A stretch of 64,000 bases of DNA, taken from the NCBI GenBank assembly GCA_030654175.1, contig JAURXZ010000008.1:179426-243425 (forward strand), in the 5' to 3' direction. Positions 1 to 64,000 of this stretch are shown in pieces (within the stretch, counting starts at the first letter, position 1; each line of letters starts with the position of its first letter). The stretch is from Bacteroidia bacterium. Its GTDB lineage: Bacteria > Bacteroidota > Bacteroidia > 2-12-FULL-35-15. Below the pieces are notes generated by a model, which ran no database searches, was not told where the DNA came from, and was given only the letters and a program-made list of their open reading frames with translations. A program made the position numbers and the translations under genes.

Positions 1-2
1 GT

Positions 3-1691
3 ACAGTGTCATTAGATCAGTTATCAATTAGCAAGGATGCAAAATATTTGGCATATAGTATTAACCGTGCCGGAAGCGATTGGAGTGAAATTTATGTAAT
101 GGAGATTGAAAGTGGCAAAAAACTATCGGATGAAATAAAATGGGTGAAATTTTCTGACATTGCCTGGAAAGGTGATGGATTCTATTACAGCGCTTATGGT
201 GCCCCTAAAGAAGGTGGAAGTGAATTGTCGAATATAAATGAATACCACAAAATATTTTACCATACTGTGGGCGACATTCAAAGTAAGGATGCTTTGATTT
301 ATGAGGATAAAAAAAATCCATTGCTGAATTTTTCTGCAAGAACCACAGAAGACCAAAAAATATTATTGCTTTACGGTTCTGAATCAACCAGTGGAACCAG
401 CCTGGCGGTGAAGGAATTAGACAAACCTAATTCATCCTTCATTAAATTGGTTAACAATTTTGAAAACAATTATAGTGTGATTCACAATGAAGAAAATAAA
501 CTATTTGTTGTAACCGATAAAGGTGCACCCAAATATCAGTTATTAGAAATTGATATACATGGTAAACCTGATTATGAAAACTGGAAAAAAATTATTCCCG
601 AATCAAACGACTTACTGGAAAATGTTTCGGTTTGTAATAAAAAATTTGTGGCTAAATATTTGAAAGATGTGACCTCACGTTTGTACGTTTTTGATATGAG
701 CGGTAAAAAGGAAAATGAAATTCTGTTGCCCGGTATTTGTAAGGTAGATGCGTTCGATAGCGATAAAGATGACAGCCTTGCTTTCTTCTCATACAACACC
801 TTTACAGCACCTCCAATTATTTACAAATACAATATTTTGAACAACAAAATGGATGTATGGTTTAAACCTGAAATTGATTTTAAATCGGATGAATATGAAA
901 CCAAACAAGTGTTTTACCCAAGTAAGGATGGAACAAAAATTCCGATGTTCATCACCTGCAAAAAAGGACTTGTGTTAGATGGAAATAATCCATGTTTTTT
1001 ATTTGGTTATGGAGGTTTCAACTCTTATTACTCTCCTGAATTCAGAATTGACAGGGCTGTATTTTTAGAGAATGGTGGTGTGTATGCTATTCCGGGATTA
1101 CGCGGTGGTGGCGATTATGGCGAGGACTGGCATAAAGCTGGAATCAAATGTTTAAAACAAAATGTGTTTGACGATTTTATTGCAGCTGCCGAATATCTGG
1201 TGAAGGAAAAATATACATCACATCAAAAACTAGCTATTCACGGAAGATCGAATGGTGGACTATTAGTGGGTGCTGTGATGACACAACGGCCTGACATTGC
1301 AAAAGTGGCCATTCCAACGGTAGGTGTATTGGATATGTTGCGTTACCATAAATTTACCATTGGATGGGCCTGGGCTTCGGATTATGGTACTAGTGACAGC
1401 TCAAATTATTTCGATTGCCTGATAAAATACTCTCCATTACATACCTTAAAAGAGGTTGAATATCCAGCAACCCTTGTTACAACAGGAGATCATGACGACA
1501 GGGTTGTTCCCGCTCACTCCTTTAAATTTATTGCCACATTGCAGGAAAAACAAAAAGGCAACAATCCTGTTGTGGTTCGTATCGATACCAATGCAGGACA
1601 TGGAGCGGGTAAACCAACATCAAAACAAATTGAAGAATACAGTGATATCTGGAGTTTTGTGTTTTATAATTTAGGGATGAGTATTAAATAA
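3..1691 (+). CDS. prolyl oligopeptidase family serine peptidase (S9A), 5'-truncated by window edge
   Basis: This is the C-terminal ~560 residues of a prolyl endopeptidase, which cleaves short peptides after proline. The reading frame is open to the first base of the window, so the true start lies outside; the family is about 700 residues, leaving roughly 120-140 missing. The first half is the beta-propeller that filters substrates and the second half is the alpha/beta hydrolase domain. The nucleophile motif is GRSNGG, with the Ser codon at 1248-1250 (the family usually has GGSNGG). The acid motif is DHDDRV at 1488-1502 and the histidine is in AGHGAGKP, with the His codon at 1599-1601. All three triad elements are present, so the enzyme should be active. 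Whether it is periplasmic or cytoplasmic cannot be judged without the N-terminus. It is followed by a separately promoted plus-strand gene. Confidence 0.93.
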   Translation, partial: TVSLDQLSISKDAKYLAYSINRAGSDWSEIYVMEIESGKKLSDEIKWVKFSDIAWKGDGFYYSAYGAPKEGGSELSNINEYHKIFYHTVGDIQSKDALIYEDKKNPLLNFSARTTEDQKILLLYGSESTSGTSLAVKELDKPNSSFIKLVNNFENNYSVIHNEENKLFVVTDKGAPKYQLLEIDIHGKPDYENWKKIIPESNDLLENVSVCNKKFVAKYLKDVTSRLYVFDMSGKKENEILLPGICKVDAFDSDKDDSLAFFSYNTFTAPPIIYKYNILNNKMDVWFKPEIDFKSDEYETKQVFYPSKDGTKIPMFITCKKGLVLDGNNPCFLFGYGGFNSYYSPEFRIDRAVFLENGGVYAIPGLRGGGDYGEDWHKAGIKCLKQNVFDDFIAAAEYLVKEKYTSHQKLAIHGRSNGGLLVGAVMTQRPDIAKVAIPTVGVLDMLRYHKFTIGWAWASDYGTSDSSNYFDCLIKYSPLHTLKEVEYPATLVTTGDHDDRVVPAHSFKFIATLQEKQKGNNPVVVRIDTNAGHGAGKPTSKQIEEYSDIWSFVFYNLGMSIK

Positions 1692-1792
1692 CAGGGGGGC
1701 ACGGATAGCAACGTATTCTTAATTTAGATGATACTTATCATTGAACGAATATATATTATTTATTAATTTTACATTAAATTAAAATAAAAGCT

Positions 1793-2446
1793 ATGAAAAC
1801 AAAAATGCGAAATACCTTACTTGTCCTCATTGGGTTGAGTTCCGCTGCATTTGCAACTGAGCCGATTAAAAATACACTTACATATAAATCATTTCAAGAT
1901 GGTTCAGGAGCTAAAAGCTTTAATGAAAGCACCCATATTATTAATATTGGTATCGGCTCTGGTGGAAATAGGTATTACAGGGGATCAGGATATGATGTCT
2001 ATGGAGTAAGTCCGGCTTTTAGTTTGTCGTACGAACAACCTTGGCGCGAGCGCCTTGGACCCGGGTATTTAGGCGTAGGTGCATATTTTGGTTATCAAAA
2101 TGCTCATTATCGGAATAATCATTATACAAGTGCGAACTATTATTACGAGCATAATTGGAATTATATGATGATAGCAGGCAGAGCCATTTATCACTGGGAT
2201 GTTTTGAACGCTGCAAACGCTGAAGTGTACGGTGGTGCAATTCTTGGACTTCGAATTCAAACATATGATTATTCAACAAATAACCCTTATTCCAATGGTG
2301 ATAACCGACTGAACGAGGGAAGTGTTTACCCCGCCTTTTCTGTAATTGCTGGAGCTCGCTGGTATTTTGCAAAAAATGTAGCCGTTTACGGTGAAGTGGG
2401 ATCGGGAATTTCTTATTTAACCGGTGGGTTAAGTTTTAAGTTTTAA
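1793..2446 (+). CDS. small outer-membrane beta-barrel protein
   Basis: A 217-residue exported protein. Residues 1-21 form a Sec signal peptide (basic MKTKMRN, hydrophobic core, cleavage probably after AFA). The mature part is rich in Gly, Tyr and Asn with alternating hydrophobic/polar strands, and it ends in a strand finishing with SFKF; a terminal aromatic residue is the usual signal for BAM-dependent barrel insertion. The length fits an 8-stranded OmpA/OmpW-like porin-family barrel. No enzymatic motif is visible, so the function is unknown. It faces the minus-strand lipoprotein gene tail to tail with only 11 bases between stops. The upstream ~100 bases are very AT-rich and no clear terminator separates it from the peptidase gene. 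Confidence 0.75.
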   Translation: MKTKMRNTLLVLIGLSSAAFATEPIKNTLTYKSFQDGSGAKSFNESTHIINIGIGSGGNRYYRGSGYDVYGVSPAFSLSYEQPWRERLGPGYLGVGAYFGYQNAHYRNNHYTSANYYYEHNWNYMMIAGRAIYHWDVLNAANAEVYGGAILGLRIQTYDYSTNNPYSNGDNRLNEGSVYPAFSVIAGARWYFAKNVAVYGEVGSGISYLTGGLSFKF

Positions 2447-2457
2447 GTAATTAGTTC

Positions 2458-3249
2458 TTAAATTAGGGAAAACAGGAGTAATAATAGTAATAAGGCTAAA
2501 ATAGCTAATACTATTAATCCCCCCAGTATAATACCGAATATTGCCATTCCTTTTCCTGTATAGGCTTCCGGGTTTCTTTTAATTTGCTTTAAAGCAATGA
2601 TGCCAAAAATAATTGGTAGTGGAACCAATGGGAAGAAAAAGATTGACAAAACCGCTAAAATCATACTTGCCAAGGCATATCTATTAATGATAGTTTCACC
2701 GGAGTAAGGTTGGATTTCTGGTTTTGATGCAGGGCTGTAATAATCAGATTCTTCTGCCTTGGCAGTTACTGAATTTATCACCTCTGTTGTACCATTAGAA
2801 AATTTAATTTTTGTAGCACTTGATTTTGGAATTATATATGTTGGACCATCTAAATTGTCACATTTTTTATATTTTATTTCCGTTTGACCGATCTCTAAAA
2901 TTTTAGCATTTATTTCTTCTCCGTTTTTTAATGAGATAACATCACATCCTTCAGTTGATTTGATCGGGAACTGCTTTTTTTGTGTACCAATTTTTAATAA
3001 TGTTTTTGTGGAATTGTTATAGGGTTCCGATTTGTCAATTGATGCGCTAACGGGCATTTCATCAGGCGATCTTGTATCATCGAAAGAATTAATACCATTA
3101 TTGTTTTTGTCGGGGGCGGACACTTCACTCACCTTGTTTTTTTGCCATTCAACCGAATACCCTGGCAAATAATGTCTTTTAGTAATGGAGCAGGATTGTA
3201 TCAATAATAACAAAATGCCTATATTAATTAATAGTAATGTTTTTTTCAT
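2458..3249 (-). CDS. lipoprotein with C-terminal DUF4190 double-TM domain
   Basis: I start this at the internal Met (codon at 3247-3249) because it begins a good lipoprotein signal (MKKTLLLIN, lipobox LIQSC); an upstream in-frame Met at 3264 would add five residues. After the lipid-anchor Cys comes a polar linker. A ~60-residue module follows around GEEINAKILEIG and IKYKKC, a beta-rich segment often seen ahead of DUF4190 in Bacteroidota. The last ~75 residues contain two membrane helices separated by a short loop with KRNPEAYTGKG, typical of DUF4190. Role unknown; possibly an envelope-stress or assembly factor, but that is a guess. A strong bidirectional terminator at 3357-3399 isolates it from ahcY, so it has its own promoter. 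Confidence 0.75.
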   Translation of the reverse strand: MKKTLLLINIGILLLLIQSCSITKRHYLPGYSVEWQKNKVSEVSAPDKNNNGINSFDDTRSPDEMPVSASIDKSEPYNNSTKTLLKIGTQKKQFPIKSTEGCDVISLKNGEEINAKILEIGQTEIKYKKCDNLDGPTYIIPKSSATKIKFSNGTTEVINSVTAKAEESDYYSPASKPEIQPYSGETIINRYALASMILAVLSIFFFPLVPLPIIFGIIALKQIKRNPEAYTGKGMAIFGIILGGLIVLAILALLLLLLLFSLI

Positions 3250-3356
3250 AATTGCTTTCAACAAATATTGAATTGTTTTCGTTTAATGATAACAAATATA
3301 AATCCTTTTTTGTTAATTGTTAATTATATGAAATTTTGGTCAGGTTCCGATACTAC

Positions 3357-3399
3357 AAAACAAAAACGCTCCCGAAAATTTCGGGAGCGTTTTTGTTTT
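3357..3399 (-). terminator. rho-independent terminator of ahcY (works on both strands)
   Basis: A perfect 21-bp inverted repeat (arms 3357-3377 and 3379-3399) with core CGCTCCCGAAA and flanking A/T runs. It lies 16 bases beyond the ahcY stop on the minus strand. The T-run is present in both orientations, so it could also block plus-strand transcription. Confidence 0.92.
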
Positions 3400-3414
3400 A
3401 TTGATTGCTAGATC

Positions 3415-4734
3415 TTAGTATCTGTAAGCATCCGATTTAAATGGACCTTCAACAGAAACACCAATATAAGCAGCTTGTTCAGTTGTTAATACATCTAACT
3501 CACAGCTGATTTTTGCAAGGTGTAAACGAGCAACTTTTTCATCTAAATGTTTAGGCAAAGTATATACTTTGTTTTCATACTTATCAGTATTAAGCCAAAG
3601 TTCTAATTGCGCTAATGTTTGGTTTGTAAAAGAATTACTCATTACAAATGATGGGTGACCTGTTGCACAACCTAAGTTTACTAAACGACCTTCAGCAAGT
3701 ACAATGATATCTTTATTATCTACAGTATATTTATCAACCTGTGGTTTGATAACATCTTTAGAAGCACCATAGTTTTTATTCAACCATGCCATATCAATTT
3801 CATTATCAAAGTGACCAATGTTGCAAACAATTGCATTGTGCTTCATTGCTTTGAAATGACGTTCGCTGATAATATTTTTGTTACCGGTTGCAGTTACAAT
3901 AATATCAGATTCTTTAATGGCTTTGTCCATTTTCATTACCTGGTAACCGTCCATTGCAGCTTGTAAAGCACAAATTGGATCAATTTCAGTAACAATAACA
4001 CGTACACCTTGTGAACTTAATGATTCAGCAGATCCTTTTCCAACATCTCCGTAACCAGCTACAACAGCTACTTTACCAGCAAGCATTAAATCTGTAGCTC
4101 TGCGGATTGCATCAACTAATGATTCACGACAACCATATTTGTTATCAAATTTTGATTTAGTAACAGAATCATTTACGTTGATAGCCGGGATATGTAAAGT
4201 TCCGTTTTTCATACGCTCATATAAACGGTGAACGCCTGTTGTAGTTTCTTCAGAAAGACCTTTGATATCTTTTATTAATTCAGGGAATCTGTCAAATACC
4301 ATATTTGTTAAATCACCACCGTCATCCAGGATCATGTTCAATGGTTTGCGATCTTCACCGAAAAACAATGTTTGTTCGATACACCAGTCAAATTCAACTT
4401 CATTCATACCTTTCCAGGCATAAACCTGAATACCAGCAGCAGCGATAGCAGCAGCAGCGTGATCCTGAGTTGAGAAAATATTACATGACGACCAGGTAAC
4501 TTCAGCACCTAATTCAATCAATGTTTCGATTAATACTGCTGTTTGGATGGTCATGTGTAAACATCCTGCAATACGAGCATTTTTTAATGGTTTTGACGCA
4601 CCAAATTCAGCACGAAGTGCCATTAAGCCTGGCATTTCTGCTTCCGCTAATTTAATTTCTTTACGTCCCCATGCTGCAAGAGACATGTCTTTTACTTTGT
4701 ATTTTTCAAATTTTTCCACGGATGTGTTTGTCAT
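3415..4734 (-). CDS. ahcY: adenosylhomocysteinase
   Basis: Catalyses reversible hydrolysis of S-adenosyl-homocysteine to adenosine and homocysteine, the recycling step of the methyl cycle in the cytoplasm; it needs tightly bound NAD. The 439-residue product has the family features: [13 protein letters not shown] near residues 60-72, the catalytic-domain [13 protein letters not shown] segment at about 186-198, the NAD-binding GYGDVGKG at 227-234, and a C-terminal KSDAYRY tail, as in the usual YRY-ending C-terminus. Length is normal for the bacterial enzyme. It is monocistronic: a terminator follows at 3357-3399, and the next gene upstream (WG-repeat protein) is separated by a spacer containing an inverted-repeat element. 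No SAH riboswitch was recognised in front of it. Confidence 0.98.
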
Positions 4735-4810
4735 TTTTTTTGTTTTTAATTAAATGAAGGTGCAAATGTACTTTTTATCCTGATAATAAGCAAATTTCAT
4801 TTCTGTTTAG

Positions 4811-4910
4811 CATACTCCTAATCCTCTCTTAATTAAGAGATAAGGGTTATATAAGCCCAACAGAATGCAAAGGAATTGTTTCCTCCCATGAGTAGAGGGG
4901 AAGGAGTATG
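4811..4910. repeat. 100-bp imperfect inverted-repeat element
   Basis: The ends are exact inverses: CATACTCCT at 4811-4819 and AGGAGTATG at 4902-4910. Inside are a 14-bp palindrome CTCTTAATTAAGAG at 4826-4839 and a small GGAA/TTCC hairpin near 4872-4883. It fills most of the ahcY to WG-protein spacer. It looks like a small non-autonomous element (MITE-like) or a structured terminator region; no coding capacity. Confidence 0.55.
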
Positions 4911-4922
4911 AATGTTGTAATT

Positions 4923-5969
4923 TTATTTTTTTGGAGAAGCAGACCAAACTATTTTACCGGTTTTGTCAATATAGGACAAAACACCATCATAACTAACATA
5001 GGCTAAGCCATTTATGAAATCTGAAGGGTGGTCGCCATCACGGAATACGACAACCTTTCCTGTTTTGTCAATATATTGCCATTTTGCGTCTTTGAAACTG
5101 CCAATCACCATAGGGGAGGTGCTTACACACGCCAATCCATCACTGAAAGGGAAAGCTCCTGTAAAGATTGGGTTAACCACCATTTTTCCGGCTTTATTAA
5201 TAAAACCGTATTTCCCGGTTTTATAATTACCAACGCGTACACAGGCAAGGCCATTAGAAAATGTAAAAACTTTATCAAATTCACATGGGATCATGGGTTT
5301 TCCTTCTTTATCAATATAACCCCATTTCCCAGTTTTTTGATCCCCAATTCTTACATTGGTCAAACCTTCTGAAAATTCGAATGCTTCATCATATTTAAAA
5401 GAAACAGCTATTTCGCCTTTATTATCTACAAATCCCCATTTCTCACCCTTTTTTACACGTGCAAGGCCTTCTTTAAAGTCCCATGCTCCATCATATTCGG
5501 GTTTAATTACAATGTTTCCAGTTTTGTCGATGTATGCAAATTTTAATCCTATTTGCAAACGTGCCATTCCTTCCGAAAATTTATAGGCATGCTCGCAAGA
5601 TTTAGGTTCTATTATTGTTTTACCCGTTTTATCAATGTAGCTATATTTTGAAGCTTTTTTTACACAAGCTAATCCTTCCGAAAAATAACCATCGGTTTTA
5701 TCATCATACTGCGCAGCTATTACTATTTTCCCTGAAGCATCAATAAATCCAAATTTTCCACCTTGTTTAACTACTGCCAGATCTTCGTGAAATAATTCGG
5801 CATATTCAAATTGTGCAGGAATAACTATTTTACCGGTTTTGTTGATATAACCATAGCTGTGTTTATCTTTAAAGGGATATAGCGTTTCTTGCGATCTTAG
5901 TGTAGATTGAGTTAACAAACCAACCAAAACTAATACAGCCAATTTGATATTTAGCGTTAATGATTTCAT
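4923..5969 (-). CDS. secreted WG-repeat protein
   Basis: A 348-residue exported protein. Residues 1-26 form a signal peptide (cleavage likely after LRS), and the rest is nine WG-type repeats of about 35 residues, each built as aromatic-G-F/Y-I-D-K-x-G-K followed by ...EGLA.V. Visible repeat cores include YGYINKTGK, FGFIDASGK, WGFVDNKGE and WGYIDKEGK. WG repeats (KWG family) form beta-rich solenoids or propellers and are thought to mediate binding; no catalytic residues are evident. The protein starts directly with repeats and ends with one, so it is a repeat-only protein. It stands alone, divergently oriented from the lipoprotein gene at 6198. Confidence 0.85.
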   Translation of the reverse strand: MKSLTLNIKLAVLVLVGLLTQSTLRSQETLYPFKDKHSYGYINKTGKIVIPAQFEYAELFHEDLAVVKQGGKFGFIDASGKIVIAAQYDDKTDGYFSEGLACVKKASKYSYIDKTGKTIIEPKSCEHAYKFSEGMARLQIGLKFAYIDKTGNIVIKPEYDGAWDFKEGLARVKKGEKWGFVDNKGEIAVSFKYDEAFEFSEGLTNVRIGDQKTGKWGYIDKEGKPMIPCEFDKVFTFSNGLACVRVGNYKTGKYGFINKAGKMVVNPIFTGAFPFSDGLACVSTSPMVIGSFKDAKWQYIDKTGKVVVFRDGDHPSDFINGLAYVSYDGVLSYIDKTGKIVWSASPKK

Positions 5970-6144
5970 GCTTTTATTGATTAAGTTTTGCGTAAAATAT
6001 TATTATGTAAATATCCGAAAAAAAAATGAATAAGGAAAGGCTTTCAGGACTTAAATCATTCTCTAAACAAATTTTTAAAATTTATAAAAACCTTAGAGAT
6101 ACTATTGCAATGATCAGAATCAATTCTGTTAATGATCAATGATA

Positions 6145-6175
6145 TTTCAACGGCATTTTAACTGTTTTATTTTTG
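6145..6175 (+). promoter_or_regulatory. Bacteroidota-type promoter for the lipoprotein gene at 6198
   Basis: TTTC at 6145-6148, 19 bases, then TATTTTTG at 6168-6175, an exact match to the TAnnTTTG -7 consensus and a near match to the TTTG -33 consensus. It ends 22 bases ahead of the start codon. Confidence 0.6.
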
Positions 6176-6197
6176 TGGCAACTTATAAAATAATAAA

Positions 6198-6671
6198 ATG
6201 AACGCTTCAAAAAATTCCTGTATTATTCTTTTTATGGCAATCTTTATGATTTCCGCTTGTTCGGAGCTGCAAAGCGGGGATAAGTTATTAAAAGATCAAA
6301 AAAAGGCGGATGAGATCATGGCTTCCATAAGTTCTGATAGTGCGATGACAGAAGAGATGTTAAACCAGTTGATATTAAATAAAAATGCGAATCAACAGGT
6401 TAAAAGCAGGATGAAAAGCATAATGACGAAAGATTTTTTAATGGAATTGATGAAAGGTGACAGTATATTAACAAATGAAGTAATGTGCAGCGTGATGGAA
6501 ATGGCAGGAAAGGATCAGATCGTTTGCAAACAAATGAAACAAACGATAGAGCAATACGAGCTGGAGGAGAAATTAGGAATTGAATGGATAGATAGGACGC
6601 TTGTGGAAAAAGATAAAGTGCAGGTTAAGATTCCTTTAAAGATCCCGGCACAAAAAACAGATTCTAATTGA
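6198..6671 (+). CDS. small Met/Lys-rich lipoprotein, function unknown
   Basis: A 157-residue protein with a lipoprotein signal (hydrophobic core then the lipobox ISAC, Cys21). The mature part is mostly helical and unusually rich in methionine, with repeated motifs such as M.SI, MKSIM and LMKGDS suggesting two or three degenerate helical repeats. The C-terminal 35 residues turn basic and beta-prone (VQVKIPLKIP). I do not recognise the family. It has its own promoter at 6145-6175 and faces the DUF58 gene tail to tail with 28 bases between them. Confidence 0.65.
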   Translation: MNASKNSCIILFMAIFMISACSELQSGDKLLKDQKKADEIMASISSDSAMTEEMLNQLILNKNANQQVKSRMKSIMTKDFLMELMKGDSILTNEVMCSVMEMAGKDQIVCKQMKQTIEQYELEEKLGIEWIDRTLVEKDKVQVKIPLKIPAQKTDSN

Positions 6672-6699
6672 AATCAAATCGTTTGGGATAAATTTGAAA

Positions 6700-7629
6700 T
6701 TACAACATTCTGGTTCTCTTCACCAGGTAAGGCATTAACACATGCTCAAAGCCTTGATTAATGTCAGCTTCCACAAAATCAATTTTATATTGACCGCATT
6801 TGAGCATAAGCTCTTTTTTGTATTCGGCCATAGAACTTTGATAGGTATCTTTAATTTCATTCGGATTTAATTTCACTTCTTCTCCCGTTTCCATATCTAT
6901 AAAGCGATAAGGGCGATTATCAAAATCAAAATCCAATTCTTTTTCTTTATCCGTAACATGAAATAAGATCACTTCATGTTTTTTGTGTTTTAGATGTTGT
7001 AAGGCCGAAAATAATTCTTCAGAGTTGGCTTTTGAGTCCATCATATCACTGAAAATAATTACCAGTGAGCGTTTGTGAATAGACTCAGCAATTTGATGCA
7101 AGGCCTCAATGGCCGATGTTTTCTTATGAACATTTACATCATGAGGCTGTATTAATTTTTCCAGCTCATGATAAAGCATTTTATGATGCAAGGAACTGGA
7201 TTTTGCAGGGGCAAAAAAATCAATTTTATCGGAGAATAAACTCATTCCAACCGCATCGCGCTGACGTTTCAATAGTTCAATTAAAGCTGCTGCGCAATAA
7301 ACAGAAAAAGTAATTTTATTTAATTTGTTGCTTTTTTCATCAAGTACGGGGAAGTACATGGAGGAAGAATTGTCAATGATCAAATGACAACGTAAATTAG
7401 TTTCTTCTTCATAGCGCTTAATAAATAATTTATCAGTGCGCCCAAAAAGTTTCCAATCAATATGTTTTGTTGATTCGCCTTTGTTATACAAACGGTGTTC
7501 GGCAAACTCAACACTAAAGCCATGAAAGGGGCTTTTGTGAAGGCCTGTTATGAAACCTTCCACCACTTGTTTTGCAATTAACTCCAAGTGAGTGAACTGC
7601 TGTAAAGGTTGTTTATTGATGGTATTCAA
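6700..7629 (-). CDS. DUF58 domain protein (von Willebrand A-like)
   Basis: A 309-residue cytoplasmic protein of the DUF58 family. Hallmarks: the GxSxxIDW segment (residues 52-59, GESTKHIDW) followed by LFIKRYEEE, and a vWA-like fold with the MIDAS-type DNSSSM at 86-91 and IIFSDMMDS near 195. DUF58 proteins usually sit with a MoxR AAA ATPase and vWA/BatA-like membrane proteins, where they are thought to act in metal- or chaperone-dependent assembly. Here no moxR or bat gene is adjacent: trxA lies upstream on the same strand, separated by a long inverted repeat at 7644-7707. The function of a solitary copy is unknown. Confidence 0.88.
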   Translation of the reverse strand: MNTINKQPLQQFTHLELIAKQVVEGFITGLHKSPFHGFSVEFAEHRLYNKGESTKHIDWKLFGRTDKLFIKRYEEETNLRCHLIIDNSSSMYFPVLDEKSNKLNKITFSVYCAAALIELLKRQRDAVGMSLFSDKIDFFAPAKSSSLHHKMLYHELEKLIQPHDVNVHKKTSAIEALHQIAESIHKRSLVIIFSDMMDSKANSEELFSALQHLKHKKHEVILFHVTDKEKELDFDFDNRPYRFIDMETGEEVKLNPNEIKDTYQSSMAEYKKELMLKCGQYKIDFVEADINQGFEHVLMPYLVKRTRML

Positions 7630-7643
7630 TGAGAATAATTTTA

Positions 7644-7707
7644 CAATTGTGCAATTTTTTCAATAGGCAATTTAAAACGAATTGCCTATTGAAAAATTGT
7701 ACAATTG
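7644..7707. repeat. long inverted repeat between trxA and the DUF58 gene
   Basis: Arms 7644-7672 and 7680-7707 are reverse complements apart from one mismatch and a one-base gap (shared core AATTGCCTATTGAAAAA), with a 7-base loop. It occupies nearly the whole spacer. The minus-strand RNA would form a ~28-bp hairpin right after the trxA stop, so it may act as an attenuator or processing site; no T-run follows, so it is not a classical terminator. Confidence 0.7.
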
Positions 7708-7722
7708 ATTAATTAATTACGA

Positions 7723-8040
7723 CTAAAGTAGTGCTTTTAACTTAGCATCCAATACTGATTTAGGAACAGCTCCTACTTGCTTGTCAACAACAACGCCTCC
7801 TTTGAAAAATAATATTGTAGGGATGTTACGAACACCAAACATTGCAGAAACGTTTGCATTGTTATCGACATTAACTTTGCCAACAACAGCTTTTCCTTCA
7901 TAGTCATTTGCTAATTCATCTACTACCGGCCCTACCATGCGGCAAGGTCCGCACCATTCAGCCCAAAAGTCAAGTAATACGGGCTTGTCTGATTTTGCTA
8001 CTAACTCATCAAAGTTAGCATCTGTGATTTCTACTGCCAT
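7723..8040 (-). CDS. trxA: thioredoxin
   Basis: A 105-residue single-domain thioredoxin that reduces protein disulphides in the cytoplasm with electrons from thioredoxin reductase. The active site WCGPC is at residues 29-33, preceded by DFWAEW, and the cis-proline loop RNIPT is near 73-77. There is no signal peptide, so this is the cytosolic form. Length and motifs are standard. It is separated from dnaE by ~140 bases and from the DUF58 gene by the inverted repeat at 7644-7707. Confidence 0.96.
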   Translation of the reverse strand: MAVEITDANFDELVAKSDKPVLLDFWAEWCGPCRMVGPVVDELANDYEGKAVVGKVNVDNNANVSAMFGVRNIPTILFFKGGVVVDKQVGAVPKSVLDAKLKALL

Positions 8041-8181
8041 AATTTAAAATTTATTAATTATTGATTTTTAAAATTATTGTTTTTTTCAAAAGAAAAAATA
8101 AAGATAAAACTTGTGTTCTGATTATTGGCAAATTACTTGCCAATTTATTTTTTTATGACTGATTGGCATTAAAGCCTCGTA

Positions 8182-11100
8182 TTAATTCAAGTCAAAATCC
8201 AAATGATGTAATTTCAGCAGATCAAGCAAATCATTGTTGGGATTTAGCTTTATTTTTTTTGCAGGCAGCAATACTGCAACATTTTCTTCATCAAACACTT
8301 TGAACTTTAAAGTACAATTACGTGGCTGCGCTTCAATATTAGTTGTAAGTATTTCATTGAATTTGGTGATAAATTCATCCGATACGTCCTTTATAGGCAC
8401 ACTCACGGTAAGGCTTTTTGCTAATTTATCGCGTAACTCAGATAGCAACTGTATCGTGTTTACTTTAAATTCGAAATTACCTGAATTCCTATATCGTTCA
8501 GAAATTTTACCTTTCACATATAAAAACAATCCGGTAACCATATAAGGTCTGAATTTTACATAGTCTTCTCCAAAAAAGGCTAATTCAGCCGATTCCCGAT
8601 AATCTTCAACAGTGATTTTTCCCCATGGATTTCCTGTTTTCGTAACTCCGTTATGAACATTGGTTACGATCCCTCCAAACACAAGATCTCTGTTTTTATT
8701 TTCTTCAATTTTTTTTATGTCAGTAACCGAATGATAACAAAAGTTATCAATTTCTAATTTGTAGGTATCTAAAGGATGTCCAGAGATAAAAAATCCTACT
8801 ACTTCTTTTTCATTTTTTAATTGTTCCAGATTATTCCACACTTCACAAACCGGAATTTTAGGCTCCGGCATATCCACTTCACTTTCCTCGCCAAATAAAG
8901 ATACCTGAGCAGAATTGATCCCTTCCTGATGTGAGTTCCCATAACGAATTACTTTTTCAAGAAAATTGATATTGTCATTACCCTCCGTAAAAAAATAGGT
9001 GGCACGATGAATATCAAATGAATCTAAACCGCCCGCATACGCAAGGCTTTCAAATGTTTTTTTGTTGGCGGCCCGCAAATTTATTCTGCGTACCAGGTCA
9101 AAAACACTTTTGTAAGGCCCATTTGCCAAACGTTCTTCAACTATCGATACAACGGCCGCTTCGCCAACTCCTTTAACAGCACCCATTCCAAAACGGATCT
9201 GTCCGCTTTTGTTCACTGCAAACTGGTATTGGCTTTCATTCACATCAGGCCCTAGCACAGGAACTCCCATACGTTTGCACTCATCCATAAAAAAAGTGAT
9301 CTTATCAATATTACTCAAGTTGTGAGTAAGCACCGATGCCATGTATTCACCCGGATAATGGGCTTTTAAATAGGCCGTCTGATAAGCAACAAAAGCATAA
9401 CAGGTTGAATGGGATTTGTTGAACGCGTACTGTGCAAATTTCTCCCAATCGGTCCAGATCTTCTCCAGTTTAGCAGCAGGCAACCCCTTAGCGGTAGCAC
9501 CGGCCATGAACTGGCCTTTCATTTTATCAAGTGTATATCTGTCTTTCTTTCCCATTGCTTTACGCAACACATCGGCATCACCTTTTGAGAAGCCTGCCAG
9601 CTTTTGGGAAAGCAACATCACCTGTTCCTGGTAAACTGTTATACCATAGGTATCGGAAAGGAATTCTTCCATTTCAGGTACGTCATACGTAATCGCTTCA
9701 CGACCATGTTTACGTGCAATGAAATTAGGGATATATTCGATCGGACCCGGACGATACAAGGCATTCATAGCGATCAGGTCGGCAAATTTATCGGGTTTTA
9801 GATTGATCAGATGTTTTTGCATTCCGGCACTTTCAAACTGAAATGTACCATTGGTATCACCACGTTGATAAAGCTCAAATGTAGCAACATCATCAAGGGG
9901 AACATCGTCAATTACCAGTTCTACCCCATGATTTTCTTTAATGAGCTTTAATGCATCACGAATAATGGTAAGCGTTTTCAAGCCCAGGAAGTCCATTTTA
10001 ATTACCCCGGCATCTTCAATCACTCTGCCATCATACTGTGTAATGTATAATTCGGTTTCTTTGGATGCAGCAATAGGAACAATCTCGGTAAGATCTTTCG
10101 GGGCAATAATTATCGCTGAAGCATGAATACCGGTACCTCTTACAGAGCCTTCTAATATCAAAGCTTCTTTCAGCACCCTTGCCTGAAGGTCATTACCTGC
10201 AAGCACTGCACGTAATTTTTTTACATCTTCCAGATCCTCTTTTGTTAATCCCTCTTTTTCTTCCAGGCTGGCATCACCTGTCATTGGTGCTTTTAATACA
10301 CGTTTTAATTCAATACCCGGTTTGTCAGGTACTAATTTTGCGAGCATATTTGAATCCTGCAAAGGAAGATCCAAAACACGTGCAACGTCTTTGATACTCA
10401 TCTTGGCGGCCATTGTACCATACGTTACAATTTGCGCTACCTGATTTTTTCCATATTTTTCAACTACATAATCAATTACCTTCTGACGGCCCTGATCATC
10501 AAAATCTGTATCAATATCGGGCATTGACTTACGATCGGGATTTAAGAAACGCTCGAATAGTAAATTATATTTAATTGGATCTATATTGGTAATGCCAATG
10601 CAATAGGCAACTGCAGAGCCTGCCGCAGAACCACGTCCCGGTCCTATGAATACTCCAATGTCTTTCCCGTGATTGATAAAATCAGCTACAATTAAAAAGT
10701 AACCTGCAAAGCCCATTATTTTGATGGTATTCAATTCAAAGTTGAGGCGCTCCTCTACTTCCGGACTGATATCTATATAACGTTTTTTTGCACCTGTGAA
10801 TGTTAAATGATGCAGGTAATCGTCCTGAGTTAAAAAGGTAGTTGGTATTTGGAAATTCGGCAACATGATATCCTGCTTGAGTTTTAGCGGTACTATCTTG
10901 TCAACAATTTCATTTGTATTATCAATGGCTTGTGGCAGATCGCTGAACAATTGAGTCATTTCAGCGGTAGTTTTAAAATAGAATTGATCGTTGTAAAATG
11001 CAAATCGTTTACCTTTTGAAGATGTGGAATCATCATCACCAAAGTCCTTCATACTTGGAGTACTCTGCTTTTCGCCTGTATTTAAACACAGTAAAATATC

Positions 11101-11775
11101 ATGTGCGTTTGAATCAGCCTGATCAACATAATGTGAATCGTTAGATGCAATTATTTTTACATTGTGCTTTTGTGCAAACTTCAATAATACCTCATTCACC
11201 TTATTTTGTTCAGGAATATCATGACGTTGCAATTCAACATAATAATCTTCACCAAAAATATCCAGCCACCATTTAAATTCTTTTTCACCTTCATCTTCGC
11301 CTTTCTTTAGTATGGCTTGTGGTACTGAGGCACCCAAACAGCAGGTTGTTGCAATTAATCCTTTATGATATTGTAAAACCAGTTCTTTATCAATACGTGG
11401 GTATTTACCATACAAGCCCTCCATATAGCCCAAACTACAGAGCTTTACAAGGTTCTTGTAGCCTTCTGCATCTTTAGCTAATAATAACTGATGGTAACGT
11501 TTATCTTTATCATCCTTTGTAAACTGGCGCTTGTGGCGGTTATCCACGACATAGAATTCACAACCTACAATGGGTTTTATTTTATTTGGATTGTCGGGTG
11601 TATTATGTTTAGCGGCTTCGGCCACAAATTTGAATACACCAAACATGTTGCCATGATCGGTAATGGCAAGGGCACGCATATTGTCATTTACAGCCTTTTT
11701 GTAAAGTGATGAAATATCGGCAGCACCGTCCAATAAAGAGAATTGTGTATGTACGTGTAAATGGGAAAAATTCAT
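8182..11775 (-). CDS. dnaE: DNA polymerase III subunit alpha
   Basis: The replicative polymerase catalytic subunit, 1197 residues, normal for the DnaE1 type of Bacteroidota. Domain order: N-terminal PHP domain starting FSHLHVHTQFSLLDG (metal-binding HLHVH intact), palm domain with the catalytic pair in PDIDTDF at about residue 418 and the third Asp in IKMDFLGL at about 593, thumb/fingers including FNKSHS, then helix-hairpin-helix and a C-terminal OB fold (FGGIVTNVHNGVTKTGNPW region). The start is supported because Met begins the PHP motif directly (MNFSHLHVH). The next gene upstream is far away (570-base spacer), so it has its own promoter. Confidence 0.98.
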   Translation of the reverse strand: MNFSHLHVHTQFSLLDGAADISSLYKKAVNDNMRALAITDHGNMFGVFKFVAEAAKHNTPDNPNKIKPIVGCEFYVVDNRHKRQFTKDDKDKRYHQLLLAKDAEGYKNLVKLCSLGYMEGLYGKYPRIDKELVLQYHKGLIATTCCLGASVPQAILKKGEDEGEKEFKWWLDIFGEDYYVELQRHDIPEQNKVNEVLLKFAQKHNVKIIASNDSHYVDQADSNAHDILLCLNTGEKQSTPSMKDFGDDDSTSSKGKRFAFYNDQFYFKTTAEMTQLFSDLPQAIDNTNEIVDKIVPLKLKQDIMLPNFQIPTTFLTQDDYLHHLTFTGAKKRYIDISPEVEERLNFELNTIKIMGFAGYFLIVADFINHGKDIGVFIGPGRGSAAGSAVAYCIGITNIDPIKYNLLFERFLNPDRKSMPDIDTDFDDQGRQKVIDYVVEKYGKNQVAQIVTYGTMAAKMSIKDVARVLDLPLQDSNMLAKLVPDKPGIELKRVLKAPMTGDASLEEKEGLTKEDLEDVKKLRAVLAGNDLQARVLKEALILEGSVRGTGIHASAIIIAPKDLTEIVPIAASKETELYITQYDGRVIEDAGVIKMDFLGLKTLTIIRDALKLIKENHGVELVIDDVPLDDVATFELYQRGDTNGTFQFESAGMQKHLINLKPDKFADLIAMNALYRPGPIEYIPNFIARKHGREAITYDVPEMEEFLSDTYGITVYQEQVMLLSQKLAGFSKGDADVLRKAMGKKDRYTLDKMKGQFMAGATAKGLPAAKLEKIWTDWEKFAQYAFNKSHSTCYAFVAYQTAYLKAHYPGEYMASVLTHNLSNIDKITFFMDECKRMGVPVLGPDVNESQYQFAVNKSGQIRFGMGAVKGVGEAAVVSIVEERLANGPYKSVFDLVRRINLRAANKKTFESLAYAGGLDSFDIHRATYFFTEGNDNINFLEKVIRYGNSHQEGINSAQVSLFGEESEVDMPEPKIPVCEVWNNLEQLKNEKEVVGFFISGHPLDTYKLEIDNFCYHSVTDIKKIEENKNRDLVFGGIVTNVHNGVTKTGNPWGKITVEDYRESAELAFFGEDYVKFRPYMVTGLFLYVKGKISERYRNSGNFEFKVNTIQLLSELRDKLAKSLTVSVPIKDVSDEFITKFNEILTTNIEAQPRNCTLKFKVFDEENVAVLLPAKKIKLNPNNDLLDLLKLHHLDFDLN

Positions 11776-11842
11776 TGTTTATTTCTCGTTACTGATAATG
11801 AATATTACTTTGGTAATTTTTACTGTTAATATTAAATTTATT

Positions 11843-11938
11843 GGGGCGTTCCTTTCTTAAAGAAGAAAGGGCGGGCTTTCCGTTGCAATCTTTTCCGATG
11901 AAAAACCGGAGAAGGATTTACGCTGCAATCCCTAACGC
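11843..11938. repeat. degenerate copy of a Bacteroidota interspersed intergenic repeat
   Basis: It begins GGGGCGTT and ends CCTAACGC (inverted GCGTT/AACGC ends). Inside are a hairpin CCTTTCTT/AAGAAAGG, the word GCGGGCTTTCCGTTGCAATC and a second, partly inverted GCTGCAATCCC. From memory this closely resembles a palindromic repeat scattered through many Bacteroidota genomes (start GGGCGT, GGGCTTTCCGCTGCAATC, end CAATCCCTAACGC). No ORF. Confidence 0.55.
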
Positions 11939-12265
11939 AAAATAAACAATGAATCGTTCTGAAAATAATTGTATGATGATCAACCTAAAATTATTTAAAT
12001 AATTTGTTTGCTTTTCAAATCATGAAAAGCATCAAATTCTCAAATCATTTTGGATTTTACCAGGGATGTAAATTTACCGAATTAATGCCTTTGATTTTTA
12101 GATGTTGAAAAGATATGAAAAAGAAAAACGTAATTGCCTTTTCATTTAACCCCAAAAGCATCTGTTCAAGGCCTTTGTCAGAAAATATTCTTAAAAAAAT
12201 CACAAGATTTATAGTGAAAAAACAATTAGGATTTTTGAAAAATAATCTAAAAAGCCCGCTATAAG
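11939..12265. other. AT-rich intergenic region upstream of dnaE
   Basis: About 330 bases between the repeat element and the uspA terminator, AT-rich, with no recognised gene or RNA. A plus-strand 49-codon reading frame (12115-12264, starting MKKKNVIAFSF, basic) ends just before the terminator; there is no family match I know and no clear ribosome-binding site, so I do not call it a gene. The dnaE promoter should lie near 11776-11842. Confidence 0.4.
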
Positions 12266-12301
12266 AAAAAAGCCTTCCTGAATTTTCAGGAAGGCTTTTT
12301 T
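12266..12301 (-). terminator. rho-independent terminator of the UspA gene
   Basis: A 17-bp perfect stem (12266-12282 and 12285-12301), core GCCTTCCTGAA, with A and T runs at the two ends so it can work in both directions. It lies 45 bases beyond the minus-strand uspA stop. Confidence 0.9.
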
Positions 12302-12345
12302 AACAGTTTTTTATTTAAATAATTCTATTGATTAGCTTGGAAAGA

Positions 12346-13164
12346 TTACTTCCAGGAAGCGGTATCTTTACGAACCATAGGGCGGAAGCTTAATACAGGA
12401 ATTTCGCTTTCGCTGATGATCTGTTGTGCAACTGTTCCGATAAAAAGTTCTTTCAAACTCAATTCGGCTTTGGTCATAATTAAAATAAGATCAGCTTCTA
12501 CTTCACGACCATAATCCTGAACCATTTTAGGGATATCTTTTCCACGTAAAGTTTTTATGGTACAACGTATACCTTGATCTTTTATGAATTTCCAAACCTG
12601 ATTTGAGTAAGAGATCAGCTTGTTTTCAGCATCTTCATCAGTTTGAGTTAAAATGGAGATCACACGAATATCTGCTTTAAATAGTTTTGCTAATTCTATG
12701 GCTTTAGAAACTTTTTCGCGGGTTTCTTTGGATAAGTCAACAGGTAATAAAATCGTTTTGCAACCATCTCTGTGAACCTTACCACGTATTGTAATTACAG
12801 GGTGTTTAGACTCACGCACCATTTTAAAAGCATTTTTACTAAGTACGTGACTTAATGAAAGTTTTGATGTGATACCGATCATTACAAACAAAGGGTTTAA
12901 AACATCTGCAACTTTATTTATTTCTTCATAAACATTGCCGTGGCGAATCATTGTTTCAACCGGTTGCCCGGATTTTGCCATTGCAACTTTAGCTAATTCA
13001 TCTAACTTTTTTTTAGTTAAAGGAGATTTTTCTTCTTCAACGCTAAGGAGCACTATCCTGGAATTTGTAAAACGAGCCAGATTGTACGTTTGGCTAAGCG
13101 CAATCATTGTTTGTTCGGTCGAATCAATAGGTACTAAAATGGAAGTTGTTGCTTGTTTTGACAT
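12346..13164 (-). CDS. universal stress protein, tandem UspA domains
   Basis: About 272 residues, two UspA domains in one chain: domain 1 from TSILVPIDSTEQ to HPVITIRG (about residues 5-130) and domain 2 from KTILLPVDLSKE to the C-terminus (about 137-265). Each opens with the ILVP/ILLPVD strand typical of the fold. Tandem Usps of this size are common in Bacteroidota and usually function as monomers that mimic the single-domain dimer, binding nucleotide or acting as stress regulators. The first domain's expected G-x2-G-x9-G-S/T loop is not obvious, so nucleotide binding is uncertain. An upstream in-frame Met at 13188 would add eight residues; I prefer the inner Met because it begins MSKQATTSILVP. 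Confidence 0.9.
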   Translation of the reverse strand: MSKQATTSILVPIDSTEQTMIALSQTYNLARFTNSRIVLLSVEEEKSPLTKKKLDELAKVAMAKSGQPVETMIRHGNVYEEINKVADVLNPLFVMIGITSKLSLSHVLSKNAFKMVRESKHPVITIRGKVHRDGCKTILLPVDLSKETREKVSKAIELAKLFKADIRVISILTQTDEDAENKLISYSNQVWKFIKDQGIRCTIKTLRGKDIPKMVQDYGREVEADLILIMTKAELSLKELFIGTVAQQIISESEIPVLSFRPMVRKDTASWK

Positions 13165-13373
13165 ACTAAATCCTTGTTTTTTTGACAAAAGTAAGAATAA
13201 ATTTTGAATTTAAACATTTAACAATACAAATATGTAATTCATCTGTCAATTTAAAGTGTTAATGCCAGAATCTCATATTTCCTTTTTTCTGCTTTATTAT
13301 ATCTAATAAGACAGAATTTTGGATTAAATGTTGCCTATTTGCAGAGAAAACTAAAATAAGTCATGTAAATTGT

Positions 13374-13402
13374 ATTGGCGACAAATTATTTTCTTAACTT
13401 CG
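13374..13402 (+). promoter_or_regulatory. putative rpsP promoter
   Basis: TTG at 13375-13377, 17 bases, then TAACTTCG at 13395-13402, close to the Bacteroidota TAnnTTTG -7 element. Transcription would begin just before the GC-rich hairpin at 13406-13425. Confidence 0.5.
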
Positions 13403-13405
13403 CAA

Positions 13406-13425
13406 CCCCGAAACTAAAAACGGGG
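13406..13425 (+). promoter_or_regulatory. small stem-loop in the rpsP leader
   Basis: CCCCG at 13406-13410 pairs with CGGGG at 13421-13425 around a 10-base A-rich loop, in an otherwise AT-rich leader 30 bases before the start codon. It could be a site for autoregulation or 5'-end protection; that is inference. Confidence 0.4.
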
Positions 13426-13456
13426 AATAAATTATTAACCTTTAAATAACAAAAAA

Positions 13457-13981
13457 ATGCCAGTAAAAATTAGATTACAGCGCCATGGAAAAAAAGCAAG
13501 CGCTTTTTACCACATTGTAATTGCGGATGGTCGTGCACCTCGAGACGGAAAGTTTATTGAGAAAATTGGCACCTACAACCCAACTACAAATCCAGCAACT
13601 ATCGTTTTGGATAATGACAAAGCTTTGTCATGGTTACAAAACGGAGCACAACCAACAGACACTTGCCGTGCTATCCTTTCTTACAAAGGAGTAATGTACA
13701 GAAATCACCTGAAAGGTGGTATCGCAAAAGGTGCTTTAACTCAAGAGCAGGCAGATGCTAAATTTGCAAAGTGGGAAATTGAAAAAGAAGGTAAAATTTC
13801 AGGTAAAATAACAAAATTAGATAGCGCTAAAAAAGATGCATACAAAAATCGTATGACTGCTGAAGTTGCTGCTAAAGACGCAACAGCGGCTAAAGTTATT
13901 GCTAAAAACACACCTCCGGTTGTTGAGGCTGTTGTTGAAAGTTCTGAACCTGAAACTCCTCAAGCAGAAGCAGAAGCATAA
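13457..13981 (+). CDS. rpsP: 30S ribosomal protein S16
   Basis: A small-subunit assembly protein. The first ~80 residues are the conserved S16 core, opening [23 protein letters not shown] and including [13 protein letters not shown]. The protein is 174 residues, about twice the 80-90 of E. coli S16: residues ~85-174 form a Lys/Ala/Glu-rich, probably disordered or helical extension ending in alternating Glu-Ala. Such tails are common in Bacteroidota S16. The usual neighbours rimM, trmD and rplS are absent; here it is a stand-alone gene with its own promoter, leader hairpin and strong terminator. Confidence 0.97.
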
Positions 13982-14002
13982 TTTTAATAATACATTTACA
14001 TT

Positions 14003-14040
14003 AAATAGGCAGCCAACATAATTTGGCTGCCTATTTTTTT
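14003..14040 (+). terminator. rpsP terminator
   Basis: A 14-bp stem (14003-14016 and 14023-14036, core AGGCAGCCAA) with a 6-base loop and an eight-T run, 21 bases after the rpsP stop. Confidence 0.93.
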
Positions 14041-14156
14041 TATAAAAAAATCTGATTTTATCAGGAATAATATTTATCAATTGGATGAAATTTGTATTTT
14101 GCACTTTTAATTTATAATCTAACCTGCAATAAAAATTGACAACAAAGTAAAAGTAG

Positions 14157-16175
14157 ATGATAAAAAATCTTTCATCTTATTTTAGCATCCGAAGCATAGG
14201 AATTATTCTTATGGTTTCATTAATATATTTTCTCTCGGCAAGAACCGGATTGTTGTTGGCTTATAAAAACACCAATGCAACGCCAATTTGGCCACCATCC
14301 GGTATTGCCCTTGCTGCTTTTCTTTTGTTTGGCTATAGGGTATGGCCCGGGATATTGATAAGTGCGTTTACTGTAAATCTGGTTGTTTTTATTTCTAATA
14401 ATACCTCTGATATGCATACCGCTATCTTGGTATCATCACTCATTAGTATTGGTAATACATCCGAAGTACTACTTGGATTTTATTTATTAAAAAAATCCGC
14501 TGAAAATATCACTGGTCTTGAAAAAATACGAAATGTTTTTCAATTTACTTTTGTAGTATTAATAATGAGTTTGGTAAGTTCTATTATAGGCACCACCACT
14601 GTATGTCTTGCTAATATAGCTTCATGGACCCAATACCCTACAGTTTGGCTCATTTGGTGGTTTGGCGATGTTTCAGGTGCTCTTATCATTGCTCCTCTAT
14701 TATTATCAATTGCAATTTATTTCAACTCTAAATGGAAATGGAATAAAAAAACAGTAGAGGCTTTTGTTCTGTATCTTATCACTTTGCTTATTAGCGCATT
14801 GGTTTTTGGAAATTTGCTTCCGGTTAATTCTCCATTTGCAAATGCATATATTATTTTACCGGTGTTGCTATGGGCAGCAATTCGTTTTGAATTGTTACAA
14901 GTAGTAACAGCTATTGCAATTTCATCTATCACAGCTGTTTTAGGAACAGCAAATGGATATGGACCATTTATTTCCGGATTTCAAACGGAATCGCTGCTTT
15001 CATTACAATTATATATTTCAATCGTAAGTGTCTGCATCCTCACATTGAGGGCTGCAATAAATGAAAACAAAAAAGCATTGGAGGCATTAAAGTTTTCTGA
15101 AAATTTCCTTAACTCCATTGTTGAAAATATTCCAAATATGATTTTTGTTAAAGAAGCTAAAGAGTTGAAGTTTGTGAGATTTAATAAAGCAGGGGAGGAG
15201 CTTCTTGGATACTCAAGAGAAGAATTAGTAGGAAAAAGCGATTACGATCTTTTTCCAAAAAATGAAGCTGATTTTTTTATAGCTAAGGACAAAAAGGTGT
15301 TTGATACCGGAAAGCTTTTAGAAATTGAAGAAGAATCTATTCATACTAAACATAAAGGAGTAAGAATCCTTGAAACTAAAAAAATACCAATTCTGGATAG
15401 TTCCGGAAACCCGATTTATTTACTTGGTATTTCAAGAGATATTACGGACCAAAAAAAAATTGAAACAGAGCTTGTGACAAGAACAAAAGAGCTCGCACGA
15501 TCCAATACCGAATTAGAGCAATTTGCCTATGTGGCTTCTCACGATTTGCAAGAGCCTTTACGTACCGTATCTACTTACCTTCAATTATTAGAAAAGCGGT
15601 ATAAAGATAAATTAGATCCTGAGGCAAAAGATTTCATTGCTTATGCAATCGGAGGCAGTAATAGAATGCGGGCCCTTATTCATAGTATCCTTGAATATTC
15701 GCGAATAAACCGAATTAAGCCTTTCGAAGATATAAATATGAACTTGCTTTTAAATGAAGTGTTAGAAAATTTACGTGTCTCGATAAAAGAAAATAATGTA
15801 TCTATTAAAATCAACGAGTTGCCTGAAATTTATGGCGATCATGTATTAATAAATCAACTTTTTCAGAATCTGATAGAAAATGCAATAAAATTCAGAAATG
15901 CTCTTAATCCAGAAATAATTATTTCAGGTAAAAAGCAAGGGAACGAATATTTATTTTCGGTGGCCGATAATGGGATCGGTATGAAAAAAGAATTTACAAA
16001 AAAGATATTTGATATTTTTCAACGACTCAATAGCAGGGAAGAGTATTCCGGAACCGGTATTGGATTGGCAATATGTAAAAAAATTGTGGAGCGCCATGGA
16101 GGCGAAATATGGGTGGAATCAGAAACAGGTAAAGGAAGTACTTTTTATTTTACCATTAAAGGAAAAACCGGATAA
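14157..16175 (+). CDS. MASE1-PAS sensor histidine kinase
   Basis: A 672-residue membrane sensor kinase. Residues ~10-300 are a MASE1 domain of about eight membrane helices, with the characteristic NATPIWPPSGIALA segment near residues 40-53. A PAS domain follows (about 312-430, with LLGYSREELVGKSDYDLFP and a PAC-like ILGISRDITDQ-type end), then a HisKA domain with phospho-acceptor His462 in ASHDLQEPLR, and a HATPase_c domain (about 560-670) with DNGIGM and GTGIGLAICKKI. All kinase motifs are intact. No response regulator is adjacent, so the partner is encoded elsewhere or is a phosphorelay. The signal sensed by MASE1 is unknown. Confidence 0.95.
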   Translation: MIKNLSSYFSIRSIGIILMVSLIYFLSARTGLLLAYKNTNATPIWPPSGIALAAFLLFGYRVWPGILISAFTVNLVVFISNNTSDMHTAILVSSLISIGNTSEVLLGFYLLKKSAENITGLEKIRNVFQFTFVVLIMSLVSSIIGTTTVCLANIASWTQYPTVWLIWWFGDVSGALIIAPLLLSIAIYFNSKWKWNKKTVEAFVLYLITLLISALVFGNLLPVNSPFANAYIILPVLLWAAIRFELLQVVTAIAISSITAVLGTANGYGPFISGFQTESLLSLQLYISIVSVCILTLRAAINENKKALEALKFSENFLNSIVENIPNMIFVKEAKELKFVRFNKAGEELLGYSREELVGKSDYDLFPKNEADFFIAKDKKVFDTGKLLEIEEESIHTKHKGVRILETKKIPILDSSGNPIYLLGISRDITDQKKIETELVTRTKELARSNTELEQFAYVASHDLQEPLRTVSTYLQLLEKRYKDKLDPEAKDFIAYAIGGSNRMRALIHSILEYSRINRIKPFEDINMNLLLNEVLENLRVSIKENNVSIKINELPEIYGDHVLINQLFQNLIENAIKFRNALNPEIIISGKKQGNEYLFSVADNGIGMKKEFTKKIFDIFQRLNSREEYSGTGIGLAICKKIVERHGGEIWVESETGKGSTFYFTIKGKTG

Positions 16176-16228
16176 CAATAATCGGCTCCGATTTTAAAAT
16201 ACTTTATAAAAACAAAATTATTATTTCC

Positions 16229-16636
16229 ATGCAAAAACGATTTTTAATTTTTGGCGGGTTTTCAGCAGCAATGGCTGTTGCCCTTGGTGCAATGGGGGCC
16301 CACTTTCTAAAATCAAAATTAGAAAGCGGGTTAATTACTGAAACAAATTTACAAACCTTTGAAACAGCTGTGAAATACCAGTTTTATCACTCTATCGCCA
16401 TTTTCATGGTGGTATTACTTGCCGACAGGTTCAATGATAAAGTTTTTCAAAAAGCCGGGTATTGTTTTATGCTTGGAATTGTATTTTTTTCGGGATCCTT
16501 ATATTTACTGTCAACAGCAAATTTATTAGGTTTATCAAGTGTGAAGTGGGTAGGTCCGGTCACTCCAATTGGAGGCTTGTTTTTTATTACCGGTTGGATA
16601 CTTTTAGCGCTTGCCGGACTCAAAAAGAGGGAATAA
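16229..16636 (+). CDS. DUF423 family membrane protein
   Basis: A 135-residue inner-membrane protein of the DUF423 (YgdD/TMEM256-like) family with four predicted helices. Family signs: GAMGAHFLKSKL near residues 20-31, the FETAVKYQFYHSIAI segment at about 49-63 (the conserved Y-x-x-x-H), and GPVTPIGGLFFITGW near the end. Function unknown. It starts 53 bases after the sensor kinase and may be co-transcribed with it. Its stop is 10 bases from the stop of the first T9SS-sorted giant protein, tail to tail. Confidence 0.9.
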   Translation: MQKRFLIFGGFSAAMAVALGAMGAHFLKSKLESGLITETNLQTFETAVKYQFYHSIAIFMVVLLADRFNDKVFQKAGYCFMLGIVFFSGSLYLLSTANLLGLSSVKWVGPVTPIGGLFFITGWILLALAGLKKRE

Positions 16637-16646
16637 CATTTGAAAA

Positions 16647-19600
16647 TTATTTCACTATACTAACGTGGCCCATTGTTTTTTTTACACGATCAGGAAAACA
16701 TTGAGTTGTATATTCAATTTTCCAAACATAAACATCTTCCTGCGATATTTCTTTACCATCATCCTGTAAAGGATAATGGCCGCCCTCAATTTTACCATTC
16801 CATCCTTTATTTACATCATCAGATGTGAAAATTAAATTCCCCCATCGGTCAAAAATGGTCATGTTAAATGAAGCAATGCCAGTACCCTTTGCAAGGAATA
16901 TTTCATTTAGGTTATCATCATTTGGAGTAAACGTATTTGGAATAAAAAGTAAACCTCCTGTGCCATCGCCTGTAATTTTTGAAGAGTCGCTTGTAATACA
17001 GTTGCCAAAAATCGCCACTACCGAATAACTTCCGGAAACATCTACAGAAATAGTTTGAGAAGTACTTCCGGTTGACCATAAATAACCGGATGCTCCACTT
17101 CCTGGGTCAAGCAAAATGGGGGAAGTTGTGCAAAGTGATGAATCCGAGAGGTGGATCTTTGGTGCAATTAACGCAGCAACCGTATCTTTTGCAAGGCAAT
17201 TATTCAAAGCGATGATCACCCAGTATGTTCCTGCAATGGATACATTTATGGTTTGAGAAGTTGCGCCTGTGCTCCATAAATAACTTGCGTTTGGATTTCC
17301 TGCATTCAGTGTCACATTTTGTCCATCACATATTGTTTGATCTGTTCCGAGAGCAACTACAGGCGAAGGATTGACTGTTACTATTGCGTTTGCTGTATCT
17401 GAACAAGAGCCGACTGATACAATTACTGTATAAGTTGAAGTAGTATCAGGAGAAATAGTAACAGATGAATTCGTATCTCCATTACTCCATGAATAATTTG
17501 CACCACCCGAAGCGGTGAGGGTCGCATTTTGCCCGGAACAGATCTCTACTCCTGTAACAACAGCAACTGGTTGTGGAGAAACCGTAACTGTAGCAGAAGT
17601 TGTATCAGCGCAGGAACCAATTGATGAGGTAACCGTGAATATTTCGGTTGTATCTGGAGAAACGTTAATAGCTGCTGTTATACTTCCATTGCTCCACAAA
17701 TAATTTGATCCGCCCGATGCGCTGAGGGTTGTATTATCTCCGGTGCAAAGTGTTGTATTCCCTGAAACAGAAACCGCAGGTGTTGGATTAACTGTTATTG
17801 TTACAAATGCTGTATCAATGCAGCTTCCATTTGAAACAATTACCGAATATGTTGTTGTGTCGGTAGGAGAAATGGTGATGGATGCCGTTGTTTCTCCGCT
17901 GCTCCAGGAATAATTTGTTCCACCTGATGAACCAATTGTAAGAGTTTGTCCAGAGCATATTGTACTGTCTGGGCCTGCTGTAATGTTGATGCTTCCTGAA
18001 GTAATTGTGACACTATCTATGTCTGAACAGTTGTTTAGATCGGTCACTGTTACTGTATAACTGCCAGCGCCAAGTCCGGTGACATTTGCTGTAGTTTGGC
18101 CGGAAGGACTCCAACTATAAGTGTAGGGTGAACTTCCACCCGTAACATTGGTATTTGCACTTCCGTTTGTATTACCGGCACATAATGCATTTGTTGAAGT
18201 TATTGTTACAGTGGGGCCTGAAGAAGGTGGAATAGAAATAAATACAGTAGTTGTTTCAGGAGGACAAGAAGCATCTGTAATAATACAAGAATAATTTCCC
18301 GGTGCCAAATTCAAAATTGTATCCGTAGGCGCTCCATTGCTCCACGAAAGAGTATATGGACCAGTGCCATTGATAATAGTGTCCACCCAAGCCATTGAGT
18401 TATTGCTGCCACATACTGTTGAGAGTAATGTATCTGCTGTGGCTGTCATGGGCAGGTTGGGAGTAGGGGAGCATGTAATTGGGGCAGCAGTCTGAACTAT
18501 ATTATCATAAACACCCACGAAACCGACTCCACAAGCTGCAATTGTATTTCCCGGGGCAAATGCCATGTCATAAACAGGATTTGATGTGTTCACAGATGTA
18601 ATTAGGTTGAAAGTTGGTGAGTATGCTGAGATCCCCGTTTGTGTTCCAACATAAAAATTATTTGATAAATCAGCCAGAATGCCTGAATTCATTAGTAATG
18701 ATCCATTAGTAATGTTTGCAGTTCCTAAAAGTGTTGGAGCATATATGTCGAATTTCTGAACCTGATTTCCTGAATAAATGTAAATAAAACAGTTACTCGC
18801 AGCTATGCCATTGGCCATATAAAACCAACCGCTAAAATAAGTTCCTCCTACCCAGTATGGCGAATCGGGAACATTGCAGGATCTGTATATTCCGGTGATA
18901 CTGGTATCGAATCCGGTAATAGTAGATACAACTTGTCCGGCATCACCTACAGCAGTATAAGCATAAAAATTCCCATTTGGGGCTAATGTCATATGCCTTA
19001 TTTCTCCATTCGAATTAGGACAAGCGCTCGGACATGGTCCTTGAATGATTTTACATGGATTTCCCCAATTCCAGTTGGCATTTCCAGTAGCAGGATCATA
19101 AGTAGTAGCTTTTGTTTGTCCGTTGGAGCCACCACCATACAATAGATTATTAACGGGGTTATAAACCATTCTCCACCCCAATTCCTGACAGCCCATTGTA
19201 GTTATATTTATTGGAACGATCAATAACCAAACACTTGTTCCTGCTGAAGATAATTTCCGTATGTCACCTTGTAAACTCACATAACTGCTTCCGGCAGGAT
19301 CCACCGTAATATCACCCCCGAACTTAGATGAAACGGAAAATCCGGGACCAGCGAGAAAGGTCCATTGAGCAGCTCCTGTATTATCATATTTTTTTACCTG
19401 TGAATTAAAATCACCATAAATAAGAACATTACCAGCGGGGTCAACAGCAATTTCATAAACAGTATCAACTTCGGGAAGCGTGCTGCTTATCCATGGGTCA
19501 ATCACAAGAGTTTGTGACTTATCATACGCCTCCACCTGGAAACTCAGGATATTATTTTTCAAAACAAATTTTGTATTGATTTTTGATCCGGTTTTACTTA

Positions 19601-20312
19601 TCAAACTTACCGGGGCATGGTCAATAATGTTTCCGAGCGGTGTTTTAATGATTAAATTGTTTTCCTCATCCAAAAAAACAGCTTGGGCTCCGGAGTATTT
19701 TAATTTTATTTTGCTGATATCTGATCCCGGATTAACAATAATATTGTATTTGATGCCGGTTTTTTCATGAAACAGATATTCTATGTCAATACCATCATAA
19801 ATATTTTTGTAAATTATTTTTTTGTACCCTTTAACAAAATTAATGTCATGATGGATGTCTTTATCCATGCCATAGTTAAAGTATTCATTCGCCATACCGG
19901 ATGCTTCGATTTTACAATCAGGATCCGTCTCCAACCAATCCATGAAAACTACCTCTGTTTGTGTTTTGTATAATCTGTTTTTTAAGCTCTGTTTTTCTTC
20001 CAGTTCTTTATGAGTTTTCGATCCCTTTGCTTCTTCTTTCTGGAATTTTCGAAATACTTCATCATCTTTTACTGTTTTCAAAAGGGTATAAGCGATTTTA
20101 TTATTCGAGAAAAATATTTTCGTGTTACTATGATTTACTGCGTAAAGTATTGGCGGCATAGCAGGCAAGAAGGGAGGATTATTAAATTGCCCTTTGTTTT
20201 CAATAAATAATTTTGGAGAGAATAAGGTGCTGTCAACCCAGCCACCAGCTATGGCCGGTTGAAGAATTATTCCTGAAAATAAAATCAAAAATAATTTACA
20301 AGTTGAATTCAT
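16647..20312 (-). CDS. T9SS type B sorted surface protein with DUF7948-like N-terminus and SprB/Ig repeats
   Basis: About 1221 residues. I start at the Met at 20312 because MNSTCKLFLILFSG begins a clean signal peptide; an upstream Met at 20333 adds seven residues. The mature N-terminus (LFIENKGQFNNP) is typical of the DUF7948 domain found on Bacteroidota secreted proteins. It is followed by a propeller-like region (YDNTGAAQWTF, DPAGNVLIYGD), two SprB-type repeats (GxSPYTYSWSP...GLGAGSYTVTVTD), and five ~70-residue Ig-like repeats (CSGQ.x.TL.ASGG..Y.WS.G) ending in a CHU_C sorting domain (FIPNTFTPNDD, IFDRWGNLIF). The C-terminal domain directs export through T9SS by the PorP/SprF-type route. 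It is the most divergent member of the seven-gene block; probably an adhesin or matrix protein. Confidence 0.88.
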   Translation of the reverse strand: MNSTCKLFLILFSGIILQPAIAGGWVDSTLFSPKLFIENKGQFNNPPFLPAMPPILYAVNHSNTKIFFSNNKIAYTLLKTVKDDEVFRKFQKEEAKGSKTHKELEEKQSLKNRLYKTQTEVVFMDWLETDPDCKIEASGMANEYFNYGMDKDIHHDINFVKGYKKIIYKNIYDGIDIEYLFHEKTGIKYNIIVNPGSDISKIKLKYSGAQAVFLDEENNLIIKTPLGNIIDHAPVSLISKTGSKINTKFVLKNNILSFQVEAYDKSQTLVIDPWISSTLPEVDTVYEIAVDPAGNVLIYGDFNSQVKKYDNTGAAQWTFLAGPGFSVSSKFGGDITVDPAGSSYVSLQGDIRKLSSAGTSVWLLIVPINITTMGCQELGWRMVYNPVNNLLYGGGSNGQTKATTYDPATGNANWNWGNPCKIIQGPCPSACPNSNGEIRHMTLAPNGNFYAYTAVGDAGQVVSTITGFDTSITGIYRSCNVPDSPYWVGGTYFSGWFYMANGIAASNCFIYIYSGNQVQKFDIYAPTLLGTANITNGSLLMNSGILADLSNNFYVGTQTGISAYSPTFNLITSVNTSNPVYDMAFAPGNTIAACGVGFVGVYDNIVQTAAPITCSPTPNLPMTATADTLLSTVCGSNNSMAWVDTIINGTGPYTLSWSNGAPTDTILNLAPGNYSCIITDASCPPETTTVFISIPPSSGPTVTITSTNALCAGNTNGSANTNVTGGSSPYTYSWSPSGQTTANVTGLGAGSYTVTVTDLNNCSDIDSVTITSGSINITAGPDSTICSGQTLTIGSSGGTNYSWSSGETTASITISPTDTTTYSVIVSNGSCIDTAFVTITVNPTPAVSVSGNTTLCTGDNTTLSASGGSNYLWSNGSITAAINVSPDTTEIFTVTSSIGSCADTTSATVTVSPQPVAVVTGVEICSGQNATLTASGGANYSWSNGDTNSSVTISPDTTSTYTVIVSVGSCSDTANAIVTVNPSPVVALGTDQTICDGQNVTLNAGNPNASYLWSTGATSQTINVSIAGTYWVIIALNNCLAKDTVAALIAPKIHLSDSSLCTTSPILLDPGSGASGYLWSTGSTSQTISVDVSGSYSVVAIFGNCITSDSSKITGDGTGGLLFIPNTFTPNDDNLNEIFLAKGTGIASFNMTIFDRWGNLIFTSDDVNKGWNGKIEGGHYPLQDDGKEISQEDVYVWKIEYTTQCFPDRVKKTMGHVSIVK

Positions 20313-20435
20313 TACAGGTTTGATTAAAAACAAATTTTAATTATTAAAATTAAAAGGTGAATAAATTATGGAACTATTCCAATTTTATATTTTAATAAAG
20401 TTCGTTAATAAAAAACCAAATAGGGTTTTGTTTTC

Positions 20436-23420
20436 TTATCTCACTAAAGTTACACTTCCTAAATAACTGTGTTTTTTATTTAATACATCTGTAATTTCTA
20501 CTTTCCAGATATATACATCAGATTGTGCAGTATTTTCACCGGAATTCGCTTTCCCATCCCACTTTGCGCTCAATTCTTTTCCATGAAATACCTTATCTCC
20601 CCACCGATCAAATATCAACAGGTCATATTTTACAATACCAATACCGGAACCAAAAAAGTAATCATTTGTACCATTTCCACCGGGAGTAAATGCGCTTGGA
20701 ATATAAAAAGTAAATGCAGGGCCGATAACAATTTGGTGCATAACAGTGTCGTAACAACCATCAACATTACGAACAATCAATGTTACCGGATAACTGCCCG
20801 TTGTACTTCCGGGATAGTAATGAACAGGACTTGATATTGCTGGTGCCAAAGTATCTCCATCACCAAAATTCCAGTTCCAATAAATTACATTGGATGATGA
20901 TTGATCATTAAATAGAATAGTTGGATCAAGCAATGTTGCTGGCTTTGGAGAAGAAGTGAATTCTGCAACGGGCAGGTTATAAACTTCAATTAAATGAGTT
21001 TGGGTCAAGGTTGAAATGCAGCCATTATTTGATGTGGCTGTTAATGTGATATCATAAAAACCTGATCCGGAAAAACACCTCGAAGGGTTTTGTTCTGAGG
21101 AGGCTTGACCACCATCTCCAAAATCCCAATTCAAGGAAACAATAGAACCTCCTCCACCAATAGTGCTTGAATTGGTAAAGTCAGAACAATGTACAGGGCA
21201 GCCAGCCGAATCGCCAGCGGTGAAATTCACAACAGGATTTTCATAGAAATGGAATGTCACTGTTGATGTTGAAAATGTGCATTGACCGATTGGATCGTTT
21301 GTTGTTAATGTTAATTCTACTAAATCAGCGGCATATTCAGCTGCGCTGGGAGTATATACCGCGTTTAAGGTTGTATTATTTGGCGAATACGTTCCTGTGC
21401 CTCCACTCCAGGTTCCGCTCGTGGCCGAACCTCCAATAGAGCCTGTTAAGGTTATATCCGCCCCCAGGCAAACGTATTCTCCGGATCCCGCATTGGCTGT
21501 TGGTATAGGATTTATTGTTATTGTCATTTGATCGTTTGCTGATACACATGCGCCTGAAGAACCGTCAAGAGCATAGGTCAATGTAACAGTACCGGAATTT
21601 CCTTCTGTTGCGCTTGGTGTATAGATTGCGGTGGAACTTGTATTATCCGGATCATATGTTCCTGTACCACCACTCCATATTCCATTCGTGGAAACCCCAA
21701 CAATGGAACCGGCCAAAGTTACTGTATTGCCGGTACATATTGTTTGATCATTACCCGCAGAAACAGTTGTTGGTGTACTAATTGTAAACGTGATCTGATC
21801 GCTGGCAGCAAGACAGGCACCTGGTGGATCATCGGTGGTTAATGTTAGTGTAGCTGTACCTGCGCTTAATTCAGCAGTGCTAAAAGTATACGTACCATTT
21901 AAGCTGGTATTATTTGGATTAAAAGTACCTGTACCTCCACTCCATGTACCCATTGTTGCTGCACCACTTATAGCACCTGATAATACAGCTGATAAGCTGC
22001 ATACGGTCTGATCAATTCCTGCATCGGCAGTTGAAGGGGGAGTAACTGTTGCAGCTACTGTATCAATTGAAACACAAACGCCTGCTGTTGCGGTTAAAAC
22101 ATAATTGGTAGTTAAAGGACCCGTGCCTCCATTTGTGAGTGTTACTGTAGGATTTGAGCTGGTGGCGCTGCTTAAGCCTGTTGCTGGGCTCCATGAGTAA
22201 TTAACACCTGAAAGCGGGGTAATCCCTATTGTATCACTTCCTCCTGTGCAAAAAAATGCATCAGGGCCAGCATTCAAAGGTGAACTGTCCGAAAGAGTAA
22301 TAGTGATAGTATCCAGCGTAGGGCAGGGGCCCGGTTGGTAAATGATTTTTACCGTTTCATTCGACTCAGTTACTCCATCAGCAATGGGTACAACTGGAAT
22401 TGTTGCGCATAACTGGCCTGCCGGGATAGTAACACTGTTGATTATTGTAGTATAGTCTGTTCCATTAATGGCTGTTCCTGCAATGGTAAAATTAATTGTG
22501 ACCGGAGAAGTTGCCGGGGCCGGCCTACAAAATTCAATACTCCCATCCTGACATCCTTCGATTGCATTTAGAATTGTAGCTTCCGCTGATACAACTGTTG
22601 CGCATTGCAGGCTGCCTGCTTCTAAAAAAACACCCGAATCGAATACACAATCACCGGCATCTGCAATAACTATTTTTACATGATAGGTTTGGCAAGGCTG
22701 AACTAAGGTCCATGCTGTAAGCCCGGAGGTATATCCATCATATTCAATAGTGGATCCCGAATTAGCTACATAATATTGAGAATTAGCACCGCTATTTACA
22801 TTGTCGATCGTTACAAAAGTACTTGTGCCTGGTAATTTAGCAATATTGGGTTGGCCTGTAATGCCGGGTCCGCTTACATAAAAAGCAAACGCATCATTAT
22901 AACCCGAATTCACATATTCAGGATATTCTTCCGAACCGAAAACATATTTAAAGGTAAGTGTATCGCACAATGGAATGATGTCAAATTCCAGCGCACAAGC
23001 ATCATAGGTAGTTGCTCCAGCTAATGAATTTAATTGAGGATCTCCCGGAGTACTGTTACAGGCTCCAGCAGATGAACTACTTGTATTGGGCGAAGCAACC
23101 GCAGTACTACCTGTAGTAAGTAATATTCCACTTGTAAATCCTATGCTTGAAGTCCCATTAAAAGAACCTATTCCGCTCGCGGCACAATTTAAGGAAGCAT
23201 TGCTAATAGTAACTCCCGGCCCTGCAAGCATCTGGGCAATGGCTTGAGCTGTTAATCCATTATTAAATGTGAGTTGGGCACTAACTCGATTATTGCTAAG
23301 GAAAAGAAGAAGGAAAACAAAATAGAGATAACCTTTCAGCGCAGAAGTTTCTCTCCTCCAGTTAACCGGAAGAGCCTGCTTCGATTTGGCTGACCTAAAC
23401 AGTTTGAAAAAACGTCTCAT
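20436..23420 (-). CDS. T9SS type B sorted protein with choice-of-anchor L domain (paralog A)
   Basis: 994 residues. A long basic N-region (about 28 residues) precedes the hydrophobic signal core (YFVFLLLFLSNN, cleavage near VSA). Order: choice-of-anchor L domain (about 50-275; LTFNNGLTAQAIAQML, FVFGSEEYPEY-like core), a Calx-beta-like domain (about 280-380, EGCQDGSIEFCRP, GTAINGTDYTT), an Ig-like segment, three ~87-residue repeats each with GTWSGGTGT and TLTTxDP, two PKD domains with WDFGDG or WNFGDG, and the CHU_C sorting domain (IPSAFTPGGNGTNDYFFG, FDRWGDKVFHGKEL). The architecture matches the next gene (23509-26445) domain for domain, so the two are recent duplicates. Probable surface adhesin. 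Confidence 0.9.
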   Translation of the reverse strand: MRRFFKLFRSAKSKQALPVNWRRETSALKGYLYFVFLLLFLSNNRVSAQLTFNNGLTAQAIAQMLAGPGVTISNASLNCAASGIGSFNGTSSIGFTSGILLTTGSTAVASPNTSSSSAGACNSTPGDPQLNSLAGATTYDACALEFDIIPLCDTLTFKYVFGSEEYPEYVNSGYNDAFAFYVSGPGITGQPNIAKLPGTSTFVTIDNVNSGANSQYYVANSGSTIEYDGYTSGLTAWTLVQPCQTYHVKIVIADAGDCVFDSGVFLEAGSLQCATVVSAEATILNAIEGCQDGSIEFCRPAPATSPVTINFTIAGTAINGTDYTTIINSVTIPAGQLCATIPVVPIADGVTESNETVKIIYQPGPCPTLDTITITLSDSSPLNAGPDAFFCTGGSDTIGITPLSGVNYSWSPATGLSSATSSNPTVTLTNGGTGPLTTNYVLTATAGVCVSIDTVAATVTPPSTADAGIDQTVCSLSAVLSGAISGAATMGTWSGGTGTFNPNNTSLNGTYTFSTAELSAGTATLTLTTDDPPGACLAASDQITFTISTPTTVSAGNDQTICTGNTVTLAGSIVGVSTNGIWSGGTGTYDPDNTSSTAIYTPSATEGNSGTVTLTYALDGSSGACVSANDQMTITINPIPTANAGSGEYVCLGADITLTGSIGGSATSGTWSGGTGTYSPNNTTLNAVYTPSAAEYAADLVELTLTTNDPIGQCTFSTSTVTFHFYENPVVNFTAGDSAGCPVHCSDFTNSSTIGGGGSIVSLNWDFGDGGQASSEQNPSRCFSGSGFYDITLTATSNNGCISTLTQTHLIEVYNLPVAEFTSSPKPATLLDPTILFNDQSSSNVIYWNWNFGDGDTLAPAISSPVHYYPGSTTGSYPVTLIVRNVDGCYDTVMHQIVIGPAFTFYIPSAFTPGGNGTNDYFFGSGIGIVKYDLLIFDRWGDKVFHGKELSAKWDGKANSGENTAQSDVYIWKVEITDVLNKKHSYLGSVTLVR

Positions 23421-23508
23421 TTAACTTATAAATTCTTACCGGATGAATGATGTTTTATTAAATATTCTTCTAAGGTACGTTTTTTTTAGAAAAGACCACT
23501 ATAGCACC

Positions 23509-26445
23509 TCACTTTACTAACGTTACCGTCCCAATAAAACTATGCCTTTTATTAAATACATCGGTGATTTCAACTTTCCAAACAAAAACATCCATTTGAG
23601 CCATGTTTTCACCGGTATTCGCTTTCCCGTCCCATTTTTCATTCAACTCTTTTCCATGAAAAACCATATCACCCCAGCGGTCAAATATTAACAGGTCGTA
23701 TTTTTCAATACCTACACCGGATCCGAAAAAATAATCATTGGTACCATTTCCACCCGGTGAAAATGCACTAGGTATGAAAAAAGTAAATGCAGGTTTAATT
23801 ATAATTTCATGAACTGTGGTATCATAACATCCACCGCCATTACGGACAATTAGGGTTACTAAATAGTTGGCTGAATTTTCATTGGAATATTCATGTGAAG
23901 GATTAGATATTCCCGGTGCCAAAGAATCTCCGTCTCCAAAATTCCAGTTCCAGTAATTTACATCAGATGAGGACTGATCATTGAAATTAATAGTTGGGTC
24001 AAGGATCGTTGCGGGATTTGGAGTATAATTAAATTCTGCGACAGGTACGCTAAATACCTCCACTAAATGCGTTTGAACCAGCGATGAAACACATCCATTA
24101 TTTGAAGTAGCGATAAGCTTTATATCGTAAAAACCTGTTTGTGTAAAACAATTGGAAGGATCTTGTAAAGTGGAGCCGGGGCCGCCATCTCCGAAATCCC
24201 AATTCCACGACACAATAGTAGCTCCTCCGCCAACAGTTGTTGAATTAGAAAAATCGGTACAATGTATAGGGCATCCGGCTGAGAGGTCGGCAATAAAATC
24301 GACTGCAGGTATTTCATAAAAACGAAACGTAACATTTGACGAAGAAAAGGTACAAGGCCCTGCCGGATCGTTTGTTGTTAATGTTAATATCACTGAATCT
24401 GCTGCGTACTCTGCTGTACTTGGAGTATATACGGCATTCAAAGCTGTGTTATCTGGCGAATACGTTCCGGTGCCACCACTCCATGTTGCGCTTGTAGCTG
24501 CACCTCCTATTGAGCCGGAGAGAGTTATGTTTGAACCAGAACAAACGTACTGTCCGGATCCTGCGTTAGCTGTGGGCAAATGATTGATGGTTATGATCAT
24601 TTGATCACTCACACCCACACAGGACCCAGCCGTATCGTTGGGAGTATAGGTTAATGTTACAGTTCCTGCTGTTACTTCGGCTGCACTTGGAGTATAAATA
24701 GCGGTAGGGGCTGTGTTGTCAGGATTATAAGTTCCTGTACCTCCACTCCAGGTTGCACTGGATGCAGTACCACCAATAAAGCCTTGTAAAGTTGCGGTAT
24801 TGCCAATACAGATAGTTTGGTCCGCACCTGCAGAAACAACATTTTGAGGGCTTACTAAAATTATCATTTGATCGCTTACTGAAGAACAAGGCCCAACAGG
24901 ATCATTGGTGGTTAAGGTTAAATAAACACTTCCGGAGTCTATTTCTGCAACACTTGGGGTGTAAATGCAGTTTAAAGATGTATTGTTCGGATTAAATGTA
25001 CCGGAGCCTCCGCTCCATGTTCCGGTTGTAGCTGAGCCACTTACAGAGCCAACCAATGTGGTTGTTCCACCACATATTGTTTTATCAGGGCCAGCGTTGG
25101 CAACTGGTAATGGATAAGTAGTTACTTTCAATGAGTCAGAGGCAACACAACCGCTTTTAGTAGCGGTTAAAGTGTAATTTGTGATAACAGGTACCGCTCC
25201 TCCATTTGTTAAGGTTACGGATGGATTTGATATGGCAGCATTACTTAATCCGGTAGCGGGTGTCCAGGAGTATGTAGTGCCGGTAACAGGTGCAATACCA
25301 ATAGTTACACTGCCACCAGTACATATTGAAGTATCAGGTCCTGCATTCAGGGTTGGCACACCCGTAATAAACACTTTCACAGTATCTATACCTGTACAGC
25401 CCCCTTGCTGATAGATTAAAAATATACTTTCGGTTGGTTCTGTTAATCCATCTACAGTTGGGACAATGGGAAGGGTAGCACATGACTGGCCCGCAGGAAT
25501 GGTAATAGTGGTACCAATAGTAGTATAATCGGTTCCATTAATTGCAGTTCCGCCAATAAGATAGGGAATAGTAACCGGGGCGGAGGTTGAACCCGGTCGG
25601 CAAAATTCAAAAGCTCCATCCTGGCAATTTTCTGTTGCATTTGCAATTGTGGCAGTAGCCGTTACAGGTTGACATTGTATACTTCCAGCCTCTAAGAATA
25701 CCCCTGAATCGTAAATACAATCACCGGCATCTGCAATAACAATTTTTAAATGGTAGATCTGGCAAGGCTGAACAACGACCCATGCTGCAAGCACTGTTGT
25801 GTATCCATCATACTCAATAGAAGTTCCGGAATTAGTCACATAAAACTGGGAATTGGTATTACCATTAACGTTATCAATTGATACATCAATACCATTCGGT
25901 AAAACCGCAATGTTTGGCTGGCCTGTTATTCCGGGGCCACTGATAAAAAATGCAAAGGGATCATTAACGTTTGCATTCACAAATTCGGGATATTCTTCCG
26001 AACCGAAAACGAAATTAAACCTTAGGGTATCACATATTGGGATAATGTCGAATTCCAGGGCACATGCATCAAATGTAGTAGCGCCAATTAATGTATTTAA
26101 TTGTGTATCTCCGGCAGTGCTGTTACATGTACCTGCTGAATTACTGCTTGAGTTGGGTGAAGCAACCGAAGTGCTGCCAGAGGTAAGCAAAACACCATTT
26201 GTGAAACCAATGCTTGAAGTTCCGGTGAAAGAACCAATTCCGTTGGTTGCACAGTTTATTGTTGCATTGCTAACAGTAATAGAAGGCCCGGCAAGCAACT
26301 CGGCTAGCTGCTGAGCAGTTGAGCTATTGTTAAAAGTCAGCTGAGCGATAGCAGAATTAATACCAATAAAAAGGAAAAATGAGACAAAACAAAATAGATG
26401 TGAGATGTGAGATGTTAGATGCGAGATTTTGTTGTGTTTATTCAT
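23509..26445 (-). CDS. T9SS type B sorted protein with choice-of-anchor L domain (paralog B)
   Basis: About 978 residues using the Met codon at 26443-26445 (MNKHNKISHL), which opens a normal signal peptide; a start at 26490 would put 15 polar residues ahead of it. Domain order equals paralog A: choice-of-anchor L, Calx-beta-like, Ig-like, three GTWSGG repeats, two PKD domains, CHU_C. The signal-peptide n-region (residues 6-17, KISHLTSHISHL) is encoded by five phased 7-base repeats (26394-26428) with an inverted partner upstream at 26479-26520. The first six residues and the leader are shared with the gene at 35253-38087, indicating a common 5' origin. Likely surface-exposed and T9SS-exported. 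Confidence 0.9.
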   Translation of the reverse strand: MNKHNKISHLTSHISHLFCFVSFFLFIGINSAIAQLTFNNSSTAQQLAELLAGPSITVSNATINCATNGIGSFTGTSSIGFTNGVLLTSGSTSVASPNSSSNSAGTCNSTAGDTQLNTLIGATTFDACALEFDIIPICDTLRFNFVFGSEEYPEFVNANVNDPFAFFISGPGITGQPNIAVLPNGIDVSIDNVNGNTNSQFYVTNSGTSIEYDGYTTVLAAWVVVQPCQIYHLKIVIADAGDCIYDSGVFLEAGSIQCQPVTATATIANATENCQDGAFEFCRPGSTSAPVTIPYLIGGTAINGTDYTTIGTTITIPAGQSCATLPIVPTVDGLTEPTESIFLIYQQGGCTGIDTVKVFITGVPTLNAGPDTSICTGGSVTIGIAPVTGTTYSWTPATGLSNAAISNPSVTLTNGGAVPVITNYTLTATKSGCVASDSLKVTTYPLPVANAGPDKTICGGTTTLVGSVSGSATTGTWSGGSGTFNPNNTSLNCIYTPSVAEIDSGSVYLTLTTNDPVGPCSSVSDQMIILVSPQNVVSAGADQTICIGNTATLQGFIGGTASSATWSGGTGTYNPDNTAPTAIYTPSAAEVTAGTVTLTYTPNDTAGSCVGVSDQMIITINHLPTANAGSGQYVCSGSNITLSGSIGGAATSATWSGGTGTYSPDNTALNAVYTPSTAEYAADSVILTLTTNDPAGPCTFSSSNVTFRFYEIPAVDFIADLSAGCPIHCTDFSNSTTVGGGATIVSWNWDFGDGGPGSTLQDPSNCFTQTGFYDIKLIATSNNGCVSSLVQTHLVEVFSVPVAEFNYTPNPATILDPTINFNDQSSSDVNYWNWNFGDGDSLAPGISNPSHEYSNENSANYLVTLIVRNGGGCYDTTVHEIIIKPAFTFFIPSAFSPGGNGTNDYFFGSGVGIEKYDLLIFDRWGDMVFHGKELNEKWDGKANTGENMAQMDVFVWKVEITDVFNKRHSFIGTVTLVK

Positions 26446-26520
26446 TACCTGTTTCTTAATCCAATTTGTATATACCATTTCAATATTCAAATTTCAATAC
26501 TAATCTCTAAAATCTCATTG
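26394..26520. repeat. inverted pair of phased heptamer arrays around the start of paralog B
   Basis: Left array 26394-26428: five 7-base units (TGAGATG type, variants TTAGATG and CGAGATT). Right array 26479-26520: six 7-base units (TTCAATA, then CTAATCT-type). The two are roughly inverse, so the RNA could pair with the start codon (26443-26445) in the loop. The left array lies inside the coding sequence. Confidence 0.7.
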
Positions 26521-26523
26521 TTG

Positions 26524-29500
26524 TTATTCTACCAAAGTTACGGTTCCTAAATAATTATGTTTTTTATGAAACACATCAGTAAGCTCAACTTTCCAGACAT
26601 ATACATCTATCTGGGCGTTGTCTTTGCCACCATTTGCCTTCCCATCCCATTTATCATTCAAGTCATTACCATGAAAAATCAGGTTGCCCCAACGATCCAA
26701 TATCCATAAGTCATAAACAATAATACCAATGCCGGTACCAAAGAAAAAATCATTGATCCCATCGGCATTTGGAGTGAATGCATTTGGAATGTAAAATACG
26801 AAATCAGGGCCGATGATAATGGTTTGCATAGCGGTATCCAGGCATCCATATTGTGTTGATGTTATCAGTCCTATGGTATAGGTCCCTGTATCTGCTGAAG
26901 GGTACATGTGAGGAGGGGGATTGTGAAGCATTGAAGTATGGGAATCTCCAAAATCCCAATTCCAAAAATCAGTTCCTATTGAGGCATCAATGTAAGCGAT
27001 AACCGGATCTATTACAGTAGTTTCATGAGGATCGGTTGTGAAATTTGCTACAGGGTTTGGGTAAACAGTGATGTAATTGTTTTTCGACCCTGTTGAAACA
27101 CAGCCGCTGTCAGAAGTTACAGTTAAGGTCTGGCTGAAATAGTTCGGTGCAAAAACTGAATCATTCGTATAACAATGTTCAAAGCCTGACGTATGGATTG
27201 CAGGACTTCCATCACCAACAGTCCATATCCATTGGGTAATATTAGTATGTGTAATTGTCGACAAATCAGTGAAAGAAATGCAAAGAGGCTCACATCCAAC
27301 TGTATCATTTGCCACAAATTTTACAACCGGGTTAGGGTTTATGGTTAATACTTTACTAATAGAATCTATACAACCGAAATTAGAAACGGCTGTTAGCTTG
27401 ATATTGTAAGTATCAGCGGAATCATACAAATGAGAATTATTTTGATTTGTATTTATGGGACTGCCATCATCGAAATCCCAATTCCAAAATTCGATATAAT
27501 CGGGTAAAGGAATTGTTGTTTGATCAAAAAAACTAACACTTGTTCCAAGACAAATGCCTGATGGCAAAGGGGCAGTATAATAATTAACAGTAGGGAGGGG
27601 GTGAACTAAAATAGTTTTAGTAATTGTATCCTTACATCCATTTGCTGTTGTTGCAATTAAGGTTGTATTAAATGTGCCAAAATCCGGAAAAATATGTGTT
27701 GGATTTTGTGCGGAGTTCATTGCGGAATTATCTCCAAAATCCCAGGACCAGCCGGTGAAAGTCTGATTTAAAACTGTTGATGAATCAGTATAGCTGCTGG
27801 GTTGGTGCAGGCAGGCAGAATCCGCGAAGAATTGTGCATGAGGCAAGGTTACACTTACCATCACATCAGCAGTGTCAATACAACCGTTAATATCAGTCAC
27901 CACCACATTATATGTTTTTTCGGCAGTATCATTTGCATTAAACGGGTTAGTAGTTGAAAGCAATGTGCTGAAATCTTCGTTATACCATTGGTAATTTACA
28001 CCGCCTGTTCCGGTCACAGGCACAGACTGGTATTTACATTTCGTGAAATCATTTCCGGCTGAAGCAACCGGTGGTGGCTCCACAACAAGTGTTTTAACTA
28101 AGGTTTGAAGCACGCCTCCGCAGGTAAGTGTTAATGTAATGTGGTAAGTGCCCGCAGTTGTAAAATGATAAAAGGTGGTATCCGAATTTGTTGATACAGC
28201 AGGAACAACCTGATTTGTTATCGTATCAGCAATTGAAATGGTTTGAGGAGAACAGCGAATCTCAGTGCTGTAAACAGACATCGTTTCGTTCAGGCAGATC
28301 TTATTTGAACTTAATACCAATACAGGTTCGCAATTATAACAAACATTTGTTCCTACTCCAACATCCATTACAACTACTTTTTCAGCACCGGTAAAAGTAT
28401 GTTCATAGTAGGTTCCTGTAGTAAATGTCGGGACAATATTAGAGGCAATGATTGTACGTTGAGTGGAAACAGGATCTATAAGAGGAAGATAGGTACAGCC
28501 CGGAAGATTTCCTAATGAATCTGTTTTAACAAAAAGTGCTTCGTAATTGGAAGGGGGGAATAATGTTTCTCCGGAAAAAACCAATCCTTTATCCACATCT
28601 TCATTAATGCCCCAAGCCTTTGAATAATTATTAAATGTAAGGTTTCTGGACCATACCGGGCTTAAGTTTCCGGAGAATTTATTGAGTAAGGCAAATACAT
28701 TTCCATTGTTCGCATCTGTAAAGCCGGCTTGAACAATATTGCCATCGGCCAGTTCAGTCACACCTCTTGCCCTGTCGTCATTTCCATTTTTATCAAAAGT
28801 AACGCAATTCAAAACAGTACCATTAGCGTCAGCTTTAATTAAGGCACAGTCGTAATTTGAGCCTGTTTTAGTGGTTCCTGATAAAATAAAGCCGCCATTT
28901 TGTGTGATCTTGCCTGAAACATCCCAATCCAAACCATCATAAGGCCCGATATCATATTCTTTACTCCAGATGATAGCTCCTGCAGGAGATAAACGCATTG
29001 CAAAAAAATTATTACCCGGTCCGTTTCCATACGACCCCAAAAGCAGGATATCGCCATTACCAAATACTTCTACATAATTTGCATACGAATATAAACCTGC
29101 TAAAGAAGGGAATGCGGTTTCCCAGATAACAGAACCATCTGTTTTACTCAGCTTGGCGATATAAGGTTTTTTAGGTTCTGAATCCACAATACCACAAACA
29201 ACGTAACCGTCCGAAGCTTCAGCGATACATGTTCCTTGTGCTTCTCCTCCCGGCTTGCGATAAATGTTTATCCAATCCAACGTTCCTGCAACCATGTCTA
29301 TTTGAGCCGCATAAAGGCTTAAAGTATCTGCTGTTTGTGCAAGATTGGCACGTTGAATGGTGCCTGTTACCATAAATTTGCCATTTGCAGTTTGCCTGAT
29401 ATATCTGGCACCGGCACTACGCACCCTTTGACCGGCAGGAACCAATTCGAATTTTATTCTTTTGTTAATGACACCGCACTTATCAAATTTTGTAGCATAA

Positions 29501-29742
29501 AAATAGCAATAGACATTTGCGGAAATTACAAATTCTTTATCCTGCCCTACCATCACATAGCCGCTATCAGTTGTTGGGGCAAGTGCTAAACCAAAGTTAA
29601 GAGCATTTACCTGGGCTGTTTTTAAATAAGTTAAGGGTTGAGCAATTAATGAGGGGCATAAGAGGATTAACCAAAGAAGGCTAAAAAAGCGGAAAGCCTT
29701 TTTAGCAAAATTACCTTTGTTTTTAAGTAAAGATATTGTCAT
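26524..29742 (-). CDS. T9SS type B sorted propeller-PKD protein
   Basis: About 1072 residues starting at the Met at 29742 (MTISLLKNKGNFAKKAF, then a hydrophobic core ending PSLIAQ). A farther Met at 29850 would add 36 charged residues and overlap the next gene, so I reject it. Residues ~40-480 form a propeller of repeated hydrophobic-GY/F-hydrophobic-V-G/SG blades (SGYVMVGQ, GKFMVTGT, DGYVVCG, GGFILSGT, KGLVFSGE). An Ig-like domain follows, then four PKD domains (WDFGDNS, WDFDDGS, WTVGDGS, WDFGDSH) and CHU_C (IPNAFTPNADGINDFFFG, LDRWGNLIFHG). It lacks the GTWSGG repeats found in most other block members. Probably an extracellular structural or adhesive protein. Confidence 0.9.
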   Translation of the reverse strand: MTISLLKNKGNFAKKAFRFFSLLWLILLCPSLIAQPLTYLKTAQVNALNFGLALAPTTDSGYVMVGQDKEFVISANVYCYFYATKFDKCGVINKRIKFELVPAGQRVRSAGARYIRQTANGKFMVTGTIQRANLAQTADTLSLYAAQIDMVAGTLDWINIYRKPGGEAQGTCIAEASDGYVVCGIVDSEPKKPYIAKLSKTDGSVIWETAFPSLAGLYSYANYVEVFGNGDILLLGSYGNGPGNNFFAMRLSPAGAIIWSKEYDIGPYDGLDWDVSGKITQNGGFILSGTTKTGSNYDCALIKADANGTVLNCVTFDKNGNDDRARGVTELADGNIVQAGFTDANNGNVFALLNKFSGNLSPVWSRNLTFNNYSKAWGINEDVDKGLVFSGETLFPPSNYEALFVKTDSLGNLPGCTYLPLIDPVSTQRTIIASNIVPTFTTGTYYEHTFTGAEKVVVMDVGVGTNVCYNCEPVLVLSSNKICLNETMSVYSTEIRCSPQTISIADTITNQVVPAVSTNSDTTFYHFTTAGTYHITLTLTCGGVLQTLVKTLVVEPPPVASAGNDFTKCKYQSVPVTGTGGVNYQWYNEDFSTLLSTTNPFNANDTAEKTYNVVVTDINGCIDTADVMVSVTLPHAQFFADSACLHQPSSYTDSSTVLNQTFTGWSWDFGDNSAMNSAQNPTHIFPDFGTFNTTLIATTANGCKDTITKTILVHPLPTVNYYTAPLPSGICLGTSVSFFDQTTIPLPDYIEFWNWDFDDGSPINTNQNNSHLYDSADTYNIKLTAVSNFGCIDSISKVLTINPNPVVKFVANDTVGCEPLCISFTDLSTITHTNITQWIWTVGDGSPAIHTSGFEHCYTNDSVFAPNYFSQTLTVTSDSGCVSTGSKNNYITVYPNPVANFTTDPHETTVIDPVIAYIDASIGTDFWNWDFGDSHTSMLHNPPPHMYPSADTGTYTIGLITSTQYGCLDTAMQTIIIGPDFVFYIPNAFTPNADGINDFFFGTGIGIIVYDLWILDRWGNLIFHGNDLNDKWDGKANGGKDNAQIDVYVWKVELTDVFHKKHNYLGTVTLVE

Positions 29743-29809
29743 TGGATCTCTTTTTTGTTTTTTCCGGATTCGATCCGCGATCAAAAATGCGCAATTTTTT
29801 ATTGTTACT

Positions 29810-30157
29810 TTATTTGTTTGCACTTCCTTTTTTGTATACCTCATTATCATCTATCTGAATAGCTTCGATAATATGATATGGGAATTCAGACTCTTTTACA
29901 AAAATCTTGATAATGCTGTCTTTATTACAAAGGAGGGGATTTGATGTTTGAAATACAGCCGAATTATTATCAGAGGCTACCTGCCAGTTGCTGAGTTCAG
30001 TATTACGTTGGATAAATGTGCGCTTTATCTTCATGCTGAGATTAGGGCACATAAGAGCATTTATACCAATTTCGACCTTGATCTTATGAGATGAAAGTTC
30101 CTGGGAATAAACATTTACAGAAACACATAAACAGATAAATAGTATAGTTTTTCTCAT
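29810..30157 (-). CDS. small secreted protein of unknown function
   Basis: A 115-residue product from the Met at 30157 (MRKTILFICLCVSVNVYSQ, a clean signal peptide, cleavage after SQ or VYS); an earlier Met at 30181 adds eight polar residues. The mature part (~96 residues) has two cysteines (in ALMCPNL and PLLCNKD) that could form a disulphide, and a beta-rich pattern. I do not recognise the family. It lies 67 bases upstream of the propeller-PKD gene on the same strand and is probably co-transcribed with it. It has no T9SS sorting domain, unlike its neighbours. Confidence 0.65.
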   Translation of the reverse strand: MRKTILFICLCVSVNVYSQELSSHKIKVEIGINALMCPNLSMKIKRTFIQRNTELSNWQVASDNNSAVFQTSNPLLCNKDSIIKIFVKESEFPYHIIEAIQIDDNEVYKKGSANK

Positions 30158-30289
30158 AAACGCATTAGTTTTTGTTTGCATTCTTATATCTAATCAGATG
30201 CATAAAGATAGCAAAAGGTTGCAATAACCACTCGTTTTTTTAAGATAATAAAACAGCGCCCTGCAGGGACGTGAAGATGAGATTTTTTT

Positions 30290-33200
30290 TTATTTTACTA
30301 AAGATACGATGCCAATATAATTGTGCTCTTTATTGAATACATCAGTAAGTGTCACTTTCCAAACGTATACATCTATTTGTGATTCGCTATCACCTTTATT
30401 TGCTTTACCATCCCACTTATCATTTAACTCTTTCCCATGAAAAATCATATCTCCCCAACGATCGAAGATCCATAGATCATATTTTATGATGCCTACACCG
30501 GAACCGAAAAAATAATCATTAGTTTTATCTCCATTTGGTGTAAATACATTTGGAATGAAGAATGTAAATTCAGGTCCGATAAAAATTTCGTGGGAAACAG
30601 TATCGTAACAACCATCGGCATTGTGAACAATTAAGGTTACTACATAAGTGTTGGATGCATCTTTTGGATATTCATGAACGGGACTTGATGTGTTGGGCGA
30701 TAAAGTGGTACTATCACCGAAATTCCAAAACCAATAATTTACGTCTGAAGAAGATTGATCATTAAAAGTAATAATAGGGTCGATCACGGATGCAGGATTT
30801 GGCGTGGCATCAAATGCGGCAACCGGTATACTGTACACCTGAACAAACTGGCTTTGAGTTAACGAGGAAATACAGCCATGATAGGATGTTACAATTAGTT
30901 TAACATCATATAAACCTGATTGTGAAAAACAATGTGAAGGATTTGCTATTGCGGAGCCATCACTGCCATCGCCAAAATTCCAATCCCAGTTTACAACGGA
31001 ATCCGCTCCGCCTACAGCGCTTAGATCAGTAAAATCAACACAAAGTACCGGGCATCCCAAAGGATCATTAGCAGAAAAATTTACGACTGGAATTCCGTAA
31101 AAATGAAAAGTAACATTTGATGAAGAGAATGTGCAAGGACCTGCAGGATCATTTGTTGTTAACGTTAAAATCACTGAATCTGCGGCATACTCAGAGGCGC
31201 TTGGAGTGTACACTGCATTTAATGTTGTATTATTAGGTGAATAGGTTCCTGTGCCACCACTCCATGTTCCGCTTGTGGCAGAACCTCCAATTGAGCCGGC
31301 AAGTGTTATGCTTGAACCCGAGCAAACATATTGGGTTGATCCTGCATTAACATTGGTTACAGCAGAAACAATAACATTTACCGTATCCGATGACTGACAC
31401 TCTGTTGCCGTTTCTAATATCGTTACAGTATAAGGTGATGTAATAGTTGCGGTAGGCCCAGGATTAGCAAGGGATAATGAAGGGTTTGAACTGGTAGTAC
31501 TGCCGGTAAAGCCTGTGGTAGGGGACCAGGTATAAGTGCATCCCGATGTTGATGAAGTTCCGATAGAGCCTGTTCCAAAAGAACAGATATTCAGATCAGG
31601 GCCGGCATCAGCAACCGGCAAAGCATTCACAATAATTACTTCGGATGAAGAAGCTGAACAGGATCCGCCAACAGTATATGTTATCGTGTCGTTACCGATA
31701 ACTGAAGGAGAAGGAGTAAACGTCCCGGTTGTTGAATTTGTTATTCCGGTCCCGCTCCATACTCCTCCCGGAATATCAGCAGTAAGAGTTACAGGAGCAT
31801 CATTTGGACAAAAAGGGCCTGCAGGGGTTAAAACAGGCATAACACCTGCATTTACAGTTACATTAATTGTAGTATCAGCATTACAAAGCCCCCAGCTGAT
31901 GGTTAATTTTACCGGGAAAGTTCCATTTGCAGCAAAAATATGTGCAGGATTTTGCAGGGTGTCATCTGTTATACCATCATTGTCGAAATCCCATGCCCAT
32001 GCTGTAATGCTTCCTAGTGGTGTGGAGGTGTCGGTAAATTGCATTGAAGAACCTGCACATACAGTTGTATTTGTAAATTGAGATACAGGATAACTGGGAC
32101 TTGAGCCAATAGTGATATCTAATGTAGTGATACAAGTCGGTCCGGCAACGGAGGTAACAACAACCTGATAGGTGCCTCCAAGGTTCACTGTAATGGTCTG
32201 ACCAGCAGTTGAGCCCACAATTCCGGAAGTGCCACCGATAGAATCCGTCCAGGCATAGGAAGCACCACCTGCCGGTGCAGATAAAGTTACGGAATTGCCA
32301 CCGCAAATGTTTGGTGAAGAAGCGATAATATCAAGAGGTTCACAGGCACAATCCACATATCCATAACCAAAGTGGCCACCTTGCGTACAATCCGAAGAGG
32401 TGAACTCAACCGTGATACATTGGCCAATATAGGCTTGTAAAGGAACAAAAACGGTGGTCCATGGCCTGTACCATTCATCACTACCCGGGGATATTTCAAA
32501 AAAGCCAACAAAAGGCGCTTTAGCCAATACAAAATACTCACCGCAAGTAATAATGTTATTACTTGCATCCCGCACTTTTACTCCAAAATAAGGACGCTCA
32601 TCATCATTATGTCCGCTGGTAGGGTCATTCAATACAACTGCATACCGATACGTAAAATTTGAATTATTTGCAGAAACAGTAAATGAAATACTTGCGCGGG
32701 CAGCTCCCCAGGAAGTGCTTCCCCAGGAATTCAGATCACCTATCCGTAAAGCGTTATTGCCCCCTCCGGGAGGAACTACAGGTAGTGTTGTACCTCCAAC
32801 AGTTGGATCAAAGCCACCAGTATTTGTGATCAGGAAAGGATCAGTATTTTGACCAAAAAAACCGGGAGGTGGAGGATTAAATCCAGAAGTGAGATTGCTT
32901 GGATCCGGGTTTGTAGACGGATCAGCTGCCCAATAATCCCAGAAAGCCTGGCCGGATTCAAAACCAGGATTTGTACATGGAGAACCGCAGTTGAGCGGAT
33001 CAGGATTAGGATCAGGAGATCCGCTTTTATTCTGAGATGCAACAATTCCATCTTTTACTTTCTGAAATTCGGCAAAATGTTCTTTATAGCCAGGTTGTAA
33101 AGAAGCCAGATACATTTTTACGTTTTCTTCTTTCACAATAAGTCCGGTACCTACTTTATAAACTAATGTTTCATAATCTTTTTTCCAGTGTGGACTTAAA

Positions 33201-33463
33201 AAATGCTTGAAATAGGTCATGTCGGCCATATTACCATCAGAGGTCATAACCACATAATTCAAAAAACTTTGCACATCCACTTTCTCAAGCAGAACAGCCG
33301 TTTTGTTGAGGTAGTCTATCCAGGTATTATCAGAAACTCCGTAAGGATTATTTGAACTTTGAAATTCATTTTTTTGACTTTGAGAAAAGAGGGAAAAAAC
33401 AATGGCCACAAACATTGCGGATAGAAATACTTTTAATCTGGAGATAGTAAATGTACTTATCAT
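30290..33463 (-). CDS. T9SS type B sorted multi-domain PKD protein (paralog D)
   Basis: 1057 residues with an N-terminal signal (LKVFLSAMFVAIVFSLFSQ). A ~100-residue helical region (about 40-140, WIDYLNKTAVLLEKVD) precedes a Cys-rich beta-sandwich (about 160-385; CTNPGFESGQ, YRYAVVLNDP, FTSSDCTQGGHFGYGYVDC) shared with the gene at 38164. Then come Ig-like domains, one PKD domain (WAWDFDNDG), another Ig-like segment, a single GTWSGG repeat of the YVC type, two PKD domains (WNFGDGS, WNFGDST) and CHU_C (IPNVFTPNGDKTNDYFFG). Compared with paralogs A, B, E and F it keeps only the third of the three repeats. No catalytic motif seen; surface-exposed or secreted through T9SS. Confidence 0.9.
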   Translation of the reverse strand: MISTFTISRLKVFLSAMFVAIVFSLFSQSQKNEFQSSNNPYGVSDNTWIDYLNKTAVLLEKVDVQSFLNYVVMTSDGNMADMTYFKHFLSPHWKKDYETLVYKVGTGLIVKEENVKMYLASLQPGYKEHFAEFQKVKDGIVASQNKSGSPDPNPDPLNCGSPCTNPGFESGQAFWDYWAADPSTNPDPSNLTSGFNPPPPGFFGQNTDPFLITNTGGFDPTVGGTTLPVVPPGGGNNALRIGDLNSWGSTSWGAARASISFTVSANNSNFTYRYAVVLNDPTSGHNDDERPYFGVKVRDASNNIITCGEYFVLAKAPFVGFFEISPGSDEWYRPWTTVFVPLQAYIGQCITVEFTSSDCTQGGHFGYGYVDCACEPLDIIASSPNICGGNSVTLSAPAGGASYAWTDSIGGTSGIVGSTAGQTITVNLGGTYQVVVTSVAGPTCITTLDITIGSSPSYPVSQFTNTTVCAGSSMQFTDTSTPLGSITAWAWDFDNDGITDDTLQNPAHIFAANGTFPVKLTISWGLCNADTTINVTVNAGVMPVLTPAGPFCPNDAPVTLTADIPGGVWSGTGITNSTTGTFTPSPSVIGNDTITYTVGGSCSASSSEVIIVNALPVADAGPDLNICSFGTGSIGTSSTSGCTYTWSPTTGFTGSTTSSNPSLSLANPGPTATITSPYTVTILETATECQSSDTVNVIVSAVTNVNAGSTQYVCSGSSITLAGSIGGSATSGTWSGGTGTYSPNNTTLNAVYTPSASEYAADSVILTLTTNDPAGPCTFSSSNVTFHFYGIPVVNFSANDPLGCPVLCVDFTDLSAVGGADSVVNWDWNFGDGSDGSAIANPSHCFSQSGLYDVKLIVTSYHGCISSLTQSQFVQVYSIPVAAFDATPNPASVIDPIITFNDQSSSDVNYWFWNFGDSTTLSPNTSSPVHEYPKDASNTYVVTLIVHNADGCYDTVSHEIFIGPEFTFFIPNVFTPNGDKTNDYFFGSGVGIIKYDLWIFDRWGDMIFHGKELNDKWDGKANKGDSESQIDVYVWKVTLTDVFNKEHNYIGIVSLVK

Positions 33464-33978
33464 TGATCAGTGATTTATAAAATCGTTACGAATATAGTAA
33501 TTAATTTTAATAAATGAAATTGTTTAACCTTTTTATTTACAGTACTTTATGTTACTGTTTTGGACAAAAAGTATATCTGGATTTTTTTTGAAGGAACAAG
33601 TTTTTAAAGTATATTATGAAATGACGCAAATTCGCGCGGAATTTGTTCCATTAGCTGGGTGATCCGGAACTGTCATGGTCACAAAATGAGCTTTGCCTTC
33701 ATTTATTCTTTTGAGAAATATTGCAATCTTAATAAATAATCTGGTTACTTTTTGCCGGGATTATAAATCCCTCGGCTCTTGGGTCGTGATTACAAATCAA
33801 GCACAGCGGGTTGTTTTAGGTGGGATGGAATTAAACAAACGGGATAAATTGACGGAAACTCCTTCCGGTTTTATTGTTAATCAACACGCTTACTGATAAT
33901 ACAAAGCGCTTTCATTCCCGCTATCAAGTTATTTTGTATACATTTATAGTATAAATTTATCACAACAAACATCGAAGA
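33464..33978. other. 515-base intergenic region between paralog D and a small membrane gene
   Basis: No convincing gene. A 67-codon plus-strand frame at 33693-33896 crosses the palindromic repeats at 33754-33804 and has no signal of its own, so I treat it as a chance frame. The paralog D promoter should lie at the left end. The rest is AT-rich. Confidence 0.45.
33754..33804. repeat. tandem degenerate palindromes (GGGATTAnAAATCCC type)
   Basis: Copy 1 at 33754-33776 pairs GCCGGGATT with AATCCCTCGGC around ATA. Copy 2 at 33786-33804 is a decayed form with core GATTACAAATC. From memory, GGGATTACAAATCCC-type palindromes recur in intergenic DNA of Bacteroidota. Confidence 0.45.
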
Positions 33979-34197
33979 ATGAATAAAATAATTGGCGCAG
34001 TACTTATTATTGCAGGTTTAGCCGTGGGTTACGTAGGTTTTAATAAAATTTCAGAAAGCACTAAATCAGCCAATGTGTTGGGTTTGAAAATTGAAGCTTC
34101 GAATCAGTCCGGAAAACAGCAGGGGTATCTTTTTTTAGGATTAGGGGCAATCCTTTTGTTAGGAGGATTTTACACATTAAAAAATGTGAAAAAATAG
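33979..34197 (+). CDS. small DUF3185-like membrane protein
   Basis: 72 residues with two membrane helices: residues 3-23 (IIGAVLIIAGLAVGYVGF) and about 49-66 (YLFLGLGAILLLGGFYTL), separated by a polar loop (ISESTKSANVLGLKIEAS). The pattern, Gly-rich helices with an N-terminal NKIIG, fits the DUF3185 family of unknown function, which is often stress-related. It begins shortly after an AT-rich leader; no obvious partner gene. Confidence 0.7.
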   Translation: MNKIIGAVLIIAGLAVGYVGFNKISESTKSANVLGLKIEASNQSGKQQGYLFLGLGAILLLGGFYTLKNVKK

Positions 34198-34512
34198 CCT
34201 GCTTTTGCCAAACCCCAATGACAATAAGTAAAAAACTGGAAAATAATTACCGATTCACTCATTGCACCGAAAGGTTTTGGCTATCAAATAGCAAGCATGT
34301 TTTTGCAGGTGATATTGACGATTGTGGATTTGTTGATTTAATTATTGAGACTTCGAGACTCTGTAATGCGCAGTGTTCGAGCACTATACTCTTTAAAGCC
34401 TAAAGACGAATGGCGTTTGTCAAAAATCGATTTAATCTACACAGGCGTTGCCTGCTAAGTTTCGCTTAGTGCATTTTTAACAGGTAAACTGCAGCTCACT
34501 CAGGTAAATTAA
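34198..34512. other. intergenic region, nothing recognised
   Basis: 315 bases. A 61-codon frame at 34218-34403 has no family resemblance, signal peptide or ribosome-binding site, so it is not called. The segment 34440-34500 is richer in G+C and contains partial inverted repeats (GCCTGCTAAG, CTTAGTGC), but no known RNA was recognised. Confidence 0.35.
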
Positions 34513-34707
34513 TTACGATTCGTCCTTTGTGTTTCTTACCAGGCCAATCCCGGCAATAAAAAATATCAAACCAAGTATGCTGTAAATAACAACCGCTTTA
34601 ATATCTTGTTTTCCACCGGAGGTGTTAACAAATAACACTGCAACATAGATAAGTCCTACTATTCCCAGTATAGTAAGTATGGCGCCAAAAATTCTTTTGA
34701 TATTCAT
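34513..34707 (-). CDS. small two-helix membrane protein
   Basis: 64 residues: a helix at about 7-28 (FGAILTILGIVGLIYVAVLF), a short loop with a GGKQD turn, a second helix at about 38-57 (AVVIYSILGLIFFIAGIGLV) and a charged tail NTKDES. Its size and layout resemble the DUF3185-like gene 300 bases away, but the strands differ and the sequence is distinct. Proteins like this are common, unstudied inner-membrane proteins in Bacteroidota. It would read from an AT-rich leader starting near 34740. Confidence 0.65.
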   Translation of the reverse strand: MNIKRIFGAILTILGIVGLIYVAVLFVNTSGGKQDIKAVVIYSILGLIFFIAGIGLVRNTKDES

Positions 34708-35252
34708 AAGTATTTTTTTATAGGGTTATTTAGTTAAGATTATGGCTGCACTGTAATTGCATCCAAAATAATACTCTTCAGCAGCAAAGATAATTTCCTG
34801 AAATTCAAGAAAATTACAGAACCTTGGAAATAACTTACATTATTCACACATTGATTTTGCACCTTAAACTATTACAGCTCCTCTATCGGAATAAAAATTA
34901 CTGAAAATTAAATGATCCTTTTGACTAATTTTACTTAAGTAAGGATAATGGAATGGGAGAAGGAATTAAGGCTGATCTGAATATTCTTAAACTCCACGAA
35001 GCCAACAACAAAAAATACAGGCTATTTACAGCAATTGAATCCTGCTGTGGAGCAAATATTAACAAAAGTGCAGATACAAGATAATATGTGCATTTTCATT
35101 TTCAGCAATTTCCCCTTATCGTGTGATTTTTTGGCATAATTTCACAGGGCTTTTTCAACATAGCATATTTTATTTATTTGAGCAAATACTATGTATGGGG
35201 AATTATTCAATAAACAATGAGTAAAGAAAGGTTTTCAACAAAACGGATTAAA
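34708..35252. other. 545-base intergenic region
   Basis: No gene supported. A promoter-like TGATTTTGCACC (about 34851-34862) resembles the Bacteroidota -7 region and reads plus; 43 codons of open frame follow at 34953-35084 (MGEGIKADLNI), without known homology. A short untranslated RNA or tiny gene is possible but unproven. Confidence 0.3.
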
Positions 35253-38087
35253 TTATTTCACTAAAGTAACTGTACCAATAAAACTGTGCTTTTTATTAAA
35301 CACATCGGTAAGTTCAACTTTCCAGACATAAACGTCTATTTGAGAATCATCACTTCCACTATTGGCTTTTCCGTTCCATTTATCAGACAGAGCCTTGCCA
35401 TGAAAGATCATATCTCCCCAACGGTCAAAGATCCACATATCATATTTTGTAATTCCAATACCTGAACCAAAGAAATGATCATTAATTCCATTTGCATTTG
35501 GAGAAAATGCTGTTGGCATGAAGAACGTAAATGCTGGTCCGATCATAACTTGATGTGAGATAGTATCATAACATCCATCGCTATTGTGCACAATTAATGT
35601 TGTAAGATAAGTACCCGTTACCTGGTTAGGGTAACCATGCATTGGATCCGATATGTTGGGTGCGAGTGTAGTGCTGTCGCCAAAATCCCAACTCCAGTAA
35701 TTTACATCAGATGATGACTGATCATTAAAATTAATTGCAGGATCAAGTAAACTTGCCGGGTCAGGAGTAGTGGTAAATTCTGCTACAGGAACGTTAAATA
35801 CCTCAACAAAATTAGATTTAGTTAAAGAGGACACGCATCCATTGCTTGAAATGGCGGTTAATGTAATATCGTAATAACCGGAGGTTAAGAAGCAATGCGA
35901 TGGATTTTGAAGATTAGATCCAGCTCCACCATCTCCAAAATTCCAATTCCAACTTGAAATGGTAAAACCCACACCTGCAGTTGTTGCATCTGTGAAGTTT
36001 GAACATAATATGGGGCAACCTGTAGAGGTGTCAATTGTGAAATTCACCACCGGATTTTCATAAAATTTAAAATTAACAGTTGAAGTAGAAAACGAACAGG
36101 AGCCTGCAGGATCATTTGTAGTTAAGGTTAATGTTACCGTACCGGCTGCAAATTCAGCGGGGGTTGCAGTATAAACTGCATTTAATGTTGTGTTATCAGG
36201 TGAATAGGTGCCATTGCCTCCGCTCCATGTCCCGCTGGTTGCACTGCCGCCTATTGCTCCGGCAAGCGTAATTCCAGAACCTGCACAAACAAATTGCGTT
36301 GAGCCTGCATTGGCAGTAGGTAACTGCTCTATGGTTATTACCACTATATCATTTGCTCCAGGACAAGAGCCTGTATTATCAGCACTAAAACTTAACGAAA
36401 CGGAACCTGCTGCCGCCTCTGCAATACTTGGAGTATAAACTGCGGTAGCATTTGTGTTATCCGGACTGTATGATCCTGTGCCACCACTCCATGAACCTGT
36501 TCCGGAACTTATGCTGCCCGATAAGGCTACAGTATTACCAACACAAATGGTTTGGTCAGGCCCGGCAGAAATACTGGAAACTGCATTAAAAGTAATTTGC
36601 ATTTGATCATTTGCAGAAGGACAAGAGCCCGGAGGATCATCAGTTGTTAGTGTTAAAGTAACACTGCCTGAACTTATTTCAAACGAACTGAGGGTGTATG
36701 TACAATTTAAAGTGGTATTGTTTGGTGTATATGTGCCTGCGCCACCGGTCCAGGTTCCCATAGTAGCTGTCCCACCAATCGAACCTGCTAAAGTTAATGT
36801 TGAATTACATATTGTTTGGTCGGGACCAGCATTGGCTGTGGGGGGGGGGATAACCAAAACAAAAACACTGTCGGTATAGGAACATCCGGGGATAGTATCT
36901 TTTACAATATACCAACCTGTATGAGCCAATGTTGCATTGGTTATAGTTGGATTTTGAAAGGTAGAAGTATAACCGTTTGGTCCTGTCCATTGATACGTTG
37001 CATTGGTAACGGTAGATGCTGTAAGTGAAATTGCTCCTCCTACACAAACGGTGTCACCAATACCGCTGAATGAACATGAAACACCAGTGCATGGTGGAGG
37101 TGTAACAGTTACCGTAACCGGGGAAGAAAAAGTAATAGGACCATTGCAGGTATTATTTACTATGGTTGCAGTATAGGTAGTTGTAGTGGTTGGACATACA
37201 CTTATTGTTGGGGTTGTTCCAATAGAAACATTTCCGGGAGCGTACCAATTAAAAGTGTATTGAGGAGCTCCTGTAGGTGTAAAACGTTGTCCATCGTTTG
37301 TGGCAGACCATTGGGTAGGATAATTTCTGCCGGGGACAGTAACTGCCTGAGTTCCGGAAGAATTTTGAATACCTTCAATAGCAGCACCGCTATTCCAGCC
37401 TGAACAGAGGGGTTTGTCTTTAATGTATATCTCTATGTTGTTGGTTGTTTCATACAAAACTATTTGGGAAGTTGCCAATTGAGAATTACATGAAGAAGAG
37501 TACATTGAAATATCTGTCCAGGAAACAACAAATGACCTGCATGGAGCAGTACCCTGAACTTTCCAGTTGATTATAGGGGTACTGGATGACGACACAGATG
37601 GATCTATATCGTGCCATGGTCCCATTATACAGTTTGTTAAATCTGCTGGCGTGGCGGAAGGTACAGCCGCACTTATAGGCCAGGTATTATAATTGCCTGC
37701 GTTGGCTACGTCAAATGATAGTAAAACGTTTGAACCAATAACACACTGGGTATAGGTATTACCAAAAAAACTAAAACAGAATGGAATAGTAATTGCACTC
37801 GACCAGGTATCATCAATTCCAAGCAAAACTGTTGTACCTGTGCTGAATGAAAAAGGGGTATAAGGAACAGAACTTACACTATAGGACGTTGTAGCTTTGG
37901 TACCTTGCAATGTGGCGCTAATAGAAGTGCAGCCGGAGCATAGACTCGCATTGGGGCCAACAGTTAAATTAGGGCAGGATGCGGATTGAGCAAAAGTTAC
38001 CTGTGAAAATAAAGTAATGCAAAGTAACAAAACAAAAAAATGTGAGTAATGGGATTTGAGATTTGAGATTTTATTGTGTTTATTCAT
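35253..38087 (-). CDS. T9SS type B sorted nidogen-like/PKD protein (paralog E)
   Basis: 944 residues. Signal peptide MNKHNKISNLKSHYSHFF plus hydrophobic core, cleavage after TFAQ. The N-terminal ~270 residues have a nidogen-like character (FSFFGNTYTQCVIGSNVLLS, SFVVSWTDIS, NNIEIYIKDKP, AIEGIQNSSG). An Ig-like region follows (CSFSGIGDTVCVGG), then three GTWSGG-type repeats, two PKD domains (WNFGDGG, WDFGDST) and CHU_C (MPTAFSPNANGINDHFFG, FDRWGDMIFHGKAL). The 5' coding region and leader match paralog B, but the N-terminal functional domain differs, suggesting domain swapping between paralogs. Residues 6-15 are encoded by phased heptamers. Confidence 0.9.
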   Translation of the reverse strand: MNKHNKISNLKSHYSHFFVLLLCITLFSQVTFAQSASCPNLTVGPNASLCSGCTSISATLQGTKATTSYSVSSVPYTPFSFSTGTTVLLGIDDTWSSAITIPFCFSFFGNTYTQCVIGSNVLLSFDVANAGNYNTWPISAAVPSATPADLTNCIMGPWHDIDPSVSSSSTPIINWKVQGTAPCRSFVVSWTDISMYSSSCNSQLATSQIVLYETTNNIEIYIKDKPLCSGWNSGAAIEGIQNSSGTQAVTVPGRNYPTQWSATNDGQRFTPTGAPQYTFNWYAPGNVSIGTTPTISVCPTTTTTYTATIVNNTCNGPITFSSPVTVTVTPPPCTGVSCSFSGIGDTVCVGGAISLTASTVTNATYQWTGPNGYTSTFQNPTITNATLAHTGWYIVKDTIPGCSYTDSVFVLVIPPPTANAGPDQTICNSTLTLAGSIGGTATMGTWTGGAGTYTPNNTTLNCTYTLSSFEISSGSVTLTLTTDDPPGSCPSANDQMQITFNAVSSISAGPDQTICVGNTVALSGSISSGTGSWSGGTGSYSPDNTNATAVYTPSIAEAAAGSVSLSFSADNTGSCPGANDIVVITIEQLPTANAGSTQFVCAGSGITLAGAIGGSATSGTWSGGNGTYSPDNTTLNAVYTATPAEFAAGTVTLTLTTNDPAGSCSFSTSTVNFKFYENPVVNFTIDTSTGCPILCSNFTDATTAGVGFTISSWNWNFGDGGAGSNLQNPSHCFLTSGYYDITLTAISSNGCVSSLTKSNFVEVFNVPVAEFTTTPDPASLLDPAINFNDQSSSDVNYWSWDFGDSTTLAPNISDPMHGYPNQVTGTYLTTLIVHNSDGCYDTISHQVMIGPAFTFFMPTAFSPNANGINDHFFGSGIGITKYDMWIFDRWGDMIFHGKALSDKWNGKANSGSDDSQIDVYVWKVELTDVFNKKHSFIGTVTLVK

Positions 38088-38160
38088 TACCTTTTTCTTA
38101 ATTCCAATTTATATATAAAATCTCCATACTCACAATTATAACTAACATCCAAAATCCATC
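38043..38160. repeat. inverted pair of phased heptamer arrays around the start of paralog E
   Basis: Left array 38043-38070, four 7-base units ending in two exact TGAGATT copies, inside the coding sequence. The right part, about 38119-38160, contains CTAACAT and CCAAAAT-type words. Left TGTGAGTAATGG and right CCATACTCACA are near inverses. The start codon (38085-38087) lies between them, as in paralog B. Confidence 0.6.
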
Positions 38161-38163
38161 ATA

Positions 38164-40932
38164 TTATTCAACTAAAGTAACAGTTCCAATGTAATAATGC
38201 ACTCTGTTAAATACATCAGTAAGTTTTACTTTCCAGACATATACATCTATTTGTGCCATATTTCCACCATCATTTGCCCTGCCATCCCACTTGTCATGTA
38301 ATTCTTTTCCATGAAAGATCATATCACCCCATCGGTCAAATATCCACAGATCATATTTTATGATGCCAATTCCTGAACCGAAAAAATAATCATTGGTTCC
38401 ATCCGCATTTGGAGTAAATACATTTGGAATGAAAAAAGTAAATTCAGGTCCTATAAAAACTTCATGTGCTATGGTATCGTAACAACCATCTGCATTGTGA
38501 ACAATTAATGTTACCCAATAGCTGACTGATGCAATACTGGGGTAAATGTGCACAGGGCTTGAGGTATGAGGCGAAAGAAAAGTGCTGTCACCAAAATCCC
38601 AATTCCAGTAATTTACATCAGGTGATGATTGGTTATTAAAGGTAATGGTTGGATCAATTACAGATGCCGGGTTTGGTGTAGGTCTAAATTCCGCAATTGG
38701 AAGGTTATAAACCTGAACCATTTGAGGAATACTTAAAAATGAGGTACATCCATGATTGGAGGTAGCAATTAATTTAATATCATAGAAACCGGGATCAGAA
38801 AAACAATGAGCAGGATGCTGAGAAGGAGAGCCGGAGCTGCCATCTCCAAAATCCCATGTCCAAGTAACAACTGAATCTCCTCCACCAACAATGGTCAGGT
38901 CAGTGAAATTAACACAATGCGTAGGGCATCCGGCAGGGATATCCACGGAGTAATTTACAATAGGATTCTGGTAAAAATAAAAAGTAACATTGGATGAGGA
39001 AAAAGTGCAGGGGCCTACCGGATCATTTGTTGTAAGCGTTAACATAACAGTGCCTGCGTCAAATTCAGCAGCGCTTGCGGTGTATGTTGCATTTAGAGTT
39101 GTGTTATTAGGAGAAAAGGTCCCATTTCCACCACTCCATGTTCCACCGGATGCCGATCCTCCAACTGCACCAGCAAGCGTAATAGGTGATCCGGAACAAA
39201 CATATTGTACAGACCCCGCATTGGCTGTTGCTATTGGGTCAATAGTAACCACAATTTCATCGTTCACACTAGGACAAGGTCCGCTTGGATCATTTGAAGT
39301 AAAAGTTAATGAAATAGTGCCAGCTGTTTCTTCTGCAGTGGTTGGTGTATAAACCGCATTAAGGGATGTGTTAGATGGATTAAATGTTCCTGCACCACCG
39401 CTCCATGTTCCGCCAGTTGCAGAGCCACTTATGGTGCCTGCGCAAGGCACAGTATTACCTACACATATAGTTTGGTCAGGTCCTGCAGAAACAATAGCTC
39501 CCTGGTTAATTGTAATTGTCATTTGATCGCTTGCCGGAGGACAAGGACCATTAGGGTCATCGGTAGTTAGTATAAATGTAACAGAACCTGCCGTTATTTC
39601 AGCCGCAGTAGGGGTATAAGTACAATTTAAGCTGGTGTTATCAGGATTAAATGTGCCTGCACCACCACTCCATGTTCCGGTTAAGGCCGCCCCACCAATA
39701 GAGCCGGTTAAAACTATCGGTGAATCACTACATACTGTTTGATTGGGCACTGCATTAACAAATGCTGTCGGATTTTCTGTAACCACATAATTTAACATTT
39801 TAACACAGCCGCTACTGGAAAGCATTGTAACCACGTATGTTCCTCCTTGTGTAATAGTAATGATCTGTCCCGTGTATGGTCCACCGGGACCGGTCCAGTT
39901 ATAGGTGTTATTGTCTTCATAAGGAGCAGTAAGGGTAGTACTGGCACCAACACATAAGGAATCCTGTTGCGTTACGATCAATGGAGTACATTCGCTATTA
40001 ACATAACCATAGCCGTAATGCCCGCCAAAGGTGCAATCAGCACTGGTAAAGCGAACTGTAACGGGGTTCCCTATTTGTCCAACTAAGTCAACACTCACAT
40101 TTGTCCATGGTTTGAAAATTACACCATTACAATTTTGTGAATTCTGGAATCCGGGGATCCCTCCTCCGGCAACATATAAGATTGAAGTACAAGGTACCGG
40201 ATCGCCATTAGAATCCAACATTTCCACATTAAAAAAAGGCTGATCTGAAGTACCATGTCCCGGGTCTTCCAGAACGACTGCGTATTGATAAGTAAATACA
40301 TTATTAGATGCTGTAGGAATAAAAACTGTTTCCATCCTTTCGGCCTGGCTGCCATTAACTCCATTTCCTAAACGACAGGAAAAAACTCCGGCTGCATAAC
40401 CCGGCATTGCAGGCGCTACAACAGGAAAGCCACCACAAGGATCAACCCCTGCACCGGTTGTAACGGTATGTCTTCCATTGGCATCATTAATAGCCGCATT
40501 TACCCCGTTAGAAACAAAACCGGAAGTTCCGCAGCATCCGGGGTTTGCACCCGAAAATCCAGTCCAGCCGGATAGATCGCCCGTCTCAAAGTCAATGTTA
40601 CCACAAACTCCGGATAAATTGGATGGGGGAGGGGCAGGTAAACTTTTTTGCCAGGTACCTTCTTTTTTGCCAATAAATTCCTGTTTTTTAAAATTTAGAA
40701 ACCCGGCATATGCAGCCGGATATTTAATTTCGGAGCCTTCTCTTTTTCGGAATTCTTTCAGGACAGCGGCTTCGTCAAAACCTTTCAAAGGATTTACAGT
40801 TGAGGTGTTTTGCCCATTAACATTAAAAATTTCTAAGAATAAAATTGCTGAAGCGAGGATGCGTAAATTTATTTTTGAAAACAATGGAGTTGAATTACCC
40901 GGTGCTGTTTTTATGAATAAATTTTTGTTCAT
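38164..40932 (-). CDS. T9SS type B sorted PKD protein (paralog F)
   Basis: 922 residues with a long n-region signal (core ILASAILFLEIFNVNGQ). A charged helical segment (about 45-95, EAAVLKEFRKREGSE) precedes a Cys-rich beta-sandwich (about 105-345; CGNIDFETGDLSGW, YQYAVVLEDPG, FTSADCTFGGHYGYGYVN) that is homologous to the one in paralog D. Then come an Ig-like segment, three GTWSGG repeats, two PKD domains (WDFGDGS, WDFGDST) and CHU_C (IPNVFTPNADGTNDYFFG, FDRWGDMIFHGKEL). It is the first gene (5'-most) of the minus-strand block. Function inferred as surface adhesin or binding protein; no catalytic residues recognised. Confidence 0.9.
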   Translation of the reverse strand: MNKNLFIKTAPGNSTPLFSKINLRILASAILFLEIFNVNGQNTSTVNPLKGFDEAAVLKEFRKREGSEIKYPAAYAGFLNFKKQEFIGKKEGTWQKSLPAPPPSNLSGVCGNIDFETGDLSGWTGFSGANPGCCGTSGFVSNGVNAAINDANGRHTVTTGAGVDPCGGFPVVAPAMPGYAAGVFSCRLGNGVNGSQAERMETVFIPTASNNVFTYQYAVVLEDPGHGTSDQPFFNVEMLDSNGDPVPCTSILYVAGGGIPGFQNSQNCNGVIFKPWTNVSVDLVGQIGNPVTVRFTSADCTFGGHYGYGYVNSECTPLIVTQQDSLCVGASTTLTAPYEDNNTYNWTGPGGPYTGQIITITQGGTYVVTMLSSSGCVKMLNYVVTENPTAFVNAVPNQTVCSDSPIVLTGSIGGAALTGTWSGGAGTFNPDNTSLNCTYTPTAAEITAGSVTFILTTDDPNGPCPPASDQMTITINQGAIVSAGPDQTICVGNTVPCAGTISGSATGGTWSGGAGTFNPSNTSLNAVYTPTTAEETAGTISLTFTSNDPSGPCPSVNDEIVVTIDPIATANAGSVQYVCSGSPITLAGAVGGSASGGTWSGGNGTFSPNNTTLNATYTASAAEFDAGTVMLTLTTNDPVGPCTFSSSNVTFYFYQNPIVNYSVDIPAGCPTHCVNFTDLTIVGGGDSVVTWTWDFGDGSSGSPSQHPAHCFSDPGFYDIKLIATSNHGCTSFLSIPQMVQVYNLPIAEFRPTPNPASVIDPTITFNNQSSPDVNYWNWDFGDSTFLSPHTSSPVHIYPSIASVSYWVTLIVHNADGCYDTIAHEVFIGPEFTFFIPNVFTPNADGTNDYFFGSGIGIIKYDLWIFDRWGDMIFHGKELHDKWDGRANDGGNMAQIDVYVWKVKLTDVFNRVHYYIGTVTLVE

Positions 40933-41428
40933 ACTGAGAAAATTTAATATAAAGTCAGAAGTGTTTTATGACAACGTATATTTTATTTTAAAGTTCAAAA
41001 AAATTAACACAACACAATAAAAAGGATAATCCAGTATCTACTATTGTTCAACAAGAAAAAAATAGCTTTTTTTAAGAAAAAATGTATTCTCTAAAAACCA
41101 TTATTTTTTGATAATTTACGAAAGATAAATAAAAAGTCCGAAATACAATTTTCTAAATTTATGTTGATATTCTTAGCTCTTTTTTTATTTTACCAAAGTG
41201 ATTTAATAGGAGACAGTAAACCAACAAAAAAGGTTGCATTTGTTGATAATAATTTATTAACAATGAGTCCCGCTCCGAAAAAAGGTTTTTGACACTAATT
41301 GCATGAATTTTTTTAATTCAACTGGTAATCAGTGTGTTATGTTGTTGGGTTAGTGTCAAATAGTATCGGAGGGATTTTTTGTAGTTGACTCAACAATAAA
41401 GGCTAAATAGGAGGGGTTCACAATTATT
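40933..41428. other. 496-base AT-rich intergenic region with a structured element
   Basis: No confident gene. From 41268 to 41372 there is a nested imperfect hairpin: TTGACACTAA (41289-41298) pairs with TTAGTGTCAA (41350-41359), flanked by CTCCGA and TCGGAG. A 43-codon plus-strand frame (41161-41292) with a hydrophobic N-terminus runs into it. The promoter of paralog F should lie around 40950-41000. Confidence 0.4.
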
Positions 41429-42325
41429 CTACGCCCAATTAATCCCTTTTTTCAAAAAGGAAAGGGTTTTTTCTTCCGGACTGTTTGGAGTGGGTGTATA
41501 ATTGTAAAACCAACCTGCCGTTGAAGGTAAACTCATTAAAATGGATTCAACTCTTCCATTGGTTTCCAAACCGAATTTGGTTCCTTTATCGTATACTAAA
41601 TTAAATTCTACATAACGCCCTCTTCGCAATAACTGCCATTGTTTGTTATCTTCGGTATAACGCAGGTTTTTGTTTTTATTCATTAACGAAGTGTATGCAG
41701 GCGCGAATGAATTGCCGATTTCCTGAACAAAAGCAAATAATTGTTCTTTAGTACAATTAGTAGTTTGACTTAATTTGTCAAAAAAGATTCCGCCAATACC
41801 TCGTGTTTCCTTTCGGTGAGTGATGAAAAAGTAATCATCGGCCCATTTTTTAAAATCAGGATAGTAATTTGTATTGTGTTTGTCGCAAGCTGTTTTTAAT
41901 GAAGAATGAAAAAAAACAGCGTCCTCTTCATTAACATAATGGGGAGTTAGATCGATACCGCCTCCAAACCACCAGGCTCCGTTACTCATTTCGAAATAAC
42001 GCACATTCATGTGAATTATAGGAACCATAGGGTTATGCGGATGAATCACGATAGAAACACCTGTTGCATAAAAGGTGTTCTTTTCGGAATTTGAAACAGG
42101 ATTTTCTTTCATCAGAAAATCCGGAACATCACCGTGAACTGCCGAGAAATTGACACCACCTTTTTCAATAACATTGCCACTTTGCAGGATACGGGTTCTT
42201 CCTCCACCACCTTCTTCACGTAACCAATTATCTTCTTCGAATTTACCTTTACCATCTTCATGTTCAATGGCAATACAAATAGAATCCTGCAAAGATTTAA
42301 ACCATTCGGTAATTTGTTCCTTCAT
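41429..42325 (-). CDS. hemF: oxygen-dependent coproporphyrinogen III oxidase
   Basis: Converts coproporphyrinogen III to protoporphyrinogen IX with O2, a late step of haem synthesis in the cytoplasm, and implies aerobic growth. The 298 residues are standard for HemF. The signature WWFGGGIDLTPHY is at 118-130, with HPHNPM at 95-100, the RGIGGIFFD segment near 174-182 and RRGRYVEFNLVYDKGTKFGL near 233-252. A separate oxygen-independent enzyme (HemN) is not in the window. It is followed downstream by nothing on the same strand for 500 bases; upstream lies an inverted-repeat spacer, then the LysM gene. Confidence 0.97.
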   Translation of the reverse strand: MKEQITEWFKSLQDSICIAIEHEDGKGKFEEDNWLREEGGGGRTRILQSGNVIEKGGVNFSAVHGDVPDFLMKENPVSNSEKNTFYATGVSIVIHPHNPMVPIIHMNVRYFEMSNGAWWFGGGIDLTPHYVNEEDAVFFHSSLKTACDKHNTNYYPDFKKWADDYFFITHRKETRGIGGIFFDKLSQTTNCTKEQLFAFVQEIGNSFAPAYTSLMNKNKNLRYTEDNKQWQLLRRGRYVEFNLVYDKGTKFGLETNGRVESILMSLPSTAGWFYNYTPTPNSPEEKTLSFLKKGINWA

Positions 42326-42351
42326 TTTAGTTTAAAGTTGGATGGGGGGTT

Positions 42352-42421
42352 AATTTGAAAAGTTTATTTAAATGCCATAAAACTATGAATACTATAGTCA
42401 GAATTTTAAACTTTCAAAATT
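42352..42421. repeat. inverted-repeat spacer between hemF and the LysM gene
   Basis: AATTTGAAAAGTTTA (42352-42366) and TAAACTTTCAAAATT (42407-42421) are near-perfect inverses (13 of 15). Neighbouring words (TTTAAAGTT, TTGAAACTT) belong to the same vocabulary. It lies between the LysM stop (42440) and hemF start (42325). Confidence 0.5.
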
Positions 42422-42439
42422 GAACTTGAAACTTTTTTT

Positions 42440-44239
42440 TCAATTTGCTTTTACTAATTTATTATCCTGATATTTAAGAATGTAGACAAATTTATTCTCA
42501 AATCCACTGTCTAAAGGATATTGCATGAAGTTGAAATTGGTTTCAATACCCTGGTATTTATAATCAACTATATTATTTAAAAATCCGGTACCATATTTCT
42601 GAAGTGCAGAAATAAAATAATAAGCGATATCATATCCCTGATAAGAATACAATTCAGGATCAGTTTTAAACCGTTCATAAAAGGTATTAATGAAATTTCG
42701 TGTCACCGGATTTTGGTAATCAATATAATTATTAGATGGAATGTGTACAGAAAGTTTATTCAGATAGTCAAAATCCAGGTTGTCATAGTTTATCCAGCTT
42801 TGAAGGCCGAGTAGCACAATCTTATATTTATCCGCCAGAGGATTTAATTTGCTTATAAATTCAGTTACATAAGATTGATTATTAGAAGGCAATACAATCA
42901 CATTTAATTTAGAGGAACTAAGCATATTTTCAATTGAGGCAGAACTTCTAACTTCCTTTAATGAATCGGCAGCTTTGTATCCGGCTTTTATTAATGCTTT
43001 ATTGGCAATGTTTTTGAAAACATTATAAAACGATACTTCTTTAGGATTGCCATTGTTTACTAAAATAATATTTTGTTTCTGAAAAGTATCGATGACAAAA
43101 TGTGCCATTTGCTCTACCTGCATTGCATTTGATGGCAATACTTTGCAAACATATAAATTGTCGAACAAAACTTTATTTATTTGTGTAAATGGTGATACAA
43201 TTGGAATAGAATGATCTTTTGCAAATTTTGCAACCGGCATAAAACTCGAGCCATAAAGGGGACCAATCATCAGATGCATTTCCTTTAACTCCGGCTTTTT
43301 TAGAATATTCAGAATATTTAATGAATCCTGATCATCAATATCATAAACAAAGATCTTAGCATTTAATTTTTGTTTTTTTAATGAATCTATTGCTAATAAA
43401 GCACCTTCATAAAATTGTAGCGCAATACTGCTTTTGTTTGGTAATTGAGCATCGCCTTTTATAATGGCTTCAATATCAATTTCGTTTGCCTCATTGGCAT
43501 GGAAAGGTAAAAAGAATGCAATATTATATTCGTCTTTTACCTCTCCTTTATAACTGATGGTGGATGCTGCAATAGTATCCAGATCTCTGTTTTCAATTAA
43601 AAAAGTTGTAGAACTATCTACAGGGCCCATTAATATCGGATCGGTTTGGGCAACCTTCTTTTCTAAAACTTTTTCAGTAGGTTTTTTTATTGGTTTTTCA
43701 GTGGTTATTATAGTAGATTTTGGAAGGATCTCAGGCCCACTCTTGGGTTTTAACAAAGATATTTTCAATGTTTGCCCACCTTTTAAACCCTCTTTCAATT
43801 CGGGGTTCAGTATTTTTATTTTTTCAACAGTTGTGTTATACTGTTTAGAGATCGAATATAATGTTTGCCCGGCTTCTACCTGATGCAATACATAATTACC
43901 GCCATTAGTTATCGGAGCAGATTCGATCTTTTTTGCTTTTTTAGTCGGGACCTTAAGAACTTGTCCGGGTTTGATCCCATCTATCGCTTCCGGATTTTCA
44001 ATTACAATATCATTTAAACTCAGCTCATAGCCTTTTGCAATTGCGAAAAGTGTTTGTCCTTTTTCAACAGTATGTAAATAATATTTAACACCGTTAATGG
44101 TAGTAACGTTTTTGCTTTTCAAGATACCACCTGAAGGCTTTTCCTGAGAATAGGATTGCGTAGTATTAAGTACAAAGTATAAAGTACAAAGTATGTATAC
44201 CAGATGTAACGTATAATATTTTATTGTTTTTAATTTCAT
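42440..44239 (-). CDS. exported LysM protein with periplasmic-binding-protein fold
   Basis: 599 residues. The signal peptide is residues 1-31 (hydrophobic VYILCTLYFVLN core, cleavage near SYS). Two LysM peptidoglycan-binding domains follow, HTVEKGQTLFAIAKGYELSL (about 56-100) and HQVEAGQTLYSISKQYNTTV (about 115-160). After a low-complexity Lys/Pro linker comes a ~370-residue type I periplasmic-binding fold (YNIAFFLPFHANE, LMIGPLYGSSFMPVAKFA, IPIVSPFTQINK), similar to LivJ-like amino-acid receptors. The pairing of LysM with this fold beside guaA is a recurring Bacteroidota arrangement. It probably anchors on the cell wall; ligand unknown. Residues 14-26 are encoded by phased heptamers (44164-44198), described separately. 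Confidence 0.88.
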   Translation of the reverse strand: MKLKTIKYYTLHLVYILCTLYFVLNTTQSYSQEKPSGGILKSKNVTTINGVKYYLHTVEKGQTLFAIAKGYELSLNDIVIENPEAIDGIKPGQVLKVPTKKAKKIESAPITNGGNYVLHQVEAGQTLYSISKQYNTTVEKIKILNPELKEGLKGGQTLKISLLKPKSGPEILPKSTIITTEKPIKKPTEKVLEKKVAQTDPILMGPVDSSTTFLIENRDLDTIAASTISYKGEVKDEYNIAFFLPFHANEANEIDIEAIIKGDAQLPNKSSIALQFYEGALLAIDSLKKQKLNAKIFVYDIDDQDSLNILNILKKPELKEMHLMIGPLYGSSFMPVAKFAKDHSIPIVSPFTQINKVLFDNLYVCKVLPSNAMQVEQMAHFVIDTFQKQNIILVNNGNPKEVSFYNVFKNIANKALIKAGYKAADSLKEVRSSASIENMLSSSKLNVIVLPSNNQSYVTEFISKLNPLADKYKIVLLGLQSWINYDNLDFDYLNKLSVHIPSNNYIDYQNPVTRNFINTFYERFKTDPELYSYQGYDIAYYFISALQKYGTGFLNNIVDYKYQGIETNFNFMQYPLDSGFENKFVYILKYQDNKLVKAN

Positions 44240-44349
44240 TTTTATCTGAATGAATTATATAGAAAGTATAAAGCTTTATCTATAGATATTTGACATGATA
44301 TAGAATTTTTCATAATACTTTGTACTCAATACTTAATACTTTGTGCTTT
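44164..44349. repeat. inverted heptamer arrays straddling the start codon of the LysM gene
   Basis: Left array 44164-44198, five 7-base units (TACAAAG and TATAAAG type), inside the gene where it encodes the signal-peptide core. Right array 44315-44349, five 7-base units (ATACTTT, GTACTCA type), touching the guaA stop (44350). The arrays are inverse to each other; the LysM start (44237-44239) lies in the ~116-base loop. Confidence 0.8.
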
Positions 44350-45882
44350 TTATTCCCATTCAATAGTAGCAGGTGGTTTAGAGCTAATGTCGTATACCAC
44401 TCTGTTAATACCTTTTACTTTATTTATTATTTCGTTTGATACTTTTCCTAAAAAATCATATGGTAAGTGGCACCAATCGGCTGTCATGCCATCAGTAGAA
44501 GTTACTGCACGCAAAGCTACAACATTTTCGTAAGTACGTTCATCACCCATTACACCTACTGTTTGAACCGGAAGGAATATTGCTCCAGCCTGCCAAACAT
44601 CTTTATATAATCCTGATGTTTTTAAATTGTCAATAAAAATATGATCCACTTCCTGTAATATTCTTACTTTTTCTAATGTGATATCACCTAATATCCGAAT
44701 TGCCAAACCTGGTCCCGGAAAAGGATGGCGACTTAAAATAGCATCATCAATATCCAGTGATTTACCAACTCTTCTCACTTCATCTTTAAATAAAGTGTTG
44801 AGAGGTTCAACGATTTTCAATTTCATAAAATCGGGCAAACCACCTACATTGTGATGAGATTTAATTGTTGCGGATGCGCCACCATTAACGGATATAGATT
44901 CAATAACATCAGGATAAATGGTGCCTTGTGCCAGCCATTTTACATCTTGAATGCGTTTTGATTCATCATCGAACACATCGATAAAGACCTTGCCAATTGC
45001 TTTTCTTTTTTTCTCAGGATCGGTAACATTAGCCAGTTCTGAATAAAAGCGTTCCTTCGCATTCACGCCTTTTACATTCAATCCCATGTGTTGATAAGAA
45101 GCAAGCACACCTTCAAATTCATTTTTACGTAACAAGCCGTTGTCAACAAAAATGCAATACAGGTTTTTACCTATTGCTCTATGCAACAATACTGCCGCAA
45201 CACTCGAATCCACTCCTCCACTTAAACCCAAAACCACTTTATCATTTCCTATTTTTTCTTTTAAACTGGCAATAGCGGTCTCTACGAATGAGTCCGGTGT
45301 CCAGTTTTGAGAGCAAGCACAAATATCCACACAAAAGTTTTTCAGCAAAAGACCACCTTCAACAGAATGATATACTTCAGGATGGAATTGAATTCCATAC
45401 GTTTGTTCATTCATCACCTGGTAACCCGCGAATTTTACATCTTTTGTACTGGAAATAATTTCATAGTTATCCGGTATTTTAGTGATGGTATCTGCATGGC
45501 TCATCCATACTTGTGAATTATTGGTCACCCCTTTAAACAGGTCATTATTTTCTTTCACAAAGGATAAATTAGCACGGCCATATTCCCTATGTTCAGAAGA
45601 TAATACTTCACCTCCGAATTTTTGAGCCATTAGCTGTGCTCCGTAACAAACACCTAATAAAGGTAATTTACCTTTAAATGACGACAGGTCAGGATTAGGC
45701 GATTCCGGATCGCGAACCGAAAATGGGCTGCCGGAAAGTATCACACCTTTAACGTCACTTGTAATTTTTGGAATTTTATTAAACGGATGAATTTCACAAT
45801 ATACATTAAGCTCTCTTACTCTGCGTGCTATCAGCTGTGTATATTGGGAACCAAAATCTAGAATTATAATTGTTTCTTGCAT
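44350..45882 (-). CDS. guaA: GMP synthase (glutamine-hydrolysing)
   Basis: Converts XMP to GMP using ATP and glutamine, the last step of guanine nucleotide synthesis. 510 residues, standard. The N-terminal glutamine amidotransferase has nucleophile Cys79 in LLGVCYGAQ and the HPE pair at about 167-169. The ATP-pyrophosphatase P-loop SGGVDSS is at 221-227, and the C-terminal dimerisation domain ends PPATIEWE. The start Met (45880-45882) is immediately preceded on the upstream side by a heptamer array (45891-45932). The guaA-LysM spacing is 110 bases, with the inverted arrays between; the two may be co-transcribed. Confidence 0.98.
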
Positions 45883-45890
45883 GTGTGCAA

Positions 45891-46066
45891 AGATATAAGA
45901 TAAGAGGTATGAGAAGTAAGATGAGTGATATTTTTTATCTCAAAATTCAAATATATTAACAAAATTTTTGTTTTGGCTACAGTTCTCATCCCAAACCTCT
46001 CAATGAGTGGGAGAGTCAGTCTATGTCGTTTTCGTATCCAATATCTAATATCTCTCATCTCCTCTA
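45891..46066. repeat. inverted heptamer arrays upstream of guaA
   Basis: Left array 45891-45932, six 7-base units (AGATATA, AGATAAG, AGATGAG type); right array 46032-46066, five 7-base units (CAATATC, TAATATC, TCTCATC type). The two halves are inverse in composition and partly in sequence, so they could form a hairpin enclosing about 100 bases, including a GGTTTGGGATG/CCAAACC-free AT-rich loop and a CTCTC/GAGAG mini-hairpin near 45998-46016. This is the guaA leader and probably the promoter region between divergent guaA and the peptide-binding gene. Confidence 0.6.
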
Positions 46067-46192
46067 TTGTTTAAAAAGTTGTTGGTAAGTGGATTTTGTT
46101 TGAATGTTTTGATGTACAGAGATTCTCTAAACTTGAACTAGAAAAGAACCCTACTCCTGTAATTTTATTTTAGTGAAAACCGAAAAATCATA

Positions 46193-47839
46193 ATGAAAAA
46201 ACAATTAGTTTACCTCCTAATGGCTTTGTTTGCTGTATCCTGTTCTTCGGGAGATGAAAAAAAGAAAGGCACACGCACTGTTTTTAAATACAATGAAATG
46301 GCGGGTATTTCTTCTCTTGATCCTGCTGCTGCACGCTCATTTGAAAACATCTGGGTGGTAAATCAACTTTACAACGGATTGGTGCAAATGGACGACTCCC
46401 TCCTCGTAGAACCTTCCCTGGCAAAGTCCTGGAATATTTCAAAAGATGGTTTGACCTATACTTTTAATTTACACAATGATGTTTTTTTTCACGATAACGA
46501 ATCTTTTGCTGATGGAAAAGGACGTAAAGTCTTAGCACGCGATTTTGTTTACAGTTTCAACCGTTTGTTAGATGCAACAGTTTCAAGCGCAACATCATTA
46601 CTTTCAAATGTTGATATGAATAATAAAAATGGATTTGAAGCTGTAAATGACAGTACTTTTATCATCCACCTTTCAAAGCCTTTCACACCTTTTTTAAGAA
46701 TTCTGACCATGAAATACTTTTCTGTTATTCCTGAAGAAGTGATCATTCATTATGGTGAAGATTTTCGCAGAAACCCTGTAGGTACAGGTCCCTTTAAATT
46801 AAAAATGTGGGAAGAAGGTTCAAAGATGGTACTTGTAAAAAATGATAATTATTTTGAGTTTGAAGGAAACAAGCGTTTGCCTTACCTGGATGCTGTTTCG
46901 ATATCATTTATAAAAGATAAAGAAACATCATTTCTTGATTTTTTACAAGGCAATGTTGATATGGTTTCTGGCATTGATGCAATTAATGTAGATGAGGTAT
47001 TGACACTTGACGGTTCATTGAAAGAGAATTATAAGGACAAATTTAAAATGCAAACGCAGCCCTATCTAAAAACAGATTATTTAGGTTTTTTGATCGATGA
47101 AAATCTGGAAATTGTAAAAAAATCTCCTTTAAAAGTGAAAGCGCTCCGTAAAGCAATAAATTATGGTTTTGATCGTAAAAAAATGGTAAAGTATTTACGT
47201 AGAAACCTTGGTATTGCAGCCACTTCCGGGTTTATTCCTTCGGGATTACCATCCTTTGATTCCAGCATTGTGAGAGGTTATGATTATAATCCTGATAAAG
47301 TAAGGGAATTATTGATTGTTGCAGGTTTCCCTAATGGAAAAGGATTGCCTGAAATTTCGCTTGCCACCAGCGAACTGTATCTCGAATTAGCGGAATACAT
47401 TCAATCTCAATTAGCTGAATTTGGAATAGTGATCAAAATAGATGTTCAAAAAGCTTCTGTGTTATCCGAATCTATTGCAAATGCAAAAGTTAATTTTTTC
47501 AGAAAGTCCTGGATAGCCGATTACCCGGATGAAGAAAACTTTTTGTCTTTATTTTACAGTAAAAATTGGAGTCCGAAAGGCTTTAATTATACGCATTATA
47601 GCAATCCTGATTTTGATCTTTTGTATGAAAGATCTCAATCAGAATTAAATGATTCTATACGATATACGTATTACCGCCAAATGGATCAGCTGTTGGTTGA
47701 CAATGTGCCTATTGTACCATTGTATTACGATCAGGTAGTACGGTTGGTGCACAATAATATCAGTGGATTAACTTCTAATTCAATGAATATGTTATCGTTG
47801 AAAAAGGTGAAAAAAACGCAGAATGTGTTAAAAAATTAA
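46193..47839 (+). CDS. ABC transporter peptide-binding lipoprotein (SBP family 5)
   Basis: 548 residues; a lipoprotein signal (lipobox AVSC, Cys17) followed by the extracytoplasmic solute-binding family 5 fold (DppA/OppA-like). Family features: GISSLDPAAARS near residue 40, the NQLYNGLVQMD motif at about 60, LVEPSLAKSWNIS and GLTYTFNLHNDVFFHD near 80-105, and YDYNPDKVRELL around 360. Such proteins bind oligopeptides or nickel/other ligands for an ABC importer, but no permease or ATPase gene lies nearby, so it may work with a distant transporter or act in sensing. The spacer to the convergent MBOAT gene contains an inverted repeat at 47844-47874. Confidence 0.9.
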   Translation: MKKQLVYLLMALFAVSCSSGDEKKKGTRTVFKYNEMAGISSLDPAAARSFENIWVVNQLYNGLVQMDDSLLVEPSLAKSWNISKDGLTYTFNLHNDVFFHDNESFADGKGRKVLARDFVYSFNRLLDATVSSATSLLSNVDMNNKNGFEAVNDSTFIIHLSKPFTPFLRILTMKYFSVIPEEVIIHYGEDFRRNPVGTGPFKLKMWEEGSKMVLVKNDNYFEFEGNKRLPYLDAVSISFIKDKETSFLDFLQGNVDMVSGIDAINVDEVLTLDGSLKENYKDKFKMQTQPYLKTDYLGFLIDENLEIVKKSPLKVKALRKAINYGFDRKKMVKYLRRNLGIAATSGFIPSGLPSFDSSIVRGYDYNPDKVRELLIVAGFPNGKGLPEISLATSELYLELAEYIQSQLAEFGIVIKIDVQKASVLSESIANAKVNFFRKSWIADYPDEENFLSLFYSKNWSPKGFNYTHYSNPDFDLLYERSQSELNDSIRYTYYRQMDQLLVDNVPIVPLYYDQVVRLVHNNISGLTSNSMNMLSLKKVKKTQNVLKN

Positions 47840-47843
47840 TACC

Positions 47844-47874
47844 CGTAAATTGAAAATTAAATTTTCAATTTACG
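47844..47874. terminator. inverted repeat between convergent genes, probable bidirectional terminator
   Basis: CGTAAATTGAAAATT (47844-47858) and its exact inverse (47860-47874) around one base, just after the plus-strand stop at 47839 and 36 bases from the minus-strand MBOAT stop. AT-rich, with no strong T-run. Confidence 0.55.
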
Positions 47875-47910
47875 ATATTAATATAAATTAAAGCAACTCA
47901 ATTTTTTATT

Positions 47911-49422
47911 CTAAAACTGCAAATAAATAGGCAATACCTGTTCTGCCTGTTTAGCTTGAATTACGATCCAGATAAAAACTAAGAGGATAGCAATTCGCCC
48001 AACCAGTGATACTTTTGAAAGGAAATTTACTGAAAAATATTCATATGATTTAGGCATGAAATGAAATAGATAACCCAGTGACATTACTCCGAATACGGTT
48101 CCGTAAGCAGATAAAAGAGGAACGAATGCCGCAGCATTAAAGTTGCTGAAAATTTGTGTAATGATTATTCCTGCATCCTGAAGAGTAGAGGCTTTAAAAA
48201 AGATCCAACAGAAACATACAAAATGAAAGGTGACCAGCACTCCCAGGATGCGAACTAGCTTAGAGCTTAAAACCCGTCCGAAGGTTACTTCATGAAAGGA
48301 ATTATAACGTGAAACCAAAGACATTCGTAATTTATCAAAAGCCAATGCCAGTCCATGCATACCACCCCAAATAATAAAATTAAAAGAGGCACCATGCCAT
48401 AACCCGCCCAACAGCATAGTTATCATCAAATTGATGTATTGCCGAAATTTCCCTGCTTTGTTTCCACCAAGCGAAATGTATAAATAATCTTTTAGCCAGG
48501 ATGATAAAGAGATGTGCCATCGTCTCCAAAATTCGGTTATGCTGCTTGATTTATAGGGAGAATCAAAATTTTCATTTAAGGTAAAGCCCATCCATCTTGC
48601 CATACCAATTGCCATATCAGAATAGCCTGAAAAATCGCAATAAATAACCATTGCGTAACCGTACACTCCCAGTAAACACTCAATTCCAGAATGCCTCGAG
48701 GGATCATCAAAAATATATTGAACATAATTTACATAGATGTAATCAGAGATAACAACTTTCTTGAAAAGTCCGCCCACTATAAGGTACAAACCTTTTGATA
48801 CATCTTCTTTTGTAATAAAGATATCTTTTCGGATCTGTGGAATAAAATCAGAAGCCCTTACAATAGGCCCCATTACCAGTTTTGGGAAAAAAGAAAGAAA
48901 AAAACAATAATCTAAGAAACTTTGAACCGGTTTGAATTTTCCACGATACACATCAATAGTATAACTCAAATTTTCAAACGTATAAAACGAAATGCCAATT
49001 GGCAGGATAAGGTTCAGGGGCTTTACTTCACCTATTTTAAAATCGTTTATGATCTCAATAAAGAAATTAGTGTATTTGAAATAGAAGAGCAGCCCTAAAT
49101 TGATAATGATGCTAAAAATAAGTATCCCATTTTTTTGTGCCTTGTTTTTAGCTGAATAGATCCAATTTGCCAAATTAAAATCAATAACAGCGGATAATAA
49201 GATGAATCCAAAATAAAATCCGCAGGCTTTATAAAAAAAATAAAGAGAGAAAATAGTAAAGTAAATAACCCTGCTTAATTTATGCTTGTATAAAAACTGG
49301 TAGCCTAAAAGAAATATACAAAAGAAAAATAGAAAGAATCCACTATTAAACAAAAGCGGGTCCTTCGCATTGTAGGTGAGCTGTTCAATTATTTTATCCG
49401 TATCGATATTAAAAAAAGTCAC
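47911..49422 (-). CDS. MBOAT family membrane-bound O-acyltransferase (AlgI-like)
   Basis: 503 residues with about ten to twelve membrane helices. MBOAT hallmarks: GGLWHGASFNFIIWGGMHG at about residues 338-357, with invariant His356; the FWRRWHISLSSWLKDYLYISLGG segment near 290-312 and the GYSDMAIGMARWMGF segment near 255. This is the AlgI/DltB-type subgroup that moves acyl groups across or in the membrane, for example O-acetylating exopolysaccharides or lipids. The neighbour 54 bases upstream on the same strand is a GSCFA protein, probably in one transcription unit, which suggests a paired acylation function. The acceptor is unknown. It ends near the terminator at 47844-47874. Confidence 0.95.
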   Translation of the reverse strand: MTFFNIDTDKIIEQLTYNAKDPLLFNSGFFLFFFCIFLLGYQFLYKHKLSRVIYFTIFSLYFFYKACGFYFGFILLSAVIDFNLANWIYSAKNKAQKNGILIFSIIINLGLLFYFKYTNFFIEIINDFKIGEVKPLNLILPIGISFYTFENLSYTIDVYRGKFKPVQSFLDYCFFLSFFPKLVMGPIVRASDFIPQIRKDIFITKEDVSKGLYLIVGGLFKKVVISDYIYVNYVQYIFDDPSRHSGIECLLGVYGYAMVIYCDFSGYSDMAIGMARWMGFTLNENFDSPYKSSSITEFWRRWHISLSSWLKDYLYISLGGNKAGKFRQYINLMITMLLGGLWHGASFNFIIWGGMHGLALAFDKLRMSLVSRYNSFHEVTFGRVLSSKLVRILGVLVTFHFVCFCWIFFKASTLQDAGIIITQIFSNFNAAAFVPLLSAYGTVFGVMSLGYLFHFMPKSYEYFSVNFLSKVSLVGRIAILLVFIWIVIQAKQAEQVLPIYLQF

Positions 49423-49476
49423 GCTTTAATAAATTTCAGTTTGAATTATTTGTTCTTGTGTTTAAAATTAAAAATT

Positions 49477-50472
49477 TTAATGATGTTGTTTTGTAAAATC
49501 TTTTTCAAACCATGCAATTTCATCTTTCAAGTCTAAAATAGGATTATCCTTTTGAAGTTGGCTGCAACGTTCCATATATGCGGTCTTGAATTTTAAATAA
49601 GCTTCAGTATTTTTATTAAAAGGCCGATGCTTTTTTGCTGAAATGATCTCTTTTATTTTTTCGAATAGTTCTTTTGTTTTGTCATCAAAAATGGAGTTCA
49701 TCAGTTTTTCAAAAACATAGTTGATGGCTTGTTCATTCGGATGAACCAGATCGGAATTATAAAAACGATAATCACGTAGATCATCTATTACCAGTTCATA
49801 AGCAGGAAAATAAAATGAATTATCGTTTTGTTGTACCAGCTCATGAACAGCTTCGACCAAACGGGCTTTACTGCGGTTATTCTCAACTATTCCCTCGCGT
49901 ATGTGTCTCACAGGGCTTATTGTTAAAATAATTTTTAAATTATTATTTATGGCTTTTAATTGCTGGATCAGAATTTTATAATCGGCAACAATTTCATTTA
50001 CAGTCAACATTTGTTTTGTAAATTCTTTTTGCGGCACTTTATGGCAATTACCGACCAATTCACCCGTTTCGTTTCGCTTATAAACAAAGGCAGACCCAAA
50101 GGTGATGAAAAGCCAATCGGTTTGTTTTATAAAATCATGTGCCGATGAAATGTTGCTGTTAATGGTTGTTAAGCAGGTTTGTTTATCTGTATTTGAAAAG
50201 CGGCTGTGGTGCTCCCAGCTATTCCAGCATTCATTTGCATAAAACAATTCATTTTCCCCAATCGTTTTATTGTTGATATATCTGCGCAAAGCAAAAGCCA
50301 TACTGGCAGGATTGTACAATACACCATTCGGATTGATTTTTACATTGAACTTATATTGCTGCATTATTTCGCCAATGTTTTCGGTAAAACAAGAGCCTAC
50401 AAATAAATATTTGTGTGAATAATTAATTTTTTGTTCAAAGGGGGGTATAGTGAAATTGAGATGAAATTTCAT
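49477..50472 (-). CDS. GSCFA domain protein
   Basis: 331 residues. The name-giving motif is at residues 26-30 (VGSCFTENIG, GSCFT in place of GSCFA). Other family segments include NPNGVLYNPASMA near 48-60, WLFITFGSAFVYK near 124-136, TISPVRHIREG near 183-193 and DLVHPNEQA near 240. The GSCFA domain belongs to the SGNH-hydrolase-like superfamily, and the Ser in GSCF and the DLVHP motif fit a nucleophile and a terminal Asp/His pair. No signal peptide is visible, so it is presumably cytoplasmic. It sits upstream of an MBOAT gene with 54 bases between. A role in acyl transfer or hydrolysis is inferred. It is preceded by the octamer repeat spacer. Confidence 0.92.
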   Translation of the reverse strand: MKFHLNFTIPPFEQKINYSHKYLFVGSCFTENIGEIMQQYKFNVKINPNGVLYNPASMAFALRRYINNKTIGENELFYANECWNSWEHHSRFSNTDKQTCLTTINSNISSAHDFIKQTDWLFITFGSAFVYKRNETGELVGNCHKVPQKEFTKQMLTVNEIVADYKILIQQLKAINNNLKIILTISPVRHIREGIVENNRSKARLVEAVHELVQQNDNSFYFPAYELVIDDLRDYRFYNSDLVHPNEQAINYVFEKLMNSIFDDKTKELFEKIKEIISAKKHRPFNKNTEAYLKFKTAYMERCSQLQKDNPILDLKDEIAWFEKDFTKQHH

Positions 50473-50478
50473 TTTTTT

Positions 50479-50636
50479 TAATTGGTGATTAAGTGAATTG
50501 GAGATCTAATGAATTGGAGATTTAGTGAATTAGGGATTTGTTGATTTAGTGATTTAGTGATTTTTTTTAGTTCTCCAATTCTCTATTTCTCTAATTCTCT
50601 GTTTTATACAAATCTCTGATTCGCCAATTCGTTACT
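50479..50636. repeat. octamer-phased inverted repeat filling the GSCFA-LRR spacer
   Basis: Left array 50479-50566: eleven 8-base units in strict register (GAATTGGA, GATTTAGT type). Right array 50573-50636: eight 8-base units (CTCCAATT, CTCTAATT type), inverse to the left. Together they take up essentially the whole spacer from the GSCFA start to the LRR gene stop and would form a long imperfect hairpin. Confidence 0.75.
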
Positions 50637-51267
50637 GCTCACATTTACAATATGGTGAAAAAAATATTTTGGTATGCGGCAACAATGATTGAACCCGGGC
50701 CTGTTCAGCATCAGGTATCATTATCACACGCAGGTCAAACAATTTTAAGCTTTTTAAATTTCTTAGCTCAGTCGGGAATTTATCAATATCGTTGCTCCAC
50801 AGATCGAAAGTTTTTAATTTTTCGAGTTTACCTATTTCGGTAGGCAGTGAGGTTAGATCATTATTATTGGCTTCGAGATAATATAAATTTGTTAAGTCCC
50901 CGATTTGTGTTGGGAATTCCTGCAAACCGCTTCTCGAAATGGCTAAGTATTGTAAATTTTTCAGCTGTCCTATTTCACTTGGAAGCTCTCCGATATCATT
51001 TTTACTCAGATCAAGATATTGCAGATTAATAAATTTAAAAATTTCGGGTGGGAATTTTTTTAAGCGCTTTTTTCTAAGCTCTAATTTGATTACCTGTTCG
51101 GGATTCTTCATGGCCTCTTCCATACTTGTGAAAGCGGTAAGAGTGTCTAATGATAAAGAATCAAGCAATTGAGTCTGTGCATTTGTATTTTGTGAAAACA
51201 AAATAAATAACAACAGCAAGGCAGTAAGTATTCTTAATACGTTTTTAGAAGAAGATTTTTTTTTCAT
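50632..51267 (-). CDS. secreted leucine-rich-repeat protein
   Basis: 211 residues. The signal peptide runs through residues 1-30 (basic MKKKSSSKN, core ILTALLLLFILF, cleavage after TNA). The mature protein has about five 23-residue leucine-rich repeats in series: LQYLDLSKNDIGELPSEIG, LQYLAISRSGLQEFPTQIG, LYYLEANNNDLTSLPTEIG and LKTFDLWSNDIDKFPTEL. The pattern is L..L.L..N.(I/L)..LP.EI, common in bacterial LRRs that bind proteins or surfaces. The C-terminus ends with three cysteines in a short tail (PYCKCEQ region). Binding partner unknown; no sorting domain, so it is probably periplasmic or released. Confidence 0.85.
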   Translation of the reverse strand: MKKKSSSKNVLRILTALLLLFILFSQNTNAQTQLLDSLSLDTLTAFTSMEEAMKNPEQVIKLELRKKRLKKFPPEIFKFINLQYLDLSKNDIGELPSEIGQLKNLQYLAISRSGLQEFPTQIGDLTNLYYLEANNNDLTSLPTEIGKLEKLKTFDLWSNDIDKFPTELRNLKSLKLFDLRVIMIPDAEQARVQSLLPHTKIFFSPYCKCEQ

Positions 51268-51306
51268 TTATATTTTAGCACAAATTACAACGATTAGCCC
51301 CATTGG

Positions 51307-52242
51307 TTATTTGTGAAAATCAGTTATGTGTAATGAGTTTTCTTTATCCTTCACTAATTGCTTTTTTAGTTCTTCTAAGTTACTGAATTTTACTTCATCA
51401 CGTAGCCGTTCAACAAAATAAATGGTTACTTCCTGACCATAAATTATTTTATCAAAATCAAAAATATTAACCTCAATACTTCTGCCTTTCCCTTCTACAG
51501 TTGGGTTATTTCCAATACTTAACATACCACCATAAATTGTACCATCCTGCTTTATTTTTACAGCATATATACCATCGGCAGGTATTAATTTGTATTTGTC
51601 TTCTACTACAATGTTTGCAGTCGGATACCCAATTGTTCGGCCAAGCTTTAAACCTTCAATAACTTTACCGCTTAACGAATAAAAATGTCCTAAAAAAGCT
51701 GTTGCTGCTTTAACATCTCCTGTTTGTAGTGCTTTTCGGATTTTTGTTGAGCTTATTTCAATATGTTCAATATCCTTTGCAGGGATTTCTTCAACATCAA
51801 AACCATATAATGGTCCGTACTCTTTTAAATGTTCAAACGAACCTTCACGGTTACGCCCGAAATGATGATTATAACCAATGATCAGGTGTTTGGTCTTTAT
51901 TTTATTTACCAAAATATTTCGTACAAATTCCACAGAAGTTAACCTTGAAAACTCTTTGGTAAAAGGATAAATTATTAAATGGTCAACACCATACTTTTCG
52001 AGCAATTCGATCTTTTCCTGCTGGGTATTTAGTAATTTTAGTTCATTATCATCCGGGAATAACACCATTCTGGGATGTGGGTAAAATGTAAGCAATACAG
52101 TTTCTCCGTCACTTTCCTTTGCGGCCTCTTTTAATCGTGTTATGATTTTTTGATGTCCCAAATGAACCCCATCAAAGGTTCCGGTAGTCACAACCGGGTT
52201 TTTCACATCCTTAAAATCTTCAATATTGGTGTAAACTTTCAT
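51307..52242 (-). CDS. ribF: bifunctional riboflavin kinase / FAD synthetase
   Basis: Makes FMN from riboflavin and FAD from FMN. 311 residues, standard. The N-terminal nucleotidyl-transferase domain carries TFDGVHLGHQKII (about 22-34) and VDHLIIYPFTKEFSRL; the ISSTKIR motif is at about 162-168. The C-terminal riboflavin kinase domain has GRTIGYPTANI near 201-211 and GGMLSIGNNPTV near 238-249. It is 39 bases from the LRR gene upstream of it in transcription order and may share a transcript. Upstream is a 362-base spacer shared with atpD (divergent). Confidence 0.97.
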   Translation of the reverse strand: MKVYTNIEDFKDVKNPVVTTGTFDGVHLGHQKIITRLKEAAKESDGETVLLTFYPHPRMVLFPDDNELKLLNTQQEKIELLEKYGVDHLIIYPFTKEFSRLTSVEFVRNILVNKIKTKHLIIGYNHHFGRNREGSFEHLKEYGPLYGFDVEEIPAKDIEHIEISSTKIRKALQTGDVKAATAFLGHFYSLSGKVIEGLKLGRTIGYPTANIVVEDKYKLIPADGIYAVKIKQDGTIYGGMLSIGNNPTVEGKGRSIEVNIFDFDKIIYGQEVTIYFVERLRDEVKFSNLEELKKQLVKDKENSLHITDFHK

Positions 52243-52337
52243 TCTTTTAAATATATTCTGGCTTCCTGTTCCTATGCCAATTTCATTAAGTAAAGGTGCT
52301 ATCGCAGCTATTTCGAGGGCTCAATTTGACCAGTGCT

Positions 52338-52386
52338 GTGTCAGTCTGAGCTTTTCTAACACTTTGGGCAGATGCTTCTGACAAAA
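52338..52386. repeat. degenerate palindromic repeat (TGTCAGTCTGAGC type)
   Basis: TGTCAG near its left end and CTGACA near its right end are inverted, and the core reads GTCAGTCTGAGCTTTTC. It resembles, with several changes, the GTCAGTCTGAGCTTGTCGAAG-type repeat known from many bacterial genomes. Judged from memory. Confidence 0.35.
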
Positions 52387-52535
52387 ATGTACTAATTCCT
52401 ATTTTGATGTTATTGAAAAGTAACCTTTAATTTCGATAACCGCCTATAAATCAATGTTAAAAACGTAAATCCAAACCATAAGATTTTTAAGTGGCTTTAC
52501 GTGCCGAAATTAATTATAAAAATACTAAAAATCGC

Positions 52536-52566
52536 TTTTTTAGCTGAATAAAATATACTAATTTCG
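52536..52566 (+). promoter_or_regulatory. putative atpD promoter
   Basis: TTTT at 52536-52539, 19 bases, then TAATTTCG at 52559-52566, seven of eight matches to TAnnTTTG. The start codon of atpD is 38 bases on. Confidence 0.5.
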
Positions 52567-52586
52567 CATCGGTTTTTAAAAATTAA

Positions 52587-54107
<1,521 letters not shown>

Positions 54108-54114
54108 TAATTAG

Positions 54115-54201
54115 TTTAAAGTTGGAAGTTAGAAAGTGTGAAAGTCTCGTACTTAACTTTCTAACTTTAAACTTTCTAACTTTAAACTTTCTAACTTTAA
54201 A
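54115..54201. repeat. tandem 15-mer and hairpin between atpD and atpC
   Basis: Three exact tandem copies of CTTTCTAACTTTAAA occupy 54157-54201; upstream, TTTAAAGTT (54115-54123) and GTTAGAAAG (54128-54136) contain their inverse. The two halves can pair into a stem between the genes. Confidence 0.85.
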
Positions 54202-54213
54202 CTTAAAAAAAAA

Positions 54214-54456
54214 ATGTTTTTAGAAATAATAACTCCCGATAAAAAAGTGTACAGTGGTGAAGTGGATGCTGTAAAGCTGCCTGGTGCTGAAGGTTCTTTT
54301 GGTATTTTAAAAGGACATGCTCCTATTATTGCTACATTAAAGAAAGGCACTGTAAAAATTACGGATGCTAAAAAACACATTGAAAATATTGAGATCAATG
54401 GTGGGGTAGTGGAAGTGCTGAACAATAAAATTATTGTTCTTGCTGAAAACGTTTAA
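54214..54456 (+). CDS. atpC: F1Fo ATP synthase subunit epsilon (short form)
   Basis: The N-terminal beta-sandwich domain only: 80 residues against ~135 in E. coli. Family signs are ITPDKKVYSGEVDAVKLPGAEGSFGILKGHAPI across residues 6-38 and the IEINGGVVEVLNNKIIVLAE end. The C-terminal two-helix domain that inhibits rotation in other bacteria is absent, which is also usual in Bacteroidota, so regulation by that route is not expected here. It lies after atpD with the repeat hairpin between, and ends at a terminator (54476-54509). Confidence 0.95.
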   Translation: MFLEIITPDKKVYSGEVDAVKLPGAEGSFGILKGHAPIIATLKKGTVKITDAKKHIENIEINGGVVEVLNNKIIVLAENV

Positions 54457-54475
54457 TTAAAATTTTAATTTTTGG

Positions 54476-54509
54476 ATCCCGTTCTGTAAATAGCAGAACG
54501 GGATTTTTT
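54476..54509 (+). terminator. atpDC terminator
   Basis: An 11-bp perfect stem (54476-54486 and 54494-54504, core CCCGTTCTG) with a 7-base loop and a T-run, 20 bases past the atpC stop. Confidence 0.92.
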
Positions 54510-54542
54510 GTTTAATTTCGTTACATAATTTAATACTGTTGT

Positions 54543-55316
54543 ATGGAATACGTCCTTATTTGTATTGTTGCATTGATAGGTTCAGGTCTGACGTTGTTTT
54601 CCGGGTTTGGTCTGGGAACATTACTCGTTCCTGTATTTGCTATATTCTTTCCAATAGAAATTGCTATTTCTCTTACTGCAATTGTCCACTTTCTCAACAA
54701 TCTATTTAAACTTACATTACTTGGCAAACACGCAGATAAAAGTGTTATCCTTCGTTTTGGTATTCCTGCTATTATTTCGGCTTTTATTGGGGCTTATGTA
54801 TTAACACTCTTAACGGGCATGCACCCTTTGTTTCACTATTCAATTTCGGGTAGAACGTTTGAGGTAATGCCTGTAAAGTTAACCATCGCTATTTTGCTAA
54901 TTGTATTTGCCTTATTTGATGTTATTCCAAGGTTGGAAAATTTGCAATTCAGCCCGAAGTATTTACCTGTTGGAGGTTTGTTGAGTGGTTTTTTTGGAGG
55001 ACTTTCAGGTAATCAGGGGGCTTTGCGTACTGCTTTTTTAATAAGGGCAAACTTATCCAAAGAGGCGTTTATTGCCACAGGAGTTGTTATTGCCTGTTTG
55101 ATAGATGTTTCAAGGCTAACAGTTTATACAAAACAAATTATTGAAATTGGCGATCAATTTAATTATACACTTATAATTGCAGCAACCCTATCTGCTTTTT
55201 TAGGCGCATATATTGGGAACAAGGTGCTGAAAAAAATTACTGTTAAAACACTTCAATACATAGTAGCTGGCATGCTTTTTATCTTCGCTGTTCTATTAGG
55301 GGCTGGAATAATATAA
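54543..55316 (+). CDS. TSUP/TauE-SafE family permease
   Basis: 257 residues with eight predicted membrane helices, of the sulfite/sulfonate exporter superfamily (TauE/SafE, formerly DUF81). Typical segments: an N-terminal GFGLGTLLVPVFAIFFP motif at about 21-37, the ISAFIGAYVL helix at about 79-88, and GGLLSGFFGGLSGNQGALRTAFL at about 144-166, the second-repeat counterpart. The two halves show the internal duplication of the family. Substrate unknown: proteins of this family move sulfite, sulfoacetate or other organic anions. It is the first gene after the atpC terminator and is separated from the next minus-strand gene by a short AT-rich gap. Confidence 0.9.
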   Translation: MEYVLICIVALIGSGLTLFSGFGLGTLLVPVFAIFFPIEIAISLTAIVHFLNNLFKLTLLGKHADKSVILRFGIPAIISAFIGAYVLTLLTGMHPLFHYSISGRTFEVMPVKLTIAILLIVFALFDVIPRLENLQFSPKYLPVGGLLSGFFGGLSGNQGALRTAFLIRANLSKEAFIATGVVIACLIDVSRLTVYTKQIIEIGDQFNYTLIIAATLSAFLGAYIGNKVLKKITVKTLQYIVAGMLFIFAVLLGAGII

Positions 55317-55367
55317 TAGTTAGTCGAGAGAATATTAACAAAAAGAGAATACAGGGGATTTTTTTTA

Positions 55368-55790
55368 TTAATTATAAATATGCAATACATTTCCATCATA
55401 CGTGGTATTGTATGCTTTTAATGGGAGTCCTGCAGGAGCCTGCGTTACCGAGCCATCATACATTGAGAATTTTGAATGGCAACAGGTGTCAGTAGCCAGA
55501 ATGTTTGTGGCATCAACCACCACAGTTGCACATGCATCGCTTGATTGATAAGTACAATTACGATCGTAAGCCATAAATTCCGAAGGTGATTTTCTATATA
55601 CCAATATTCCTCTTACCCCTCCTGTAATGTACACCCAGCCGCCAACTCCGTTAAGATTTAGAAAACTTGGATTGTTAGTATACAAATAAATATCAACCGG
55701 AGTTATTGGTACACCGTTATTGGTATCTTTTTTACAACCGCCTATGCTCAGTAAAATTAGAAAGGCTGTTAAATTCAAAAACGATTTCAT
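55368..55790 (-). CDS. Rieske-like lipoprotein, degenerate ligands
   Basis: 140 residues with a lipoprotein signal (lipobox IGGC, Cys19). The central part has the layout of small Bacteroidota Rieske-like [2Fe-2S] proteins: GWVYITGGVRGILVYRK, FMAYDRNCTYQSSDAC, then TCCHSKFSMYDGSVTQAPAGLPLKAY. In a canonical Rieske centre the first motif is C-x-H and the second C-x-x-H; here the first reads C-T-Y and the second C-C-H-S, so one His is missing. The Gly/Pro loop after the second motif matches the family. It may bind a cluster in an altered way, or only keep the fold. Role unknown; probably periplasmic or outer-membrane anchored. Confidence 0.7.
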   Translation of the reverse strand: MKSFLNLTAFLILLSIGGCKKDTNNGVPITPVDIYLYTNNPSFLNLNGVGGWVYITGGVRGILVYRKSPSEFMAYDRNCTYQSSDACATVVVDATNILATDTCCHSKFSMYDGSVTQAPAGLPLKAYNTTYDGNVLHIYN

Positions 55791-55983
55791 TATAAAATAT
55801 AATTATTACTTTTAACAAATTTAAGAAAATATTTCTATAGTTTTATACGTTCCACTGCAAAAGAGTTTCAGGCGCTGATCAGAGGTTAAAAAACTGAATA
55901 AATAGTTTTACATAGGAAACGGTTTTTATCAGATTTCTCAAAGAGCAGATTTTATATTTTAAATGAATCATCAATAATTCAAA

Positions 55984-56301
55984 ATGAAAACGGTTTTACG
56001 AAAAATAATTTTAGTGCTCATTTGCTTGATGCCTTTTGTTGGCTATGCTCAAGAAGCTGCACCAGCCAAAGATAAGGCACCCGCCACTTCCCGCGCACAA
56101 CGAAAAAAAGCAAAGCAAAAATGGAAAGAGAACCGTAAAATAGAAAGAGGGCAGGCCAAAGCTATTAAGGATCACCATAAGCATTTGCAAACCAAAAAGA
56201 CAAATAAGAGGATGCGCAAAGAAATGCGAAAATCTGAAAAATTAAGAACCAACAAAAAAGAATTTTTTATAGTACGGTGGTTTAAATACGGGCGGAATTA
56301 A
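55984..56301 (+). CDS. small highly basic exported protein
   Basis: 105 residues. Residues 1-22 form a signal peptide (MKTVLRKIILVLICLMPFVGYAQ). The mature part is a stretch of Lys/Arg-rich helix with few acidic residues, such as QRKKAKQKWKENRKIERG and KKTNKRMRKEMRKSEKLR. Such proteins are found in Bacteroidota and may bind nucleic acid or polyanionic polymers, but no family is recognised. The gene sits alone with a 192-base gap before it; the downstream gene begins 130 bases on. Confidence 0.6.
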   Translation: MKTVLRKIILVLICLMPFVGYAQEAAPAKDKAPATSRAQRKKAKQKWKENRKIERGQAKAIKDHHKHLQTKKTNKRMRKEMRKSEKLRTNKKEFFIVRWFKYGRN

Positions 56302-56430
56302 AGGTTTTAAATTTATTTTTTTATCCTTTAAATTTTTTCGCTTAATATCCTTCCTTCAAGAAACTGTCGATTGGTGCGCTTATAATAGAATAATTGCAAA
56401 AAAATCAATCGATTCAAACGGCCCGAAAAA

Positions 56431-58155
56431 ATGAAAAATAAGATAATCCTCTTAGGCATAAATATTTGTTTTGTTTGCATGAGTTTAGCAAAAGCTCAAA
56501 GCAGAGTCATCCGGTTTGAAAAAACTAAATGGAAACAAGTGCTCGAAAAAGCAAAAAAAGAAAAAAAAATAATTTTTCTCGATTGTTATACATCATGGTG
56601 CGGCCCCTGCAAATGGATGGAGAAAAATGTTTACAACAATGATACAGTTGCCGACTTTTACAATTCCAGTTTTATTTGTGTGAAAATGGACATGGAAAAA
56701 GACGAAGGTTTTGATCTTGCAAAAAAGTATAACATTACATCTTATCCAACTATGCTGTATATAAATGCAACTGGTGAGGTGCTTCACAGGACCTGCGAAT
56801 CAACAAAGGCTTTAGATTTTATTGAAAATGGTAGAAATGCCTTAGACCCTCAAAAACAATTACTCACTTTTAAAGATCAGTTTAATAGTAATGCTTACGA
56901 TTCCAAAAATGCTTTCCAATATTTTGAACTTCTCGAAAAAGCATGCCTTGAAAACGATACTATCGTTGAAAAATATTTGTTGGCTCAGAAAGACAGTAAT
57001 TTAACATTGCCCTATAACTGGAAAATTATTTATAAATATGCTAATTATAGTTCTCGTGCGTTCAAATATCTGGAAACCAATAAATTATTATTTTGTCAAT
57101 TATATGGCATCGATTCGGTAGAAACAATAATAAACCAGATATATATATATGAACTAAGGCAGGCAAACCTGAATAGAAACAGCAAAAAATTTGAAATGCT
57201 GAAAGCAAAATTTCTAATATTAAAAACAAAAAATGCCGAGAAAATTATTCAACGAGCTGAGCTAAAACTTCCAAAACTTTTAAATGCAGATAGGAAAAAT
57301 GCAATTGAAATACAAGACTCGATAGTTGGTCCAACAAATGTTTCAATGGGCTTTGGCAGTTTGACGGACTATCAGGATATAGTATATCAAACTCCAGGGA
57401 AAGGTGGAATGAAGGAAAGCAACTCTGCATGGTTTAAGTTGAATATAGATCATGATACAATACTTACATTTGATATTGTTCCATTTGATAGCCTTGATGA
57501 CTATGATTTTGCAGTTTTCAAAAGCCCGGTAAATAATTTGATCAAGGATGTAACATCAATAAAAATAAAGTCAAGGCCGGAGCGCCTTTGTTATTCCTAT
57601 TGCACCTCTAAAAGTGGTATTACAGGATTGTCCCAATATACCAAAAACAAATATGTTGGTTCAGGGGCTGGACCAGCATATGTTTCAGGAATACCTGTAA
57701 AAGCAGGAGAAACATATTACATCTATGTTGATTGCTTTGAAACATCTATTAAGTATAATAATAATCAGGTACCATTAGGATTTTCTATCTTCTTTTATGA
57801 TTATTGGCCAAAGAGAAAACCTATTGTTTTAAAGAATGTTTTTTTTGAAAATAGAAAAGCTGTTTTACCAAAAGAGTCTTTTATAGAACTCGACAAACTT
57901 GTTGTCCGTTTACAAGAAAGCCAGATAAATATTGAAATAAGAGGGCATGCTGATGGAATGGGCAATGAAGAGCAAAATAAAGTACTTTCAGAAGAACGCG
58001 CCAAAGCTGTTGTTGATTATCTCCTATCAAAAAAGGTAAAAGCTGACAGGCTTTTTTATAAAGGCTTTGGGAGTACAACCCCTATTGCGTCAAATGGAAC
58101 AGAAGAAGGACGGCAGAAAAACAGAAGAGTTGAATTTATTATTGTTATGAATTAG
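56431..58155 (+). CDS. exported thioredoxin-OmpA fusion protein
   Basis: 574 residues. A signal peptide (MKNKIILLGINICFVCMSLAKAQ) is followed by a thioredoxin-like domain of the DUF255/thiol-disulfide type with active site WCGPC at about residues 55-59 (YTSWCGPCKWMEKN), the cis-Pro loop SYPTML near 108-113, and a long helical middle (about 130-290). A beta-rich domain with pairs of Cys follows (about 330-450), and the C-terminal ~110 residues are an OmpA-type peptidoglycan-binding domain (VFFENRKAVLPKES, IEIRGHADGMGNEEQNKVLSEERAKAV, GFGSTTPIASNGTEEGRQKNRRVEF). It is likely an outer-membrane/periplasmic oxidoreductase tethered to peptidoglycan. The fusion is unusual; partner unknown. Confidence 0.88.
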   Translation: MKNKIILLGINICFVCMSLAKAQSRVIRFEKTKWKQVLEKAKKEKKIIFLDCYTSWCGPCKWMEKNVYNNDTVADFYNSSFICVKMDMEKDEGFDLAKKYNITSYPTMLYINATGEVLHRTCESTKALDFIENGRNALDPQKQLLTFKDQFNSNAYDSKNAFQYFELLEKACLENDTIVEKYLLAQKDSNLTLPYNWKIIYKYANYSSRAFKYLETNKLLFCQLYGIDSVETIINQIYIYELRQANLNRNSKKFEMLKAKFLILKTKNAEKIIQRAELKLPKLLNADRKNAIEIQDSIVGPTNVSMGFGSLTDYQDIVYQTPGKGGMKESNSAWFKLNIDHDTILTFDIVPFDSLDDYDFAVFKSPVNNLIKDVTSIKIKSRPERLCYSYCTSKSGITGLSQYTKNKYVGSGAGPAYVSGIPVKAGETYYIYVDCFETSIKYNNNQVPLGFSIFFYDYWPKRKPIVLKNVFFENRKAVLPKESFIELDKLVVRLQESQINIEIRGHADGMGNEEQNKVLSEERAKAVVDYLLSKKVKADRLFYKGFGSTTPIASNGTEEGRQKNRRVEFIIVMN

Positions 58156-58293
58156 CCCGTAACAATTGTGAAAATTGACTAGTAAAGTGACAAAAAACAG
58201 TTGCTTCGGAAAAATATATTTTTTTTGCTACCTTTAATAAAAAAATTGAGTTCAGGTAAACCGGCTATTTCATCAGGCCAATCCTAATGCTTT

Positions 58294-61200
58294 ATGCAAA
58301 AAATAAAACATTTTTTTTTACTTCCCTTTATAATTGCACTTGTATTGCTTGCCAAACAAGGAATGTCTCAATCGTATTATTTTCAAAATTATTCTGTTGA
58401 AAATGGTTTACCTTTTATTGATGTATCCAATATTTTTCAGGATAGCAAGGGTAATCTTTGGTCAGGTGGATATGGCGGTTTAAGCAAATTTGATGGCGTT
58501 TCGTTTACTAATTACAGTCCTAAAAATGGATTACTCAATCACTCCGTTACCTGTATAACAGAAGACAATCATGGAAACCTTTGGATAGGGACCATCAGCG
58601 GTATCAATAAATTAACCGCTGAAAAATTTACAGGCTATACCACCAAAAATGGATTGATCTCCAACTCAATAACTGCATCTTTAAAAGATGCGAATGGTAA
58701 TGTTTGGTTCGGTACCGACAAAGGCATCAGTAAGTTAACAGATGGTACATTTATTAATTATTCCACTAAAAACGGATTGATTGGAAATGCTATAAATTGT
58801 ATTTTTCAGGATGATTCCGGTAATATATGGATCGGAACTAATGATGGGATAAGTGTTTTTGATCAGTCCTCTTTGCCTGTTAAAGGTTCAAAAAGGATCA
58901 TCAATTACAACACATCAAATGGTTTATTAAATGATCATATAAATAGCATAACACAGGACTTGCAACATAACATATGGATAGCCACATCAAATGGTTTATG
59001 TAAATTAAGCAATAATAAATTCACTTGCTATTCAGCAAAAGAGGGGCTGGCGGATGATAATATTAATTCAGTTTTAGTTGACTACAGGAATACACTATGG
59101 TTAGCAACTGATAATGGATTGGTAAAATATAACCCGAATGGTGCTGCAGGAGAAAAAGAAAAATTCATAAAATATTCTCTCCGAAAAGACAATAACAGCA
59201 ATTTGATAGGTTGCCTTTACCAGGATTACGAACATAATTTATGGATAGGGACCTATGCCGGTTTATTTAAATACCGAGGAAACCCTTTTGTTAGTTATGG
59301 AATAGAGGATGGATTAACAAGTCAGTTTATTTACGGTATCCTGCGGGATTCAAAGGGGGCGCTTTGGATAGGTTCTAAAGATGGTGGCTTGTTTAAGTTC
59401 GAGAAGGAAAAATTTACTCAGTTCAACGAAAAAACCGGTTTAAAAGCCAAAACGGTAAATTCAATATACGAGTTAAGTTTGGGAACCTTATGGCTTGGTA
59501 CAGATGATGGTTTAACTATTTACGATGGTAAAAATTTCATCAAAAAGGTTGATCCATCAGGTGTTTTCGATCGTGCAGTTAATTATATTTATAAAGATTC
59601 TAAAAATAATTTATGGTTAGGTGGAAATGATGAGATTTTTAAATTTGATGGAAAAAAATTCACTCATTATGCATTTAAAGGAAGAAGCGAAAACTGTCAG
59701 GTATGGACTATTGTTGAAGATCTAAAAGGCACACTATGGATAGGTACCTATTTAGGAGGTTTAATTAAATACGATGGGAAAGAATTTATCGAGTGTAGCG
59801 AAAGTATGGGTTTGAAAAATGATTCGTACCTCACTTCTTTAATAGATAAAAAAGGTAATATTTATTTGGGAGCACTTGATGGCTTGTGGATGTTTAATCC
59901 TGGATCTGTAGATCCTAAAATTACCAGTTTTAACGAATCGGATGGTTTGAGTTCAGATTTAATTTATGCTATTACTTTTGGAAAAACACAAGACGAAATT
60001 TGGGCCGGAACAAACCAGGGTTTAAATAAAATTGATATTGCGGAGTTTAAAAGATCAGGGAAAAAAAATATTATTCCTTTTGGTAAAGAAGATGGTTTTT
60101 CTGGGGTTGAGTGCAACTCAAATGGTACCTACGTTGATAAAGATGGATCTATTTGGTTTGGTACTGTTAATGGACTCATTAAATACGACCCTGTTGAATA
60201 CATCGAAAACATAGCCGAATCCAAGACTAGCATCACCGGCTTTCGTTTATTTTACAATGATACCATTTTAACAAATAAGATGCATTTATCGTATAATGAT
60301 AATAATATTACCTTTTATTATTCCGGAATAAGCCTTACAAATCCCGCCAAAGTGCAGTATTCACATATATTGGAAGGTTTTGACAAGTGGTCCCCTCCTT
60401 CAAATGAGAGATTGGTAACCTATTCCAATCTTCCATCAGGCACCTATACTTTTAAAGTAATAAGTTCGAATAATGAGGGGGTATGGAATAAAATTCCTGC
60501 AAGCTTTACGTTTACTATAAATATTCCTTTTTGGAAAACCTGGGGGTTCATGATTACTTCATTCTTGATCGTAATAGGTTCATTTTTGTTTTTTATCAGA
60601 TTTCGTATTCGTAAAATTAAAAATCTTGAAAAACGAAAAACAGAGCTCAACAGAAAAATTGCAAACATCGAATCGCAGGCATTGCGGGCGCAAATGAATC
60701 CTCACTTTATTTTTAATACACTTAGCTCAATTCAACACTATATATCCAATCACGATACCGATGCGGCTTTAAAATATTTATCGAAATTCGCTAAACTGAT
60801 GCGAAAGATTATGGAAAATTCAAAACAACAGATGATCACGGTTGCTGAAGAAATTAATGCACTCAACTTGTTTTTAGAATTAGAGGTGATGCGTTTTGAT
60901 AAAAAATTTGAATATCACATTTCCATTGACCCTAACATAGATCAGAATTATGATCGTATACCTTCAATGCTTATTCAACCTTATGTAGAAAATGCGATCA
61001 TTCATGGATTATTGCCTAAACAAGGATTCGGAAAAATTTCAATAACTTTACAAAAACAAAATGATACTATTTTGTGTATTGTTGAAGATACCGGCATTGG
61101 CAGGGAAAATTCAAATAAATTCAAGAAAAACAGTATTCAGCAGCATAAGTCAATGGGAATGAGTATTACTCAGGAGCGATTGGATATTTTAAATGCAAGT

Positions 61201-61302
61201 TTAAGCAGCAACATTAATTGTGAAATAATTGATCAGCATGAAAACGGTGAACCAGCCGGAACAAAAGTGCTGTTGGTAATTCCGCTTGAAGTGAATGAAT
61301 AA
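58294..61302 (+). CDS. propeller-type sensor histidine kinase (LytS-like output)
   Basis: 1002 residues. A signal peptide (core FFLLPFIIALVLLAK) is followed by a two-component-regulator propeller of about 14 Reg_prop repeats (residues ~30-640), with repeated D..GNLWIGT or similar. A Y_Y_Y domain (about 670-745) leads to a single TM helix (about 750-772) and a coiled coil. The histidine kinase module is of the LytS/His_kinase type with His804 in AQMNPHFIFNTLSSIQHY and an HATPase-like region (MLIQPYVENAIIHG, VEDTGIGREN). The next gene, 245 bases downstream, is a LytTR response regulator and the likely partner. A promoter-like TACCTTTA lies at 58229-58236. The sensed ligand is unknown. Confidence 0.93.
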   Translation: MQKIKHFFLLPFIIALVLLAKQGMSQSYYFQNYSVENGLPFIDVSNIFQDSKGNLWSGGYGGLSKFDGVSFTNYSPKNGLLNHSVTCITEDNHGNLWIGTISGINKLTAEKFTGYTTKNGLISNSITASLKDANGNVWFGTDKGISKLTDGTFINYSTKNGLIGNAINCIFQDDSGNIWIGTNDGISVFDQSSLPVKGSKRIINYNTSNGLLNDHINSITQDLQHNIWIATSNGLCKLSNNKFTCYSAKEGLADDNINSVLVDYRNTLWLATDNGLVKYNPNGAAGEKEKFIKYSLRKDNNSNLIGCLYQDYEHNLWIGTYAGLFKYRGNPFVSYGIEDGLTSQFIYGILRDSKGALWIGSKDGGLFKFEKEKFTQFNEKTGLKAKTVNSIYELSLGTLWLGTDDGLTIYDGKNFIKKVDPSGVFDRAVNYIYKDSKNNLWLGGNDEIFKFDGKKFTHYAFKGRSENCQVWTIVEDLKGTLWIGTYLGGLIKYDGKEFIECSESMGLKNDSYLTSLIDKKGNIYLGALDGLWMFNPGSVDPKITSFNESDGLSSDLIYAITFGKTQDEIWAGTNQGLNKIDIAEFKRSGKKNIIPFGKEDGFSGVECNSNGTYVDKDGSIWFGTVNGLIKYDPVEYIENIAESKTSITGFRLFYNDTILTNKMHLSYNDNNITFYYSGISLTNPAKVQYSHILEGFDKWSPPSNERLVTYSNLPSGTYTFKVISSNNEGVWNKIPASFTFTINIPFWKTWGFMITSFLIVIGSFLFFIRFRIRKIKNLEKRKTELNRKIANIESQALRAQMNPHFIFNTLSSIQHYISNHDTDAALKYLSKFAKLMRKIMENSKQQMITVAEEINALNLFLELEVMRFDKKFEYHISIDPNIDQNYDRIPSMLIQPYVENAIIHGLLPKQGFGKISITLQKQNDTILCIVEDTGIGRENSNKFKKNSIQQHKSMGMSITQERLDILNASLSSNINCEIIDQHENGEPAGTKVLLVIPLEVNE

Positions 61303-61490
61303 TGGAATGCAATTGTTTCAATGTAACAATTAAGCAGTAGGCAATTATTCCCCCTTGTGTGTTGGGTTTGTGAGTGAGGGAAGGGGAGAGCGATGGATGG
61401 TGCGTAGTAGGGGGATGTTTTTTAGTTCCACTTGAATGTTGATGGTTCGTTGAAGTAAGGGGCGAATAAATGTGTGATGCAGGGGGGGGT

Positions 61491-61545
61491 ATTCATTAAG
61501 ATTCATACAAATTCGTAAATTCGTAATAATTCGTTATTCGTAAAA
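61491..61545. repeat. ATTCGTAA-type short repeats before the LytTR gene
   Basis: Six close copies of ATTC(A/G)T... in a row between 61491 and 61545, spaced 7-10 bases, ending 2 bases before the start codon. Not in a strict register, unlike other arrays. It falls in the leader of the regulator gene, so it could affect translation. Confidence 0.55.
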
Positions 61546-61547
61546 TT

Positions 61548-62297
61548 ATGATAAAAGCAATAATAGTTGATGATGAATTAGGTGCACGCGAATCATTATC
61601 AAAAATGGTAGAAAAGAACTGTAAAACTATTGATGTAGTTGCCAAAGCCGATTCAATGACCAGCGCTTTTGAAGCCATCAGCAAACACCAGCCCGATCTT
61701 GTGTTTTTGGATATTGAAATGTCTAATGGTAATGCTTTCGATCTGCTCGAAAAATTCAAGGAAATTGATTTCGATATTATTTTCACTACCGCCTACGACC
61801 ATTATGCGATCAAAGCCATTAAATTCAGTGCCATTGATTATATACTTAAACCAATTGACCCGGAAGAATTAATACAGGCAGTGCATCGTTTTGAAGAAAA
61901 GAACGGGCAAAAAAGTATGCTGGATAAAAAATTCAAAGCATTATTATCTAATATAAGACCTGAAAACAAACTTAAGAAGGTTGGTATCCCTGATGGGGAC
62001 GGATTGATATTCATTAACCTTTCCGACATTATCCGTTGCGATTCTGATGGCAACTATACCTTTTTTGTTCTTGTTACCGGCAAAAGAATATTGGCATCAC
62101 GCACCCTTGGTGAATACGAACAAATGTTTGCTGATGATAATTTCTTCCGCGTTCATCGTTCCCACCTCATTAACCTTCAGCATGTGAAAAAATACATCAA
62201 AGGGGAAGGTGGTTATGTTGTAATGAGCGATAATTCACAGGTTGAAGTATCCAGAAGAAATAAAACAGATTTCCTCGAAAAATTGTCTCTTATTTAA
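61548..62297 (+). CDS. LytTR-family response regulator
   Basis: 249 residues. The receiver domain (1-~120) has phospho-acceptor Asp55 in LVFLDIEMSNG, acidic residues at IVDDELG near 5-11 and the TTAYDHYAIKAI segment with the conserved Thr/Tyr; Lys near IDYILKPID at 100-108. The DNA-binding LytTR domain (about 145-245) shows FVLVTGKRILASRTLGEYEQMF, FFRVHRSHLINLQHVKKYIKGEGG and VSRRNKTDFLEKL. The gene order, sensor kinase then this regulator, makes them a two-component pair acting by direct DNA binding. Targets unknown. A heptamer-array region follows its stop. Confidence 0.95.
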   Translation: MIKAIIVDDELGARESLSKMVEKNCKTIDVVAKADSMTSAFEAISKHQPDLVFLDIEMSNGNAFDLLEKFKEIDFDIIFTTAYDHYAIKAIKFSAIDYILKPIDPEELIQAVHRFEEKNGQKSMLDKKFKALLSNIRPENKLKKVGIPDGDGLIFINLSDIIRCDSDGNYTFFVLVTGKRILASRTLGEYEQMFADDNFFRVHRSHLINLQHVKKYIKGEGGYVVMSDNSQVEVSRRNKTDFLEKLSLI

Positions 62298-62301
62298 AAA
62301 A

Positions 62302-62357
62302 ATGGATAATTAATAATGGATAATTAAAAATGGATATTGGATATTTAATAATGGATA
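62302..62357. repeat. heptamer array, ATGGATA type
   Basis: Eight consecutive 7-base units in strict register, with units of types ATGGATA, ATTAATA and TTGGATA. Begins 4 bases after the LytTR stop. Confidence 0.85.
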
Positions 62358-62374
62358 ATGTTGAAAACCCAGTT

Positions 62375-62580
62375 CATCCAACCTCCAACCTCTAATCTCT
62401 AACCTCTAACCTCTAACCTCTAACCTCTAACATCCAACATCTAACATCTAACATCTAACATCTAACATCCAACATCCAACATCCAACAACCAACAACCAC
62501 CAACCTCCAACCACCAACCTCCAACCACCAACCACCAACCAACCAACCAACCAACCAACCAACCAACAACCAACAACCTC
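62375..62580. repeat. heptamer array with graded unit change, CATCTAA/CCTCTAA to CAACCAC type
   Basis: 24 consecutive 7-base units (62375-62542), then six CCAA tetramers (62543-62566), then two more heptamers. The unit drifts in blocks: CCTCTAA-type, then CATCTAA/CATCCAA-type, then CAACCAC-type. The unit CATCCAA is inverse in sense to TTGGATA in the preceding array. Confidence 0.95.
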
Positions 62581-62880
62581 AAAACTCTTTTACCGCTTTC
62601 CCATTAATAACTACCGTTTAATAATCGAACATCCCCTTTCAGTCAATGTGGCTTTATCTCCCTTTCTTTCTGTTGTAATATTGTAATAGAAAATTAAACA
62701 TAGTAAATTTTAATAAAAAACAGGTGTCGGGTTTTTGCGACAAATTAATTAGCACATGGGGATGTTGTTTAAATTAATACGCAAATACCCGCACCTTTTA
62801 AAATAAATTAAAGACATAAAAATTATACTTCAATAATAATATTCCAAAATTGAATTTTCACCAAATAAAAAGTAGAAATC
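62581..62880. other. AT-rich spacer before the small membrane gene
   Basis: 300 bases. No gene or recognised RNA. The right end should carry the promoter of the 62881 gene; TATACTTC near 62824-62831 is only a poor match to the -7 element. Confidence 0.35.
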
Positions 62881-63006
62881 ATGAACAAAAAAACCACAAT
62901 TTCCAGAAGTAAAAACGATCATTCAGAAGGTAGCGGAACAATAGCTATTTTAATCGCTTTTGTTGCCTTAGCATTTATTCTATTCAATGCCATCACTTCA
63001 GCCTGA
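62881..63006 (+). CDS. 41-residue single-helix membrane peptide
   Basis: A short frame (MNKKTTISRSKNDHSEGSG, then a hydrophobic stretch of about 20 residues, AILIAFVALAFILFNAI, ending TSA). It has one predicted membrane helix, a basic cytoplasmic end and no cleavage site. An AT-rich leader with a purine-rich AAGTAGAAATC precedes the ATG. A hairpin follows at 63013-63033. The size and layout are those of small transmembrane proteins; no family recognised. Too short for a safe call, but the coding-like composition and isolated position support it. Confidence 0.55.
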   Translation: MNKKTTISRSKNDHSEGSGTIAILIAFVALAFILFNAITSA

Positions 63007-63012
63007 TTTAAA

Positions 63013-63033
63013 CCTGTTTTTTTGTAAAACAGG
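63013..63033 (+). terminator. short inverted repeat after the small membrane gene
   Basis: CCTGTTTT (63013-63020) pairs with AAAACAGG (63026-63033) around a 5-base loop. No T-run follows, so it is a weak terminator at best. Confidence 0.4.
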
Positions 63034-63128
63034 CTCTTGAAATTCAAGACTTTATTGCGCTTAGTAGCTTGATATGTAGCGGGTTAATGGTGTTGCTTTT
63101 TTGTGTTAATATTCGGTATAAAAAAAAC

Positions 63129-63160
63129 TTGGATAAGAATTTTAAATATTCATATATTTA
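63129..63160 (+). promoter_or_regulatory. putative promoter for the TonB-dependent receptor gene
   Basis: TTGG at 63129-63132, 20 bases, then TATATTTA at 63153-63160, seven of eight to the TAnnTTTG consensus. The gene starts 117 bases on, leaving room for a leader that contains the octamer repeats. Confidence 0.45.
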
Positions 63161-63194
63161 CGCGCCCATTTTTTTTTAGGTAGACAAACTATTA

Positions 63195-63274
63195 GGAATG
63201 AAAATGTTTCAAATTTGAAAATGAACTTTTTTAATTTTCAAATTTCACAAATTATCAAATTATCAAATTAATAA
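63195..63274. repeat. octamer-phased repeats in the leader of the TonB receptor gene
   Basis: Left part 63195-63226, four 8-base units with AAATTTGA and AAATGAAC; right part 63235-63274, five units in strict 8-base register with two exact ATTATCAA copies. The two parts are partly inverse (AAATTTGAAAA against TTTTCAAATTT). Confidence 0.6.
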
Positions 63275-63277
63275 GAT

Positions 63278-64000
63278 ATGCTACGAAAATTACTTACCAC
63301 CTTATCTATTGTTGCTGCATCGGCCGGATTAACATTTGCACAAAATGAGGCCGCTATTAAAGTAACACTTAAAGACAAAGCGAATAAAGAAACCATTCCT
63401 TTTGCGAACGTAATAGTGGAGATGGGCGGCATCCAGGTTGGTGTTGGAACTACCAATATTGACGGTGATGTGACCATCAAGCCTTTAAACCCCGGAAAAT
63501 ATAAAGTAAAAGCTACTTATGTAGGTTATCAGACTGTTGAAATAGCAGACGTAAGTTTAGCTGTTGGTAAAACAGTTTATCTGAATATTGAAATGTCAAA
63601 TGCCGGTGGTATTGAGTTAAGTGCAGTAGAACTTATCGTATATAGTGAGCCTTTAATTGACCCGGATACAAAATCTGGATCTACCGTTACCCGTGAGGAA
63701 TACCAGAACATGGCTTCCAAAAACATCAATTCAGTTGCCGCTACTACTGCAGGTATTTATCAGGCTGACGAAGGTGGAGCATTGAATGTGAGAGGTGCCC
63801 GTTCATCCAGTACTGCATATTATATTGATGGTGTAAAAGTTGTTGGAGGTGCCGGTGTACCTCAGTCAAGCGTTGAGCAGGTAACTACTATTATTGGTGG
63901 AACTCCTGCTGAATACGGAGATGCTACAGGTGGTATTATTGCAATCACAACAAGAGGGCCTGCAAGTAATTATACAGGAGGAATTGAGATTATTTCTTCC
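63278..64000 (+). CDS. TonB-dependent receptor with carboxypeptidase-like N-terminal domain, 3'-truncated by window edge
   Basis: 241 residues are present, and the protein continues past the window (these receptors are usually 800-1100 residues). A signal peptide (MLRKLLTTLSIVAASAGLTFA) leads to a CarboxypepD_reg-like domain (about 27-110; TIPFANVIVEMGG, YKVKATYVGYQTVEI), then the start of the plug domain (about 125-240; NVRGARSSSTAYYIDGVKV, GGTPAEYGDATGGIIAI). A SusC-type DUF/plug signature is visible, but the partner SusD is not in the window. The start at 63278 is preceded by octamer repeats, and the promoter is at 63129-63160. Substrate unknown. Confidence 0.93.
   Translation, partial: MLRKLLTTLSIVAASAGLTFAQNEAAIKVTLKDKANKETIPFANVIVEMGGIQVGVGTTNIDGDVTIKPLNPGKYKVKATYVGYQTVEIADVSLAVGKTVYLNIEMSNAGGIELSAVELIVYSEPLIDPDTKSGSTVTREEYQNMASKNINSVAATTAGIYQADEGGALNVRGARSSSTAYYIDGVKVVGGAGVPQSSVEQVTTIIGGTPAEYGDATGGIIAITTRGPASNYTGGIEIISS

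Follow-up and report, generated by a model that had tools for sequence, protein, structure and literature searches.

Tandem heptamers as the probable coding sequence of a predicted signal-peptide core beside guaA in a Bacteroidia genome

The window analysed here, a 64-kb stretch of DNA from a Bacteroidia bacterium, carries a gene for a LysM protein with guaA as its upstream neighbour. Two arrays of 7-nt units lie at the junction of these genes, and a further array lies elsewhere in the window.

44350..45882, minus strand: guaA, glutamine-hydrolyzing GMP synthase (GMP synthase E 3.4e-237), the upstream neighbour
44315..44349, minus strand: inverted partner array, AAGTATT/AAGTACA-like words on the minus strand, directly after the guaA stop codon
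44147..44239, minus strand: predicted signal peptide, residues 1-31 (MKLKTIKYYTLHLVYILCTLYFVLNTTQSYS / cleavage / Q), with the cleavage site placed by eye
44162..44194, minus strand: h-region heptamer array, about four units of TTTGTAC/TTTATAC on the minus strand, reading LCTLYFVLNT of the LysM protein's predicted signal peptide
42440..44239, minus strand: LysM protein with a Peripla_BP_6 domain, 599 aa (Pfam LysM E 1.7e-17, Peripla_BP_6 E 6e-12)
26393..26428, minus strand: second heptamer array in a predicted signal peptide (MNKHNKISHLTSHISHLFCFVSFFLFIGINSAIAQ), that of a 978-aa protein (C27:205818-205853)

Pfam places two LysM stretches and the periplasmic-binding-protein domain in the LysM ORF. 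With Tandem Repeats Finder, positions 44162-44194 form a period-7/14 array and positions 44313-44341 a weaker one, with 72% matches. The original prediction counted five units in strict register at 44164-44198; the array is real, but it has about four good units, and the fifth (TATGTAT, 44192-44198) is partial. The codon positions agree with the claim that 44164-44198 encodes residues 14-26 of the 599-aa ORF (42440-44239, minus strand), the hydrophobic core of its predicted signal peptide. The inverted heptamers said to lie upstream and to end at the guaA stop were also found, in that the second array adjoins the guaA TAA. The two arms are complementary at 26 of 35 positions, a value matched by none of 2000 mononucleotide shuffles of one arm, and the start codon of the LysM gene sits in the loop between them. 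Lag-7 similarity at the array threshold occurs at three places in the 64-kb window, compared with none in 30 Markov-3 shuffles. A promoter scan found 5 sites against 2.6 expected. At the other array (26393..26428), a stretch of similar look with the motif AGATT was seen by eye after the stop of the gene upstream.

The heptamer words themselves can encode a hydrophobic peptide. Read in tandem, TTTGTAC gives FVLCTLY and TTTATAC gives FILYTLY, and TTTRTAC is stop-free in every frame. A period of 7 is not a multiple of three, and an array runs through all frames within 21 nt; whichever frame is read, a stop-free word therefore encodes the same cyclic heptapeptide. The stop-free words number 11260 among the 16384 possible heptamers, 2002 of them with a mean hydropathy above 1. 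The values for TTTGTAC, TTTATAC and TTCTGTC are 2.16, 1.66 and 2.21 (top 9% of stop-free words), and TTGTCAA, at 1.03, stands at the 83rd percentile of stop-free words. The actual sequence of the window array has a stop codon in one other frame.

guaA lies beside the LysM gene in all 30 genus loci read (own included), and the 29 other loci show 54-70% identity in their N-terminal-most match. The DNA coding for the LysM signal peptide has a lag-7 excess in 17 of 33 genus loci (p<0.05, dinucleotide shuffles) and no significant excess in the other 16; the corresponding counts for lags 4, 5, 8, 10, 11 and 13 are 0, 1, 0, 1, 0 and 1 of 33. Under synonymous-codon shuffles lag 7 is significant in 10/33 loci and the other lags in 0-2. 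The counts under dinucleotide shuffles come from a 66-nt window anchored gap-free, which missed further-upstream arrays in two loci (L014 and L026) that are significant in an 84-nt window. The original prediction had named relatives with the same signal-peptide codons and no period 7 as evidence against it; no such relatives were seen, and those with the same peptide share the period.

The word itself is less constant. TTTRTAC occurs at the LysM gene in six loci (L011, L012, L013, L018, L033 and L040), CTTCTGT in L014, and AATTGTC in L023 and L026. L018 and L026 are sisters in the tree, yet have different words, and the tree places the six TTTRTAC loci in two groups. TTTRTAC at this gene may go back to a single early gain and later losses or to repeated gains. 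From LCTLY to the cleavage-site Q there are 16 residues, both ends counted, in five of the six TTTRTAC loci and 17 in L018; the phase of the array relative to the cleavage site is the same in five of the six. Stops in the other frames of the h-region array number one in L011 and L012, two in L018, and none in L013, L033 and L040. Outside the genus, 12 of 13 LysM homologs were scored, with lag 7 in 1/12 (L125, VNCQLLTVNC) and lag 8 in 3/12, and no heptamer peptide was seen by eye in 13 named LysM homologs near guaA (L041-L053).

DNA coding for signal peptides is T-rich and of low complexity, and lag-7 similarity might arise by chance from T/C-rich hydrophobic codons. As controls, three other secreted proteins from the genus (EnvC, M28 and M1) were scored. 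The EnvC control is consistent with such a coincidence, since its lag-7 count under dinucleotide shuffles (5/29) is no higher than those of lags 5 and 11 (5/29 and 7/29). The corresponding lag-7 counts are 0/30 for M28 and 2/19 for M1, and synonymous shuffles gave 3/29 for EnvC and 0/30 for M28. (For EnvC 29 of 30 loci were scored; for M1, 20 of the 30 fetched loci were used, ten distant paralogs being omitted, and 19 were scored.) At the LysM loci, however, lag 7 stands above all six other lags, and the excess in ten loci survives synonymous shuffling, which argues against coincidence. Together with the perfect arrays of another genome, described below, this makes chance similarity very unlikely as an explanation.

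The arms could also act at the RNA level, pairing in the guaA-LysM mRNA as a regulatory hairpin that controls translation or stability, with the coding use secondary. The minus-strand RNA of 44155-44355 has a minimum free energy of -34.8 kcal/mol (z -3.60), which 0/200 shuffles equalled. The fold proposed in the original prediction, from 44400 to 44130 on the minus strand, likewise beats shuffled sequence (z -3.23; 1/200 shuffles as good), and so the lack of pairing that was to count against the idea did not occur. The start codon, predicted to be exposed or hidden by the pairing, does lie between the arms, but in the minimum-free-energy structure it pairs within a small 6-bp stem formed locally in the loop, not with the arms themselves; the predicted unpaired probabilities of its A, T and G are 0.15, 0.02 and 0.01. 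The pairing of the start codon in this local stem speaks for a hairpin function, and the arms' lack of contact with it against one.

Across the genus, the guaA-LysM junction folds with z < -3 in only 6 of 30 loci, own included (L011, L012, L016, L018, L033 and L040), and L016 is without an array. Five of the six TTTRTAC loci reach z values of -3.5, -3.6, -4.8, -4.5 and -3.9, which supports a hairpin there, but the sixth, L013, has z -1.88, and the loci with other words have +1.86 (L014), -0.26 (L023) and +0.14 (L026). With 24 of the 30 loci above -3, we rejected the hairpin as a conserved unit, and arm-based regulation is not supported as a general feature. Moreover, five signal-peptide loci elsewhere (L240, L249, L252, L257 and L246) are by eye without an obvious partner arm in the 80 nt upstream, and 44000-44600 contains neither a terminator-like site in a terminator scan nor an Rfam match at gathering score. 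Overall, a primarily regulatory hairpin seems unlikely. In the four of six TTTRTAC loci where the array finder detected the first arm, that arm has stops in two of three frames, which may be part of the reason why the start codon comes after it.

A further alternative is that the LysM gene is a phase-variable contingency locus, in which adding or losing one 7-nt unit would change the frame and turn the protein off or on. The array has just about four imperfect units, and few imperfect repeat units should slip rarely. In addition, an open frame connects the signal peptide with the LysM region in each of the 30 loci read. What speaks for phase variation is that the unit is not divisible by three and lies within the 5′ coding region, and that simple repeats are over-represented near N-termini, a pattern taken to suggest phase variation (Lin and Kussell, cited in PMC4692102). 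We regard phase variation, too, as an unlikely main explanation of the array; as additional roles, both it and translational control by a hairpin are possible.

The reading of the array as coding sequence finds parallels beyond the genus. Exact three-unit arrays were searched in 295 genomes of the class, with only the first places per genome listed; signal peptides were judged by a hydropathy rule and by eye, and family names by eye. For TTTRTAC, 22 places were classified among the matches listed (11 from the genus search), and at nine of them a long ORF runs in the hydrophobic orientation. Each of these nine encodes a predicted signal peptide at the N-terminus (eight by the rule, L228 by eye): five of LysM proteins, one of a PorP-like protein and three of lipoproteins. 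Read in the opposite orientation, TTTRTAC codes for a basic n-region at three loci (L115, L230 and L234); at two others, L233 and L109, it falls within another protein. The genus search itself covered 36 genomes and gave 14 matches to three TTTRTAC units at 11 places, five of them LysM signal peptides, and the window array is the sole such match in its own genome (G000). In one genome, G083, 13 of 21 TTTRTAC matches, at four places, are among the matches listed, and the locus was classified at two of these places.

Other words gave a more mixed picture. TTGTCAA falls in a predicted signal peptide at 4/16 places among the matches listed (13 of 14 for G139), and its other places are in enzymes or intergenic. 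The rule had flagged five of the 16, and L250 was rejected as a signal peptide, its likely start (MKKDN...) coming after the array. TTCTGTC falls in a predicted signal peptide at 2/3 places. The control word AACAACC, in its hydrophilic orientation, forms a signal peptide at 0/20 classified places, though several lie within ORFs; places in G033, G275 and G122 are outside this count. In its hydrophobic orientation AACAACC gave one predicted signal peptide (L279). Enzymes and linkers, too, contain arrays (L251, L258, L261, L233 and L109). The claim that the repeat serves as a coding element for a signal-peptide core is thus matched by similar predicted cases at other genes of the class, and we consider it likely that the coding explanation as a whole holds, the array being coding sequence for the core of a predicted signal peptide. 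That heptamer-array N-termini are functional signal peptides is what we infer from hydropathy and inspection by eye.

The genome to which the window belongs (5.1 Mb, of which 800 kb was sampled) has an excess of such repeats. Period-7 and period-8 arrays occur at 22 and 17 places, compared with 0 and 0 in one Markov-3 control; periods 12, 14 and 15 are also above their control. The period-7 places in the sample are mostly intergenic. At the strict threshold one array lies in signal-peptide DNA, 18 are intergenic and three are in other coding DNA, and the density per 10 kb is 0.64 in signal-peptide DNA against 1.84 in intergenic DNA. Among the signal-peptide-like genes of this genome, lag 7 reaches the threshold in 3/163 and other lags in 1-4, so there is no lag-7 excess, and period 7 was rejected as a signal-peptide property of this genome. 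This result is one that chance similarity would also predict.

Several co-directional junctions in the same genome (C27:24396-24500, 24797-24868 and 294254-294402) carry A/T/G words in an array immediately behind the stop and A/T/C words in a second array immediately ahead of the following start. The guaA-LysM pair resembles these junctions, but has its start codon between the arms and its second arm translated. In the 96 nt upstream of starts, at a threshold of 0.70, lag 7 was found in 39/576 regions, lag 8 in 48/576 and other lags in 1-19.

The 39 lag-7 regions just before starts raise a further alternative, in which the start codon of the LysM gene is misplaced, the array belongs to the untranslated leader and translation of the true protein begins downstream. 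The LysM protein would then lose its predicted signal peptide, although relatives, by eye, have a hydrophobic stretch at that position, with a cleavage motif resembling AQ/SQ. The near-constant spacing of LCTLY from the cleavage-site Q in the TTTRTAC loci also speaks against a misplaced start, which we judge highly improbable.

Heptamer arrays are concentrated at signal-peptide-like N-termini in G093, which is from another family of the class and was picked because it carried arrays; 504 kb was sampled (contigs C40-C79, first 20 kb each). Lag 7 occurs at the N-terminus of 15/139 signal-peptide-like genes, compared with 0/84 other genes, and lags 4, 5, 8, 10, 11 and 13 occur in 1, 1, 6, 2, 3 and 4 of the 139. 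Per 10 kb, signal-peptide DNA has 8.99 arrays, intergenic DNA 1.41 and other coding DNA 0.45 (12, 10 and 19 arrays; binomial p 4.6e-10). Perfect arrays with up to five units and several words occur, and the heptapeptides include VYCLLFT, AICHLPS, TSYFLLL, ALGSWLL and LSSVFCL. Among the 12 stricter signal-peptide arrays, nine encode hydrophobic words in the sense direction (mean hydropathy at least 1.0) and three hydrophilic ones. Perfect arrays of this length, and the shared cassette described below, argue further against coincidence.

None of the 12 signal-peptide words of G093 was found among its 10 sampled intergenic arrays, and simple recruitment from intergenic arrays is therefore disfavoured there. 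The idea that intergenic repeat DNA was recruited into the LysM gene is accordingly upheld in part: the repeat is a coding element, and recruitment is plausible in the window's own genome, where related words lie at other junctions, but the words in G093 tell against it there. Growth of arrays in place and recruitment from intergenic repeat are equally possible.

Two G093 genes share more than a word. Both start MRKQ..KKVQSTKYKVQG.IATVFFTLYI.LCTSYISF.QN (RKVQ in the second), and both carry an inverted heptamer pair of 123 bp, 93% identical, that runs from the ATG to the cleavage site. In this pair the first arm is stop-free and encodes the basic n-region; the hydrophobic core comes from the second arm. 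Beyond both ends of the unit similarity is at background, and BLASTN of 2.9 kb around the two genes otherwise returned only the element matching itself in reverse complement (97 nt, 75%). As far as the mature proteins were read, they are unrelated: one is an SBBP/SprB repeat protein, truncated at the end of the locus, and the other a T9SS-tail protein. The cassette is itself an inverted repeat; a MITE would have terminal inverted repeats and a target-site duplication.

In the closest two homologs of the second cassette gene, from G219 and G129 (74% identity), the alignment begins only at residues 30 and 28, and the open frame extends by at most 11 and 16 more residues. More distant relatives (40-45% identity; G190:C116 and G129:C218) align from residue 4 or 3, and the newness of the cassette in the second gene is therefore unsupported by the alignment. 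The sharing of the 123-bp unit between unrelated G093 genes is observed; the unit was apparently copied from one to the other. One or both arms read as a predicted signal peptide in further genes of G093 and G219 (L313, L323, L325, L329, L332, L320 and L330), and in L316 and L321 the array forms a predicted membrane helix. A candidate second portable cassette in the window's own genome, C27:202933 and 214677, was rejected because the two genes prove to be paralogous across about 620 residues.

Few features are required of a signal peptide, chiefly a positively charged n-region, a stretch of hydrophobic residues and a site for cleavage. With needs so few, it would be a gene part where a heptamer array can persist. 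Gain or loss of a unit would shift the frame, and such a shift could be mended by another indel or by an upstream start codon. As seen at many loci, the word differs between species while period and hydrophobicity stay, and slippage or replacement may be the process. The inverted partner would reflect a habit of heptamer arrays, which often form inverted pairs at gene junctions in these genomes. With a start codon placed between the arms, the h-region would be made by the second one; where the first arm is also stop-free, the whole pair could form a complete signal peptide, a basic n-region followed by the hydrophobic core.

We tentatively extend this model to the class, with somewhat less than even confidence: tandem heptamers would be a frame-proof generator of signal peptides, and the inverted pair a portable signal peptide that is copied onto new genes and makes their products secreted. 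If true, proteins would have a concrete genomic means of acquiring a signal peptide or exchanging the one they have, and annotators would be warned that N-termini resembling repeats may be genuine signal peptides in such genomes. It would also explain the survival of non-triplet repeats in coding DNA, contrary to the triplet rule of Borg repeats (PMC9879509).

We found no report of heptamer-coded signal peptides in the open-access literature, subscription journals being outside the scope of the search, but several known repeat families invite comparison. Direct repeats of the heptamer TAACTGA are described from Beggiatoaceae, Cyanobacteria and some Bacteroidetes (MacGregor 2015, PMC4679880). 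Like the arrays studied here, they are short heptamer arrays at junctions, with stops in all frames on one strand and an open heptapeptide on the other, and some lie within ORFs, mostly near ORF ends (PMC4679880); an open heptapeptide in all frames of one strand is also what TTTRTAC provides. They differ in their words, in their open strand (LSVISYQ) and in that one inverted repeat is listed for the main genome (PMC4679880). A role as translational regulators has been proposed for them, and the term 'signal peptide' is absent from the main text of that paper (PMC4679880). No tandem units of TAACTGA or TCAGTTA occur in the window array, whose words are TTTRTAC and its complement.

G-rich heptamers of Xanthomonas and Nostoc lie between co-directional genes, with the G-rich strand after stops and the C-rich strand before starts (PMC4692102). 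Several junctions in the window's own genome have the same strand asymmetry, but the arrays here are without G-runs. The AAGTACA/AAGTATT units have no GG, and therefore no G-quadruplex is expected at this array. Tandem repeats of archaeal Borgs lie in ORFs and are enriched in extracellular and signal-peptide-bearing proteins, but every unit there is divisible by three and the repeats are mostly disordered, whereas the unit here is seven (PMC9879509).

The closest known precedent for a palindrome fused into many proteins is that of the Rickettsia palindromic elements, palindromes of about 150 bp fused in frame into unrelated genes (Ogata 2000, 2002, via PMC10969869). Here, by comparison, the units are tandem heptamers at a predicted signal peptide, and the same palindromic unit lies in frame in unrelated genes for the two G093 genes only, not for the window array. 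The signal-peptide arrays are a variant of the known heptamer repeats and a member of none of these four families.

In the loop of the putative heptamer hairpin, the folding model places a small local A/T stem at 44236-44254, in which the LysM start codon is predicted to be paired. A second predicted signal peptide in the window also carries heptamers, located in its n-region (26393-26428), and its N-terminus resembles that of a paralog on the contig containing the window (C27:214678-217512; window 35253-38087).

Other repeat arrays lie between or just ahead of genes of the window. The intergenic region 62298-62580 holds heptamer-like arrays in a long run, with AATGGATAATT first and CTAACCT/CCAACAT/CCAA after, and period-8 arrays between two minus-strand genes (50480-50630; GTGATTTA and TTCTCTAA) resemble an imperfect inverted pair. 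An AACTTTC heptamer/octamer pair, inverted in appearance, occupies 54122-54204, immediately ahead of an ORF starting MFLEIITPDKKVYSGEVDAVKLPG, which we take to resemble ATP synthase epsilon.

Among relatives of the class, heptamer arrays also occur in other protein parts. An AAAGTAC array (L109 1501-1523, genome G034) lies within what appears by eye to be a T9SS C-terminal sorting domain (KITIESTKYKVQSIKMYDVLG), and a TTTGTAC-type array makes a predicted membrane helix (LYFVLCTLFIVLVFAVF) at two loci (L316 and L321) of G093, a relative from another family. TTGTCAA arrays were seen at N-termini, in enzyme interiors or in linkers (L251, L255, L258, L259 and L261; genomes G245 and G139), and the three-unit word has 14 matches in G139, several of them within coding DNA. 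At three LysM homologs beyond the genus (L123, L126 and L127), the signal-peptide DNA showed excess self-similarity at an offset of 8 nt, not 7 nt (p 0.002-0.006).
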